Positions 1 to 64,000 of a DNA stretch of 64,000 bases are shown one piece after another. How positions within the stretch are numbered: position 1 is the stretch's first letter; every line of letters begins with the position of its first letter. The stretch is from Buchnera aphidicola (Cavariella theobaldi) (GTDB taxonomy: Bacteria; Pseudomonadota; Gammaproteobacteria; Enterobacterales; Enterobacteriaceae). Position numbers and translations under genes: made by a program. The DNA lies in NCBI RefSeq assembly GCF_964059165.1, contig NZ_OZ060413.1:124001-188000 (forward strand). The letters run 5' to 3'. Under the pieces are notes generated by a model. That model did no database searches, was not told where the DNA came from, and was given only the letters and a program-made list of their open reading frames with translations.

Positions 1-2
1 CA

Positions 3-1901
3 CCTAATCGTCCTGATGGGTTAAGTATTTTAGGTTTAGCACGTAATATAGCTGCTACCAATAATCTTGTATTACCAATATTGTCATACAAAAAAAATGA
101 TATAAAAATTAACAGAAAAATTTTTATTGATATTCACTCTAATAAAGAGTGCACTTATTTTGCAGGTCGTTTGATAAATAATATACAAGTAAATGTTAAT
201 ACACCTTTGTGGATGAAAAAAAAATTATTTTTTTGTGATATGCTATCTAATGATGTTATTACAAATATTACTAATTATGTTTTAATGGAAATTGGACAAC
301 CTCTTCATATTCTTGATGCAGATCAAATAAATGACGCTATTATTGTACGTATGGCGAGAGAAAACGAAAAAATAATTTTAAAAAACAATAATATAGTTTA
401 TCTTGACAAAAAAATCTTAGTGATTTCTGATAATCAAAAAATACTATCTATTCCTGGTAATATAAATTCTGATATCGTTGATATAAAAAATAGTACTAAG
501 AGTGTATTTTTAGGAAATGCCTTATTGAATAAAAGATCGATATTAAGTATTATGAAAAAATTTCCTTCTAATAAGATATTAGAATATTATCGCTATGGAA
601 TAGATGAAAAATTACAAAATTATGCTATTGAATATGCTACGGATTTAATTTTAAAAATTTGCGGTGGAGTGTCTGGTGCGATTACAAAAAAAACATCATG
701 TTTTAAAATTGATATTCATAAAAATATTTTATTACATCATAATAATATAAATAAAGTTATTGGTGTTTTTATTGATGTAAATACTATTTCACATATTTTG
801 AAAAGATTAGATTATACATTTATTTTTAAAAGAGAATATTGGGATGTGATTCCGCCTAGTTGGAGATTTGATATCATTATCGAAGAAGATGTTATCGGTG
901 ATATACTGCGTATATATGGATATGAAAATATTTTCCCAGTATCTTTAAAAAAAATATTTATTGTTCACAAAAAATATAAGTTAAAAGATTTTTTATTAGA
1001 TAAGGCGAAGATATTATTAACAAATAAAGGTTATTTTGAAACAATCACTTATTCTTTTATTGATCCCAAAAGACATAATATATTTTTTCCTCATCAGTCT
1101 AAATTATTAATATCAAATCCCATATCTAAAGATATGTCATGTATGCGTACGTCTTTATGGCCCGGGCTTCTACAAGCAGTATCTTATAATAAAAATCGTC
1201 AAAATCATAGTATTAAATTTTTTGAAAGTGGTTTATGTTTTCTTCCTGACAAAGATGCGATGCTTGGAGTAAAACAAGAGTTTTTTTTAGGAGGTATTAT
1301 TAGTGGTACATATATGCTAGAAAACTGGCATTCTTTAATAAGAAAAGTAGATTTTTATGATTTAAAGGGTGATTTAGAATGTTTATTAGAATCTATATGC
1401 GGATTAAATAATATAGAGTTTAGAAAAAAACCTATATTAGGTTTGCATCCGAAACAAAGTGCAGCTATTTATTTAAATAATCACTATATAGGAAAAATTG
1501 GCGCAATACATCCTCGGTTAGAAGAGTTATTTAATTTTCATGATAATATTTTTGTTTTTGAAATTTTATTTAATAAAATTACAAATTTTCCACCAGTAAA
1601 GATAAAAAAAATTTCTAAATTTCCTTCTAGTCGACGTGACATTTCTTTTTTGATATCTAAAGATATTGAAATGATTAATGTTATTGAAGAATGTAAAAAT
1701 TTTTTCAAAAAGGGCATAGTAGAAATTAATTTATTTGATATATACTTTTGCAAAAAAATTAGCATGACTCAGAAAAGTGTTGGTATTAGTTTTGTTTTTC
1801 AAAGTGATAATAAAACACTTCATGAAAATATGATTAATATCATGCTTGAAAGTTGTATAATATCATTAAATAAAAAGTTTCAAATTATTTTAAGGAAGTA
1901 A
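3..1901 (+). CDS. pheT: Phenylalanine-tRNA ligase beta subunit, 5' end outside window
   Basis: The beta subunit of the alpha2-beta2 phenylalanyl-tRNA synthetase; it binds tRNA-Phe and edits mischarged Tyr-tRNA. The reading frame is already open at base 3 and gives 632 residues of a protein that is about 795 in E. coli, so the start lies upstream of the window. The first visible residues, NRPDGLSILGLARNIAA, match the conserved region after the N-terminal tRNA-binding domain. The catalytic-like core follows, and the last ~95 residues look like the FDX-ACB anticodon-binding domain (PSSRRDISFLI near its start). A TTG at 81 is only an internal codon. ihfA follows after 4 nt, as in the E. coli pheST-ihfA operon. 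Confidence 0.97.
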   Translation, partial: PNRPDGLSILGLARNIAATNNLVLPILSYKKNDIKINRKIFIDIHSNKECTYFAGRLINNIQVNVNTPLWMKKKLFFCDMLSNDVITNITNYVLMEIGQPLHILDADQINDAIIVRMARENEKIILKNNNIVYLDKKILVISDNQKILSIPGNINSDIVDIKNSTKSVFLGNALLNKRSILSIMKKFPSNKILEYYRYGIDEKLQNYAIEYATDLILKICGGVSGAITKKTSCFKIDIHKNILLHHNNINKVIGVFIDVNTISHILKRLDYTFIFKREYWDVIPPSWRFDIIIEEDVIGDILRIYGYENIFPVSLKKIFIVHKKYKLKDFLLDKAKILLTNKGYFETITYSFIDPKRHNIFFPHQSKLLISNPISKDMSCMRTSLWPGLLQAVSYNKNRQNHSIKFFESGLCFLPDKDAMLGVKQEFFLGGIISGTYMLENWHSLIRKVDFYDLKGDLECLLESICGLNNIEFRKKPILGLHPKQSAAIYLNNHYIGKIGAIHPRLEELFNFHDNIFVFEILFNKITNFPPVKIKKISKFPSSRRDISFLISKDIEMINVIEECKNFFKKGIVEINLFDIYFCKKISMTQKSVGISFVFQSDNKTLHENMINIMLESCIISLNKKFQIILRK

Positions 1902-1905
1902 ATTT

Positions 1906-2214
1906 ATGGTGCTTACAAAATCTAAAATTTTAGAAAACTTATTTGAAAAATTGCAATTAACTAAAAATGACATAAAAAAATGTTTAGATTTTTTTTTTAC
2001 AGAAATAAAAATAACTTTAGCAAGAGGTGAAGACGTACAATTGTATGGATTTGGACATTTTAAATTAAAAGATAAATCAGAACGTCCAGGTAGAAATCCA
2101 AAAACTGGAAAAATAATTTCTATTGCGGCAAGACGTGTAGTTATATTTAAACCAGGTCAAAAATTAAAAGATAGTATTGTATACTATGATATAAAAAATA
2201 ATTATTTAAAATAA
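1906..2214 (+). CDS. ihfA: Integration host factor subunit alpha
   Basis: A small DNA-bending nucleoid protein, one half of the IHF heterodimer. The 102-residue product has the normal length (99 in E. coli) and the HU/IHF fold. The beta-arm hallmark RPGRNPKTG lies near residues 63-71, with the intercalating proline in it, and ARRVVIFKPGQKLK follows. The MVLTK start aligns with the E. coli start MALTK. A strong ribosome-binding site (AAGGAAG) overlaps the end of pheT. The 4-nt spacing to pheT indicates co-transcription, the same arrangement as in E. coli, where ihfA is read from the pheST promoter. The C-terminal tail diverges, which is usual for this family. Confidence 0.97.
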   Translation: MVLTKSKILENLFEKLQLTKNDIKKCLDFFFTEIKITLARGEDVQLYGFGHFKLKDKSERPGRNPKTGKIISIAARRVVIFKPGQKLKDSIVYYDIKNNYLK

Positions 2215-2239
2215 AACACTTATAGACAATGGAATATAA

Positions 2240-3352
<1,113 letters not shown>

Positions 3353-3366
3353 AATAATAAAATTAT

Positions 3367-3398
3367 AAATTTATACATAAATATATATAAATTTTTTT
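3367..3398 (+). terminator. Possible terminator after tgt
   Basis: Nine-base perfect inverted repeat (AAATTTATA / TATAAATTT) with a 10-nt loop, followed directly by a run of seven T. It lies 15 nt after the tgt stop, between convergent tgt and glyS. The stem is pure A/T in an A/T-rich spacer, so chance is a serious alternative. Confidence 0.35.
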
Positions 3399-3481
3399 GA
3401 ATATATTTATGTTGAATACTAAACCTTTAAATTTATTCAAATATATAATAATTTTTTATTATGAATAATGTTTATATTATA

Positions 3482-5551
3482 TTAATATAAATACGTAAAA
3501 TTAGCGATTTTAAAACACATATTTTTTATTAAATTTAATAAATTTAATCTATTTATACGTATTTTATAATCAGAATGTAAAATTTTTATAGTGTCTAAAA
3601 AGTTATGTATATACAATTCTAATTCGCATACTTTAAGTAATATTTCTTGATATTTATAAGATTTTGCAAGATGTTGAAAATGTTCAGAGTAATTAATTAT
3701 TTTTTCAAATAATATTTTTTCTGTTTTTTCTTGGAAAATAGAAATATTTATATTGTCCGTGATATTTTCATTATTTTTTTCCAAAATATTAGAAATTCTT
3801 TTCATAGATAATAGAATATTTTTAGAAGAATTTAATTTTTTAAAGTAATCTATAGCTTGTATTCTATTGTGCACATCTATAGGAATAGTTAATTTATACG
3901 ATAATACTGATTTAATTACTTGAATACTATATCCTTTTTCTTGATACCAATTGAATAATCTTATCATAAAAAAATTTAAAATATCATCATATATTGTCAT
4001 ATAATGATTTTTTTTTTCATATAGTTTGACACTGTGATGAATTAAATTTTTTAAATCTAATGGTATTTTATTATGTATAATGATACGTATTATACCTATA
4101 GCCAATCTTCTTAATCCGTACGGATCCTTATCTGATGTAGGAATTTTTTTGATTATAAACATACCTGATAAAGTATCTATTTTATCAGCAATTGAAAGAG
4201 AACATCCTATATTTGTCAATGGTAAATTATCACCGGAAAAAGAAGGTAAATATTGTTCTTTAATAGCAAGTGCAATATCTTTTTTTTCTCCATTTTCTAA
4301 TGCATAATACATTCCTATCGTACCTTTTAGTTCTTTAAATTCACTTACCATATTAGTCAGTAAATCACATTTAGATAATGTAGCTGCACGAAAAGAATCA
4401 TTTATATTGGCCTTATTATAAGGCGAAATCCATTGCACTAATAGTTGTAAGCGAATAGTTTTATCATATAATGTTCCAAGATTATTTTGAAAAATTACTT
4501 TTTTGAGTAAATTAAGATATTCTATTAATTTTGTTTTTTTATCTTTTTTAAAAAAAAATTCAGTATCTTCTAAACGTGCATGCATCACTTTTTCATTACC
4601 AGAAACAATATTTGATGATGTTTGGCTGTAAGTATTAGAAACTAATACAAAATACGGCATAATTTTTTTTTGTATATTATATACTGGAAAACATTTTTGA
4701 TAATATTCTATAGTGTATACTAATATTTTTGTAGGTATTGTAAGAAATTTTTTTTGAAAACTTCCTAGAAAAATAGTTGGAGATTCGACTAGTGAAGTGA
4801 CTTCATTTATTAATAATGTATTAATTTTTATTAGACCATTAACTGTGCATGCTATTTTTTGAATGTTTTTTTGAATAAATTTTTTTCTTTCTTGATAATT
4901 AGCTATAATGTTATACGTATTAAATAATATTGCTGGATATTGTTTAGCATTTTGAATTCGTATTTTTTTTTCTTTGTCACAAATATGATTATAAATATAA
5001 TTGCTAGAATTTAATCCATATATTTTTCCTGGTAATATTTTGTCATCTAATAATAAAACAATATTTCGAATAGGTCTACAAAACTTAGAAATATTATCCT
5101 TCCATCTCATAGTATGTGTAATAGAAACATTTTTCAGTGATTTTTCTATGATATCAGGCAATAATAGTGTAGTAGATTTTTGTTTTTTTTTGATTTGATA
5201 TATCAGCCACTCACCTTTTTCATTTTTTAATCTATGAGCTTGGTTAATATTAATATTACAATTCTCCGCCCATCGACGTGCAGCTTGTGTTGGGAATCCA
5301 TTTTTATCGAAAGATTTATATACTGAAGGACCTCTCTTATTAATTAAGGTTATTTTTTCTGAAACATCAATATTTTTTATTTTTATTGACAACCTTCTTG
5401 GGGTAGCAAACCATTCTGCTTTTTCATATAAAATATTATATTCATGTAGTTCATGAATTATGTTTTGATAAAAAGCACAGGCTATGTCATGTAAAATTTT
5501 TGCAGGAAGTTCTTCAATACCAATTTCTGTTAAAAAGATGTTTTTTGTCAT
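3482..5551 (-). CDS. glyS: Glycine-tRNA ligase beta subunit
   Basis: The beta subunit of the bacterial alpha2-beta2 glycyl-tRNA synthetase, needed for tRNA binding and activity. It has 689 residues, the same length as E. coli GlyS. The start MTKNIFLTEIGIEELPAKIL matches the E. coli N-terminus. Conserved blocks KRGPSV, GEWLIYQ, VLYTIEYYQ-type and DKDPYGLRRLAIGIIRI are present, and the C-terminal anticodon-binding part ends in RINRLNLLNLI. It follows glyQ after 1 nt, so the two subunits are translated from one message, as in E. coli. Nothing appears broken. Confidence 0.98.
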   Translation of the reverse strand: MTKNIFLTEIGIEELPAKILHDIACAFYQNIIHELHEYNILYEKAEWFATPRRLSIKIKNIDVSEKITLINKRGPSVYKSFDKNGFPTQAARRWAENCNININQAHRLKNEKGEWLIYQIKKKQKSTTLLLPDIIEKSLKNVSITHTMRWKDNISKFCRPIRNIVLLLDDKILPGKIYGLNSSNYIYNHICDKEKKIRIQNAKQYPAILFNTYNIIANYQERKKFIQKNIQKIACTVNGLIKINTLLINEVTSLVESPTIFLGSFQKKFLTIPTKILVYTIEYYQKCFPVYNIQKKIMPYFVLVSNTYSQTSSNIVSGNEKVMHARLEDTEFFFKKDKKTKLIEYLNLLKKVIFQNNLGTLYDKTIRLQLLVQWISPYNKANINDSFRAATLSKCDLLTNMVSEFKELKGTIGMYYALENGEKKDIALAIKEQYLPSFSGDNLPLTNIGCSLSIADKIDTLSGMFIIKKIPTSDKDPYGLRRLAIGIIRIIIHNKIPLDLKNLIHHSVKLYEKKNHYMTIYDDILNFFMIRLFNWYQEKGYSIQVIKSVLSYKLTIPIDVHNRIQAIDYFKKLNSSKNILLSMKRISNILEKNNENITDNINISIFQEKTEKILFEKIINYSEHFQHLAKSYKYQEILLKVCELELYIHNFLDTIKILHSDYKIRINRLNLLNLIKNMCFKIANFTYLY

Positions 5552-5552
5552 T

Positions 5553-6470
5553 TCATTCTCTATTTTTTTTATGACATAATGGAAAATTTATTTTTTCTCT
5601 TATATTGAGATATTTTTTTGCTACCTCTGTTGTTAATGATCGAATTCTTAAAATATAATTTTGACGTTCATTAATAGATATTAATTTACGTGCATCTAAT
5701 AAGTTAAAAATATGATTGGATTGTATTATTTTTTCATATGCTACTAATAATAACGGTGTATTTAATTGTAATAAACGCTGTGCTTCTAGTAAGTATTTTT
5801 CAAAACTGTCTAGTAAAAAAGAAGTATTGGAGTATTGAAAATTATACTGAGATTGTTCAATTTCGTTTTCATAAAAAATATCACCATAAGTAATGGTATT
5901 ATTTTTTGTTTTATCCCAAATAATATCATATACATTAGATTTATTTTGCATATGCATAGCAATTCTTTCAAGCCCATATGTGATTTCTACAGTCACTGGT
6001 GAGCATTCTAAACCACCTACTTGCTGAAAATAAGTAAATTGAGTAATTTCCATTCCATTCAACCATATCTCCCATCCAATCCCCCAAGCTCCTAATGTTG
6101 GATTTTCCCAATTATCTTCTACAAAACGTATATCGTTATTTTTATTATTAATATTCAATAAATTTAGTGATTCTAAATATAAATTTTGAATATTTTCTGG
6201 TGGTGGTTTGATAATAACTTGTAGTTGATAGTAATGTTGCAATCGATTAGGATTTTGTCCATATCTTCCATCAGTAGGACGCCGACATGACTGTGTATAT
6301 ACAGCTTTAATTGGCTCGGGACCAATAGTGCCCAAGAAAGTTTTATTATGAAATGTACCAGCACCTACTGGTAAATCTATTGGTTGAAATACAGTACATT
6401 CTTTTTTAGCCCAATATTTTTGTAATTTTAAAATTATATTACAAAAAGTATTGTGATAAATTTTTTTCAT
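5553..6470 (-). CDS. glyQ: Glycine-tRNA ligase alpha subunit
   Basis: The catalytic alpha subunit of glycyl-tRNA synthetase (class II fold). The product has 305 residues from this start (303 in E. coli). Class II signatures include [40 protein letters not shown] and [12 protein letters not shown], all nearly identical to E. coli. The open frame extends four codons upstream to an ATG at 6482. I prefer the ATG at 6470 because MKKIYHNTF aligns with E. coli MQKFDTRTF and a weak GAG lies 7 nt before it. It is the first gene of the glyQ-glyS pair; its promoter must lie in the 6471-7077 spacer. Confidence 0.97.
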
Positions 6471-6482
6471 GATTAGACTCAT

Positions 6483-7061
6483 TTTATTAAACTAATATCG
6501 ATTTTGTAATTAGAAATTATTATGATATTAATTATGAATTAAATTTTTTATTTTTTATTTTGCATATAAAATTATAAATATATAAAAATTTTTATTTTAA
6601 AATTAAATAAAATCTATTTTATTTTCAAAAATATTGTTATGAAATTACATCTAAAAAATTTATGTATATATTAAAATAAATATCATTTTTATCTGAAAAG
6701 ATCAAAATATTTTTTTAAAATAATCTATTTAAAAACAATTTTTTTTGAATATAATGTATCTATATTATTTTATGGTTAAATTTTTATACTAATAATTAGG
6801 ATTTATAAAAATTTTAGAATATTTTATGCATAAAAATATCATAAAAAATTATAATTTTAGTATTATATTTTTATTTAATAAAAAAATACAATATTTTTAA
6901 AAATCTTATTCTATTTTTTTAAATATTTTTTATAAGAATACGTCTAATTTAATGTTACTCTATAAATTATATAAAAATTTTTATTAATTTTATATCTTAA
7001 TTACATTAATAGTTTATAAAAATATGTAAAATATATGATAATTTCTTAATAAAAAATGTTC
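6483..7061. other. AT-rich spacer between divergent glyQ and nfo
   Basis: About 580 nt of almost pure A/T sequence. No frame here gives a recognisable protein and I see no RNA gene or strong hairpin. It must contain the promoters of the divergent glyQ and nfo transcripts, but no clear -35/-10 pair stands out from the background. It may be the eroded remains of a deleted gene. Confidence 0.6.
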
Positions 7062-7077
7062 GAAGGGAAAATACTAT

Positions 7078-7917
7078 ATGAAATATATCGGCGCTCATGT
7101 AAGTTCATCTGGTGGTGTAGATAAAGCGGTATCGCGTGCTTTTCAAATTACTGGTACTGCTTTTTCTTTTTTTACTCATAACCAACGAACATGGCATGCC
7201 GCTGCGTTACATCCTCAATCTATAGAAAATTTTAAAAAGAATTGCATAAAATATAATTTTCAACCTCATCAAATTTTACCACATGGTAGTTATTTAATTA
7301 ATTTAGGACATCCTGTAGATCATTTATTAACTAAATCGCGCATGTCTTTTAGAGATGAAATAAATCGTTGTAGTCAATTGGGTTTAATGTTTTTGAATTT
7401 TCATCCAGGTAGTCATTTACATATGATCAGTGAGAAAACGTGTTTAAATCGTATTTCGGACTCTATTAATCTTGTTTTAAAAAATACCGACAATGTTATT
7501 GCTGTAATAGAAAATACTGCTGGACAGGGTACTAATGTTGGGTATTGTTTTGAACATTTATCGCATATTATTAATAAAATTAATGATCATTCTAGAATTG
7601 GAATATGTCTTGATACTTGTCATTTATTTGCTGCAGGATATGATTTAAGAACAGAAGAAGACTGTGAGAATACGTTTAAAAAATTTGATAATATTATTGG
7701 TTTTAAATATTTAAAAGGTTTACATTTAAATGATTCTAAAAAAGAATTTAAGAGTCGAGTTGATCGTCATGAAAATTTAGGAATTGGTAAAATTGGTACA
7801 TCGGCTTTTAAGTGGATAATACAAAATAAAATTTTCTATGATATTCCCATGATATTAGAAACAAAAAATTCTAAAATATGGGAAGATGAAATTTTCTGGT
7901 TAAGATCACAAAAATAG
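7078..7917 (+). CDS. nfo: Endonuclease IV (AP endonuclease)
   Basis: Cuts DNA 5' to abasic sites in base excision repair. The product has 279 residues (285 in E. coli) and is a TIM barrel with three zinc ions. All nine metal ligands are at E. coli positions: His69, His109, Glu145, Asp179, His182, His216, Asp229, His231 and Glu261. The motifs are [37 protein letters not shown] and DRHENLG. A good ribosome-binding site (GAAGGG) lies 10 nt before the ATG. Together with ung in this window it forms a minimal uracil/abasic-site repair route. rplY follows after 32 nt. Confidence 0.98.
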
Positions 7918-7949
7918 TAATACAATTATTTTATCAGAAGGAATATATT

Positions 7950-8234
7950 ATGTTAACGATTTATGCAACACATAAAAAAGAAAATGGTAAAAGCATTAGC
8001 AGACGGCTACGCACAAATAATAAATTTCCTGGTATTTTGTATGGTCTAAACAAATGTTCTGTTGCGCTTGAATTAGATCATAATAGTGTATTTAATTTAC
8101 AAAAAAAAATAGAATTTTTTAAAGAAAATTTATTTTTAATCATTGATCATCATAAAAACATCGTTAAAGTGCAGGCTATTCAGCGTCATGCATTCAAATC
8201 ACGATTATTGCACATTGATTTTATGTACGTTTAA
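7950..8234 (+). CDS. rplY: 50S ribosomal protein L25
   Basis: Binds 5S rRNA in the large ribosomal subunit. It has 94 residues, the same length as E. coli L25 (the short form without the Ctc extension). The start [20 protein letters not shown] and the end [17 protein letters not shown] match the family. A ribosome-binding site AGAAGGAAT precedes the ATG. It is probably co-transcribed with nfo and ends only 11 nt from the convergent yabI gene. Confidence 0.97.
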
Positions 8235-8245
8235 ATATTAATATT

Positions 8246-9004
8246 TTATAGTTTTAAGATGCGCATAAAAAGATCTTTAAAAACAAACATTGCAGGATGA
8301 AATTGCATAGCTATTAAGCTGGTTAATCCAAATGATAATATTATAATAGATATCCATCCTAATTTTTTCTTTGTAAAAAAAGAAGTTGTATTATCTTTGC
8401 TTGCTTTCCACCATTTTGATGTTAACCATATGCCCAACCATATAGTAAGTGAAATAATCAATAAAAACCATTTAAAATAATCGTTTTGAGGGTTATCTGG
8501 TATGTTAATCGCTATACCCGTAACAATGCCTGGAAAAAAATATATAGGAGGCCATAATATACAGCCAATAATATTGGGTGATATAAATTTTTTTAAAGGA
8601 AGCTTTAACATACCCGCAACCATTGGAATTAGGGGTCTAGTTGGCCCCACAAAACGACCAATTAGAATTGTGATCAAACTATGTTTGCTTAATATATGTT
8701 TTGTTTTATCAAGTAATATTTGATGTTTTTTTAAAAACTTTAAGTTATGTAACCAGTCTTTAAAATATAAACCAAGATAATATGAAACCCAATCTCCTAA
8801 TAAGCATCCTACTGTACCGGCCATCCAAGCTGGATAAAAAGATAATTTAGCATCTCCTATTAATGTACCTAATGTGGTCATAAACACTACACCTGGTAGT
8901 AATAATCCCACTAGAGCAAGCGATTCTAAAAAAGATACTAGGCCTACTATAAATAAAGAGCAAGTAAACGAATATGTTACTAAAGAAGTCAGCCAGGAGT
9001 CCAT
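8246..9004 (-). CDS. yabI: DedA-family membrane protein YabI
   Basis: An inner-membrane protein of the DedA/SNARE-associated (VTT) family, linked to membrane lipid homeostasis and proton-motive-force maintenance; the exact substrate here is not known. The product has 252 residues (254 in E. coli YabI). Residues 18-35 hold FIVGLVSFLESLALVGLL, followed by the family glycines LPGVVFM and the core FVGPTRPLIPMVAGM near residues 116-130, nearly identical to E. coli. Several hydrophobic segments follow in the C-terminal half. It is a lone gene on the minus strand, convergent with rplY and divergent from surA. Confidence 0.93.
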   Translation of the reverse strand: MDSWLTSLVTYSFTCSLFIVGLVSFLESLALVGLLLPGVVFMTTLGTLIGDAKLSFYPAWMAGTVGCLLGDWVSYYLGLYFKDWLHNLKFLKKHQILLDKTKHILSKHSLITILIGRFVGPTRPLIPMVAGMLKLPLKKFISPNIIGCILWPPIYFFPGIVTGIAINIPDNPQNDYFKWFLLIISLTIWLGIWLTSKWWKASKDNTTSFFTKKKLGWISIIILSFGLTSLIAMQFHPAMFVFKDLFMRILKL

Positions 9005-9225
9005 AACGTCTCATTATATTTAAAATTAAATTTTTTATGTAATTTTTATATTTATTATGAATGATTTACAAAAATATATTATACTCTATATAATTTTTAA
9101 AATAACCTCAAGAAAAATTTTTTAATTTTATTTTATAAAAATATTTAATTGATACTTAGAATATTAATCAGTAATGTATACAATAATAGTTTTATAAAAA
9201 TTACATGTACAAAAGAAGATTGATA

Positions 9226-10515
9226 ATGAAAATATGGATTTTTTTAATACTTGCTATTTTTTTAAATATTTATTCTATTTCTGTATATGCTATAGTTACA
9301 GATAAGATTGTTGCTATTGTTAATAATAGAATTATATTGAACAGCGACATAAAAAAATTTCTTTTTTTTCTCCAACAACAAAAAGAAAATAGTACTGATT
9401 TTTTTAAAGAAAATATTTTAAGAGAAAAAGTGATCCGAAAATTAATTTTAGAAAATATTTTATTAGATAAAGCAGAGGATTTAAATATTACCGTTACTGA
9501 TGCCCAAGTGGATCAAGTAATAGAAAATATTGCTTTGCAAAAGAAAATCAGTTTAATAGAATTAAAAAATAACATCTTATTTACTAATAAAAATAGTTTT
9601 TTTAAATATGACGATTATCGTAATAATATTAAAAAAGCATTAATCATTCAAATTCTTCAAGAAAATGAGTTATATAAAAATATTAATATTACAGAAAAAG
9701 ACATAAATCATTTTTTTTCGTATTTTCTTGAGGAGCAAAATAAGCACAAAAAAATAAATGTAAGTTATATATTTATACCATTTTTGGATAAAAATATTAA
9801 AAATAATGTATATAATACTCAATTTTTATCTGAAAGTATAATAAAAAAAATTAATAATGGTTATAGATATGAAGATTTATATAGAAAATGTATAAAAAAT
9901 AATAATTTTTTTTTAGCAAGAAATTTATCATGGATTAGTTTTTTTGATTTACAAAAAAAATTTTCAAATTCTTTAAATATAATAAAAAAAGGTGATATAT
10001 TAGGTCCTTTTTTAGAAAAAAATGGATTTTATATATTAAAAATTCATGATATTGAAACTCCCAAAAAAAATATTATAACAGAATGTCATTTACAACAATT
10101 TTTTATGCCATTTTCACCTATTATAAAAAATGAAATTATTAAAAAAAATATTTTTCATATATATAAAAAATTAAAAAAAGGAATATATAACTTTAATTAT
10201 GTTGTAAAAAATTTTTCTAATCATAAAAATATATCTAATAAAAAAGGTGATCTCGGTTGGATATTATATGATGCACTCGATAACAATGTTAAGAAAATTG
10301 TAATTCATTTAAAAAACAATAAAATTACCTCACCTATTCAATCTAATATCGGTTGGCATATTTTTAAAAAATTAAATGAACGCAAAGTCAATACATGCTA
10401 TTTAATAGAAAAAAATAAAGCTTATAATATCTTATTGAAATATAAAATTACTACCGCAAGAGAACAATGGATTAAGGAACTGGTGCGATTATCATATGTA
10501 TCGATAATACAATAA
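9226..10515 (+). CDS. surA: Periplasmic chaperone/peptidyl-prolyl isomerase SurA
   Basis: Escorts outer-membrane proteins through the periplasm. From this start the product has 429 residues (428 in E. coli) with a typical signal peptide: KIW, a hydrophobic core and a cleavage site near Val-Tyr-Ala. An upstream in-frame ATG at 9205 would add seven charged residues before the signal peptide. I prefer 9226 because AGAAG lies about 8 nt before it. The N-terminal chaperone domain is followed by two parvulin-like domains. The second keeps the ECHLQQFFM, GDLGW and GWHIFKK blocks; the first is strongly diverged. In E. coli pdxA separates surA from rsmA, and here only 91 nt do. Confidence 0.95.
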   Translation: MKIWIFLILAIFLNIYSISVYAIVTDKIVAIVNNRIILNSDIKKFLFFLQQQKENSTDFFKENILREKVIRKLILENILLDKAEDLNITVTDAQVDQVIENIALQKKISLIELKNNILFTNKNSFFKYDDYRNNIKKALIIQILQENELYKNINITEKDINHFFSYFLEEQNKHKKINVSYIFIPFLDKNIKNNVYNTQFLSESIIKKINNGYRYEDLYRKCIKNNNFFLARNLSWISFFDLQKKFSNSLNIIKKGDILGPFLEKNGFYILKIHDIETPKKNIITECHLQQFFMPFSPIIKNEIIKKNIFHIYKKLKKGIYNFNYVVKNFSNHKNISNKKGDLGWILYDALDNNVKKIVIHLKNNKITSPIQSNIGWHIFKKLNERKVNTCYLIEKNKAYNILLKYKITTAREQWIKELVRLSYVSIIQ

Positions 10516-10606
10516 CGGCAAACATTTCTATATCTTTCAAAAAATATTTTTTTAATATAGTTATTTTTGTATGATGTGTCTATTTGAATAAAATGATTAT
10601 AAATAC

Positions 10607-11413
10607 ATGAGTAAAAACAGATATAAGAATTGTTTACCTTTAAAAAAATTTGGTCAAAATTTTCTTATTGATAAAACTATCATAAATAAGATTATAAAAT
10701 TTCTTGATCCCCAAAAAAATGAATTGCTAGTAGAAATTGGGCCTGGATTAGCCGCATTGACAAAGCCTATATGTCAAATAGTAGATTCTTTAATTGTTAT
10801 TGAAATAGATGCGCATTTATTAAAATTATTAAATGGTTCTGAATTTTTAAAAAAATTAATTATCTTTAATCAGGATGCATTAAATTTTAATTATTTTAAG
10901 TTATTTAATAAAGAAAAAAGATTAATGCGAATTTTTGGCAATTTGCCTTATAATATTTCTATATCTTTAATTATTAATTTATTTAATTATATAAATAATA
11001 TTAAAGATATGAATTTTATGATTCAAAAAGAAGTAGCGCAGCGTTTGATAGCAATTCCAGGAAGTAAAAAATATGGTCGTTTGAGTATATTGGCACAGTA
11101 TTATTGTAATATAGAAATGATTTTTCAAGTTTTACCAAAATCATTTTTTCCTATTCCCAAAGTGCATTCCGTATTTATTAACTTGATGCCTCGTAAGAAT
11201 TATACTATTTATGTACAGGACATAAATATGTTAAGTAATCTTACAAGAATAGCTTTTCAGAAAAGAAGAAAAATGTTGCGTCATAGTTTAAAAAGTGTAT
11301 TTTCCTTAAAAAGATTGATAAAGTTAGGTATTGATCCAACATCAAGAGCGGAAAATATATCAGTAGTACAATATTGCCAAATGGCTAATTACTTGTCTAG
11401 TAAAAAATCTTAG
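10607..11413 (+). CDS. rsmA: 16S rRNA dimethyladenosine transferase
   Basis: Dimethylates the two adjacent adenines in helix 45 of 16S rRNA (KsgA). The product has 268 residues (273 in E. coli). The SAM-binding motif I reads VEIGPGLAALT near residues 44-54, the acidic loop IEIDAHLL follows, and the catalytic NLPYNIS motif lies near residue 113. The C-terminal helical domain contains AFQKRRKMLRHSL. The GQNFLID sequence near the N-terminus is also conserved. It sits between surA and apaH as in E. coli, minus pdxA and apaG. Confidence 0.97.
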   Translation: MSKNRYKNCLPLKKFGQNFLIDKTIINKIIKFLDPQKNELLVEIGPGLAALTKPICQIVDSLIVIEIDAHLLKLLNGSEFLKKLIIFNQDALNFNYFKLFNKEKRLMRIFGNLPYNISISLIINLFNYINNIKDMNFMIQKEVAQRLIAIPGSKKYGRLSILAQYYCNIEMIFQVLPKSFFPIPKVHSVFINLMPRKNYTIYVQDINMLSNLTRIAFQKRRKMLRHSLKSVFSLKRLIKLGIDPTSRAENISVVQYCQMANYLSSKKS

Positions 11414-11455
11414 AAGATTTTTAAAAATTTTTTATTTTAAATTAAATGTAAAAAT

Positions 11456-12268
11456 ATGAGCACGTATTTTATTGGTGATATTCATGGTTGTTATACACAA
11501 CTTATGCTTCTTTTAAAGAAAGCGAATTTTAATGCAAAAAAAGATTATTTATGGATTGCTGGAGATTTAGTTGCTAGAGGTCCGGATTCTATCAAAGTAT
11601 TACGTTATTTATATTCATTGCAAGATCATGCTAAAATAGTATTGGGTAATCATGATTTAAATTTAATTTCAGTATTTTTTGGTAAAAGACAAAATAAAAA
11701 GGAAAATGCATTTAATGATTTTTTTTTCTCAAAGGATAGCGAGATGTTAATGCATTGGTTACGTCATCAACCACTTTTACAAATTGATGAAGATCGAAAA
11801 ATTATTATGTCACATGCCGGCATTAGTCCGTATTGGGATGTAAGTACAGCGAAATCTTGTGCTAAAGGTATTGAAGAGTGTTTATCTAGTCAAGATTATA
11901 TAGTTTTTTTAGAATCCATGTATAATAACAATGTCATGCATTGGCAATTAAACTTAACACCATTAGAAAAATTGCAATATAGTATTAATGTTTTGACACG
12001 GATGAGGTATTGTTATCCCAACGGACAGCTAGATCTTACTTGCAAAGAGATTCCATGTTTTGCAAAAAAACCTTTACAACCATGGTTTTTAATGAAAAAA
12101 AAAATATCTAAAGAATATTCTATATTCTTTGGGCATTGGTCTTCATTAAAGAATACTCGTGTTTTGCATCCTTTTTATCCTTTAGATTATGGTTGTTGTT
12201 GGGGTGGGGAATTGGCTATGATAAGATGGGAAGATAAAAAATATTTTTTTCAATCTAATAAAAAATAA
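11456..12268 (+). CDS. apaH: Diadenosine tetraphosphatase (symmetrical)
   Basis: Hydrolyses Ap4A to two ADP; such dinucleotides also form 5' caps on RNA. The product has 270 residues (280 in E. coli). The metallophosphatase motifs are complete: GDIHGCYTQL (residues 7-16), GDLVARGPDS, GNHDLN, HAGISP and a late FFGHWSS. It follows rsmA after 42 nt, a gap in which E. coli carries apaG. The stop codon is inside the left arm of a terminator hairpin that separates it from the convergent folA. Confidence 0.97.
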   Translation: MSTYFIGDIHGCYTQLMLLLKKANFNAKKDYLWIAGDLVARGPDSIKVLRYLYSLQDHAKIVLGNHDLNLISVFFGKRQNKKENAFNDFFFSKDSEMLMHWLRHQPLLQIDEDRKIIMSHAGISPYWDVSTAKSCAKGIEECLSSQDYIVFLESMYNNNVMHWQLNLTPLEKLQYSINVLTRMRYCYPNGQLDLTCKEIPCFAKKPLQPWFLMKKKISKEYSIFFGHWSSLKNTRVLHPFYPLDYGCCWGGELAMIRWEDKKYFFQSNKK

Positions 12269-12300
12269 TACTTGATTTAAAAGTATTATTTTTATTTTTT
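12261..12300. terminator. Bidirectional terminator between apaH and folA
   Basis: Perfect 10-bp inverted repeat AATAATACTT / AAGTATTATT with a 7-nt loop, extended by flanking A-T pairs and followed by a T-rich tract on the plus strand. The arms lie at 12264-12273 and 12281-12290. The A-rich left flank gives a U tract on the opposite strand, so it can serve both convergent genes. Confidence 0.65.
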
Positions 12301-12309
12301 TAAAAAAAT

Positions 12310-12792
12310 TTATCTTGATAAAATTTCAAAATAGTAATTATAAGGATTTTTTTTATTTTTAGAAAAATGTTGTTGAAATAATATTTTCCAATATGAACAT
12401 AATTTATATTGAGGAAAATATGTATCACCAATAATATCTATATCTATATGAGTTAAATATAATTTATTTGCATAAAATAACATTTGTTGAAATATTTGTT
12501 GACCACCAATTACCATTATCTCTTTATTTAATTCTGCAGACAGAATAGCATTAGATATAGAATTTGCCCATATTATTCCTTTGTGTTGAATTTTTTGATG
12601 ACTAAGAACTATGTTCTTTCGCATTAAAAGTGGTTTTCCAATGGATTTCCAGGTATTATGACCCATAATAATGCTTTTATATATTGTATGTCGTTTAAAC
12701 CATTGTAAATCTGTTGGGATATGCCAAGGAATTATATTTTTATTTCCTATTACACGATTATTAGTAATAGCCGCAATCAAGCTAATGTTCAT
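12310..12792 (-). CDS. folA: Dihydrofolate reductase
   Basis: Reduces dihydrofolate to tetrahydrofolate with NADPH. It has 160 residues (159 in E. coli). The catalytic Asp28 (E. coli Asp27) is in PTDLQWFKR, the Met20-loop region reads RVIGNKNIIPWHIP, and the NADPH-binding block EIMVIGGQQIFQQM is intact. It keeps KLYLTHID and a C-terminal YYFEILSR. In E. coli folA is also next to apaH, so this is an ancestral neighbourhood. Confidence 0.98.
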   Translation of the reverse strand: MNISLIAAITNNRVIGNKNIIPWHIPTDLQWFKRHTIYKSIIMGHNTWKSIGKPLLMRKNIVLSHQKIQHKGIIWANSISNAILSAELNKEIMVIGGQQIFQQMLFYANKLYLTHIDIDIIGDTYFPQYKLCSYWKILFQQHFSKNKKNPYNYYFEILSR

Positions 12793-12874
12793 TTTATATA
12801 AAATATTCTTATGAATTGCTGTTTAATATAAATAATATCATATTTATAATATGTATTTTAAAAAATTAAATATG

Positions 12875-15800
12875 TTATATTTTTTTATATATCACATTTA
12901 TTTTTTTATGTATTTCTTGTAGTGATCTTATATTTTTGATTGGATCTTCGTTTAAAGCCATCACTGTTGCAAAAGCACCATTGATGGTAGTATCATAATG
13001 AACTTTATATTGTAGAGCACTACGACAAATTAATTGAGAATCTTTTATGCCTTGATCACAAGATGTAGTATTTACTATATACGTATACTCTCCATTTTTT
13101 ACTCGATCTTCAATATGTGGTCGACCTTCATGTACTTTATTTACTAATCTAGATTTTATTCCAGATTTTTTTAATGCTATAGATGTACCTTTAGTGGCAT
13201 CTATTTTAAATCCTATTTTTTTAAGTTGTATTGCTAAATGTATTATTCTATCTTTATCATTATCCCTTACAGAAAGAAGAACACGTCCATATTTTTTTAT
13301 ATTTGTATGTGCACCTAACATAGATTTTGAAAATGCTTCAGAAAAATTTTTTCCAATTCCCATGACTTCACCTGTAGAACGCATTTCAGGTCCTAATATG
13401 GGATTAACACCTTGAAACTTATCAAAAGGTAGAACAGCTTCTTTTACAGAAAAATATGGTGGAATAATCTCTTCAATAAAACCTTGTTCTAATAATGTTT
13501 TTCCACACATTACACGTACGGCTATTTTTGCAAGAGCTAATCCAGTAGCTTTTGATACAAATGGAACTGTACGTGCCGCCCTAGGATTAACCTCAATGAT
13601 ATATATCTTGTTATTTTTAATAGCAAATTGTACATTCATTAATCCCTTTACAGATAATGCAAATGCTAATTTTTTTACTTGTTCTCTAATTTCATTTTGT
13701 ATTTCTTTATTTAATGTGTAAGCTGGTAAAGAGCATGCGGAATCTCCGGAATGAATTCCGGCTTGTTCAATATGCTCCATAATACCCCCAATTAAAACGT
13801 TATCACCATCACAAATAGCATCTACATCTACTTCTTTAGCATAGTCTAAATATTGATCTAACAAGACAGGTATTTTATTATTTTTTTGTAAAACATTTTT
13901 AAAATAATTATCAAGATTATATGGTTCATAAATAATTGCCATCGCTCTTCCACCTAATACATAAGATGGTCTAATCATGATAGGATAACCTATCTTATTA
14001 GCTTTTTTATGCGCTTCTTCTAATGTAAGCGCGGTTGCGTTGAAAGGTTGTTTTAAATTTAATTGAGTAACAATTTTTTGAAAACGATCACGATTTTCTG
14101 CTTGATCAATTGCATCTGGTTTTGTTCCAATAATAGGAATTCCTTCTTCCTTAAAAGATTGCGCTAGTTTTAAAGGCGTTTGCCCACCATACTGAATAAT
14201 AATTCCAATAGGTTTTTCAATACGTACAATTTCTAATACATTTTCTAATGTAATTGGTTCAAAATATAATCGATCTGAAATATCATAATCTGTAGATACC
14301 GTTTCTGGATTACAATTGATCATAATAGCTTCAAATCCATCCTTTCTTAATGCCTGTGCCGCGTGAACACAGCAGTAATCAAATTCTATTCCTTGACCTA
14401 TTCTATTAGGTCCACCGCCTAATATAATAATTTTTTTTGTATTCACATGAGGATTGGATTCACATTCGTCTTCCCATGTAGAATACATGTATGCTGTTTC
14501 GGTAGAAAATTCAGCTGAACAAGTATCAATTCTTTTATATACTGGGTGCAATTTAAACTTATATCGTAGTTGTCGGATTTCTTTTTCTGTTTTATGTGTT
14601 AATTTAGCTATACGAAGATCAGAAAAGCCTTTTCTTTTAATAAAATAAAGAAAATTAGTAGTAAGTCCTATAAATTTATTGTTTATAATTTTTTTTTCTA
14701 AATCAATTATTTCTTTAATTTGCGTTAAAAACCAAGGATCAATAGCAGTTAATTCAAATACATCATTGATAGACATTCCAGTACGAAAAGCATCTCCAAT
14801 ATACCAAAGTCTTTCAGCTCCAGCATTTTTCAGTTCATATTTTATTTTCTTTAGAAAATCGTTTGAATCATTAAAAGATATTAGTGATTCGAAACCTGTG
14901 TAACCGACTTCTAAACCACGTATTGCTTTTTGTATAGATTCTTGAAAGGTGCGTCCTATAGCCATGACTTCACCAACAGATTTCATTTGTGTTGTTAATC
15001 GATCGTTGCAACCAGGAAATTTTTCAAAATTAAATCTAGGAATTTTAGTGACTATATAATCTATAGATGGTTCAAATGATGCCGTAGTATTATTACCGGT
15101 AATATCATTAGCAAGTTCATCTAACGTGTATCCTACTGCTAGTTTTGCTGCTATTTTAGCGATTGGAAATCCTGTAGCTTTAGAAGCTAATGCAGAAGAA
15201 CGAGATACTCTAGGATTCATTTCAATTACAATCATACGTCCATTTTTAGGGTTAATTGCAAATTGTACATTAGATCCTCCAGTTTCTACACCTATTTCTC
15301 TTAAAATAGACATAGAAGCATTTCGCATAATTTGATATTCTTTATCACTTAAAGTTTGTGCAGGAGCTACTGTAATAGAATCGCCAGTATGAATTCCCAT
15401 TGGATCTAAATTTTCAATGGAGCATACGATTATACAATTGTCATTCTTATCTCGTACAACCTCCATTTCATATTCTTTCCAACCAATAAGGGATTCATCA
15501 ATTAAAAGTTCTTTATTAGGCGATAATTTTAATCCTCTTTCACAAATATCTGAAAATTCTTCATTATTGTATGCAATACCACCTCCATGCCCTCCCATAG
15601 TGAATGAAGGTCGTATAATGCATGGCAATCCTACATCCTGTAATACAGAAAATGCTTCTTTTATGTTATTTGCAATACCACATTTTGCTGTATTTAACTT
15701 CAGTTTATTCATTGCATGTTCAAATAATTTTCTATTTTCAGCTTTTTGAATTGCATTAATAGTAGCACCTATTATTTTAACATTAAATTTATTTAGCACT

Positions 15801-16117
15801 CCTTTTAAATCTAATTCCAATACACAATTTAAAGCTGTTTGACCACCCATAGTAGGTAGCAATGCATCTGGTTTTTCTTTTTGGATAATTTTTTCAACTA
15901 TTTTCCAATGAATAGGCTCAATATATGTGATATCAGCCATATCAGGATCTGTCATGATTGTAGCGGGATTGGAATTCACCAAGATTATTTTGTAACCTTC
16001 TTCTTTTAACGCTTTACATGCTTGCGCGCCAGAATAATCAAATTCGCATGCTTGACCAATGACAATTGGTCCAGCTCCAAGAATTAAAATAGATTTTATA
16101 TCAGTAGATTTGGGCAT
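12875..16117 (-). CDS. carB: Carbamoyl-phosphate synthase large subunit
   Basis: Makes carbamoyl phosphate from bicarbonate, ATP and ammonia delivered by CarA, feeding arginine and pyrimidine synthesis. It has 1080 residues (1073 in E. coli). Two homologous ATP-grasp halves are visible. The N-terminal half ([22 protein letters not shown] start, then [15 protein letters not shown]) makes carboxyphosphate. The second half ([19 protein letters not shown] near residue 560, then [12 protein letters not shown]) phosphorylates carbamate. The C-terminal ~140 residues form the allosteric domain that binds UMP and ornithine in E. coli. The carB ATG is 13 nt downstream of carA, one operon. The long plus-strand open frames opposite it are shadows. 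Confidence 0.98.
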
Positions 16118-16130
16118 TTTCTTCTCTAAT

Positions 16131-17282
16131 TCATACTTTAGTATGATTGTGTTGATTAATCATTAATTTAATAAAATAATCAAATAAAGATGATGCATCA
16201 TGTGGTCCAGGACTTGCTTCTGGGTGTCCTTGAAAACTAAATGCATTTTTGTTTTTTAAGGCAAGTCCTTGTAATGTTCCATCAAAAAGAGATCGGTGTG
16301 TAATATCAATATTATCTGGCATATTCTTTGTATCAACTGTAAAACTATGATTTTGAGATGTAATAATAACACGGTTTGTTTTAATGTTTTTCACTGGATG
16401 GTTTCCGCCATGATGTCCAAATTTCATTTTTTTTATTTTTGCACCACTGGCTAATGCAAGAAGTTGATGCCCTAAACAAATACCAAAAATAGGCAAATTA
16501 ATTTTTAAAAAATATTGAATTGCTTCGATAGCGTACTGGCAAGGTCTGGGATCACCAGGTCCGTTCGATAGAAAAATTCCATGTGGTGATAATTTTAATA
16601 TTTTTTGAGGATTGGTTTTAGCCGGTACTACAGTCAAATAACAGCCTCTATCCACTAGCATGCGTAATATATTTCTTTTGACGCCAAAATCGTATACTAC
16701 AACATGAAATAAAAAATTTTTTTTTGTTCTTATAGGTATATTAGCATTATTAAAATTAAATGTACCTTGATTCCAATTATAAATATTTTTAGTAGTTACT
16801 TCCTTAGCTAAATCTAATCCTTGTAAATTTAAAAAATTTTTTGCGTGTGTTTGTGCTATAATATAATTTTCTTTTTTATCTTCTATAATACATCCATTTT
16901 GAGAACCGTTAGTTCTTAAAATACGTGTAAGTTTTCTTGTATCAATGTCTGATATAGCAACAATATTATTTTCTTTTAAGTAATCTGAAAAGCTTTTTTG
17001 ATTACGAAAATTGCTTGGTATAGGTGACATATCACGAATAATAAGCCCTTTTATATATATTTTAGAAGATTCTTCATCATATGAATTTGTACCGATATTA
17101 CCGATATGAGGATGAGTTAATGTGACTATTTGATGTGAATAAGAAGGGTCAGTAATGATTTCTTGGTATCCAGTTATTGATGTATTAAAAACAATTTCAC
17201 CTATTGTAGTCCCTGGTGCTCCAATAGATTTTCCATGAAATCTAGTTCCATCCTCTAAAACAAGTACTGCTGATTTCTCCAA
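16131..17282 (-). CDS. carA: Carbamoyl-phosphate synthase small (glutaminase) subunit
   Basis: A class I glutamine amidotransferase that passes ammonia to CarB. From this start it has 383 residues (382 in E. coli). The N-terminal docking domain starts [17 protein letters not shown]. The nucleophile Cys lies in [15 protein letters not shown] near residue 270, and the His/Glu pair is in [11 protein letters not shown] chose the TTG at 17282, preceded by GGGGGA, because it aligns exactly with the E. coli start, which is itself a UUG. An in-frame ATG four codons upstream (17294) has no ribosome-binding site; initiation there would add only MGDL. It is the first gene of carAB. Confidence 0.95.
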
Positions 17283-17498
17283 AAGATCCCCCATTAAATA
17301 AATTATTTTTTTTATTATTAAGAAGAAATTTATTACTGCTATGTTATGTATAACACTTTAACTAAAATTAATATTTTTGTCTATTAACATCCTAAGTATT
17401 TATTTTGTAATAATTAATAAAGGTTTGTATTAATAAAAATATATTTTATGTTAATTAATTTATAAAAAATTTTTTAAAATAAATAGTATAGATATTTA

Positions 17499-18320
17499 TT
17501 AGAAAGATAATACATGTTCCATATTAAACAATCCTATTTTTTTTTGATGTAGCCATATTGCTGCTTGAATAGCGCCTTTAGAAAAGGCATGTCTATTAGA
17601 AGCAATGTGTGTGATATTAATTTGTTCTCCATCACTAGCATACATAACAGTATGTTTACCAATAATATCGCCTGCACGTATAGTAGAAAATCCAATTTTA
17701 TTTTGTTCTCTTATTTTTTTATTTTTTTCTCGTGAGTAAATAGATTGTTTTTTTAAGTCCCAATTCATGACTTTCGCAATTGCTTCTCCTATAGATAATG
17801 CAGTTCCTGAAGGTGCATCTAATTTATTACGATGATGATATTCAATAATTTCAATATCAGATTTATCTCCTATAGTTTCAGTAGTTTTTTGAACTAACTG
17901 TAATAGTAAATTAATACCTATACTAAAATTAGACGACATAACAATAGCTATTTTTTTTGAATATGATTGAATTATGCTTTTTTCTTCTTGAGAGAAACCA
18001 GTAGTACCAATAACAATATTTTTTTTTAACATACTACACTGTTTTAAATATTTTAATGTACTACTAGATTTTGTGAAGTCGATTAATACATCAAAGTCAT
18101 GTTGTTTTTCATCTAATGTATCACTTATTAACACTCCTACTCTTCCTATACCAATTATCTCGCCTATATCTTTTGTAATAAATGGATTATTTTTTAGTAC
18201 TAGTGCTGCGCTTAATATTGTATTTTTATTTTTTTGTATCTCTTTAATTAATGTGATTCCCATTCGACCCATGGCTCCAGCAATGGCGATACGAGTTTTT
18301 TTTTGTTTTGTTTTATTCAT
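17499..18320 (-). CDS. dapB: 4-hydroxy-tetrahydrodipicolinate reductase
   Basis: The second step of the diaminopimelate/lysine branch, reducing the DapA product with NAD(P)H. It has 273 residues, the same as E. coli DapB. The dinucleotide-binding motif IAIAGAMGRMG opens the protein. The catalytic block IIEYHHRNKLDAPSGTAL near residues 155-172 carries the histidine pair and the lysine that bind substrate. IGTTGFS and FSTIRAGDIIGKHTVMY are conserved. Lysine is an amino acid that aphids obtain from the symbiont. In E. coli ispH lies between lspA and dapB; here the gap is 96 nt and holds no gene. Confidence 0.98.
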   Translation of the reverse strand: MNKTKQKKTRIAIAGAMGRMGITLIKEIQKNKNTILSAALVLKNNPFITKDIGEIIGIGRVGVLISDTLDEKQHDFDVLIDFTKSSSTLKYLKQCSMLKKNIVIGTTGFSQEEKSIIQSYSKKIAIVMSSNFSIGINLLLQLVQKTTETIGDKSDIEIIEYHHRNKLDAPSGTALSIGEAIAKVMNWDLKKQSIYSREKNKKIREQNKIGFSTIRAGDIIGKHTVMYASDGEQINITHIASNRHAFSKGAIQAAIWLHQKKIGLFNMEHVLSF

Positions 18321-18416
18321 TTTTCCCTTGTTTAATATTTTAAATTATTTTTTTGTATAGTATATTATACATGGATTTTATAAAATGTGTTTACAGCGAT
18401 AAAAAAAGTATAGATA

Positions 18417-18902
18417 TCATTTTTTATTATTAACATATTTTTTCATTATGATTATAGTAACGCCTATAAAAATACTTAAATCTGCTATATTAAATGTTGC
18501 AAAGTGATAACCATCAATGTGTAAATCAATAAAATCTATAACACATCCATAAAATACACGATCAAATAAATTTCCAATGGCACCACCGATAATAAAGGAA
18601 TATGATATAATATCGTTTTTTTTTTGCTCTGTAATATTGACATATATCATATTTAATATCGTAATGATACTAATTAAAGAGAATAACCATTTTTGCCATC
18701 CATTTTGGTTTGATAATAGGCTAAATGCAGCACCATAGTTATGCACATAAAAAATATTACATATAAAAAATATTTTTTTGATTTGATACAAAGAAAAATG
18801 CTTGAATATCCAATATTTACTAAAAATATCAGCAAAAAATATAATAATAACTATATATATCCAACTATATCTTTTTTTATTATAAAAATTTTCTTTTTTC
18901 AC
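18417..18902 (-). CDS. lspA: Lipoprotein signal peptidase (signal peptidase II)
   Basis: An inner-membrane aspartyl protease that cleaves prolipoprotein signal peptides. It has 161 residues (164 in E. coli) and four hydrophobic segments. The conserved boxes are ADIFSKYW near residue 25, VHNYGAAFSLL, and the catalytic aspartates in GNLFDRVFYGCVIDFIDLH and FNIADLSIFIG. The start overlaps the last 23 nt of ileS, which indicates translational coupling as in the E. coli ileS-lspA pair. It marks the downstream end of this block because fkpB and ispH are gone. Confidence 0.97.
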   Translation of the reverse strand: MKKENFYNKKRYSWIYIVIIIFFADIFSKYWIFKHFSLYQIKKIFFICNIFYVHNYGAAFSLLSNQNGWQKWLFSLISIITILNMIYVNITEQKKNDIISYSFIIGGAIGNLFDRVFYGCVIDFIDLHIDGYHFATFNIADLSIFIGVTIIIMKKYVNNKK

Positions 18903-21699
18903 CGCATCCTACTGTATTCAATAGACATCTTGAGCAAATTTGATTATTTTTGCTGTTTTTGTTTGAAATAATAGCATGATGCCAACATCTTGGACATTTT
19001 AAATTTTCGCTTTTTTTTATTTTTACTTTAAGACTAGGAATATTTTCGCTTTTTTTTGCGTTTATTGGTGCTTGTTCATATTTTTTCACTGTTACTTCGG
19101 ATGTTAAGAATATAAATTTTAGTTCTTTTCCCAAAAGATTTAATTTTTTTTCTAGATCAGAATTAACATATATACTGATACAAGTTTCTAATGAATTATT
19201 AATATATTTATTTTTTTTTTCTTCTTCTAAAAACTTATTTATTTCGTTTTTAATATCAATTAATTCATTCCAAAATGAATGATTTAAATTGTGGTTATCA
19301 TCTAAATAAAAAAGTTTGTCAAACCATTCTTCTGTAAAAACATATGAAGAATTATTATTGGGCAGGTGACTCCAGATTTCATGTGCAGTAAAAGACAGTA
19401 TAGGGGCGATCCACCTAACAAGAGCATTTATTATGTAATATATAGCTGTTTGACAACTGCGTCTTTCAAGACTGTTTTCTTTTAAAGTATATTGTCTGTC
19501 TTTTATAATATCAAGATAGAAAGATCCCATTTCAATTGAGCAAAAATACATAATACGTTTTATAACAGAATGAAAATTATAGGAATTATAAAAATTTATT
19601 ATTTGTTCTTGTACTTTTTTTGCTTGTCCTATAGCCCATTTATCTAAATAAATCATTTTTTCTTTAGTAATAATGTTTTGATTTGGATGAAAATCATGTA
19701 TATTAGCAAGCATAAAACGTGCAGTATTTCTGATTCTTCTATATGTATCTGATGACCGTTTTAATATGTCATGAGAGATCGAAATATCTCCAGAATAGTT
19801 GGATGAAGCGACCCAAAGTCTTAATACATCTGCTCCTAGTGTTTTTATAATATCATTTGGACTAAGAGTATTGCCAATGGATTTAGACATTTTGAGTCCA
19901 TTTTGATCTATTACAAAACCATGAGTTAATACTTCATTATAAGGAGCCTTTTTTTTTATTAACATAGAAATAATTAATGAAGACATAAACCATCCTCTAT
20001 ACTGATCTGCCCCTTCTAAATACATATCTGCATAATCTTTAATATATTTTTTATTCTTATATTTGATTGAAGTATGAGTATTTCCGGATTCAAACCATAC
20101 GTCTAATACATCTACTACTTGACTATACTCTTTATGATTATCACCTAATATTTTTTTGAGATCGATTGTCCACCAAGCTTGTATTCCTTCTAGTTCTATT
20201 CTTTGTGCTATTTTTTCCATTAACAAACGAGTATTTGGATGAATTTCTCCTGTTTTTTTATGTATAAAAATACAAATCGGGACTCCCCATTTTCTTTGTC
20301 TAGAAATACACCAATCTGGTCTGTACTGGATCATTTCTGACATTCGTGATTGACCCCATGCAGGTATCCAAGAAACTGTTTTAATAATTTCAAGAGATTT
20401 TTTTCTTAATTCTTGTTTATCTATATTTATAAACCATTGAGGAGTAGCTCTAAATATGATAGGTTTTTTGTGTCTCCAACAGTGAGGATAACTATGTTTT
20501 ATATATTCATGATGCAGTAATGATTGATTTTTTTTTAATATGTTTATAATGCAAGAATTAGCTTGTAAAACATTTATATTATCTAATTCTGGGTGTATAT
20601 TTTGAATATAATTTCCTGATTTGTTTACTATATTGATAGGGTGGATATTATATTTTTTACTTACAATATAATCATCTGGTCCATGATCTGGTGCTGTATG
20701 TACAGCTCCTGTTCCAGTTTCTAGTTTGACATGTTTTCCTAATATTATAGGTAAATAAACATTTCTTAAAAATGGATGTAAAAATTTTATTTTTTCTAAA
20801 TATTTTCCCTGTATTGAACTTAATACTTGCCATTTAAAAATATTTAAGGAATGTAATATTTTTTCAGCTAACTCTTGAGCTAAAATAAAACAATATTTTT
20901 TTGTTTCTATTAACTGATATATAAAATCAGGATTAATAGATATAGCCTGACTAGCTGGTAAAGTCCACGGTGTAGTGGTCCATATAGGTAGAGAAATATT
21001 TTTTTTTAATTTTTTTGTATCAAATATTTTTTCTATAAGATCATGTTCAGTATTTATAAAATTTACTATAATAGAATCTGATTGTTTTATACGATATTCT
21101 AATTCTGCTTCAGATAAAGAGGAGCAACATGTTATACACCAATGTATAGGTTTAAATCCTTGATATATTTGCTCTTGATGAAGAACATTAGATAATGTTC
21201 TAATTATCTCAGCTTCTTTTTTAAAATCCATTGTGAGATGTGCATTTTCCCAATCTCCAATAACACCAAGTCTTATAAAATCTTTTTTTTGTTTACATAC
21301 TTGTGTTTCTGCATATTTACGACATTTTTTTTGAAATTGTAAAAAATCTATTTTTTCTTTTTCTTGACCAAGCATGCATTCTACTTTTTGTTCAATAGGC
21401 AAACCATGACAATCCCAAGAGGGTATATAAGGTGCATCAAAACCCGATAAATTTTTTGATTTAATAATAATATCTTTTAAAATTTTATTAACCGCATGTC
21501 CAATATGAATATTACCATTAGCATACGGAGGGCCATCGTGTAGAAAAAATATTTTATTGTTTTCTTTTTTTTTACGTATTAGTGTATATAGATTGTTTTT
21601 TTGCCAATCTTGTAATATTAATGGTTCTTTTTTGGCAAGATTACCTCTCATGGAAAATGTAGTTTTTGGTAAATTTAAGGTTTTTTTATAATCATTCAT
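18880..21699 (-). CDS. ileS: Isoleucine-tRNA ligase
   Basis: Charges tRNA-Ile (class I synthetase). It has 939 residues (938 in E. coli). The HIGH motif is in PPYANGNIHIGHAVNK near residue 60. The large CP1 editing insertion follows (TTTPWTLPASQAI, GTGAVHTAPDHG). The KMSKS motif is GLKMSKSIGN near residue 605. A C-terminal zinc-binding region has CPRCWHH and CSRC pairs, with the end MKKENF-type lspA start overlapping. Editing and zinc sites both look intact. In E. coli ribF precedes ileS; here the upstream spacer holds only degraded sequence. Confidence 0.98.
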   Translation of the reverse strand: MNDYKKTLNLPKTTFSMRGNLAKKEPLILQDWQKNNLYTLIRKKKENNKIFFLHDGPPYANGNIHIGHAVNKILKDIIIKSKNLSGFDAPYIPSWDCHGLPIEQKVECMLGQEKEKIDFLQFQKKCRKYAETQVCKQKKDFIRLGVIGDWENAHLTMDFKKEAEIIRTLSNVLHQEQIYQGFKPIHWCITCCSSLSEAELEYRIKQSDSIIVNFINTEHDLIEKIFDTKKLKKNISLPIWTTTPWTLPASQAISINPDFIYQLIETKKYCFILAQELAEKILHSLNIFKWQVLSSIQGKYLEKIKFLHPFLRNVYLPIILGKHVKLETGTGAVHTAPDHGPDDYIVSKKYNIHPINIVNKSGNYIQNIHPELDNINVLQANSCIINILKKNQSLLHHEYIKHSYPHCWRHKKPIIFRATPQWFINIDKQELRKKSLEIIKTVSWIPAWGQSRMSEMIQYRPDWCISRQRKWGVPICIFIHKKTGEIHPNTRLLMEKIAQRIELEGIQAWWTIDLKKILGDNHKEYSQVVDVLDVWFESGNTHTSIKYKNKKYIKDYADMYLEGADQYRGWFMSSLIISMLIKKKAPYNEVLTHGFVIDQNGLKMSKSIGNTLSPNDIIKTLGADVLRLWVASSNYSGDISISHDILKRSSDTYRRIRNTARFMLANIHDFHPNQNIITKEKMIYLDKWAIGQAKKVQEQIINFYNSYNFHSVIKRIMYFCSIEMGSFYLDIIKDRQYTLKENSLERRSCQTAIYYIINALVRWIAPILSFTAHEIWSHLPNNNSSYVFTEEWFDKLFYLDDNHNLNHSFWNELIDIKNEINKFLEEEKKNKYINNSLETCISIYVNSDLEKKLNLLGKELKFIFLTSEVTVKKYEQAPINAKKSENIPSLKVKIKKSENLKCPRCWHHAIISNKNSKNNQICSRCLLNTVGCGEKRKFL

Positions 21700-22676
21700 G
21701 TTTTATTCTTTATTGTTATAATGACTAAAGTTGATAGATATGAAGAAAAATTTAATTATTTTATATTTTCAAAGAAAAAATTTTTATTATGTATTTTACA
21801 AAAAATAAATATACTAATAATATTCTGTGGTGTCTAAAATAATGTAATTAAAAATTAATATTAGATATACTTGAGAAGTAGTTACTTAACAAAATATTTA
21901 ATTTTTTTCTACATATATATTATCATTGCACAAAATATTTATATTCAATAACATATTTATAATAAGATAATCGGTAATATTCTTATGTTTTTCTCAATCA
22001 ATTTTCTGTGAATATCTTATAGATAAATTAAAAACATTTAGTCTAATAGTGGAGTTTATAAAAACAATATCTTGATTTTTTGTATGATGCGCATTTTAAT
22101 ATTACAATAGTATAGAAAGTTTATAGACATTGTTTAAAAAAATATATTTTTTCTAAATTTTTGACAGATTAAAATTATTGATTTTTAGTACTAAGACGAA
22201 AGTTTTTTATAAAAATATAAATTTATGTGTAAAGTTTCTTTATTAATAGATATATGATAAAATCTTTTGCGTTCACAGATATAAAAATATTATTCAATTT
22301 AGTAGATAAAGTATAGATAATTTTTGAAAATATGCTTTCTTCTGTATAAGAAATGTTATAAAGCGATGTAAAATAATTTTTTTAAATATTCTAATAGTGA
22401 CAGCTCGGATATTGATTGCTATCATTAGCATATTATATTTTTTACTGATTTGGTGAGATTTATAGAGTTTTTTAATGACGCAAGTTTATATGATATTAAT
22501 ATTGCTTATGATTATTATAAATTAATATTTTTATGTTCGATATACACTGTGTATACATTTTAAAATATTGTTTCTCAGTATAATATGTAAATAATATATT
22601 TTAATAATTTATATTATACTAATAATATTTATTTTTTGTTTTTTTTCAGTTTATTTCTTTTTTAAAAAATTATATT
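21700..22676. other. Gene-free spacer at the ancestral ribF position
   Basis: About 980 nt between divergent ileS and rpsT, close to the length of a ribF gene (~940 nt), which occupies this place in E. coli. No intact frame is present. The longest stop-free stretch I followed on the minus strand, 22294-22485, encodes 63 residues without a convincing FAD-synthase motif; the GNFDG-type nucleotide-binding signature is not seen. I read it as an eroded ribF locus that still carries the ileS and rpsT promoters, but the erosion is inferred from position and length only. Confidence 0.5.
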
Positions 22677-22688
22677 TAGGAGTTACCA

Positions 22689-22967
22689 TTGGCAAATATT
22701 AAATCATCTAAAAAAGATTCGATTACATCTGAGAAACGTCGTCAAAACAATGCTAGTCGTCGATCCATGATTCGTACTTTTATTAAAAAAGTAAAGATTG
22801 CTATCTTATCTAAAAATCATAAATTAGCACAGGACGAGTTTTATAAAATGCAAATTATTATCGATCAACATGTAAGTAAGGGTTTAATTCACAAAAATAA
22901 AGCTGCACGGCATAAGTCTAATTTATCACATCAAATAAAAAATATTATTTTGCAAGATAATTTTTAA
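22689..22967 (+). CDS. rpsT: 30S ribosomal protein S20
   Basis: A primary 16S rRNA-binding protein of the small subunit. It has 92 residues (87 in E. coli). The start [33 protein letters not shown] and the C-terminal block [16 protein letters not shown] match the family. The start codon is TTG at 22689, with a strong AGGAG about 7 nt upstream (22678-22682). E. coli rpsT also begins with UUG, and there the weak start is tied to autogenous translational repression, so the retained TTG is probably meaningful. A terminator hairpin follows before convergent dnaJ. Confidence 0.97.
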
Positions 22968-22968
22968 A

Positions 22969-23016
22969 TATAGAAGTAGTATTGCCTCTATTTTTTTCAA
23001 GAAGCAATACTCTATA
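22969..23016. terminator. Hairpin terminator between rpsT and dnaJ
   Basis: Inverted repeat AGTATTGC / GCAATACT (22978-22985 and 23004-23011) extended by TATAG / CTATA (22969-22973 and 23012-23016) with a 4-nt bulge. The loop holds a run of T. It starts 1 nt after the rpsT stop and ends 5 nt before the dnaJ stop, so it can serve both convergent genes. Confidence 0.55.
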
Positions 23017-23021
23017 ATATT

Positions 23022-24158
23022 TTATCTAGTTAAGTCGTCAAAAAATCTTTTAACTCCATCAAAAAATCTTTTTGAACGAGGGCTATTTTTTTCACCTCGG
23101 AAACCATTAAAACTATTTCCTAATTCATATAAAAGATTTTTTTGTTGTTCATTAAGGTTTACAGGAGTTTCTACTACAACACGGCATAATAAATCTCCTT
23201 GATTTCTATTTTGAACAGATTTGACACCCTTTTGACGTACTCTAAATAATTTTCCAGATTGTGTTTCAGATGGTATTTTTAATTTTACTCGACCATCTAG
23301 TGTTGGTACTTCAATTTCTCCGCCTAATGCCGCCATAGTGAAATTAATGGGAACTTCACAATAAAGATTATTATCTTCTCTTTCAAATATAGGATGTTTT
23401 TTTACTTTTATTTGAACGTATAAATCGCCTGCAGGTGCTTTATTAATTCCAGCTTCCCCTTCATTATTCAGACGAATTCGATCATTTGTATCGATACCGG
23501 GAGGGATAGTCACAGATAATGTTTTTCTTGCTTCTATTCTTCCTTGTCCATGACATAATGAGCATGGATGATGAATAACAGATCCTCTTCCTCGACAAGT
23601 AGGGCAGGATTGTTGTACGGTAAAAAATCCTTTTCTTGTTTGTATTTGTCCTTTTCCATAACATGTAGCGCAAGCATTAGGTTTAGTGCCTGCACTTGCA
23701 CCACTACCATAACATGTTTGACATTTTTGTAAAGTTGGAATTTTTATCTCTTTTATTGTACCTTTAACAGCTTCTTCTAAAGATAATTCTAAGGTGTAAC
23801 ATAAATCTGATCCTTTTTTTGCTCTTTGTGCTCTAGACCCACCAAAAATATCACCAAATACATCTCCAAAAATATCACCAAAATCTGAAGAGCTTGTAAA
23901 AGTGGTATGAGTACTATGTCCAGAATTACCATTTTCAAATGCTTCATGTCCATATTGATCGTATGCGTTTCTTTTTTCTTCATTAATTAAAATTTCATAA
24001 GCTTCTTTAATTTCTTTGAATTTACTTTCAGCTTTTTTATCACCTTGATTTCGGTCAGGGTGATATTTCATTGCTAATCTTTTATATGCTTTTTTAATAT
24101 CTCGGTCTTCAGCAGTTTTTTCAATTCCTAGAATATGATAGTAATCTTTTTTTGCCAT
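23022..24158 (-). CDS. dnaJ: Hsp40 co-chaperone DnaJ
   Basis: Delivers unfolded protein to DnaK and stimulates its ATPase. It has 378 residues (376 in E. coli). The J domain has the HPD tripeptide in [10 protein letters not shown] near residue 33, and a Gly/Phe-rich linker follows. Four zinc-finger repeats of the CxxCxGxG type ([32 protein letters not shown]) occupy about residues 145-210. The C-terminal substrate-binding domain includes [13 protein letters not shown]. It is the second gene of dnaK-dnaJ and is separated from dnaK by 82 nt containing a GC-rich hairpin. Confidence 0.98.
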
Positions 24159-24186
24159 TCTTATTCTTCCTGCTTTTGAAATAAAT

Positions 24187-24217
24187 GCACGGGCGTAGAT
24201 TTTTTCTACGCCCGTGC
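24187..24217 (-). promoter_or_regulatory. GC-rich perfect hairpin between dnaK and dnaJ
   Basis: Perfect 13-bp stem GCACGGGCGTAGA / TCTACGCCCGTGC with a 5-nt loop. It stands out sharply from the surrounding AT-rich DNA. On the dnaKJ transcript no clear U run follows it, so it may act as a processing or stabilising structure or as a leaky terminator that sets the DnaK:DnaJ ratio. The arm bases are directly visible; the role is inferred. Confidence 0.7.
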
Positions 24218-24240
24218 TTGTTTACATACGGTAGTAGTTA

Positions 24241-26160
24241 TTATTCTGATTTTTTTTGATCTTTGATTTCTTCAAATTCTGCATCCACCGCATTATCTTC
24301 TTTATTAGCAGAAGATGATTGTTTTTTATTTTTATTTTCTTCTGATCTTTTTTTATTCATTTCTGTAAATTTAGAAGATTCTTTTAAAAGAAGTTGTATT
24401 TTATTTTCAATATCAGATTGACTATCATTTTTTAGTGATTTTTCTAATTCTTGCAGTGCTGTTTCTATTTTAATTTTATCTGTTTCTTCGATAAAATCTT
24501 TATTTTCATTGAGTTGTTTTTTTGTACTATGAATTAATTGATCACCTTGATTTCTAATTTTTATAAGTTCTTCAAATTTTCGATCTGATTCTGCATGAAT
24601 TTCTGCATCATGTACCATTTTTTTAATTTCTTCTTCATTTAATCCTGAAGATGCTTTAATGGTAATTTTTTGTTCTTTTCCTGTTTTTTTGTCTTTAGCA
24701 GATACATGTAATATTCCATCTGCATCAATATCAAATGTAACTTCGATTTGTGCTGTACCTCGTGGTGCAGGCTCAATACCATCTAGATTAAATTGTCCTA
24801 AAGATTTATTATCTGAGGATTTTTTTCTTTCACCTTGTAATATATGTATAGTTACTGCTGATTGATTATCCTCGGCTGTAGAGAATACTTGACTATGTTT
24901 GGTAGGAATTGTAGTATTTTTATTGATAAGAGGAGTCATAATACCTCCCATAGTTTCAATTCCTAACGATAACGGTGTTACGTCTAAAAGTAGAACATCT
25001 TTTACTTCTCCGGATAGAACACCGCCCTGAACCGCTGCACCTACTGCTACTGCTTCATCTGGATTTACATCTTTTCTAGGTTCTTTGCCAAAAAAATCCG
25101 CTACCTTTTTTTGTACCATAGGCATTCTTGTTTGACCACCTACTAGAATGACATCGTTAATATCAGATGTGGATAATCCTGCATCTTTCAGTGCAATTTT
25201 GAGTGGTTCAATTGAGCGTATAATTAAATCTTCTACTAATGATTCTAATTTTGCACGAGTTACTTTGATATTTAGATGTTTCGGCCCTGTAGCATCTGCA
25301 GTAATATATGGTAAATTTACATCTGTTTGTTGCGCAGATGATAATTCTATTTTAGCTTTTTCAGCTGATTCTTTTAAGCGCTGCATAGCTAATGGATCAT
25401 TTCTTAAGTCGATTAGCTGCTCTTTTTTAAATTCTTGTACTAAATAATTAATTAAACGACTGTCGAAATCTTCTCCGCCTAAATGAGTATCGCCATTGGT
25501 GGCGAGTACTTCAAATGTTTTTTCTTTATCTACATTGTCTATTTCAATAATAGAAATGTCAAATGTTCCACCACCTAAATCATACACTGCAATAGTTTTA
25601 TTACCTGGTTCTTTATCTAAACCATATGCTAATGCTGCAGCTGTTGGTTCATTAATAATTCTTTTTACTTCTAGTCCAGCTATTTTCCCAGCATCTTTAG
25701 TGGCCTGTCTTTGTGCATCATTAAAATACGCAGGCACTGTAATAACTGCTTCTGTGACTTTTTCCCCTAAATAATCTTCTGCTGTTTTTTTCATTTTTTT
25801 TAATACTTCTGCAGAAATTTGAGGTGGAGCCATTTTTTTAGTTTTTACATCTATCCATGCGTCACCATTGTTTGAATTAATAATTCTATATGGCATAATT
25901 TTAATATCACGTTGTACTTCATCATCTGTAAATTTTCTACCAATTAGGCGTTTTATGGCAAAGAGTGTATTTTTAGGATTTGTAATAGCTTGACGTTTAG
26001 CTGGTTGTCCAACTAATACCTCTCCATCTTGTGTATACGCGATAACTGATGGAGTTGTGCGATCACCTTCGGCATTTTCTAATACTCTCGGTTTTTTTCC
26101 GTCCATAATTGCAATACATGAATTAGTTGTTCCTAAATCAATACCAATGATTTTACCCAT
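24241..26160 (-). CDS. dnaK: Hsp70 chaperone DnaK
   Basis: An ATP-driven folding chaperone working with DnaJ and GrpE, all three present in this window. It has 639 residues (638 in E. coli). The ATPase domain starts [17 protein letters not shown] and has the signatures IIEIDN-type, [13 protein letters not shown] and [16 protein letters not shown]. The substrate-binding domain starts near residue 390 ([17 protein letters not shown]), with a helical lid behind it. The C-terminal tail keeps an acidic DAEFEEI element. A conserved heat-shock promoter lies about 120 nt upstream. Open frames on the opposite strand are shadows. Confidence 0.99.
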
Positions 26161-26281
26161 GGAAATTTCTCCAAATTTAATATCTTAATAAATTTATGTA
26201 TTTAAACTTATAGATATTTTTTTGATTAGTTCGATATAATAGTTGTGAAGTATTACATTAATCTAAAATGTTGAATGATTA

Positions 26282-26314
26282 TTAGATGGGGTCACTTTTT
26301 CGGTCATCAAGGGT
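26282..26314 (-). promoter_or_regulatory. Sigma-32 (heat-shock) promoter of dnaKJ
   Basis: On the minus strand the sequence is CCCTTGATGACC, then eight bases, then GTGACCCCATCTAAT-like. The -35 element is CTTGAT (26306-26311), the -10 element is CCCCAT (26286-26291), and 14 nt separate them. E. coli dnaK P1 has the same CCCTTGATGAC, the same 14-nt spacing and CCCCATTTA. Transcription would start near 26278, giving a leader of about 118 nt, again as in E. coli. Confidence 0.85.
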
Positions 26315-26493
26315 TTAATAAAAAAAAAAGAATGTTAGTAATTTATTTACATAATAATAAGTACTTTGGTTTAAAAGTATGATTTTTATGAAATATTATC
26401 AACTTCTATAACAGTTTTAAAATTATTTTCTGGTATTGTGTTTATAATAAAGAAATTAATTAAATACATTTATTTTTAGGAAAAATTTTTTTT

Positions 26494-26862
26494 ATGTTAA
26501 AAAATATAGAAATTATAATTGAATGCTTATCTTTTTTTGCTTTTATAATTTTTTCTTTTGGTTTTTGTTTGTTTATGTTGTTATTTAGCTGGATATTAGG
26601 AGGAAAATCAGAATCTAGATATAAAAATACTATTTTTGAATCTGGAATTGCACCTCTTGGAAATACAAAATTGTATTTTTCTGTAAAATTTTATTTGGTA
26701 GCTATTTTTTTTGTAATTTTCGATATGGAAGCTCTTTATTTATATGCATGGTCTTCTAGTATACGTGAAACAGGATGGGTTGGTTTTTTTGAAGTTTTCA
26801 TGTTTATTATATCAATATTGTTGGGACTATATTATTTAATACGTAATAAAGCAATAGAGTAG
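26494..26862 (+). CDS. nuoA: NADH-quinone oxidoreductase subunit A
   Basis: A membrane subunit of respiratory complex I at the junction with the peripheral arm. It has 122 residues, shorter than E. coli (147) through loss at both termini. Three transmembrane segments are visible: about residues 12-35, 65-85 and 95-115. The quinone-site loop FESGIAPLGNTKLYFSVKFYLVAI and the acidic FVIFDMEALYLYAW segment are conserved. A ribosome-binding site AGGAAAA precedes the ATG. It is the first gene of nuoA-N. Its promoter lies in the 26161-26493 spacer, which also holds the divergent dnaK promoter. Confidence 0.96.
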   Translation: MLKNIEIIIECLSFFAFIIFSFGFCLFMLLFSWILGGKSESRYKNTIFESGIAPLGNTKLYFSVKFYLVAIFFVIFDMEALYLYAWSSSIRETGWVGFFEVFMFIISILLGLYYLIRNKAIE

Positions 26863-26915
26863 ATTTATCAATAAGTTTCATGAATTTAATATTGAAATAA
26901 TCAATAAGGATTTAT

Positions 26916-27593
26916 ATGAAAAACTATACTTTAACCAGAGCTGATAAAACAGATAGTAATCAGAAATACCCTAGACAAACCAACAAAGATGTTGAAGATC
27001 CTATTCAAGGATATATTAAAAAAAATATTTTTATGGGAAAATTAACTAATTTATTACATAAATTAGTTAATTGGGGTCGAAAAAATTCTCTTTGGCCATA
27101 TAATTTTGGATTGTCTTGTTGTTATGTAGAAATGGTAACAGCTTTTACTTCTGTACACGATGTAGCACGATTTGGTGCTGAGGTATTACGAGCTTCTCCT
27201 AGACAAGCAGATGTTATGGTAATTGCGGGTACACCATTTATTAAAATGGCTCCTATTATTCAAAGATTGTATGATCAAATGTTGGAGCCAAAATGGGTGA
27301 TTTCTATGGGTGCATGTGCTAATTCTGGTGGTATGTATGATATTTATTCGGTTGTGCAAGGTGTAGATAAATTTTTACCAGTAGATATTTATATACCTGG
27401 ATGCCCTCCTAGACCAGAAGCTTACATACAAGCTATAACGCTTTTACAAAAGTTAATTCAAGAAGAAAGACGGCCCCTATCTTGGGTTATTGGCGATCAG
27501 GGTATATATCATAAAAAAATGATATCAGAAAAAAAAAAGAAAAGAAGTAAAAGAATTTCTATTGTAAATCTTCCCACTTCGAAACGCGCATGA
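26916..27593 (+). CDS. nuoB: NADH-quinone oxidoreductase subunit B
   Basis: Carries iron-sulfur cluster N2, the last centre before quinone. It has 225 residues (220 in E. coli). The tandem cysteines in [11 protein letters not shown], the cysteine in [13 protein letters not shown] and the one in [10 protein letters not shown] supply the four ligands. The N-terminal ~30 residues and the lysine/arginine-rich C-terminal tail are variable. It starts 53 nt after nuoA in the operon. Confidence 0.98.
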
Positions 27594-27671
27594 TGATTGT
27601 AATATATTATTATCTTAATTTATTATAAAAATATTATAATTTTATTATTTTGCATTAAAAAAGAGAAATAT

Positions 27672-29462
27672 ATGATAGATTTAGTAAAAAATGATTTTCC
27701 TTTAAATACAGAAAAAAAAAGACAAGATCCATTAATACAAAAATTATTTCATGCTTTTGGTAAAGAGTCTGTTACTTTACAAGTAACTCGCACTGGTTTT
27801 CCTATAGTTTGGATAGATGCTTCGTTATTATTAAAAATGGGAAATTTTTTATATACTTTACCCGATCCTTATAATTTTCTTTTTGATTTACATGGTGTAG
27901 ATGAACGTTTACGTGAATTTCGTAATGATTTACCAAAAGCAGATTTTTCAGTTTTTTATCATTTAATATCTGTTAAAAGAAATAATGATATTATGCTTAA
28001 GATACCTTTATTAGAAGATAATTTACATGTCCCGACATTAGTAAGTTTATTTCCTAATGCAAATTGGTATGAACGTGAAACATGGGAAATGTTTGGTATT
28101 TTTTTTGATAAACATCCTAATTTAACTCGTATTATTATGCCACATACATGGCGTGGGCATCCCTTAAGAAAAAATTATTCTGCGCGAGCCACAGAATCCG
28201 AAGCTTTTTTTTTAAATCAAAAAAAAGAAGATTTAGAAATGCGGAGTTTACAATTTAAACCAGAATTATGGGGTATGAAGCGAAGAGATAAAGATGTGGA
28301 TTTTATGTTTTTAAATTTAGGACCTAATCATCCATCTGCCCACGGTGCTTTTAGAATTATATTGCAGTTAGATGGTGAAAAAATTGTAGATTGTGTACCT
28401 GATATTGGATACCACCATCGTGGTGCTGAAAAAATGGCAGAACGGCAAACTTGGCATAGTTATATTCCATATACTGATCGTATAGAATATCTCGGTGGTT
28501 GTGTGAATGAAATGCCATATATATTAGCTATAGAAAAATTATCTGGTATTTGCGTTCCAGAAAAGGTTGAAGTCATTCGAGTCATGTTGTCAGAATTATT
28601 TCGTATTAATAGTCATCTTCTATATATTTCTACTTTTGTACAGGATATAGGTTGTATGACACCAGTTTTTTTAGCTTTTACTGATCGTCAAAAAATTTAT
28701 GATCTAATTGAAGAAATTACTGGAGCTAGAATGCATCCTGCTTGGTTTCGTATTGGTGGTGTAGCTAATGATCTTCCGAAAAGATGGCATTTTTTACTTA
28801 AAGAATTTCTTCAATGGATGCCAAAACGATTAAAATATTATGTTACAGTAGCTCTTAAAAATAGTATTCTTATCAGCCGTTCTAAAGGAGTGGCGTCATA
28901 TAACCAAAAAGATGCAATTAAATGGGGAATTACAGGTGCTGGTTTACGTGCTACTGGTTTAGATTTTGATGTAAGAAAATGGAGACCGTATTCAGGTTAT
29001 AATAATTTTCATTTTGATGTTCCAATAGGTGGAGGTGTTAGTGATGCTTACACAAGAGTAATGATTAAAGTAGAAGAAATTTATCAAAGCCTAATTATTT
29101 TAGAGCAGTGTTTAAAAAATATGCCTAATGGTCCTTTTAAATCTGATCATCCTTTGACAACACCTCCGTTGAAAGATAATACTTTTCAACATATTGATAC
29201 GATGATTACTCATTTTTTACAAGTATCATGGGGCCCGGTTATGCCGGTGAATGAAAGTTTTCAAATGATTGAAGCAACTAAAGGTATTAATAGTTACTAC
29301 TTAATTAGCGATGGTGGTACCATGAGTTACCGTACGAGAATACGAACACCTAGTTTTCCACATTTACAGCAAATACCTTCAGTAATTCGTGGAAGTTTTA
29401 TTTCTGATTTAATCGTATACTTAGGTAGTATAGATTTTGTCATGTCAGACGTGGATAGATAA
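27672..29462 (+). CDS. nuoCD: NADH-quinone oxidoreductase fused subunit C/D
   Basis: The NuoC and NuoD domains are joined in one chain, as in E. coli. It has 596 residues. The NuoC part (about 1-190) includes [14 protein letters not shown]. The NuoD part begins near [18 protein letters not shown] and holds the quinone-site histidine region, [12 protein letters not shown], and the C-terminal block [11 protein letters not shown] ending in the conserved SDVDR. Two nucleotides separate the stop from the ATG at 29465 that I take as the nuoE start. Confidence 0.98.
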
Positions 29463-29464
29463 TA

Positions 29465-29976
29465 ATGTATAAAAAAAAAATCATGATATTAGAGAAATTT
29501 GTACTACATTCACTTTAACGAATGCAGAAAAAAATGAAATAGAAGAACAAAAGAAATATTATGAAAACAATCGAGCTATCTCCATAGAAGCTTTGAAGAT
29601 TGTGCAAAAAAAACGTGGTTGGGTGTCCGATCAGGCTATTTTTGCTATTTCTAAAATATTAAATATTAACCCTAGTGAATTAGAGGGTGTGGCAACTTTT
29701 TATAGTCAAATTTTTCGTCAGCCAATAGGTAATAACATTATTCGTTATTGTGATAGTGTAGTTTGTTATATAACAGGATATAAAAAAATAGAGCGATTTT
29801 TAAAAAATTATTTAAAGATAAGAGCAGGAGAAACAACATTAGATAATAAATTTACTTTATTGCCTGTTTGTTGTTTAGGTGATTGTGATAAAAGTCCAGT
29901 TATCATGATTAATGAAGATACATATTATAATGTTACACCAGAATTAATAATACATATACTGGAATCATATCAATGA
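29465..29976 (+). CDS. nuoE: NADH-quinone oxidoreductase subunit E, frameshift at an A10 tract
   Basis: The 24-kDa-type complex I subunit holding a [2Fe-2S] cluster. Cluster ligands are visible: CDSVVCY and, near the end, CCLGDCD. The body of the protein lies in the frame of 29473-29976. Homology to E. coli NuoE continues upstream of the first TTG, through [19 protein letters not shown], but that frame has no ATG and reaches a stop at 29470. The natural start, ATG at 29465 two bases after nuoCD, is in another frame. A run of exactly ten A (29471-29480) lies between; eleven A would join start and body. The gene is probably functional through slippage at the run. It overlaps nuoF by 4 nt. Confidence 0.88.
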
Positions 29977-31259
29977 AAAAAATTTTGCGTATTCCAGAAA
30001 CTCATCCATTGACATGGCGGTTAAGAGAAGATCAAAAAACTGTATGGATAAAAGAGTATATTAGTAAAAATGGTTATTTTTCTTATCAAAAAACATTAAA
30101 AGAAAAAACTCCAGAAAGTGTTGTATCTATAATTAAAAAATCCGGTTTAAAAGGTCGAGGAGGTGCTGGTTTTTTAACAGGTGTAAAGTGGAGTTTAATG
30201 CTTCAGAATGATTCTGTTAAAACGCGTTATTTATTATGTAATGCAGATGAAATGGAGCCCGGTACATATAAAGATAAATTATTAATAGAGAAAATTCCAC
30301 ATCAATTAATTGAAGGTATTCTATTAAGTGCTTTTGCTTTAAATGTTTCTCGTGCATATATTTTTTTAAGAGGAGAATATATCAAAGCAGAAGAAATATT
30401 AAAGAAGGCTATACAAGAAGCAAGAGATTATGGTTATATCGGATTGCATATTCTAGGCACTGATATTAATTGTGATATAATTGTTCATACTGGAGCTGGT
30501 CGTTATATTTGCGGAGAAGAAACAGCTCTTATTAATTCTTTAGAAGGACGTAGAGCTAATCCTCGATCTAAACCTCCATTTCCTGCAGTTTTTGGTTTAT
30601 GGGGAAAGCCTACCTGTGTCAATAATGTAGAAACTTTGTGTAATATTCCAGCGATTTTATTATATGGTGTAAGATGGTATAAAAATTTATCTAATAGTAT
30701 TGATTCTGGTACAAAATTAATGGGTTTTTCAGGTCATGTTAATAATCCTGGTTTATGGGAAGTACCCTTTGGTATTACCGCGCGTGAAATTTTAGAAGAT
30801 TATGCTGGCGGTATGAAAAAAGGTATGGTATTAAAAGCTTGGCAACCAGGTGGCGCGGGAACTGGATTTTTAACTCATGATCATTTAGATGTATCAATGG
30901 ATTTTGATAGTATTAATAAAATAGGTAGTCGTTTAGGTACGGGTATTGCCATGGCTGTAGATCAACATATTAATATGGTATCTTTGGTATATAATCTTGA
31001 AGTTTTTTTTTCGCGCGAATCATGTGGTTTATGTACTCCTTGTAGAGAGGGGTTGCCTTGGATTGTAAAAATATTAAAAACATTAAAAAATAATATAGGA
31101 AAAGAAAATGATATAAAAATTTTAGAGAGATTATGTATTAGTTTAGGAATAGGAAAAACATTTTGTGCTCATGCACCGGGAGCAATAGCGCCTTTATATA
31201 GTGCAATTAAATATTTTCGTTCAGAATTTGAAGCGGGTATTAAGATGTATGATAAATAA
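29973..31259 (+). CDS. nuoF: NADH-quinone oxidoreductase subunit F
   Basis: Binds NADH and FMN and carries iron-sulfur cluster N3, the electron entry point of complex I. It has 428 residues (445 in E. coli). The glycine-rich nucleotide site [14 protein letters not shown] lies near residue 60, [13 protein letters not shown] near 90, and the FMN/NADH block [22 protein letters not shown] mid-protein. The [4Fe-4S] cysteines are in [12 protein letters not shown] near residue 350. Its ATG overlaps the nuoE stop (ATGA), so the two are translationally coupled. Confidence 0.98.
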
Positions 31260-31387
31260 AAAGATAGCATCTTATAATTTTCACCCATTTTTTTAATTAA
31301 AATATAATAACAATTATATAAATACATATTTAACATGTACTTTAGATAATCAATTCTTTTAATACCAGTTTGTGGAATTATTCTCTT

Positions 31388-34117
31388 ATGGCTCAAGTTT
31401 ACATAGATGGTAAAAAATTTAATTTAGATCCATCATATAATCTATTGCAAGCATGTTTATCTGCAGGTTTAAATATTCCTTATTTTTGTTGGCATCCTCT
31501 GTTAGGTAGTTTAGGAGCGTGCAGGCAGTGTGCTGTTATTCAATATAGTGATTTGAACGATCATAAAGGTCGTTTAATTATGTCATGTATGACTCCCGTT
31601 GTAGATGGGAGTATTATTTCTATTAATAATATAGAAGCTCAACTATTTCGAAAAACGATTATTGAGCTTTTATTAACCAATCATCCACATGATTGTCCAG
31701 TATGTGAGGAGGGTGGACATTGTCATTTACAAGATATGACAGTGATGACTCAACATAATACTAGAAATTATCAATTTAAAAAAAGAACGCATAAAAATCA
31801 GTATTTAGGTGATTTTATTAAACATGATATGAATAGATGTATTGGATGTTATCGTTGCGTTAGATATTATCAAGATTACGCTGGTGGTACCGATTTTGGT
31901 GTATATGGTGCAAATAATAATATTTATTTTGGAAGAGTAGAAGATGGTGTTTTAGATAATGAACACTCCGGAAATTTAGTTGAGATATGCCCTACAGGTG
32001 TTTTTACTGATAACACACATTCTAAAAGATATAATCGTAAATGGGATATGCAATATGCACCAGGTATATGTCATAATTGCAGTATAGGATGTAATATTAG
32101 TATTGGAGAAAGATATGGTGAAGTGCGTCGTATAGAAAATAGGTATCATAAAAATATTAATCATTTTTTAATTTGTGATTTAGGTCGTTTTGGATATTCT
32201 TATACTAATTTAAACAATCGACCTAGACAACCAGCTAAAATTTTTAATGGAGAAAAGATAAGATTAAATTTCTCAGAATCTATTAATTTATCAGTAAATT
32301 TTTTAAAGCGCTTTAGTAGAATTATAGGGATTGGCTCTACAAGATCTAGTATAGAAAATAACTTTTCTTTAAAAGAGTTGGTTGGAAAAGAAAATTTTTC
32401 TCATGGTATGACTATTAAAGAAGCGTCATGTATTAAATTAATTATAGATATTTTAAAAGATAATTCTATATATACACCATCGTTAAAAGAGATAGAAAAT
32501 TACGATATTGTTTTAATTCTAGGGGAAGATATAACACAGACTGCTGCTCGAATGGCTTTAGCAGTACGGCAATCAATGAAAAAAAAGGCAAGAGATTTGG
32601 TGGAATCATATAATATTCCTTTATGGAATACTGCTCCTATTGTTAATATAGAGGACAATATTAAAAATTCTTTATATATCACGAGTACACATGAAACAAA
32701 ATTAGATGATCTTGCAAAATGGAGCTATTACGGGTCTATTCATGATCAAGCGCGTTTTGTTAGTGCTATTGCGCATGTATTAGATTCTAATTTACCACCA
32801 GTATTAAATTTAAATCTTTTATTACAAGAAAAAGCCATGTTGATTGCCAAAGAATTGCTGGATTCTAAAAAAGTGTTGATTATTTCTGGTTCTAATTCGT
32901 TTAGTACTTCTATTATTAAAGCATCTTTTAATATTGCTAAAGCAATAAAAAAACATAGAGTAAATGATATTGGATTATCTTTTGTCACTTCTTCTGCAAA
33001 TGCTTTAGGAGTAAAATTAATTGATGGCATGTCAATAGAATGTGCGTTAAATAAATTTCAAACTGGCGAAGCAGATGCAATTATTTTTATGGAATATGAT
33101 TTATATCGTCATATGAAAAAAGATTATTGTGATTTAATATTAAAAAATAAAGAAAAAATATTAACTATAGATTGTCATTATACTAAAACTTATAAAAAAT
33201 CCGGTTTGACTTTACCAGCAAAAAGTTTTGTGGAAAGTTCTGGTACAATAGTTAATTTTGAAGGCAGAGCTCAGCGATTTTTTCAAGTATATGATCCGTG
33301 TTTTTATGATTCAAAAAATTGTATTATTGAAAGTTGGAAGTGGTTACATATTATTAAATCAAAATATAAAAATGTTGAAGAGTCTTGGTTAAAATTAGAT
33401 GATGTTATTAGTGCATATAGTTCTCAATACTATGCTTTAAGTAAAATACAGAAAGATGAATGCAATTCTTCTTTACGTATACATGGTCAAAAAATTGCTA
33501 GATCTCCAAATCGTTATAGTGGACGAACATCTTTACGCTCTCATATTGATGTGCATGAAATTGCCCAACCAAAAGATATGCATAGCATGTTTGCATTTTC
33601 TATGGAAGGAAATAATCAATCAAATCAATCTATATCTCATATTCCATTTGTATGGTTGCCTGGATGGAATTCCCCTCAAGCGTTAAATAAATTTCCGGAA
33701 TTAACAGAAAAAAACTTAAAATACTATGATTCAGGTATTTATTTATTTAAAGATAGACACGATCCAGTAGATTCATATTTTAACTTAACCTTCGATCAAG
33801 CTATGGATCCAAAAGAGTGGTATGTAATTCCTTATTATCATCTTTATGGTAATGAAGAAATGACACAATATTCGTCGGTAATTCAAAAAAATATACCTTC
33901 AGCATACGCATTAATTGGTATGCAAGAAGCATTGGAAATGGGTTTAAAAAAACATTCTATTGTCGAATTTAATTGTTTAAATAACAATTATTGTTTAGAA
34001 ATACGACTATCTAAATATTTAAATAATAGACAAATAGGTTTACCGATAGGAAGAAAAAATTTTCCTATATCACTCATTGGAAAAAAAATTAAACATTTAC
34101 AGGAATTTACTCAATGA
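31388..34117 (+). CDS. nuoG: NADH-quinone oxidoreductase subunit G
   Basis: The large iron-sulfur subunit of complex I. From this ATG it has 909 residues (908-910 in E. coli). The N-terminal [2Fe-2S] domain has [15 protein letters not shown]. Next come [15 protein letters not shown] and [11 protein letters not shown] for further clusters, and the extra-cluster site CHNCSIGCN near residue 230. A molybdopterin-oxidoreductase-like domain without cofactor follows. I prefer the ATG at 31388 ([11 protein letters not shown], as in E. coli) over the upstream TTG at 31370. A 128-nt spacer follows nuoF. The stop overlaps nuoH by 4 nt. Confidence 0.97.
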
Positions 34118-35091
34118 TATTTTTAGAAACCAATATATTTGCCATTATATCGTCTTTTTGTAAGGTTATATTTATATTGTTTTTTATTATTTTTTTTAGT
34201 GCTATGTTGAGCATTGTTGAGCGTAAATTACTAGCTTTTTTTCAAAATAGGCATGGTCCAAATCGTGTCGGATGGTCTGGTAGTTTACAGATTTGTGCGG
34301 ATATGATTAAAATATTGTTTAAAGAAGATTGGGTGCCTGCATTTAGTGAAAAAGGTATATTCGTTTTAGCACCAGTAATTGCTTTTATTTCTTTACTTAC
34401 AGTCATTGCAATTGTTCCATTTACATCAACTTTTTTTATAATTAATTTAAATATTGGAATATTATTTTTTCTGATGATGGCTAGTATATCAGTTTATGCA
34501 GTTTTATTTGCTGGTTGGTCAAGTAATAACAAGTATTCATTATTAGGAGCTGTTCGTGCTGTTGCTCAAACACTGAGTTATGAAGTATTTTTAGGATTAT
34601 CATTAATGGGTGTTATAGCAGAATCTGGTTCTTTTAACATATTAGATATTGTTAATAGCCAGAAGCATTTATGGAATATATTTCCTCAATTTTTAGGATT
34701 TTTAACTTTTTTTATAGCGGGATTATCTATTTGTCATAGGCATCCATTTGATCAACCAGAATCAGAACAAGAATTAGCTGATGGTTATCATATTGAATAT
34801 TCTGGTATGAAGTTTGGGCTATTTTTTATCGGAGAATACATCTCTATTATAGTTATTTCTTCTTTAATAACAAGCATATTTTTCGGTGGTTGGATGGGCC
34901 CTTTTCTTCCAGGTATTATATGGTTTATGATCAAAACTATATTATTTATTTTTCTTTTTATTTTAATTCGAGCATCCTTACCAAGGCCTCGGTATGACCA
35001 TGTTTTATCATTTGGTTGGAAATTTTGTTTACCTTTAACACTATTAAATTTGCTTTTAACTGCTTTCTTTTTATTGTTAAAAACAACTTAA
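34114..35091 (+). CDS. nuoH: NADH-quinone oxidoreductase subunit H
   Basis: The membrane subunit that, with NuoB and NuoD, forms the quinone chamber. It has 325 residues, the same as E. coli, with about eight transmembrane segments. Conserved parts are the N-terminal [22 protein letters not shown], the loop [17 protein letters not shown], and the acidic [21 protein letters not shown] loop facing the quinone path. Its ATG overlaps the nuoG stop (ATGA). Confidence 0.98.
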
Positions 35092-35105
35092 GAGATATTT
35101 TATTT

Positions 35106-35648
35106 ATGACTTTAAAGAATATTATTATTGGATTTATGACTCAAATACGCAGTATATATATGATAGGTATAAATATATTCTTTCCATCAGAAACAAAACT
35201 ATATCCAGAAGAATCGGTTGCATTATCACCGCGTTATCGGGGTCGCATAATATTAACTCGTAATTTAGATAATGAAGAACGTTGTGTTGCTTGCAATTTA
35301 TGCGCTGTTGTTTGTCCTGTGGATTGTATTTCTTTACAAAAATCTGAGATGATCAATGGTCGTTGGTACCCGGAATTTTTTAGAATTAATTTTTCTCGAT
35401 GTATTTTTTGTGGATTATGCGAAGAAGCATGCCCCACTGCTGCTATTCAATTAATACCAGATTTTGAATTAGCTGAATTTAAAAGACAAGATTTAGTATA
35501 TGAAAAAAAAGATTTATTAATTTCCGGTCCTGGAAAATATTCAGATTACAATTTTTATCATTTTTCTGGAGTAACATTTAAAGGAAAAAAAACAGGTTCT
35601 CTGGATAGAGAACACAAGCCAGTCAGCGTGAAAAATTTATTACCATAA
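35106..35648 (+). CDS. nuoI: NADH-quinone oxidoreductase subunit I
   Basis: A ferredoxin-like subunit with two [4Fe-4S] clusters (N6a and N6b). From this ATG it has 180 residues, exactly the E. coli length, starting [16 protein letters not shown]. Cluster motifs are [15 protein letters not shown] and [15 protein letters not shown]. The open frame extends 30 codons upstream into nuoH, but that part only translates nuoH DNA out of frame, so I reject it. An AGAGA element lies about 10 nt before the ATG. Confidence 0.98.
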
Positions 35649-35657
35649 GGAGTTTTT

Positions 35658-36170
35658 ATGCAATTTGTTTTTTATGTTAGCTCCTGTATCGCTATTTTAT
35701 CTACTATATTAGTTATTTTTCAGAAAAATGCCATATATGCTTTGCTGTATTTAATCATTTCTATGTTATCTATATCTACTATTTTTTTTGCATTAGGTGC
35801 TTTTTTTATAGGAGCTTTAGAAGTTATTATTTATGCTGGGGCAATTATGGTATTGTTTGTTTTTGTAATTATGGTTTTAAATTCAGGAGAAAATTCTATT
35901 CATCAAGAAACACAATATTTTAAATATAAATTATGGATTGTACCTGGTATATTATCATGTTTTTTATTTATTTTAATGTTGTATGTTGTTTCATTTTTAA
36001 GAGATCAATATATACATTCTATTGTTATAGATTCTAAATTTGTTGGCATAAGTTTGTTTGGCCCATATTTGTTATTAGTAGAATTATTGTCTATGATTCT
36101 TTTATCTGCATTGGTAGTAGTATTTCATATCGGAAAAGATGATAATACAAAATATTTAGATGAAAAATAA
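35658..36170 (+). CDS. nuoJ: NADH-quinone oxidoreductase subunit J
   Basis: A membrane subunit of the proton-pumping arm. It has 170 residues (184 in E. coli) and five predicted transmembrane segments. The third segment, LGAFFIGALEVIIYAGAIMV, carries the pi-bulge/glutamate region typical of the family. The C-terminal extramembrane tail is shorter than in E. coli. A ribosome-binding site AAGGAG lies 6 nt before the ATG, and nuoI ends 9 nt upstream. Confidence 0.96.
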   Translation: MQFVFYVSSCIAILSTILVIFQKNAIYALLYLIISMLSISTIFFALGAFFIGALEVIIYAGAIMVLFVFVIMVLNSGENSIHQETQYFKYKLWIVPGILSCFLFILMLYVVSFLRDQYIHSIVIDSKFVGISLFGPYLLLVELLSMILLSALVVVFHIGKDDNTKYLDEK

Positions 36171-36209
36171 AGTAATATCTTATATTTATATCTAAGAGGA
36201 CAACAATTG

Positions 36210-36512
36210 ATGATTTCTTTATTTTATGGATTATGTTTGTCATTAATATTATTTATATTAGGCTTAATGTCTCTTTTTGTTCGTCGTAATTTGTTATTTA
36301 TTTTAATTAGCTTAGAAATTATGATAAATGCTGTTGGAGTGGCTTTGATTATAGTCGGTTCATATTGGCAACAAGTGGATGGTCAAGTAATGTATATATG
36401 TGCTATTACTTTGGCTGGAGCAGAAGCTAGTATAGCTTTATCATTATTATTACGTCTTTATAGACGCTATAAGACATTAAATATTAACGTGTTAAGTGAG
36501 ATGAGTGGATGA
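36210..36512 (+). CDS. nuoK: NADH-quinone oxidoreductase subunit K
   Basis: A small MrpC-like antiporter-related subunit with three transmembrane helices. It has 100 residues, the same as E. coli. The buried glutamates are in [10 protein letters not shown] (segment 2) and [11 protein letters not shown] (segment 3). I chose the ATG at 36210 over the TTG one codon upstream; AAGAGGA lies about 10 nt before it. The stop codon overlaps the nuoL start. Confidence 0.97.
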
Positions 36513-38344
36513 ATATTATGTTTTTTGTGATTTTATTTCCATTGATGAGTTTTTTATTTTTATCTTATACACAAGGTGTAATATCTAAAAAAAATGCTAC
36601 TAATATAGGTATAGTATCAATATTTTTGTCTTTTATGCTTACGGTTTTTTATAGTATAAAATTTTTTAATGATAGTTCACTCGTGTTAGTGCAGTCATTA
36701 TGGACCTGGTTTTCTATAGATGGTCTGAATATTGACTTTGGTTTAGTATTAGATGGATTATCTTTAAGCATGTTAGGTGTAGTTACTGGAGTGGGATTAT
36801 TAATACATGTTTTTTCTATTTGGTACATGCGATTAGAAGAAGGGTATTCAAGGTTTTTTGCCTATACTAATTTGTTTATAGCCAGTATGCTAATATTAGT
36901 ATTAGCAGATAATTTTTTATTTATGTATTTAGGGTGGGAGGGTGTTAGTGTATGCTCTTATTTATTAATTGGTTTTTATTATAAAAAAAATTACAATATT
37001 GCATGTGCTTTTAAATCTTTTGTTTTAACACGTATATCTGATATTTTTTTAATTATTGCTTTATTTTTAATATATAAAGTATATGGAACATTTAATTTTC
37101 AAGATATTCATATTTTATCTAATGCTTCTAATATAGAAAATATTTTGGATATTAATATTATTAATATATTATTATTTATTGGTGTTATTGGAAAATCAGC
37201 ACAATTACCATTGCAAACTTGGTTAACTGATGCAATGGTTGGTCCAACACCTGTATCAGCTTTAATACATGCTTCTACTATGGTAACAGCCGGTGTATAT
37301 TTAATATCAAGAATTCATTTTTTATTTTTATTAACGCCACAAGTGTTATATTTGATTAGTTTAACTGGTGTAATAACAATATTTTTATCTAGTTTTTCTG
37401 CATTAGTACAGACTGATATTAAGCGTATTTTAGCATATTCAACTATAAGTCAAATTGGTTACATGTTTTTGGCTTTGGGTGTACAAGCTTGGCAGGCGGC
37501 TATTATACATCTCATTATGCATGCTATTTTTAAAGCATTATTATTTTTGTCTGCTGGTTCTTTAATTATATCCTGTAATCATGAGAAAAATATTTTTAAA
37601 ATGGGTGGTTTGCGTACAAAATTACCTTTTTTATATATTAGTTTTTTAGTCGGTGGTTTATCTTTAATTTCTTTTCCTTTAATAACATCGGGTTTTTACA
37701 GTAAAGGTAATATTTTATTTAGTGTTTTACAAAAAGGATATTTAAATTTTTTCTTGATTGGTTTATTTTGTTCTTTCTTAACTGCGTTATATACTTTTCG
37801 AATGATTTTTGTCATATTTCATGGAAAAAATAAATTGTCAGTTGTTATAAATAAGGGATTGACACATGATATACCTTTATTTTTATTATTAGTTTTTTCT
37901 ACTTTTATAGGATCATTTATTGCACCGCCCTTATTGTTTGTATTTCCATTAGTAATAATTAATGATCACGGTAAATTTTTATTTGAAATATTTTCTAGTA
38001 TGGTATCTATTTTGGGGGTTTTCATATCCTATTATTTATGGGTTCAAAATAATTCTTTTATACGTAACATTTGTACATTTAAAATTAGTGAAAAAATATT
38101 ACATATATTGCGTAATGGATGGTATTTTGATTGGTTGTACAATATATTTTTTATACAATTATATTTATATATTGCTAAATTTTTAAACATTGATTTTATA
38201 AGTATGATTACTAATTTTTTTATTGATCAAATTATTTTCAGTAGTAAATTTTTTTTAAAAAAAATTAGTGGTAATACTATTGATTACGCATTATCTATGA
38301 TATATAGCATAATTTTAATTTTTGCATGTATTTTATTTTTTTAA
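36509..38344 (+). CDS. nuoL: NADH-quinone oxidoreductase subunit L
   Basis: The distal antiporter-like proton-pumping subunit with the long lateral helix. It has 611 residues (613 in E. coli) and about 16 transmembrane segments. The glutamate in [15 protein letters not shown] near residue 144, the lysine in [16 protein letters not shown] near 229 and the histidine region [19 protein letters not shown] are kept. The C-terminal amphipathic helix region (about 520-590) is strongly diverged and rich in Ile/Phe, as expected from the base composition. It overlaps nuoK by 4 nt. Confidence 0.97.
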
Positions 38345-38381
38345 TTAAATAATTTTATTAAACAACAGGAATATACGTGTA

Positions 38382-39887
38382 ATGTTAGTTTTATTATTAA
38401 TTATTTTTCCATTTTTTAGTAGCATTTTTTCGCTATTTTTTTCATTTTATGGAAAAAATCTTCCTCGTTTAATTGCTTTGATAGGGATGGGATTAACATT
38501 ATTCATTACAATAGTAATATGGCAGACAGAAAATTATAATTTTTTTCAAATGGATAATTATTTTGCTGCAAATCATCAATTTGTATCTTCTTGGATACCA
38601 AGATTTGGAATTGAATTTAACATAGCTATTGATGGTGTATCTCTTTTGATGGTGTTTTTAACAAGTTTCTTAGGAATAATCGGAATATTATGCGCGTGGA
38701 ATGATATTCATGAGAATACAGGATTTTTTTATTTTAATTTAATGCTGGTATTAACAGGAATATTGGGTGTTTTTATCGCATATGATTTATTTTTATTTTT
38801 TTGTTTTTGGGAATTAATATTAGTACCAATGTATTTTTTAATAATATTATGGGGTCGAAAAACAAATACGGGGCAAAAGCGCTGCGCAGCTGCTAATAAG
38901 TTTTTTATGTATACGCAATCTTCTGGTGTTTTAATATTGATTGCAATATTAGGTTTAGTTTATACCGATTATCAAAGTACTCATGTGTTAACATTTAATT
39001 ATAATTCTTTAATTAATACACCTATGTCTCTGCGTAGAGAATATTTTTTTATGTTATGTTTTTTTATAGCGTTTGCAGTTAAAATGCCTATTTTTCCATT
39101 TCATGGATGGTTGCCGGATGTACATTCTAACTCACCTACTTGTGGTGCATTAGATATAGTGGGTGTGCTTTTAAAAACTGCACCTTATGCATTGTTACGT
39201 TATAGTATTGTTCTTTTTCCTCATGCAAGTAGACATTTTTCTATAATAGCAATGTGTTTGGGATTAATTAGTATTTTTTATGGAGCTATAGTAGCTTTTG
39301 CTCAAACAGATATTAAACGTGTTATTGCTTATTCTTCTATTTCTCATATGGGATTAATTATTATTGCATTATATAGTAATAGCATTATGGCATTTCAAGG
39401 CGCAATCGTACAGATGCTATCAAATAGTATTACCTCTTCTTCTTTGTGTGTTTTATCAGGTCAACTATATAAACGTTTTAAAACTCATGATATACGTCAA
39501 ATGGGAGGCGTGTGGGAATATATTTTTTGGATTCCAGCATTTACTTTATTTTTTTCTTTAGCCAATTTAGGATTACCTGGTACAGGGAATTTTATAGGTG
39601 AATTTTTAATATTAATAAGCGTTTTTCAAATTTTTCCCATTATATCTATTATTTCTACCATTGGCTTGTTTCTTTCTATGTTGTATTCTTTAAATATGAT
39701 ACAAAAAATTTACTATGGTGTATCACAAAAAAAGTTTTTATTATCCCCGGTTAGTATACAAGAATTATGGATAGTACTGGTATTAATTTTTTCCTTAATC
39801 TTTATTGGTTTACAACCGCAAACAATTTTAGAGATTTCACAATATTCTCTAATAAATATTAAAAAAACATTTGATGACTCTTTTTAA
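38382..39887 (+). CDS. nuoM: NADH-quinone oxidoreductase subunit M
   Basis: An antiporter-like proton-pumping subunit with 14 predicted transmembrane segments. It has 501 residues (509 in E. coli). The key glutamate is in FCFWELILVPMYFL, the two conserved lysines are in FAVKMPIFPFHGWLPD and GVLLKTAPYALLR, and the late glutamate is in GNFIGEFLIL. One usual residue is changed. The E. coli segment with A-H-G-L-S-A reads L-S-N-S-I-T here, so the histidine corresponding to about His348 is Asn348. The neighbouring ISHMG histidine is kept. Confidence 0.97.
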   Translation: MLVLLLIIFPFFSSIFSLFFSFYGKNLPRLIALIGMGLTLFITIVIWQTENYNFFQMDNYFAANHQFVSSWIPRFGIEFNIAIDGVSLLMVFLTSFLGIIGILCAWNDIHENTGFFYFNLMLVLTGILGVFIAYDLFLFFCFWELILVPMYFLIILWGRKTNTGQKRCAAANKFFMYTQSSGVLILIAILGLVYTDYQSTHVLTFNYNSLINTPMSLRREYFFMLCFFIAFAVKMPIFPFHGWLPDVHSNSPTCGALDIVGVLLKTAPYALLRYSIVLFPHASRHFSIIAMCLGLISIFYGAIVAFAQTDIKRVIAYSSISHMGLIIIALYSNSIMAFQGAIVQMLSNSITSSSLCVLSGQLYKRFKTHDIRQMGGVWEYIFWIPAFTLFFSLANLGLPGTGNFIGEFLILISVFQIFPIISIISTIGLFLSMLYSLNMIQKIYYGVSQKKFLLSPVSIQELWIVLVLIFSLIFIGLQPQTILEISQYSLINIKKTFDDSF

Positions 39888-39907
39888 CAATAAGGTTTTA
39901 ATTAGTA

Positions 39908-41374
39908 ATGATTATAAATTCAGAGGAATTCACAGCATTGTTGCCTTTTTTGATTTTGATATCAACAGTAATTTTAGTAATGTTATCTATTGCATATCGT
40001 CGCAATCATTGTTTTGTTGCTGTATCAAGTACGTTAGGTTTACTTTGTTCTTTCTTTTCTTTATTTTTAGTCAATACAGTACTTCCGCGGCATATAACTA
40101 CTTTATTTTATGTGACAAAATACTCTATTTTTTATATGGGTATAGTTTTATTATCCAGTATTATTAGTTGTATTTTTGCGTATTCTTGGTTATATAAATA
40201 TCGATTAAATAAAGAAGAATTTTATTTATTAATTTTGTTTTCTACTTTAGGTGCTATTGGATTAATTATATCTGATCATTTTTCATCTTTATTTGTAAGT
40301 ATTGAACTGATATCTTTACCAATATTTGGTTTGATTTTTTATTCGCATTATTATAAATACGCTTTAGAAGCTACATTGAAATATATTATTTTATCTAGTG
40401 TATCATCTAGTTTTTTATTATTAGGTATTGCTTGGATTTATGCTATTTCTGGAAGTTTAAGTTTATCAGCTATGCATCAAGTATTAAATATAGAATTTTT
40501 AAATTCACAATTTGTAATTTTTTTTGGTTTATTTATGGTATTTTTCTCTTTATTTTTTAAATTATCCATTGTTCCTTTTCATATATGGATAGCTGATATA
40601 TATCAAGGTACTCCCGCATTAGTTTTATCTTTTTTTTCTAATGCTGCAAAAATTTCTATTGTTGTTTTTATGGTTCACTTTTTTTCATACTGTTCTTTAG
40701 AAAATCATGAAACATTATATGCATTAATATTTTTAATGATTTTTTTATCTATTATTTTGGGAAATTTAATGGCTATTATACAAAATAATATTAAACGATT
40801 ATTTGGATATACAGCCATTTCACAACTGGGCTATTTATTAATTGCACTATTGGTATTAAAGAATCATTATTTTTTTTCATTAGAAGCAATAGGTATAGGT
40901 CTAGTTAGTTATTTTTTTGCTAATATATCTTTTTTTGGTAGTATTGCTTTAGTATCTAATCCAAATTATTTGAAAGATATTGATTTGATGACGTCATATC
41001 GAGGTTTATTTTGGACGCAACCTATCTTATCTGGGATACTAACAATAGTATATCTTTCTTTAGCAGGTGTACCTTTTACTCTTGGTTTTATTAGTAAATT
41101 TTATATCCTTTCTATTATAATACAAAATCATCTATGGGTTCTAGGTGTTTCTTTTTTCATTGGATCTGTTTTAGGTTTTTATTGCTATTTGCGGTTGATT
41201 ATCAATTTTTATTTAAAACCGGTAAAATTATTGCAGAATAATATAAAACTTTCTAGTAAATGGATGTATACTTTTTCTGGTATTATAATTATTATTTCAG
41301 GAATTATATTATTGATATTAGGTATATATCCGAATCCTTTAATATATTTGGTACAATCCGCTGTATATGTTTAA
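39908..41374 (+). CDS. nuoN: NADH-quinone oxidoreductase subunit N
   Basis: The third antiporter-like subunit and last gene of the nuo operon. It has 488 residues (485 in E. coli) and 14 predicted transmembrane segments. The glutamate in FVSIELISLPIFGLIFY, the lysine in LFFKLSIVPFHIWIADIYQGTP and the late lysine region LGFISKFYI are present. It starts 20 nt after nuoM. With this gene all thirteen E. coli-type nuo genes are present, so the symbiont keeps a full NADH-driven proton pump. Confidence 0.97.
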   Translation: MIINSEEFTALLPFLILISTVILVMLSIAYRRNHCFVAVSSTLGLLCSFFSLFLVNTVLPRHITTLFYVTKYSIFYMGIVLLSSIISCIFAYSWLYKYRLNKEEFYLLILFSTLGAIGLIISDHFSSLFVSIELISLPIFGLIFYSHYYKYALEATLKYIILSSVSSSFLLLGIAWIYAISGSLSLSAMHQVLNIEFLNSQFVIFFGLFMVFFSLFFKLSIVPFHIWIADIYQGTPALVLSFFSNAAKISIVVFMVHFFSYCSLENHETLYALIFLMIFLSIILGNLMAIIQNNIKRLFGYTAISQLGYLLIALLVLKNHYFFSLEAIGIGLVSYFFANISFFGSIALVSNPNYLKDIDLMTSYRGLFWTQPILSGILTIVYLSLAGVPFTLGFISKFYILSIIIQNHLWVLGVSFFIGSVLGFYCYLRLIINFYLKPVKLLQNNIKLSSKWMYTFSGIIIIISGIILLILGIYPNPLIYLVQSAVYV

Positions 41375-41439
41375 TAATTTTCGTAACGTAAATATTTATA
41401 TATAATTTATTATTTTTCTTAGAAAGGATATTTAGTTTA

Positions 41440-42387
41440 ATGAAAAATTTTTTTATTCCATTTTTTTGGAGTATTTTTTTTTTCTTGATTTTAATAGCAT
41501 TTATAATAGATTATATAAGACAAAAAAAAAATAAAAAATCATTATACATACAAAATATGCATTTTAATGATTTTTTATGGTTATTTTTATCATGTGTATT
41601 TGTTTTTCTATTATGGTTGTTTTCGTATTATGATCAAGGAGTAATTTTTGCTAATTCAAGAATTATAATGTTTCTTTCTGGATATTTATTAGAAATGTTA
41701 TTATCAGTAGATAATGTATTTGTATGGTTTTTAATTTTTGAAGCGCTTAAAATACCTTTCATTTATCACAAAAAAATTTTATTGTATGGAATATGGGGTT
41801 CTTGTATATTACGTTTAATAATAATTTTTTCTGGTGGTATATTATTTTCTTACTGGCATTGGTTATTGTATTTTTTTGGTGTATTTTTTTTACTAACAGG
41901 TCTTAAAATTATTTTTTTTCGTAATTCAAAAAAAGAAAAAAAACATAAAACATGCATGCCTTTTCTATATAAATTTTTTCGTGTCACAAATACAATTGAT
42001 AGTGAAAAATTTTTTTTAATAAAAAACAACAAATTTTTTATTACGCCTTTATTCGTATGTTTAATTTTAATAGAATGTAGTGATATCATATGTGCTATGG
42101 ATAGTATTCCTGCTATTTTTTCTGTTACAAATGATTTTTTAATAATATTCACTTCTAATATACTATCAGTACTAGCTTTAAGATCTATTTATTTGTTATT
42201 ATTACGTTTTATAAAAAAATTTTCTATATTAAAATATGGTTTATCCGTAATATTCATATTTATTGGATTGAAAATACTACTGAACAAATATATTTTTATT
42301 TCCTCTATGATGTTTTTTATCACTGTACTTATGATATTAATTTTAACTTTAATAATCGATTATTTTTTTTATAGTAAAAAATTATAA
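41440..42387 (+). CDS. alx: TerC/Alx-family membrane protein, likely Mn2+ exporter
   Basis: A membrane protein with 315 residues, closest by eye to E. coli Alx (YgjT, 321 residues), a TerC-family protein implicated in manganese export. About nine transmembrane segments are seen. The two family signatures with acidic residues in the membrane are LEMLLSVDNVFVWFLIF (about 87-103) and IECSDIICAMDSIPAIFSVT (about 212-231). The latter is nearly identical to E. coli apart from LVELSDVIFAVDSIP. AGAAAGGA precedes the ATG. Only 65 nt separate it from nuoN, so read-through is possible. That gap is too short for the long manganese/pH-responsive leader of E. coli alx. Confidence 0.85.
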   Translation: MKNFFIPFFWSIFFFLILIAFIIDYIRQKKNKKSLYIQNMHFNDFLWLFLSCVFVFLLWLFSYYDQGVIFANSRIIMFLSGYLLEMLLSVDNVFVWFLIFEALKIPFIYHKKILLYGIWGSCILRLIIIFSGGILFSYWHWLLYFFGVFFLLTGLKIIFFRNSKKEKKHKTCMPFLYKFFRVTNTIDSEKFFLIKNNKFFITPLFVCLILIECSDIICAMDSIPAIFSVTNDFLIIFTSNILSVLALRSIYLLLLRFIKKFSILKYGLSVIFIFIGLKILLNKYIFISSMMFFITVLMILILTLIIDYFFYSKKL

Positions 42388-42585
42388 TACGGTTATTGTA
42401 TAATAATTTTTATATAAAGTCATATTATGTATTTTTTGATATATAAACAAAATAGTATGTACAATAAAAATTATTTTTTATGATAAAAAATATTAAAATA
42501 TGTTAGGAAATATATTATGTTGAATATTTTGAATATGATACTTTTAGATACGTGGTTAAAGACAGTGCGTGTCAAATTTTTTTAG
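42388..42585. other. AT-rich spacer after the alx-type gene
   Basis: About 200 nt of AT-rich sequence with no recognisable gene. It begins a 1.24-kb gene-free interval that runs to prs at 43627; the next two entries describe degraded open stretches inside that interval. Confidence 0.5.
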
Positions 42586-42768
42586 AGCGGCTATGTTGGT
42601 AGAATAAATAGAAAATCAACGATTGATAGAATTTTAGAAAAATTATTTTTCAATTTTGAGTATATAATTATTTTTTATATTTTATCTTATATCATGTGTT
42701 ATTTGAAAAATATTACAATTCATGGTATTTTTTGTAAAATATATTATATTTCTTTTTTTGATCTTTAA
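42586..42768 (+). pseudogene. Possible cvpA remnant
   Basis: A 60-codon stop-free stretch without a start codon. Its first part contains the words STIDRILEKLF followed by a hydrophobic run, resembling the CvpA (colicin V production) segment G-T-D-R-V-L-G-x-x-F-G and the membrane helix behind it. From memory of other Buchnera chromosomes, cvpA lies between nuoN and prs, which would fit, but the match is short. Low confidence; it could be chance. Confidence 0.25.
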
Positions 42769-42781
42769 AAACGAGATTTTT

Positions 42782-43303
42782 AATAATCAGTTATTATATA
42801 TTAAAATTTTTTGTATAAATTTTTATTTTAATAACTCTATTAGATATTTTATATTATTAATCGGTATCGGTTTTGAATTATATTTTTATAAATATTTTTA
42901 AATGCTAATTAATCCATCATTTCTAATATCAGGATAAAACATTATTGTTTTTGAGATGGTATTGATTAAGAATTTCAAAAAAATACGATATTTCATATCT
43001 GGTAGTATTTCTATAATCGGAATCACTCATATTCTAATCTGTATCAATACAGTAGTGAAAATATAAAAATGAATTGACAATAACCTTGTCCATGGTTCAA
43101 TATCTAGAATAACATACATACACTACAACAAATATTATGAGCAATTACTTTATTGTTTTACTATTTTAATACAGAAATACTATATTGTTTATCCGCATCT
43201 TGATTTTATTTCAGATATAGAACAAGGATTGTGTCTAGATGTCGTATTATATTTTTTAAAAAAATTAAAAAATAAAGGTATTTCCGATATTTTATTTTTT
43301 TAG
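42782..43303 (+). pseudogene. Degraded unidentified coding stretch
   Basis: One frame (third position of 42782) stays open over most of 520 nt, with stops only at 42899, 42935, 43064, 43070 and 43301. The last part, 43073-43303, is 76 codons long without a start. It reads like normal protein, with words such as VHGSISRITYIHYNKYYEQ and DIEQGLCLDVVLYFLKKL. Adding one T to the T run at the final stop would extend the frame through EYLNDSQWSCV to about 43338. I cannot name the family. The pattern fits a gene lost recently enough to keep its frame. Confidence 0.4.
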
Positions 43304-43573
43304 AATATTTGAACGATTCTCAGTGGTCATGTGTTTAAAAATTTTTGTATTTATAAAATATAGAAATATAAAATACTTATCTCCACGCAGTATTTTTTTA
43401 GTTTAAAATATCTATTTTTTAGAAAATAATAAAAAAATTTATTATTAGTATATTTTTTTAATTGTATCTGGAAGGATGATATTAAAAATAAAATATCGAT
43501 ATAATATATAACAATAGAAAAATTTTTTTAAAACAGCTAAAATCATATATTAATAAAATTATTTTTTTATTAA

Positions 43574-43618
43574 CTAAGCACATGATAATTTCTTTAATAA
43601 ATATTACATTGTGCTTAG
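43574..43618 (-). terminator. Hairpin downstream of prs
   Basis: Perfect 9-bp inverted repeat CTAAGCACA / TGTGCTTAG at 43574-43582 and 43610-43618 with a 27-nt loop, 9 nt beyond the prs stop. It is comparatively GC-containing for this region. No clean U run follows on the prs strand, so it may stabilise the mRNA end rather than terminate by itself. Confidence 0.4.
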
Positions 43619-43626
43619 TATAATAT

Positions 43627-44994
<1,368 letters not shown>

Positions 44995-46074
44995 ATGAAT
45001 AGTTCTATTTTAAAAAAATTGAAATATTTACGTAATCGTTATGAAGAAATTGAAGTAATGCTTGCTGAAAAAGATTTGATTTTTAATCAAGAAAGATTTA
45101 AAAATTTATCAAAAGAGTATTTACAGATTTCTGAAGTAATACAATACTTTATTGAATGGGAAAAATTAGCATTAGAAAAAAAAGATATACAAGATTTATT
45201 ACAAGATGAAGAATTTTTTTATATTGCACAAGAAGAATTATGTAAATTGAATCAAAAAATGAAAATAATAGAAAAAAAAATTAAATTATTGCTACTACCT
45301 AAGGATCCTAATGATAAAAATAGTTGCTTTATTGAAATCAGAGCGGCAACTGGAGGGGATGAAGCTTCTATTTTTGCAGGAGAATTATTTAGAATGTATA
45401 CGAAATATACAGAACAGCACATGTGGAATACTGAAATTATGAGTATTAGTGCAGGTGAAAAAGGTGGTTTCAAGGAAATAATAGCTAAAATTACAGGTAA
45501 AGGTGCCTGTGGTCGTTTAAAATTTGAGTCTGGTGGGCATAGAGTACAAAGAGTGCCGGAAACAGAATCTCAAGGAAGAATTCATACATCTACATGCACA
45601 GTTGCTATAATGCCTGTTAGACCAAAATCGAAACAAGAAGATATCAATCCTGCTGACTTAAAAATTGATACTTTTCGCTCTTCTGGTGCAGGCGGTCAAC
45701 ATGTAAATACTACTGATTCTGCTATTAGAATCACTCATATTCCGACTGGTTGTGTTGTAGAATGTCAAGATGAGCGTTCACAACATAAAAATAAAGCAAA
45801 AGCATTATCTATTTTATCAGCTCGTATTTTTTCTGCGCAATTAGCTAAGAATCATGAAGAAAATTCATCGATGAGACGATTATTACTGGGTAGTGGCGAG
45901 CGTTCTGATCGAAATCGTACATATAATTTTCCTCAAAACAGAGTTACTGATCACAGAATTAATTTGACTATATATAAATTAGATGAAGTACTGCAAGGAA
46001 AATTAGATTTATTAATTAATCCTATGATTCAAGAGTATCAAGCAGATATGTTAACATTATTATCACGATCTTAA
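44995..46074 (+). CDS. prfA: Peptide chain release factor 1
   Basis: Recognises UAA and UAG and triggers peptide release. From this ATG it has 359 residues (360 in E. coli), starting [18 protein letters not shown]. The codon-recognition tripeptide of the P-x-T type is PET in [12 protein letters not shown]. coli has PAT. The catalytic GGQ is in [16 protein letters not shown] near residue 235. An upstream in-frame ATG at 44980 adds five residues, but a GAGA lies just before the chosen start and the alignment favours it. prmC, which methylates this GGQ glutamine, follows after 2 nt. Confidence 0.97.
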
Positions 46075-46076
46075 AT

Positions 46077-46907
46077 ATGAATATTCAAAAATGGATTCAA
46101 AAAACATCAGAAAAATTATCTTTGTGTGATAATCCAAAATACGAAGCAGAAATCTTATTAATATACACTTCACAACATACGTATAGTGACATTTTAACTT
46201 TTAATCATATTAAAATGAGTGCAATGCAATTAAAAAATTTAAAAAATTTGGTATATCGAAGATCTCTTGGAGAGCCAATGGCATATTTAAAAGGAGAAAA
46301 AGAATTTTGGTCTTTGTCTTTACGCGTTTCATATGATACTCTTATTCCAAGACCTGAAACTGAAATTTTAGTAGAACAGGTATTATTAAAAGCTCAGGAT
46401 AAATTTTCTTCTATTCTTGATTTAGGTACTGGATCTGGCAATATTGCTTTAGCATTAGCTAGTGCATGTAAACATTTTAGAATTACAGGTATAGATAATT
46501 CAAAAAAAGCATTAAAAATAGCTAAATATAATGCAGTAAATTTAAAATTATATAATATTTGTTTTTTTTATAGCGATTGGTTTTCATGTGTTAAAAAAAA
46601 ATTTCATATTATTGTAAGTAATCCACCTTATATTAGTATAGATGAAAGTTTTTTATTGAAAAAAGATATTTTTTTTGAACCATTCAATGCGCTTTTTTCT
46701 AAAAATAATGGTTTAGCGGATATTGAACATATTATAAAAAATTCTTTTCATTATTTATTATATAAAGGTTGGTTATTGGTAGAGCATGGATGGAAACAAA
46801 AATTAATAATACAGCATTTTTTTAAAAAATATAATTTTCATAATATTACATCACATAAAGACTATGGAGGAAACGATCGTGTTACTATTGGGCAAAAAAT
46901 AAAATAA
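46077..46907 (+). CDS. prmC: Release factor glutamine methyltransferase
   Basis: Methylates the GGQ glutamine of RF1 and RF2. It has 276 residues (277 in E. coli HemK/PrmC). The N-terminal helical domain contains RRSLGEPMAYLKGEKEFW and the substrate-side RVSYDTLIPRPETEIL. SAM motif I is LDLGTGSGNIALALA near residue 119, and the catalytic motif is VSNPPYIS near residue 182. It is coupled to prfA, its substrate gene, as in E. coli. Confidence 0.98.
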   Translation: MNIQKWIQKTSEKLSLCDNPKYEAEILLIYTSQHTYSDILTFNHIKMSAMQLKNLKNLVYRRSLGEPMAYLKGEKEFWSLSLRVSYDTLIPRPETEILVEQVLLKAQDKFSSILDLGTGSGNIALALASACKHFRITGIDNSKKALKIAKYNAVNLKLYNICFFYSDWFSCVKKKFHIIVSNPPYISIDESFLLKKDIFFEPFNALFSKNNGLADIEHIIKNSFHYLLYKGWLLVEHGWKQKLIIQHFFKKYNFHNITSHKDYGGNDRVTIGQKIK

Positions 46908-47069
46908 TTAATTGATATTGCTGTTATTACGTACAATATATAGATAATGCGATGTGTTTGTAATAAAGAATATAGTTATATATTTTTTATAAAAGGTATA
47001 TTCCTATATATAATTATTAATAACATTTTTATTTTTAATCATCTAAATAATATTAATATTGCTAATAAT

Positions 47070-47879
47070 ATGAAATCTGTTGCTAATATTGATTTTTCCA
47101 AACTATCACTTTTTGATTCCATTCTTGCAACTTCTCAAATTATACGAGAAGATTTTCCAGCGGAATGTGTTTTGTTAGAATTAAATGCTAAAGTACAAGA
47201 AGCAAAATCTTATATTTCTTCTGAAAATCAACCTAATCGACAATTAAAAAAATTATTAGAATTGTTTTATAAGCATTGGCATTTTGGTAGTGCAAGTGGT
47301 GTATATAAATTGTCCAATGTTCTTTGGATTGATCACGTGTTAAAAACGCGTCAAGGTACTGCGGTGTCTTTAGGTGTTCTTTTTTTATATATTGCACAAT
47401 CATTACATTTACCATTAAATCCAGTTATATTTCCAACGCAATTCCTTTTAAGAGCGGATTGGATGAATAAAAAAAAATGGTTAATTAATCCTTTTAATGG
47501 AGAAATTGTAAATAAACATATATTACAAGTGTGGTTAAAAGGCAACATTAGCCCAACTGCAAAATTATATGAAAGCGATTTATATAAATCTGAGCCTATC
47601 ACTGTAATTCGTAAAATGCTTGATATATTAAAATCTGCATTAATAGAGGAAAAAAAAATGGAATTAGCATTAAATGTAATTAATGTACTATTACAAATTG
47701 ATCCGAATAATCCGTATGAAATTCGTGATAGAGGATTAATATATGCACAATTAAAATGTCATCATGTTGCTATAACAGATTTAATTTATTTTATTGAACA
47801 CTGTCCAGAAGATCCTATTAGTGAAATAATTAAATTACAAATTCATTCTATTGAACAAAAAAAAATTATTTTACATTAA
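47070..47879 (+). CDS. sirB1: SirB1/YchA family protein (transglutaminase-like plus TPR-like)
   Basis: The homologue of E. coli YchA/SirB1, which sits next to prmC in the same prfA-prmC-ychA order; its biochemical role is unsettled. From this ATG it has 269 residues, exactly the E. coli length, and KLSLFDSILATSQIIREDFP aligns with the E. coli N-terminus. KTRQGTAVSLGVLFLYIAQ, VIFPTQFLLR and NPFNGE form the transglutaminase-like part. The C-terminal ~80 residues (DPNNPYEIRDRGLIYAQLKC) are TPR-like. The frame stays open to an ATG at 46947, adding 41 hydrophobic residues with no counterpart in E. coli. Neither start has a good ribosome-binding site. Confidence 0.85.
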   Translation: MKSVANIDFSKLSLFDSILATSQIIREDFPAECVLLELNAKVQEAKSYISSENQPNRQLKKLLELFYKHWHFGSASGVYKLSNVLWIDHVLKTRQGTAVSLGVLFLYIAQSLHLPLNPVIFPTQFLLRADWMNKKKWLINPFNGEIVNKHILQVWLKGNISPTAKLYESDLYKSEPITVIRKMLDILKSALIEEKKMELALNVINVLLQIDPNNPYEIRDRGLIYAQLKCHHVAITDLIYFIEHCPEDPISEIIKLQIHSIEQKKIILH

Positions 47880-47890
47880 CGCATGTATTT

Positions 47891-48706
47891 TTATTTATCT
47901 GATAGTATAATGGGAAGATGTCTTTTGTGTTCTGTTTTTAAATAGAGTTGTTCAATAATTTTTTTACTTCGGGTATCTACTTGTTGACCTTCTAAATAAG
48001 AATCGATTGTAGCATATGTAATACCTAAAACAGATTCGTCCGGCTGCTGTGGTTTATTATCTTCTAAATCTGCCATTGGTTTTTTTAAATAAAGATGTTT
48101 AGGGCAATTTAATTCTTTTAATAAAGCACATCCTTGTCTCTTATTGAATCTAGAAATAGGATTTATATCGGTAGCTCCATCACCGTATTTAGTAAAAAAT
48201 CCAGTAATTATTTCTGCGGCATGAGCTGTTCCCACTACTAAACCATTATTAACAGCAGCTACACTATATTGTATTTTCATTCTTTCTCTTGCTTTTTCAT
48301 TGCCTTTTATATAGTCTGAAATATATATTCCTGATTTTTTTAATGCTCGTTCACTACTCAAAACTGCATTTTTAATATTAATAACAAAGCATTGATCGGG
48401 ATATATAAATTTAATCGCATCTTGACAATCTTTTTCATCTTTTTGAGAACCATATGGTAAACGCAATGCAATAAATTGATAATTAATGTTTTTTGTTTCA
48501 TTTCTTAATTGTTGTATAGCTATTTGACATAATTTCCCAGTTAATGTTGAATCTTGACCCCCACTAATACCTAAGACTAAAGATTGTAAATTAGAAAAAT
48601 GAGATAAATATTTTTTTAAAAAATCAATACATTTTTTAATTTCGATTTTTGGTATAATTTTTGGTTTTACTCCTAATATTTTAATAATTTTTTTTTGTAA
48701 TTTCAT
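47891..48706 (-). CDS. nadE: NH3-dependent NAD+ synthetase
   Basis: Amidates deamido-NAD to NAD+, the last step of NAD synthesis. From this ATG it has 271 residues; E. coli NadE has 275, and [11 protein letters not shown] aligns with E. coli MTLQQQIIKAL. GGAG lies 7 nt upstream. The upstream ATG at 48718 overlaps that GGAG, so I reject it. The PP-loop ATP motif is [15 protein letters not shown] near residue 43, and [13 protein letters not shown] and [12 protein letters not shown] follow. The usual G-T-D-H-A-A-E reads GTAHAAE, an Asp-to-Ala change near the substrate site. It converges on sirB1 with an 11-nt gap. Confidence 0.97.
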
Positions 48707-48868
48707 CTTTTGCTCCATATATAGTATTTTTTTTTGAAGTATACAAAATTTTTATATAATTAATATTATATTTTTTGCGATTTTATAAAAAGTAACACTA
48801 TATTAAAACATTTAAATATATTTTTTGATAAAATATATTATATATCTTATTAAATCGGTATAACAATA

Positions 48869-50074
48869 TTGAAAAATCTCATTTTAGTTTTAAACTGCGG
48901 AAGTTCTTCTTTAAAATTTTCTGTCATAAATCCAAAAAATGAAAAAAAATATTTATTTGGTACAGTGGAACGTTTGTTTTTATCGGATACATATGTTACA
49001 TGGGAATCAAAAAAAAATAAATATAAAAAAAATATCGGTTCAAATATTTCTCATGAACAAGCATTAGATTTTGTCATAGATCATATTTTTTTGTTAGAAG
49101 AAAAAATTCTTAAAAATATTGTTGGTATAGGGCATCGAGTAGTTCATGGAGGTAAAAAAATAAAAAATTCTATATTAATTAATGATAAAATCATTAATTT
49201 AATTGAAGAAGCCTCTATTTTTGCTCCTTTACATAATCCAGCTAATTTAATTGGAATTAAAAAAATTTTACAGAAATATCCTATACTTTCAAAAAAAAAT
49301 GTTGCGGTTTTTGATACTTCTTTTTATCAAAATATGCCTAAGGTATCCTTTTTATATGCTATTCCTTATGATTTTTTTAAAAAATATGGTATTAGACGTT
49401 ATGGTGCGCATGGAATTAGTCATTGTTATATCCTTCATAAAACAGCTTTTTTATTACAAAAATCATTTAATCAATTAAATATTATCACTTGTCATTTAGG
49501 TAATGGCGCTTCTGTTTCTGCTATACGTAATGGAATATGTGTTGATACTTCTATGGGATTAACTCCATTAGAAGGGTTGGTCATGGGTACTCGCAGTGGA
49601 GATATAGATCCATCAATTATTTTTTTTATGTATAAACAACTTAATATGAGCATACATCAGATTGAAGAATTATTAATCAAAAAATCTGGTTTATTAGGAT
49701 TAAGTGGTATAAGTAGTGATTTTCGTTATCTCGAGAAAAATTATAATATTAATGAAAAAGCAAAAATAGCTGTAGATATTTTTTGTCATAGAATTAGTAA
49801 GTATATTTCTGCTTATACATCATTAATGCATGGTCGTTTAGATGCGATAATTTTCACTGGTGGAATAGGCGAAAATGTTCCTTTTATTAGAAGTATCATT
49901 ATATCTAAATTATCTTTACTAGGATTTTTTATTCACTCGGAAAAAAATTTGTTAATATGTAATGGAAAAACTGGTAATATTAACATTAAAACTTCGCGCC
50001 CTATTTTTATTATTCCAACCAATGAAGATTTAGCTATCTCTCGAGAGACTATAAATATAATTAGTCTTGTGTAA
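48869..50074 (+). CDS. ackA: Acetate kinase
   Basis: Interconverts acetyl phosphate plus ADP and acetate plus ATP. It has 401 residues (400 in E. coli). The opening LILVLNCGSSSLKFSV is the phosphate-binding N-terminal motif. Further ASKHA-fold blocks are VGIGHRVVHGG, FDTSFYQNMP, CHLGNGASVSAI and DTSMGLTPLEGLVMGTRSGDIDP, and FTGGIGENVPFIR near the end. The start is TTG at 48869; no ATG exists in frame before the upstream stop and the ribosome-binding site is weak. It forms an operon with pta, which follows after 39 nt. Confidence 0.97.
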   Translation: MKNLILVLNCGSSSLKFSVINPKNEKKYLFGTVERLFLSDTYVTWESKKNKYKKNIGSNISHEQALDFVIDHIFLLEEKILKNIVGIGHRVVHGGKKIKNSILINDKIINLIEEASIFAPLHNPANLIGIKKILQKYPILSKKNVAVFDTSFYQNMPKVSFLYAIPYDFFKKYGIRRYGAHGISHCYILHKTAFLLQKSFNQLNIITCHLGNGASVSAIRNGICVDTSMGLTPLEGLVMGTRSGDIDPSIIFFMYKQLNMSIHQIEELLIKKSGLLGLSGISSDFRYLEKNYNINEKAKIAVDIFCHRISKYISAYTSLMHGRLDAIIFTGGIGENVPFIRSIIISKLSLLGFFIHSEKNLLICNGKTGNINIKTSRPIFIIPTNEDLAISRETINIISLV

Positions 50075-50113
50075 AAACTATATCATTTTATATCAAAAAA
50101 ATAGGATATATAT

Positions 50114-52243
50114 ATGTCTCGTATTATTATGCTGATTCCTTTAAATAATCAAGTCGGTTCTACGGCAATAAGTTTAAGTATGTTAAATTTTTTTAATAAA
50201 AATAAATATCGTAAGGATATGAATAAGCCTATTTTATATATTTCTTGCCAAAGTAACTCGCTAGATCACACCACTGTACTAATTAAGAAATATTTTTCAA
50301 GTTTTGTACATATACTTAATAATATAGATTTTTCTAATATTTATTTTGGTTCTGATATATATATATCTTTAATAAATACGATAATAGAAATATGTTATAA
50401 AAAAAAAAAATTATATGAGTTAATCTTTATTGAAGGATTGAGTCATGAAAAGAATTTGTACTCATATCAAATAAATCATGATATAGCAAATAGTATTAAT
50501 GCAGAAGTGGTGTTAATAACTAATATAAATCGATATTCTCTAAATAGCATTCAAGACAAAGAAGATCAAATTAAATTTTTCTTGCAACAATATCATTATA
50601 AAAAATTTATAGGTGTTATCTTTAATGAGATGAATTTTATTTATTTAGGAAAAAATATTAGTTTTATAAAAAAAATAAAATTTTTAAAAAAAATAAAAGA
50701 AGAAAAGAAAAAAACAATAATTGTAAAAAGGGATATAAAAACAAGTTTATATCCTATTATTGCGTATATTCCTTGGAATCAAGATTTTATGAAAATATTT
50801 GTAGTAGATATTTATCATTTTTTAAATGCAATACCACTTCATATTGATAATATCAATTTTCGTATTATAGAAACGGTGATAATATTTAATGAAAATAATA
50901 AAGATATCTTAAAAAAGATAAATTCACATATTTTAATTATTTTGCCGTGGACTCAAATAGATATTTTTATTATATTTTTTTCTAAAGAATATAAATTTAA
51001 TAATATCAGCGCGATATTATTAACAGGTCAGTGTCAATCCATAAAGCATTCAATAAAAATATGTCAAATATTTATTCAAAACGGTATCCCAGTATTTTTT
51101 TTAAAAAAAAATATTATAGATATTTTATATAAATTACAAAGTTTTTATTTTGATCTTAATATAAAAGAAAAAAAATATATTTTTAAGCTGCAAACTTATA
51201 TGAGTAGTTTTTTTAATGTTAAATACTTAAATATAATTAAAAAAAAATCTGATACTCATATTAATCTTTCGCCAAGAGAATTTTGTTATCGCTTAAAAAT
51301 GTTATCTAGAAATAGTAAAAAACGTATTATTTTACCTGAATCATATGAAATTCGAATATTGCAAGCAGCATCTATGTGTTACGATCTAGACATTGCTCAA
51401 TGTGTATTATTAGGAGATAGAAAAAAAATTTATAATCTTGCTAAAGATCAAGGTATTCATTTAAATAAAAATATTGAAATAATTGATCCTGATTTAATTA
51501 GAGATAAATATATGGCTCGTTTTATAGAAATAAGACAGCATAAAAGTATAAATGAGGATTTTGCATATCAACAGTTACGGAATAATATTATTTTAGCAAC
51601 TCTAATGGTTGAATCAGATGAGGTGGATGGCATGGTATCTGGTTCTATAAATACTACTGCTAGCACAATCCGTCCTGCACTGCAGTTAATTAAAACAGAG
51701 TCTGTTAGTTCTTTAGTATCATCTATTTTCTTTATGTTACTGCCAGAGAAAGTTTTAATTTATGGAGATTGTGCGATTAATATTGATCCAACAGCAGAAG
51801 AATTGGCCGCTATTGCTATTCAATCTTCTTGTTCAGCAAAAATATTGGGTATAGAATCTCGTATAGCTATGTTATCTTATTCTACTGGTGATTCTGGTTG
51901 TGGTAGACAAGTGGATAAAGTAAGAAAAGCAACTGATATTGTAAGAATAAAAAGACCAGATTTAATTATTGATGGACCTATTCAATATGATGCTGCAGTT
52001 TCAAAAGAAATATCAAAACTAAAGAGTCCAAAATCCTCTCTTGTCGGAGATGCTTCTATTTTTATTTTTCCTGATTTGAATTCTGGTAATATCACTTATA
52101 AAGCAGTTCAGCGCTCATCACAACTGGTTTCCATTGGGCCTATGTTACAAGGACTCAGAAAACCAGTAAATGACTTATCTAGAGGTTCATTAGTAGAAGA
52201 CATTATTTATACTATTGCTTTAACATCCATTCAGGCAATATAA
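50114..52243 (+). CDS. pta: Phosphate acetyltransferase
   Basis: Converts acetyl-CoA and phosphate to acetyl phosphate, which AckA turns into ATP and acetate. It has 709 residues (714 in E. coli), the long enterobacterial form. The N-terminal ~370 residues, a P-loop/DRTGG-type regulatory region, are strongly diverged and rich in Ile, Lys and Asn. The C-terminal catalytic domain (from about residue 390) is well kept: RIILPESYEIRILQAA, VDGMVSGSINTTASTIRPALQ, SYSTGDSGCGRQVDKVR and the closing KPVNDLSRGSLVEDI. The contrast suggests relaxed selection on allosteric control and continued selection on catalysis. Confidence 0.97.
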   Translation: MSRIIMLIPLNNQVGSTAISLSMLNFFNKNKYRKDMNKPILYISCQSNSLDHTTVLIKKYFSSFVHILNNIDFSNIYFGSDIYISLINTIIEICYKKKKLYELIFIEGLSHEKNLYSYQINHDIANSINAEVVLITNINRYSLNSIQDKEDQIKFFLQQYHYKKFIGVIFNEMNFIYLGKNISFIKKIKFLKKIKEEKKKTIIVKRDIKTSLYPIIAYIPWNQDFMKIFVVDIYHFLNAIPLHIDNINFRIIETVIIFNENNKDILKKINSHILIILPWTQIDIFIIFFSKEYKFNNISAILLTGQCQSIKHSIKICQIFIQNGIPVFFLKKNIIDILYKLQSFYFDLNIKEKKYIFKLQTYMSSFFNVKYLNIIKKKSDTHINLSPREFCYRLKMLSRNSKKRIILPESYEIRILQAASMCYDLDIAQCVLLGDRKKIYNLAKDQGIHLNKNIEIIDPDLIRDKYMARFIEIRQHKSINEDFAYQQLRNNIILATLMVESDEVDGMVSGSINTTASTIRPALQLIKTESVSSLVSSIFFMLLPEKVLIYGDCAINIDPTAEELAAIAIQSSCSAKILGIESRIAMLSYSTGDSGCGRQVDKVRKATDIVRIKRPDLIIDGPIQYDAAVSKEISKLKSPKSSLVGDASIFIFPDLNSGNITYKAVQRSSQLVSIGPMLQGLRKPVNDLSRGSLVEDIIYTIALTSIQAI

Positions 52244-52267
52244 AATATTTATTTATTTTTTGAGTAT

Positions 52268-52561
52268 TTATATACTAATTATTATATTTCCTTTAGGCTG
52301 ACAAAAACATGGAAAAATATCATTTTTATTATGCATAGAAGCAATTGGTTTTTGTTGGAGATAACATATTTCGCCCTGTAATAGCTGTATACGACATGTA
52401 CCACAATATCCAGAACAGCATTGATATTCTATATATATTTTATTAAATTTTAAAATTAATAATAATGAATTATAATTTTGATTATAAAATATTTTTTTTT
52501 TATAATTTACTATATATATAGTAAAATTATTTTTTTTATAATTGAAAGTATTTAAATTCAT
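52268..52561 (-). CDS. yfaE: [2Fe-2S] ferredoxin YfaE
   Basis: A small ferredoxin that helps build and maintain the diferric-tyrosyl radical cofactor of NrdB in E. coli. It has 97 residues (84 in E. coli). The cluster cysteines are in [13 protein letters not shown] and in the late FPCFCQPKG. The only ATG lies inside the end of nrdB, giving a 26-nt overlap and about 11 extra N-terminal residues compared with E. coli. It is the third gene of nrdA-nrdB-yfaE, the E. coli order. Confidence 0.93.
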
Positions 52562-53666
52562 CGTCAGATACTTCCGAATTAAATTGTCCTACTAAATATG
52601 AGCTAATTTCTGTTTCTTGAGGAGCTGTTTGTATATTATCAGAAGTTAACCAATCATTAATCCAAGGAATTGGATTGGCTTGTTTTTTAAAAGGCGATAC
52701 AAAACCCAACGCATTCATTCGCAGAGTTGTAATATATTCGATATATTGACATAAAATCTCTGTATTCAATCCAATAATAGAACCATTTTTAAATAAATAT
52801 TTAGCCCATGTTTTTTCTTGTTGTGCAGCAGTAATAAATATGTGATAAGCTTCTTCTTTACATTCCAATACAATATCTTTCATATTTTCATTATTATTAA
52901 TACTATTAAAAGTATTTAAAATATGTTGAGTACCTGTTAAATGCAATGCTTCATCCCGCGCTATTAATCTAATAATTTTAGCATTACCTTCCATTAATTT
53001 TCTTTCAGCGAATGCAAAAGAGCATGCAAAACTTACATAAAATCTAATAGCCTCTAAAACATTTACACTAATAAGACAAAGATATAATTTTTTTTTTAAT
53101 AATTTTAAATCAACGTATAGAGGTTGTTTATTAATTAAGTGAGTTCCTTCACCTAATAAATGCCAGTAATTTGTTGCTTCAATAAGTTGATCGTAATAAA
53201 TAGAAATATCTTGTGTACGATTAGTAATGTTAATATTTGAAATAATATCGTCAAATATAATAGCTGGAGTGTTAACGATATTCCTAATAATATGAGTATA
53301 TGAACGTGAATGAATAGTTTCGGAAAAAGACCATGTTTCAACCCATGTTTCTAGTTCTGGTAGAGATATAATTGGTAAAAAAGCAATATTGGGACTTCTT
53401 CCTTGAATTGAATCAAGTAGGGTTTGGTATTTTAAATTACTAACAAAAATATGTTTTTCGGATGGAGATAAATTATTAAAATCCATTCTATCTCTGGATA
53501 GATCTATCTCTTCTGGTCGCCAGAAAAATGATAGTTGTTTTTCAATAAGTTTTTCAAAAACATAGTATTTTTGTTGATCATATCTAGCTATATTGACCGA
53601 TTGTCCAAAAAACATGGGTTCATTTAGTTGATTATTCTTTTTTTTTGAGAATGTTGTGTAAACCAT
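52536..53666 (-). CDS. nrdB: Ribonucleoside-diphosphate reductase class Ia beta subunit
   Basis: Houses the diiron-tyrosyl radical that drives ribonucleotide reduction. It has 376 residues, the same as E. coli. Metal-ligand helices are visible: [21 protein letters not shown] with a Glu and a His, [19 protein letters not shown] and [15 protein letters not shown]. The radical tyrosine lies in the first helix pair. The C-terminal tail, which docks to NrdA, ends [10 protein letters not shown]. It starts 57 nt downstream of nrdA. Confidence 0.98.
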
Positions 53667-53723
53667 ATTATTTTACCTAGTAAGAAAATTAAATAAAATA
53701 AGTATTTATTTTGATTTTTTATA

Positions 53724-56009
53724 TTATATTGCACAAGAGCCACTTTCACAGTGATCGTTTGCAGATGTAGAAAATATAAATGTATGATTGTCTTTAGATC
53801 CATCGTGAATATTTTGATAGTATAATGTTTTTAAACCTAATTTATATGCTATCAAAATATCATATAGTAATTGCCTCATAGGAATCTTTTCATTTTCAAA
53901 TCTTTCTGGATTATAGTTTGTATTTACTGAAATAGATTGATCAGTAAATTTTTGTATAATTCCAGCAATTTGTAGATATCCTTCGTTATTAGGCATATCC
54001 CATAATAGTTCATATTGTTGCTTTAATTCATTGTAACTAGGTACAACTTGTCTTAGCATACCATCTTTTGATACTTTTACACTAACAAATCCCCTTGGTG
54101 GCTCAATGCCATTAGTGGAATTGGAAATTTGCGAAGATGTTTCTGACGGCATAATGGCAGATAATGCAGAATTTCTTAATCCATACTTTTTAACATCTTC
54201 ACGTAGTGATTGCCAATCTAAGTGTAATGGTTCATCACATATATCATCAATGTATTTTTTGTATGTATCTATAGGTAATTTTCCTAAAAAATAATTAGTT
54301 TGATGAAATAAAGTACATACCCCCCTTTCTTTAGCTAGCGCACAAGATGCTTTTATTAAATAATATTGTATTGCTTCAAAAGTTTTATGTGTTAAATTAT
54401 TTGCACTGCCATCTGAATAACGAACATTATGCTTCGCCAAATAATATGCAAAATTAATTACACCTATTCCTAATGAACGTCTAGAAAGAGCAGATTTTTT
54501 AGCTGCTAATATCGGATATTGTTGATATTCTAATATTTCATCTAGCGCGCGTACAGATAAATCGGCTAAATCTTCAAGATCACTAAGATTTTTAATAGCG
54601 CCTAAATTAAATGCAGATAATGTACATAAAGCAATTTCTCCATTTTCATCATAAATGTTATCTAATGGCTTAGTAGGTAGTGTGATTTCTAAACATAAAT
54701 TTGATTGTTTGATAGGTGCTAGTTTAGGATTAAATGATCCATGTGAATTGCAATGATCTATATTTTGTATATAAATTCGTCCAGTGGAAGTTCTTTCGTG
54801 CATAAGTAAAACAAATAAATCTAATGCTTTAATGCTTTTTTTTTTGATATTTTCTTGTTTTTCATGCTCAATATATAATTTATTAAATTCTTTTTGATCA
54901 GTAAAAAAGGCATTATATAGTTTAGGTGTATCAGAAGGATCAAATAAAGTGATATGTTCACCAGATAACATTCTTTGATACATTAATTTATTGATCTGTA
55001 CAGCATAATCCATATGGCGAACTCTATTATCTTCAATTCCTCGATTATTTTTTAAAACTAATAAATTTTCAACTTCAAAATGCCAGATTGGATAGAATAT
55101 TGTTGCAGCTCCTCCTCTAATACCACCTTGAGAGCAACATTTAACTGCTGTTTGAAAATGCTTATAAAATGGAATACTGCCAGTATGAAATGCTTCACCA
55201 TCTCTTATAGAGCTTCCTGCAGCGCGAATTTGTCCTGCATTAATTCCAATTCCCGCTCTTTGTGAAATATATTTCACAATTGAACTTGTAGTGGCATTGA
55301 TAGAATTTAAATTATCAGCACAGTCAATTAAAACACATGAGCTAAATTGACGAGTAGGTGTTCTTACCCCTGCCATAATTGGTGTTGGTAAAGAAATTTT
55401 AAAGGTAGAAATTGCATCATAAAACCGGTGAATGTAACTTAAACGAGTTTCTTGTGGATATTTTGCAAATAAACATGCAGCTATAAGAATATATAGAAAT
55501 TGAGCGCTTTCATATATCGTGCCTGTTATTCTATTTTGTATTAAATATTTTCCTTCTAATTGTTTAACTGCTGCATAAGAGAAGCTCATATCGCGTTCAT
55601 GATGAATAAAAGAATTCATAATGAAAAATTCTTTAGGTGTATATTTTTTTAATAACATTGAATCATATTTTTTTAAAGTAACTAATTTATGAACATGTTT
55701 ATATAAAGGAGGTGGTGTAAAATTTTTATAAGCTTTTTTTCTCAGTTGAAAAACAGATAATCTTGCTGCTACATATTGATAGTCAGGAGCTTCTGTGGAA
55801 ATTAAATTAGCTGCTGTCTTGATAATAATGTCATTAATTTGTGCGGTAGTGATATTATTATATAGTTGAATATGAGAAGATGATTCTATTTTGGCGACAG
55901 ATATATTATTAAGACCAGATTTTGACCAATTCAAGATTTGATTGATTTTATTTAAATTTATTAGTTGTTTTTCTCCACTACGTTTAATGACAAAAATACC
56001 ATGTGTCAT
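53724..56009 (-). CDS. nrdA: Ribonucleoside-diphosphate reductase class Ia alpha subunit
   Basis: The catalytic subunit that reduces NDPs to dNDPs. It has 761 residues, the same as E. coli. An N-terminal ATP-cone domain (IKRSGEKQLINLNKINQIL) gives allosteric activity control. The active-site cysteines are in SSCVLIDCAD and in the pair around SNLCLEITLP and ALCTLSAFNLG. The radical-relay tyrosines and the C-terminal thiol-shuttle pair CESGSCAI are intact. It is the first gene of nrdA-nrdB-yfaE. Confidence 0.99.
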   Translation of the reverse strand: MTHGIFVIKRSGEKQLINLNKINQILNWSKSGLNNISVAKIESSSHIQLYNNITTAQINDIIIKTAANLISTEAPDYQYVAARLSVFQLRKKAYKNFTPPPLYKHVHKLVTLKKYDSMLLKKYTPKEFFIMNSFIHHERDMSFSYAAVKQLEGKYLIQNRITGTIYESAQFLYILIAACLFAKYPQETRLSYIHRFYDAISTFKISLPTPIMAGVRTPTRQFSSCVLIDCADNLNSINATTSSIVKYISQRAGIGINAGQIRAAGSSIRDGEAFHTGSIPFYKHFQTAVKCCSQGGIRGGAATIFYPIWHFEVENLLVLKNNRGIEDNRVRHMDYAVQINKLMYQRMLSGEHITLFDPSDTPKLYNAFFTDQKEFNKLYIEHEKQENIKKKSIKALDLFVLLMHERTSTGRIYIQNIDHCNSHGSFNPKLAPIKQSNLCLEITLPTKPLDNIYDENGEIALCTLSAFNLGAIKNLSDLEDLADLSVRALDEILEYQQYPILAAKKSALSRRSLGIGVINFAYYLAKHNVRYSDGSANNLTHKTFEAIQYYLIKASCALAKERGVCTLFHQTNYFLGKLPIDTYKKYIDDICDEPLHLDWQSLREDVKKYGLRNSALSAIMPSETSSQISNSTNGIEPPRGFVSVKVSKDGMLRQVVPSYNELKQQYELLWDMPNNEGYLQIAGIIQKFTDQSISVNTNYNPERFENEKIPMRQLLYDILIAYKLGLKTLYYQNIHDGSKDNHTFIFSTSANDHCESGSCAI

Positions 56010-56170
56010 AATGTCTTTAAGCCTTTTTTTTGAAATTTTTGGAATTTATACGAATGTATATTATGATATTTGATATATACACATTTTATGTATATTAATA
56101 AATATATATAATTTACCTAAACGATATATATAAATATTATAAAAAATAACTATTTTTTAAAAGATGTTTT

Positions 56171-58699
56171 TTATATAGGTTTTGTAATTCTCTGTAAAGC
56201 AACAACTTTTTCATTTTTTGATGTTCTAATTAAAATAACACCTTGTGTATTTCTACCTAAAATTCCTACCTCTGATACTCGAATCCTTACTAGAGTACCG
56301 GCGTTTGTAATCATCATAATTTGATCTGTTTCGACAACTTGTATTGCCCCAATCATTTTACCATTTTTTTTAGTTATTTTTATAGCAATGACCCCTTGTG
56401 TTGCACGCGATTTTATAGGGAAATTAGCAATATTTGTTCTTTTTCCAAAACCATTATTAGTAGCTAATAGAACACTTTCCTTTTTATGAGGAATAATTAA
56501 AGAAACTACTTTATCATTTTTTTTTATTTTTATTCCTTTTACTCCTAGTGCTGTACGACCCATAGTACGCACACTATTTTCACAGAATTGAACAACTTTT
56601 CCATTTTCTGTAAATAGCATAATGTTATCATTTCCGTTGGTTAAAGCAATACCGATTAATTCATCATCTTTCCGCAAATGAATTGCAATAATCCCTGCAA
56701 TGCGCGGTCTTTTAAATTCATTTAAAGAAGTTTTTTTTACCATACCATTTGCTGTTGCCATAAAAATATAAAGATTATCCTTATATGCTTTTACTGGTAA
56801 TATAGCTGTAATTCTTTCTTTTATACTTAATGGTAATAAATTAACAATGGGTCTTCCGCGTGCATGTCTGCTCGATTCGGGTAATTGATACACTTTCATC
56901 CAGTATACAATACCTCGACTAGAAAAACATAAAATAGTATCATGTGTATTGGCAATAATTAAACTTTCTATAAAATCTTCTTCTTTAATTTTAGCTGCTG
57001 ATTTTCCCTTGCCTCCCCTTCTTTGAGCATTATAATCTGAGAGTGGTTGATATTTAACATATCCGGAATGAGATAATGTTACTACAACATTTTCTTGATT
57101 AATTAGGTCTTCGATATTAATATCCGATTTATTTTCAGTGATTTCTGTTCTTCTTTTATCTTTAAAGTTATTCTGTATGAATATTAATTCTTCTCGAATG
57201 ACTTCTAGCATACGATGAGGATTATTTAAAATGCATATAAGTTTTTTTTCTTTTTCTATTAACTTTTCATATTCTATAATAATTTTTTTTTGTTCTAAAT
57301 TAGTTAATTGATGTAGGCGCAGATCTAAAATAGACTGGGCTTGTTCTTCAGTAAAATAATAATGATCATTATTATTTTTTTTGAAATGATCAAGTGTTTC
57401 AGATGATTCTTGTATATTTTTTATAATATAAGATTTATGATGAATATGAGAAGTCCATTTTTGTTTTTTTATTAATATTTTTGCATTAGTATTATTTTTT
57501 GCATTTTGTATCAATTTTATCAATACATCTATATTTTTTAAAGCAATACTAAATCCTTCAAGGATATGAGTTCTTTTTTTTGTTTTATTTAATTCGAATA
57601 AACTACGTCGTGTAACAACTTCTTGTCTATGAGATAAGAAAGATTCTAATATTTTATGTAATGATAACGTTTGTGGTTGACCATGGCATAGAGCAACCAT
57701 ATTAATGCCAAAAGAAATCTGTAATTGTGTTAAAGAGTAAAGTTGATTTAATACAATTTCTGATATAGCTTCTTTTTTTATTTCAATAACAATTCTCATT
57801 CCGTCTTTGTCTGATTCATCACGTAAAGCACTAATACCATCAATTCTTTTTTCTTTAACTAGCTCTGCAATTTTTTCAATTAATCGTGATTTATTAACTT
57901 GATACGGTATTTCATAAAATACAATGGATTCTTTTTTGTTTTTTTGATTTATTTCTATTTTATGTCGTGCACGAATATAAATTTTACCTTTTCCCGATTT
58001 ATATGCTTCTTTAATGCCTGATTTTCCATTAATGATACCATATGTTGGAAAATCAGGGCCTGGAATATGTTGCATTAGTTCAGATAACGTAATCTGATTA
58101 TTATCAATATATGCCAAACATCCATTAATCACTTCATTTAAATTATGTGGAGGAATATTAGTGGCCATTCCTACAGCTATACCTGATGATCCATTAATAA
58201 GAAGATTTGGTATTTTAGATGGAAGTATTTCGGGTATTTTTTCAGAATTATCGTAATTTGGTAAAAATTCGACAGTATTTTTTTCTAAATCACTCAGTAA
58301 TTCGTGAGCAATCTTAGACATACGAACTTCTGTATATCGCATAGCTGCTGCAGCATCTCCGTCTATAGAGCCAAAATTTCCTTGACCATCTATTAACATA
58401 TAGCGCAAAGAAAAATTTTGCGCCATGCGAACAATGGCATCGTACACGGCTGAATCTCCATGTGGGTGGTATTTCCCAATAACATCACCTACGACGCGAG
58501 CAGATTTTTTATATGCTTTGTTCCAATCATTACCTAATATATACATTGCAAAAAGTATTCTTCGATGTACTGGTTTTAATCCATCTCGAACATCAGGCAA
58601 AGCTCTACCAATTATTACTGACATTGCATAGTCTAAATAAGAGCTTTTTAACTCTTCTTCAATATTTACCTGTATAATTTCCCGTGTAATGTCTTTCAT
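56171..58699 (-). CDS. gyrA: DNA gyrase subunit A
   Basis: The breakage-reunion subunit of gyrase, which introduces negative supercoils. From this ATG it has 842 residues (875 in E. coli). The open frame includes one earlier TTG codon, which I reject because MKDITREI aligns with E. coli MSDLAREI. The quinolone-site helix [17 protein letters not shown] is wild-type, and the catalytic tyrosine is in [10 protein letters not shown] near residue 122. The GyrA-box QRRGGKG is in the C-terminal domain near residue 560, and six beta-pinwheel repeats follow. The acidic C-terminal tail of E. coli GyrA is missing. Confidence 0.98.
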
Positions 58700-58918
58700 C
58701 AAGATATTATCTCTTCATCAATTAATATAATAGCGTGTGGTTAGAAAATGGTTATATTATAACATAATTAATTTCTTTCGTGCATGGAAAGCAAATCATT
58801 ATTATAGATAATTTTGTATTAATATAAAAAATAAATTTTTTATTGTTTATTTTTTATTTAAGTATTAAAATAGAAATTTAACTATATTTATAAAATTTCT
58901 TTTAAAGCGAGGTTTTAT

Positions 58919-59629
58919 ATGCAAGATAAAGAAAAAAAGTTAATAGAAAATTTATTTGATCGTTTAAAAAATGCTGAATTAAACTCCTCTTCTCGAGATG
59001 AGCAAGCTGATATTCTAATTAAAAATTTAGTAAAAAACCAACCGTCTTCGGCTTATTATATGATTCAAACAATATTAATTCAGGAAACAGCTATTAAAAA
59101 AATGAATGAAAAAATTGAAGAATTAAAAAGTCAATTATTACAGTTGGAAGAAAAAAATAATATAAAAAAAACTAGTTTTTTATCGGGATTATTTTCCAAA
59201 AAAGAATCTTCTCCCTTCTCTTCATCACATGCACATAATATGTCAAAAAATGAAAATATTCCAGCGACACCGGGTGCTAATACTGCCATTCCAACAAATT
59301 ATAATAACGGCCGTAGTAGTTTTCTGAGTAATGCATTGCAAACTGCAACTGGTGTAGCAGGAGGTATGATGTTGGGGAATATGCTGATGAACCTTTTTCA
59401 ACATACAAAACCAGAAGAGGACATCTTTAATACTATTCATGAATCTTCTTTAGATGATAATGATGCGAATATATTGCATGGTGCTACTCATGATAATTCT
59501 GATCATAATAGTGATTTTATCAATTATGAGGATAATAACGATTATGATACACCTTCAGATTCTAGCATATATAATTCTGATATAGATGATATGGATGATA
59601 TAGATATAAATGATGATAATTTAATATAA
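58919..59629 (+). CDS. DUF2076-like protein of unknown function
   Basis: It has 236 residues. I recognise the layout of the DUF2076 (COG3416) family, whose function is unknown. Residues 1-90 look helical and polar (LIENLFDRLKNAE at the start) and end in a likely coiled-coil segment, KKMNEKIEELKSQLLQLEEK. A low-complexity Ser/Asn/Pro linker follows. Residues ~128-162 form a Gly/Ala/Met-rich hydrophobic segment (ATGVAGGMMLGNMLMNLF). The last ~70 residues are very rich in Asp, Asn and Ser. There is no signal peptide. The ATG has a fair ribosome-binding site (AGCGAGG). It lies between gyrA and the peroxiredoxin gene, transcribed alone. Confidence 0.8.
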   Translation: MQDKEKKLIENLFDRLKNAELNSSSRDEQADILIKNLVKNQPSSAYYMIQTILIQETAIKKMNEKIEELKSQLLQLEEKNNIKKTSFLSGLFSKKESSPFSSSHAHNMSKNENIPATPGANTAIPTNYNNGRSSFLSNALQTATGVAGGMMLGNMLMNLFQHTKPEEDIFNTIHESSLDDNDANILHGATHDNSDHNSDFINYEDNNDYDTPSDSSIYNSDIDDMDDIDINDDNLI

Positions 59630-59640
59630 ATTGTTATAGT

Positions 59641-59672
59641 AAAGCCAGCATTAAATGTATACTGCTGACTTT
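59641..59672. terminator. Bidirectional terminator after the DUF2076-like gene
   Basis: Inverted repeat AAAGCCAGCA / TGCTGACTTT (one mismatch) with a 12-nt loop, followed by an A/T-rich tract. It is placed between the convergent DUF2076-like gene and peroxiredoxin gene, 12 nt from each stop codon. Confidence 0.55.
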
Positions 59673-59684
59673 AAATTAAAAATT

Positions 59685-60278
59685 TTAATAATGTTTACTC
59701 AAATACGAAGACACTCCCTCGAGAGATGCTTTCATACCTTCTTGTCCTGATTTCCAATTAGCAGGACATACTTCTCCATTTTTATTATGAAAATCTATAG
59801 CATCTACCATTCTCATCATTTCTTGTATATTACGACCAAAAGGAAGATCATTTACTACTTGATGACGTACAATCCAATGATTATCAATTAAAAAAGAAGC
59901 TCTTAACGCCACTCCCAGATCGGGATGCTCAATACCATAAGATTGTTGAATTTCGCGTTTAATATCGGAAACCATTGGAAATGCAATAGGTCCAATACCG
60001 CCATTTTTAATTGGGGTTTTTTGCCATGCTTGATGCACAAAAACGCTATCAGTAGATACGCCGACTATTTTTACGTTTTTTTCTTTAAAATTTAAATAAA
60101 GTTGATTAAATTCTATAATTTCAGATGGACATACAAAAGTGAAATCCATAGGCCAAAAAAATAGTATAATTTTTTTTTTATTAGAAAATTTTTTTAAATC
60201 GAATTTCTGAACAATATCACCATTTTTTAGAATTGCTGGTGCTATAAAATTTGGAGCTTGTTGTGTTACGAGAACCAT
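59685..60278 (-). CDS. 2-Cys peroxiredoxin (AhpC/TSA type)
   Basis: Reduces hydrogen peroxide and organic peroxides with thiol electrons. It has 197 residues. The peroxidatic cysteine is in the FTFVCPSEI motif near residue 51, and the resolving cysteine is in GEVCPANW near residue 170. DFTFVCPSEIIEFNQLY and GVSTDSVFVHQAW are typical of the Prx1/AhpC class. No ahpF partner is present in the window, so the reductant is not evident here. Related Buchnera genes are usually called ahpC or tsa. Confidence 0.95.
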   Translation of the reverse strand: MVLVTQQAPNFIAPAILKNGDIVQKFDLKKFSNKKKIILFFWPMDFTFVCPSEIIEFNQLYLNFKEKNVKIVGVSTDSVFVHQAWQKTPIKNGGIGPIAFPMVSDIKREIQQSYGIEHPDLGVALRASFLIDNHWIVRHQVVNDLPFGRNIQEMMRMVDAIDFHNKNGEVCPANWKSGQEGMKASLEGVSSYLSKHY

Positions 60279-60384
60279 ATTTTTCCTTATTATCTTATAA
60301 TGAAGATAAATGATATAAATAATAACAAAATCATAATATATTATAATAACTATTTATGATTTTTACACAAACAGGAATTTAATA

Positions 60385-61051
60385 ATGAATGTTTTTTTAA
60401 GTTGGAAAGATGTTTTGTTTCAAGAAAAAAAAAAAATATTTTATTGATATCATACAATTTCTTAAAAAAGAAAGATTAAAAAAAATCATTTACCCTTCTC
60501 ATCAGGATGTATTTAATGCTTTTTTGTTTACTGATTTTAACAAGATTAAAGTGGTTATTATTGGTCAAGATCCATATATTTCTGAAAATCAAGCTCATGG
60601 ATTATCATTTTCTATACCTAAAAATTATACTATAGCACCTTCTTTAAAGAATATATACAAAGAATTAAATTCCGATTTTCAAAATAATTTTGTTTTTAAG
60701 CATGGTTGTTTAACAACATGGGCAAAACAAGGTGTTTTCTTATTAAATAGCATTTTAACAGTAGAGTCTAAAAAACCTAGATCACATTATCATATAGGAT
60801 GGGATATTTTTACTAATACAGTTATTAGTATGATTAATCATCATCATAAGAGTATTGTATTTTTATTATGGGGAAAAGAAGCACAAAAAAAATGTTATTT
60901 AATCAATGATCAAAAGCATTATATTTTAAAAGCTGCTCATCCTTCTCCTTTATCTGCTTGTCGAGGATTTTTTGGTTGCAAGCATTTTTCTCAAACCAAT
61001 AAGATATTAATACATGAAAAAAAAAAACCTATTAATTGGTTCTTATTTTAA
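60385..61051 (+). CDS. ung: Uracil-DNA glycosylase, frameshift at an A12 tract
   Basis: Removes uracil from DNA, the first step of repair before endonuclease IV. The catalytic motif VIIGQDPYISENQAHG with its aspartate and the late HPSPLSACRGFFGC motif with its histidine are intact. The ATG at 60385 has AGGAA 7 nt upstream and encodes LSWKDVLFQEK, matching the conserved E. coli N-terminus LTWHDVLAEEK, but that frame stops at 60445. The rest of the protein (YFIDIIQF onward) is in the next frame. The break coincides with a run of twelve A (60425-60436); eleven would restore one frame. An ATG at 60410 in the second frame has no ribosome-binding site. Probably rescued by slippage. Confidence 0.88.
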
Positions 61052-61080
61052 AAATAGAAAAATATAATTTTTCTATTTTT
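61050..61080. terminator. Bidirectional terminator between ung and grpE
   Basis: Perfect 13-bp inverted repeat AAAAATAGAAAAA / TTTTTCTATTTTT with a 5-nt loop (arms 61050-61062 and 61068-61080). It gives a U run on either strand, lies directly at the ung stop and 9 nt from the grpE stop, and so suits both convergent genes. Confidence 0.65.
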
Positions 61081-61088
61081 AAATAAAT

Positions 61089-61637
61089 TTATATTGATTT
61101 ATTTTTAGCTATTGTAACTATGGATTTTCGCAATACAGTTTTATTAAATGTATATCCTTTTTTATGTACAGAAATAATATGATTATGTTTTATTTTAGTA
61201 GATACTTTTTCAGAAGTAGCATTATGCAGATTGGGATTAAATATTTCATGTTCTTGACCTTCTATAGATATTCCAAACTTGCACATAGTACTTAAAAAAG
61301 ATTTTAACGTAAGTTCAACGCCCTTTATTACAGGTTCATCTTGTAATTTTAGTTTTTGAGAGAGTAGAAGTGTTTCTTCAAAATGATCTATAATAGATAA
61401 TGTTTTTTTAAAAAATATTTCTTTTTCTATTTTTTTTTCTTGTTCTATTTGATATCGAGTTTTTTTTTCAATATTTTCTATTTCTGCTAATTGTCGTAGT
61501 TTTATATCATTAATATTTTTTTGAGCGTTTTCTAATTTTAATTTTAGTTCATTTATTTTTTTATCATTATCTTGAAGAAGACAATTATTTTCTTTTTCAT
61601 CAATATTGTGTTTTAAATTATTTTCTATTTTGTCCAT
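61089..61637 (-). CDS. grpE: Nucleotide exchange factor GrpE
   Basis: Releases ADP from DnaK and completes the DnaK-DnaJ-GrpE set seen in this window. It has 182 residues (197 in E. coli). A charged N-terminal coiled coil of about 85 residues (ENAQKNINDIKLRQLAEIENI) leads into the helical-bundle and beta-wing domain. The domain has DHFEETLLLSQ, GVELTLKSFLSTMCKFGI and the end block VHKKGYTFNKTVLRKSIVTIAK. Buchnera chromosomes are known to carry two grpE copies, so this may be one of a pair. No sigma-32-like promoter is seen upstream, in contrast to dnaK. Confidence 0.96.
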   Translation of the reverse strand: MDKIENNLKHNIDEKENNCLLQDNDKKINELKLKLENAQKNINDIKLRQLAEIENIEKKTRYQIEQEKKIEKEIFFKKTLSIIDHFEETLLLSQKLKLQDEPVIKGVELTLKSFLSTMCKFGISIEGQEHEIFNPNLHNATSEKVSTKIKHNHIISVHKKGYTFNKTVLRKSIVTIAKNKSI

Positions 61638-61882
61638 ATGCGTACCAGATAAAATATGAAGTAGAAATTAATTACGTATTTTATAATTATTATATGAAGA
61701 ATATAATATTTTTTTATTTTTAATATTGTAGGTTTTTAAAAAGTAAGAAGTGCAGTTTTTAATATAATCTTTTTTTTAAGGATTTTTTTATTTTGAAATG
61801 ATTTCTATAGAACGTTTAATTTTTTTAAATAGAAAATAAAGAAATACTAATTTTTTTTGCATATCTTTTAGGCGAATATATT

Positions 61883-62242
61883 GGAGCTGGCGGGATTCGA
61901 ACCCGCGTCCAAAATTTCTACGAATACAGTACTACATGCTTAGTTTTTCTAAATACATTTCCTCGTTTAATTTGGAAAAACACATTATAAACGTATAGCT
62001 TGAATAAAATCATACATAACCGTCAAGCTTGGTATATGCATTTTCTCTTTTTTTGACCTTCCTTTATTCTCGTCCTAAGAGAGGAGGCTGAGAAGGAAGG
62101 GCTTTAAAACGGGTTTTTAAGCCGCTAAAGCGTAGTGTTGTTTATGATTTGCAGCTATTTTTTTTCGGTTTTTATCGAGGCAAACCGTTCCTCGGCATGC
62201 ACTGTATTTTTTGATAATTTTGTCAAATCCAAAAACAGCCCC
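61883..62242 (-). ncRNA. ssrA: tmRNA (trans-translation RNA)
   Basis: Rescues stalled ribosomes and tags the unfinished protein. It is about 360 nt long (363 in E. coli). The 5' end GGGGCTG pairs with CAGCTCC near the 3' end to form the tRNA-Ala-like acceptor stem with its G-U pair, and the T arm reads GGTTCGAATCCCGCC. The tag frame begins at the GCA codon 62150-62152 and ends at the TAA 62117-62119. It encodes ANHKQHYALAA, with the standard YALAA end recognised by proteases. The CCA tail is not encoded: the DNA after the discriminator A reads AT. Neighbours are grpE downstream and divergent grxD. Confidence 0.97.
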
Positions 62243-62247
62243 TTGTT

Positions 62248-62278
62248 ATATTATTACAAAAAAAAATAAAACTGTCTA
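62248..62278 (-). promoter_or_regulatory. Likely promoter of ssrA
   Basis: On the minus strand TAGACA (62273-62278) and TAATAT (62248-62253) resemble -35 and -10 elements, with the tmRNA 5' end 6 nt further on. The 19-nt spacing is long; a shifted TAATAA -10 (62251-62256) gives 16 nt. Tentative. Confidence 0.4.
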
Positions 62279-62389
62279 TGATATTTATCATTTGCTATTA
62301 CAAATAATTTTTTATATTTTATAATTATATTGTTATAATTTATTTGTTATTTTTTTTTTAAAAGAAGTATTATTATAAAGGTTTAAAAT

Positions 62390-62719
62390 ATGAATATTAT
62401 TCAAAAAATAGAGTCTCAAATCAAAGATAATCCTATTTTAATTTATATGAAAGGTACTCCAGAATCACCTAGTTGCGGTTTTTCTGCTCAAGCAGTGCAA
62501 GCTTTGTCTGCTTGTGGAAAAAAATTTGCATATATTAATGTTTTAGAAAATATAGAAATAAGAAATGAATTACCTAAATATGCCTCTTGGCCAACTTTTC
62601 CGCAATTATGGATTAATGGTGAATTAGTTGGTGGTTGTAGCATTATAATAGAAATGCTAAACAATGGAGAATTACAAAAATTGATTACGAGTGCTACAAA
62701 AAATAAAAACATGAAATAG
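62390..62719 (+). CDS. grxD: Monothiol glutaredoxin 4
   Basis: A monothiol glutaredoxin that binds and delivers [2Fe-2S] clusters. It has 109 residues (115 in E. coli GrxD/YdhD). The active site CGFS is at residues 29-32 in PESPSCGFSAQAV. The glutathione-binding parts WPTFPQLWINGELVGGC are present, with the cis-proline in TFPQ. It starts after a T-rich leader with AAAGG about 8 nt before the ATG. It is transcribed away from ssrA, and a strong terminator follows. Confidence 0.98.
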   Translation: MNIIQKIESQIKDNPILIYMKGTPESPSCGFSAQAVQALSACGKKFAYINVLENIEIRNELPKYASWPTFPQLWINGELVGGCSIIIEMLNNGELQKLITSATKNKNMK

Positions 62720-62745
62720 TTTGGTTATTATATTATAAACGAGTC

Positions 62746-62806
62746 GATATGACATTACATACAGTATCTCGATAAATGATCTCGAGTGTTAATGTCATAT
62801 CTTTTT
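62746..62806 (+). terminator. Terminator of grxD
   Basis: Perfect 12-bp inverted repeat GATATGACATTA / TAATGTCATATC (62746-62757 and 62790-62801) immediately followed by TTTTT. The 32-nt loop contains a further CTCGA/CTCGAG element. It lies between convergent grxD and rnt. Confidence 0.7.
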
Positions 62807-62832
62807 GTATTTTGAAAATATTTTTCAATTAA

Positions 62833-63507
62833 TTAAATGTTTGTATCAGATGTGATAATTTTTTTATTTTTACTCTCTTGAATAGGCCATCCGCCTAATC
62901 GTTTCCATCGATTCACTAATTCACAAAATAAGTTCGCAGTTTGTAGAGTATCATATAATGCAGAATGTGCTTGATTATTATCAAATGATAAACCCATAGC
63001 TTTGCACGCTTTAGCTAATACCGTTTGCCCAACGACTAATCCACTTAATGCCGCTGTATCAAAAGTAACAAAAGGATGGAAGGGATTTTTTTGAACATTT
63101 ACTCTATTGATAGCTGCCATTAAAAAATTATGATCAAAACTAGCATTATGCGCCACAACAATGCCGCGACTACAGCCTTGTAATTTTATACCCTGATGTA
63201 CTATTTTAAATATGGATTCAATAGCTTTTTTTTCACTAATAGCGCCGCGTAATGGATTGAATGGATCAATTTTATTAAAAGCAATAGATTCAGAATTAAT
63301 AATAGATCCTTCAAACGGCTGAATATGAAAATGTAATTTTTTTTCTTTATGCAGCCATCCTGATTTATCCATTTTTAACGTAATAACGGCAATTTCTAAT
63401 ACTGCATCAGTTATAGGATTGAATCCTGCTGTTTCGATATCTATGACGACAGGATAAAAGGTACGAAATCTTTTACTTAATAAATTGTATTCTTGAATTA
63501 TAGACAT
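62833..63507 (-). CDS. rnt: Ribonuclease T
   Basis: A 3'-exonuclease of the DEDDh family that trims tRNA, 5S and 23S rRNA ends. It has 224 residues (215 in E. coli). Exo motifs are [13 protein letters not shown] with Asp23 and Glu25, [14 protein letters not shown] with its aspartate, and the late [12 protein letters not shown] with the catalytic His and last Asp. The C-terminus is extended by a lysine-rich tail ([13 protein letters not shown]). In E. coli rnt and grxD are also near neighbours and sodB lies close, so the block is largely ancestral. Confidence 0.97.
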
Positions 63508-63823
63508 CCAAATCTCATTTTTTAGAACACTTTATGTTGATTATATTTATTTTTTGATTATATTGCATATAAACTGTTTTAAATTTTTTATTTTATTAAT
63601 ATAAATATGAGAAAAATATAAAATTTTTTATTTATACAATTATTTAAAACGTACATATTATACTGAATAAAAAAATTTATATATCCAGAAAATATGTATT
63701 ATAATTTTTTATATATTTAAAATTATACTATAATTTATATAATTTTTTAAGTTAAATTCATAATTTCAGCGATTATTAAATATTTTAGTAGTTTTAATAA
63801 TTAACAGATATTAATTATACTTT
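63508..63823. other. AT-rich spacer between divergent rnt and sodA
   Basis: About 315 nt of almost pure A/T. No coding frame or clear hairpin is visible. It must carry the divergent promoters of rnt and sodA, but no promoter elements stand out from the background. Confidence 0.5.
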
Positions 63824-63837
63824 ATAAGGATAAAATA

Positions 63838-64000
63838 ATGAGTTATTTTTTGCCCTCTTTACCATATTCCTATAGTTCTTTAGAACCTTTTTTTGATGAA
63901 CACACGATGCGTATTCACCATACAAAGCATCATCAAAATTATATTAACAACACAAACATTATTTTGGAAAATACTACTTTTTCTTCATTGTCTATTGAAG
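63838..64000 (+). CDS. sodA: Superoxide dismutase (Mn type), 3' end outside window
   Basis: Converts superoxide to peroxide and oxygen. Fifty-four residues are visible before the window ends. They match the E. coli SodA start, MSYTLPSLPYAYDALEPHFD, and keep the metal-ligand histidine region [15 protein letters not shown]. The [13 protein letters not shown] opening favours SodA over SodB. A ribosome-binding site AAGGA lies 8 nt before the ATG. With the peroxiredoxin and GrxD genes nearby, it belongs to an oxidative-stress cluster by position only. Confidence 0.95.

Follow-up and report, generated by a model that had tools for sequence, protein, structure and literature searches.

In Buchnera aphidicola (Cavariella theobaldi) the gene for the complex I subunit NuoE is intact apart from one frame change at a homopolymer, as follows from its layout, the open reading frames (ORFs), the model matches and the comparison with its relatives, i.e. 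the ATG found where nuoE is expected to begin lies in a different frame from the body of the gene, and a run of ten A separates the two. This frameshift is old and maintained, and it is common to the genus rather than particular to this genome. Based on the sequence comparisons we consider it likely that NuoE is started at this ATG and that the frame changes at the A-run, via either the polymerase or the ribosome, slippage of RNA polymerase appearing somewhat favoured over the ribosomal route; production of NuoE would then probably need slippage at the run. The window, i.e. the whole stretch of DNA that was analysed, comprises 64,000 nucleotides (positions 124,001 to 188,000 of contig NZ_OZ060413.1), and the features at the nuoCD-nuoE-nuoF junction are as follows.

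27672-29462, plus strand: nuoCD (ORF list and sequence; NF008728 with 1095 bits against a cut-off of 840)
29460-29462, plus strand: TAA stop codon of nuoCD, two bases ahead of the nuoE ATG
29465-29467, plus strand: ATG, proposed nuoE start codon, in a different frame from the body (sequence and comparison)
29465-29518, plus strand: reading in the frame of the ATG, 17 codons followed by TAA at 29516-29518; the product expected if the frame is not corrected
29470-29472, plus strand: TAA in the body frame, adjoining the A-run on its 5' side and barring upstream starts in that frame
29471-29480, plus strand: run of ten A (A10), codons 3-5, proposed site of frame correction
29473-29976, plus strand: body frame of nuoE, 167 codons and TGA (NF005722, TIGR01958, PF01257)
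29497-29499, plus strand: ATT, codon of the body frame and rival non-AUG start; ATT in 35 of 36 genomes, ATC in one
29973-31259, plus strand: nuoF, whose ATG overlaps the nuoE TGA (ATGA) (ORF list and model matches)

The stop codon of nuoCD is followed by two bases, the ATG, TAT and the ten A, which place the slippery heptamer A AAA AAA in the register of the ATG frame, and a single added A would join this frame to the body of nuoE. The body frame is free of stops from 29473 to 29973 and exceeds the cut-off of the NuoE equivalog model NF005722 (227 bits versus 141). Its earliest ATG, GTG or TTG is the TTG at 29593, 40 residues in, whereas the alignment to the solved NuoE 7awt_E, which we take to be the E. 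coli protein, already starts at body residue 11. The twelve other nuo ORFs are all open; eleven of them match nuo models, the nuoN match lying below the cut-offs, and nuoA, without a model match at E 1e-20, owes its name to its position. ATGA overlaps often imply translational coupling, and as the ATG of nuoF is located inside the nuoE stop in all 36 genomes of the genus, the overlap suggests that translation of nuoF is coupled to that of nuoE. The first-pass annotation, made from the letters of the window, had described the ATG two bases past nuoCD, the A10 and the body in another frame, NuoE homology upstream of any usable start, the fusion of both frames by one extra A, the nuoF start at the nuoE stop, and an otherwise intact operon; all of this agrees with the sequence.

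The genus sample consists of 36 genomes, and nuoE was found in every one of them. An ATG is situated 1-4 nt past the nuoCD stop in all 36 (2 nt in 33 genomes) and is always followed by an A-run of at least nine (A9 in 26 genomes, A10 in seven, and A11, A12 and A13 in one each). In 34 of the 36 this ATG and the nuoE body stand in different frames, and the offset is identical throughout: ATG and nuoE stop are 506 nt apart in 33 genomes and 509 nt, i.e. one codon more, in the present one. The out-of-frame runs of A10 to A12 at a length of 506 nt result from base changes with no net insertion. The two genomes with another offset, G001 (L029, 504 nt, A13) and G005 (L144, 501 nt, A9), read in frame from the same ATG, which supports this ATG as the start. 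An alignment of the tract across Buchnera strains had been proposed in the first-pass annotation, which regarded rescue by slippage as likely in this strain; the conserved ATG, A-run and offset do favour frame correction, but the interruption turned out to be genus-wide and not strain-specific.

Conservation is concentrated on the ATG and the run. On a tree of the 33 equal-length genomes, with 3.5 changes per residue in total, not one change falls on the three bases of the ATG or on nine A positions, as compared to 13 at the first base of codon 2. Among aligned A or T runs of at least nine elsewhere in nuoCD, nuoE and nuoF none is shared by more than 12 of the 36 genomes; one A8 inside nuoE is retained in 25. 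AAG makes up 216 of the 2719 Lys codons of nuoCD, nuoE and nuoF, and 5 of 31 conserved Lys columns lack it; three AAG-free Lys columns in a row are thus unusual, though not decisive. The T directly before the run is present in 32 of the 33 equal-length genomes, and, together with the TAA that adjoins the run, it rules out a start in the body frame further upstream; in L006, the one genome without this T, a TTG lies 28 nt ahead of the ATG. An internal ATG, GTG or TTG shared by the genus can be discarded as well, as none is common: in the interval from -40 to +70 around the nuoCD stop, a start codon occurs in 10 of the 34 genomes that are out of frame, at -28 (one genome), +20 (two), +44 (three) and +47 (four) relative to the ATG. 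Codon 2 (29468-29470) shows a pattern of its own, its first base being T, C, A or G, followed by a purine and T in 32 of the 33 genomes, with no evident amino-acid reason.

Further downstream, the stretch from +32 to +91 is clearly under coding constraint, with 52 synonymous and 83 nonsynonymous changes, i.e. a synonymous fraction of 0.39 versus about 0.18 expected, and the five codons between the A-run and the ATT, read in the body frame, show 6 synonymous and 42 nonsynonymous changes and hence no synonymous excess (0.12 versus about 0.17 expected), the expected fractions in both cases depending on mutation weights that we chose. This unconstrained stretch fits a free N-terminal tail and an untranslated stretch alike; since homology to the solved NuoE begins only at body residue 11, a free tail is to be expected under either start. 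The upstream side of the A-run consists solely of the start codon, codon 2 and the run itself.

Outside the genus the arrangement is different. We examined 110 loci of other Enterobacterales (80 named loci, the best of 525 found outside the genus, and 30 loci of the family search, the best of 360 matching genomes); the first ATG after nuoCD is in frame in all of them, and no A9 occurs within 45 nt in any of these 110. We also compared 60 reduced symbionts of other genera, selected by hand on the size of their genomes. In 59 of them ATG, GTG or TTG occurs in frame close to the end of nuoCD, in 50 the first ATG itself is in frame, and in 7 a run of nine or more A lies within 45 nt of the nuoCD stop. 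The remaining one, L203 (G346), seems to be shifted separately, after a GTG start, at an A-run within nuoE (approximately 1490-1505); it belongs to another genus and is independent of the Buchnera case. On a tree of all 96 genomes (36 of the genus and 60 symbionts), a quick tree with a long-branch warning for L174 and L156, both outside the genus, the genus groups together and three state changes are needed, which may be read as one gain and two losses; its well-supported branches force at least two changes. On the tree within the genus two changes account for the two in-frame genomes. A search of plasmids for the nuoE site gave no match. A stretch of the second contig of the present genome is 77% identical over 99% to a leuA/repA plasmid of Buchnera from Diuraphis noxia, in agreement with the assignment to Buchnera.

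We propose that the genus acquired the out-of-frame state a single time, ahead of its diversification, and has retained it since, apart from two returns to an in-frame start. Translation would be initiated at the ATG at 29465, the position used in other Enterobacterales, and most probably RNA polymerase adds one A to a fraction of the transcripts and/or the ribosome slips back by one base on AAA, either route leading to an identical fused protein, which would comprise 170 residues in the present genome. If the frame is not corrected, a peptide of 17 residues would result, and ribosomes that keep the frame of the ATG would halt after 17 codons, about 450 bases ahead of nuoF. As nuoF starts within the nuoE stop, the efficiency of correction would set the output of NuoE and, if nuoF depends on coupling, that of NuoF as well. 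One observation counts against a simple rescue: repair would take a one-base insertion, yet only 2 of the 36 genomes are in frame, which such a rescue leaves unexplained. The rarity of repair may mean either that correction is nearly complete or that a reduced output is favoured.

As to the agent of the correction, published data on related systems, cited here from the accessible parts of the papers, point in both directions. Corrected frames were found in 12-50% of the transcripts from frameshifted genes of aphid and ant symbionts (PMC5009743), and in Buchnera transcripts insertions increase exponentially with the length of the run (PMC5574713). CirSeq of Buchnera LSR1 gave zero frame-restoring transcription errors, where the nuoE run may fall outside the annotated gene (PMC5574713). 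Recoding by the ribosome alone on a homogeneous mRNA, i.e. a -1 slip or sliding on AAA after initiation, is a branch of the explanation that we prefer and shares part of its probability; taken by itself it appears possible, if on the doubtful side. The heptamer A AAA AAA stands in register just past the start, and sliding has been observed on short AUG-AAA messages in the reconstituted E. coli system, where A11 gave robust sliding, however, and A9-A10 little (PMC4363877). Moreover, an internal Shine-Dalgarno stimulator was not seen by eye, and downstream structure is not conserved: in 33 genomes there is no consensus RNA fold over +15 to +105, which speaks against a canonical -1 frameshift cassette with a stimulatory structure. 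The fold of the present genome (-20.3 kcal/mol, z -1.35) is ordinary, as 52 of 300 random stretches of the window fold as well, and a weak hairpin upstream of the ATG (-0.63) is not better than column shuffles.

NuoE might instead be started at a non-AUG codon, the ATT at 29497 (AUU) or another non-standard codon, with the ATG and the A-run serving as a leader or translation enhancer. Such a start would leave the alignment with the solved NuoE complete, as this begins at body residue 11, the codons between the A-run and the ATT are without purifying selection, and the ATT is found in 35 of the 36 genomes; the only one that deviates, L029 with ATC, is among the two that are in frame. This conservation is ordinary, however, for 14 of 47 conserved Ile columns, including this one, use a single codon in at least 97%, and the invariant ATG and A9 would be left unaccounted for. 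In addition, both genomes that left the common offset read in frame from the ATG, and the stop in the frame of the ATG varies from codon 6 to codon 17 among the 34 out-of-frame genomes, so that there is no constant spacing for a stop and restart. A start at AUU is therefore improbable, and the varying position of the stop likewise excludes a conserved leader peptide.

Two further alternatives place the cause in the DNA or in its reading. Buchnera is polyploid with many genome copies per cell, and a minority of these might carry a run of in-frame length. Indels in long A-runs commonly disrupt Buchnera genes, as stated in the accessible part of PMC3164680, but drifting mixtures would hardly give 34 of 36 assemblies in an identical state, and we regard this alternative as very improbable. 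A-runs are also prone to sequencing errors, and an error of sequencing or assembly, or else a recent inactivating mutation of nuoE in this strain, has to be considered. That 34 of 36 genomes share the offset renders a sequence error very unlikely and the state an inherited one, and with a conserved nuoE body and no interruption in the other nuo ORFs, the probability of either is practically negligible.

Slippage-corrected poly(A) frameshifts and ancient, maintained frameshifts are both established phenomena, among which nuoE stands out by its spread through the genus, by the place of the shift and by the gene affected. Correction of poly(A) frameshifts by slippage is known from Buchnera and Blochmannia (Tamas et al. 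2008, PNAS, as referred to in the available text of PMC5009743 and PMC3017870). Like nuoE, these cases combine an AT-rich insect symbiont, an intact gene, a long A-run at the shift and a frame restored by one base; the aphid-symbiont cases named in the portions at hand are cell-wall genes, whereas here a complex I gene is affected beside its start codon in 34 of 36 genomes. For those cases mixtures of transcripts were reported (PMC5009743, in part). Homopolymer frameshifts in Buchnera are mostly limited to single genomes, according to the accessible part of PMC3164680. Ancient homopolymer frameshifts kept by selection were described by Wernegreen, Kauppinen and Degnan (2010, MBE), cited for Blochmannia in the source excerpts; nuoE resembles these in that several species have the frameshift in common and the gene has not decayed, but it is a Buchnera gene, shifted at codons 3-5 and overlapping the next gene. 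An identical offset in several species, which marks an ancient maintained frameshift, is what the 34 genomes display. In prfB, the gene for RF2, the ribosome shifts +1 at an in-frame stop and expression is autoregulated, whereas the shift in nuoE would occur at the A-run. What the two genes have in common is a frameshift that is widely conserved, lies early in the ORF and is required, or would be required, for the full-length protein (for prfB see PMC12421855, in part). The dnaX gene of Thermus thermophilus also contains an A9 run, and its mRNAs are of mixed length (PMC1088944, accessible part); there, however, the genomic frame encodes the full-length protein and slippage yields the short form, whereas in nuoE it is the long form that would depend on slippage. 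In the open-licence literature we found no report of a genus-wide frameshift at the nuoE start codon: nuoE is not mentioned in PMC5574713, PMC3164680, PMC3711429 and PMC3890641, 'nuo' is absent from PMC4389277 and PMC10851558, and the combination of Buchnera, nuoE and frameshift returned only a Wolbachia paper whose available text names nuoE once, in an unrelated context (PMC3616963).

Homopolymer frameshifts in symbionts are usually taken for recent inactivation; the out-of-frame start of nuoE, in contrast, appears to be stable in the genus. It is conceivable, but rather uncertain, that the arrangement is a selected dosage valve, in which slippage at an A9 beside the start codon limits NuoE and, via the ATGA overlap, NuoF. 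If so, two subunits of the NADH-oxidising module would be produced at a fixed fraction of the level of the other complex I subunits, and the in-frame form, only one base away, would have been disfavoured throughout the diversification of the genus. The gene nuoE offers a testable case of recoding as normal, perhaps even regulatory, gene expression in a reduced genome, with the in-frame genomes G001 and G005 as natural controls. If NuoE is indeed started at the ATG and corrected at the run, automated annotation of nuoE in the genus would tend to truncate the gene or to assign an artificial start.

Within the window nuoE stands alone. In a scan of 50 ORFs, each conserved in four or all of five relatives, it is the only one with conserved coding sequence of at least 13 residues upstream of any start both in the window (39 residues) and in the five relatives (13 to 143). 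The same scan flagged nuoM, with 8-11 residues in the window and 3-11 in the relatives, which we take as spill of the alignment 5' of its ATG, and three ORFs on one side, i.e. 3-1901 (cut by the window edge), 52268-52588 (window only) and 46944-47879 (relatives only). A second poly(A)-interrupted gene, claimed in the first-pass annotation, did not emerge from a two-frame scan of the window with the ORFs of five relatives, the thresholds of which can miss decayed genes. In the genome the motif ATGNRTA9 occurs at 6 places as compared to 1 for the backward control, and of the four sites that can be read forward nuoE alone has this look, as judged by eye. Two regions of the window, 21703-22679 and 42388-43626, span about 1 kb each without conserved ORFs and show weak matches to ORFs of the relatives; they are possibly eroded genes. 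Another ORF-poor stretch is mostly accounted for by a tmRNA gene (61879-62242, minus strand) that is flanked by grpE and the gene for a Grx4-type glutaredoxin and has the tag ANHKQHYALAA, and a match to the tpke11 sRNA family (24160-24233, minus strand; 55.8 bits against a cut-off of 43) is located beside a dnaK-like ORF.
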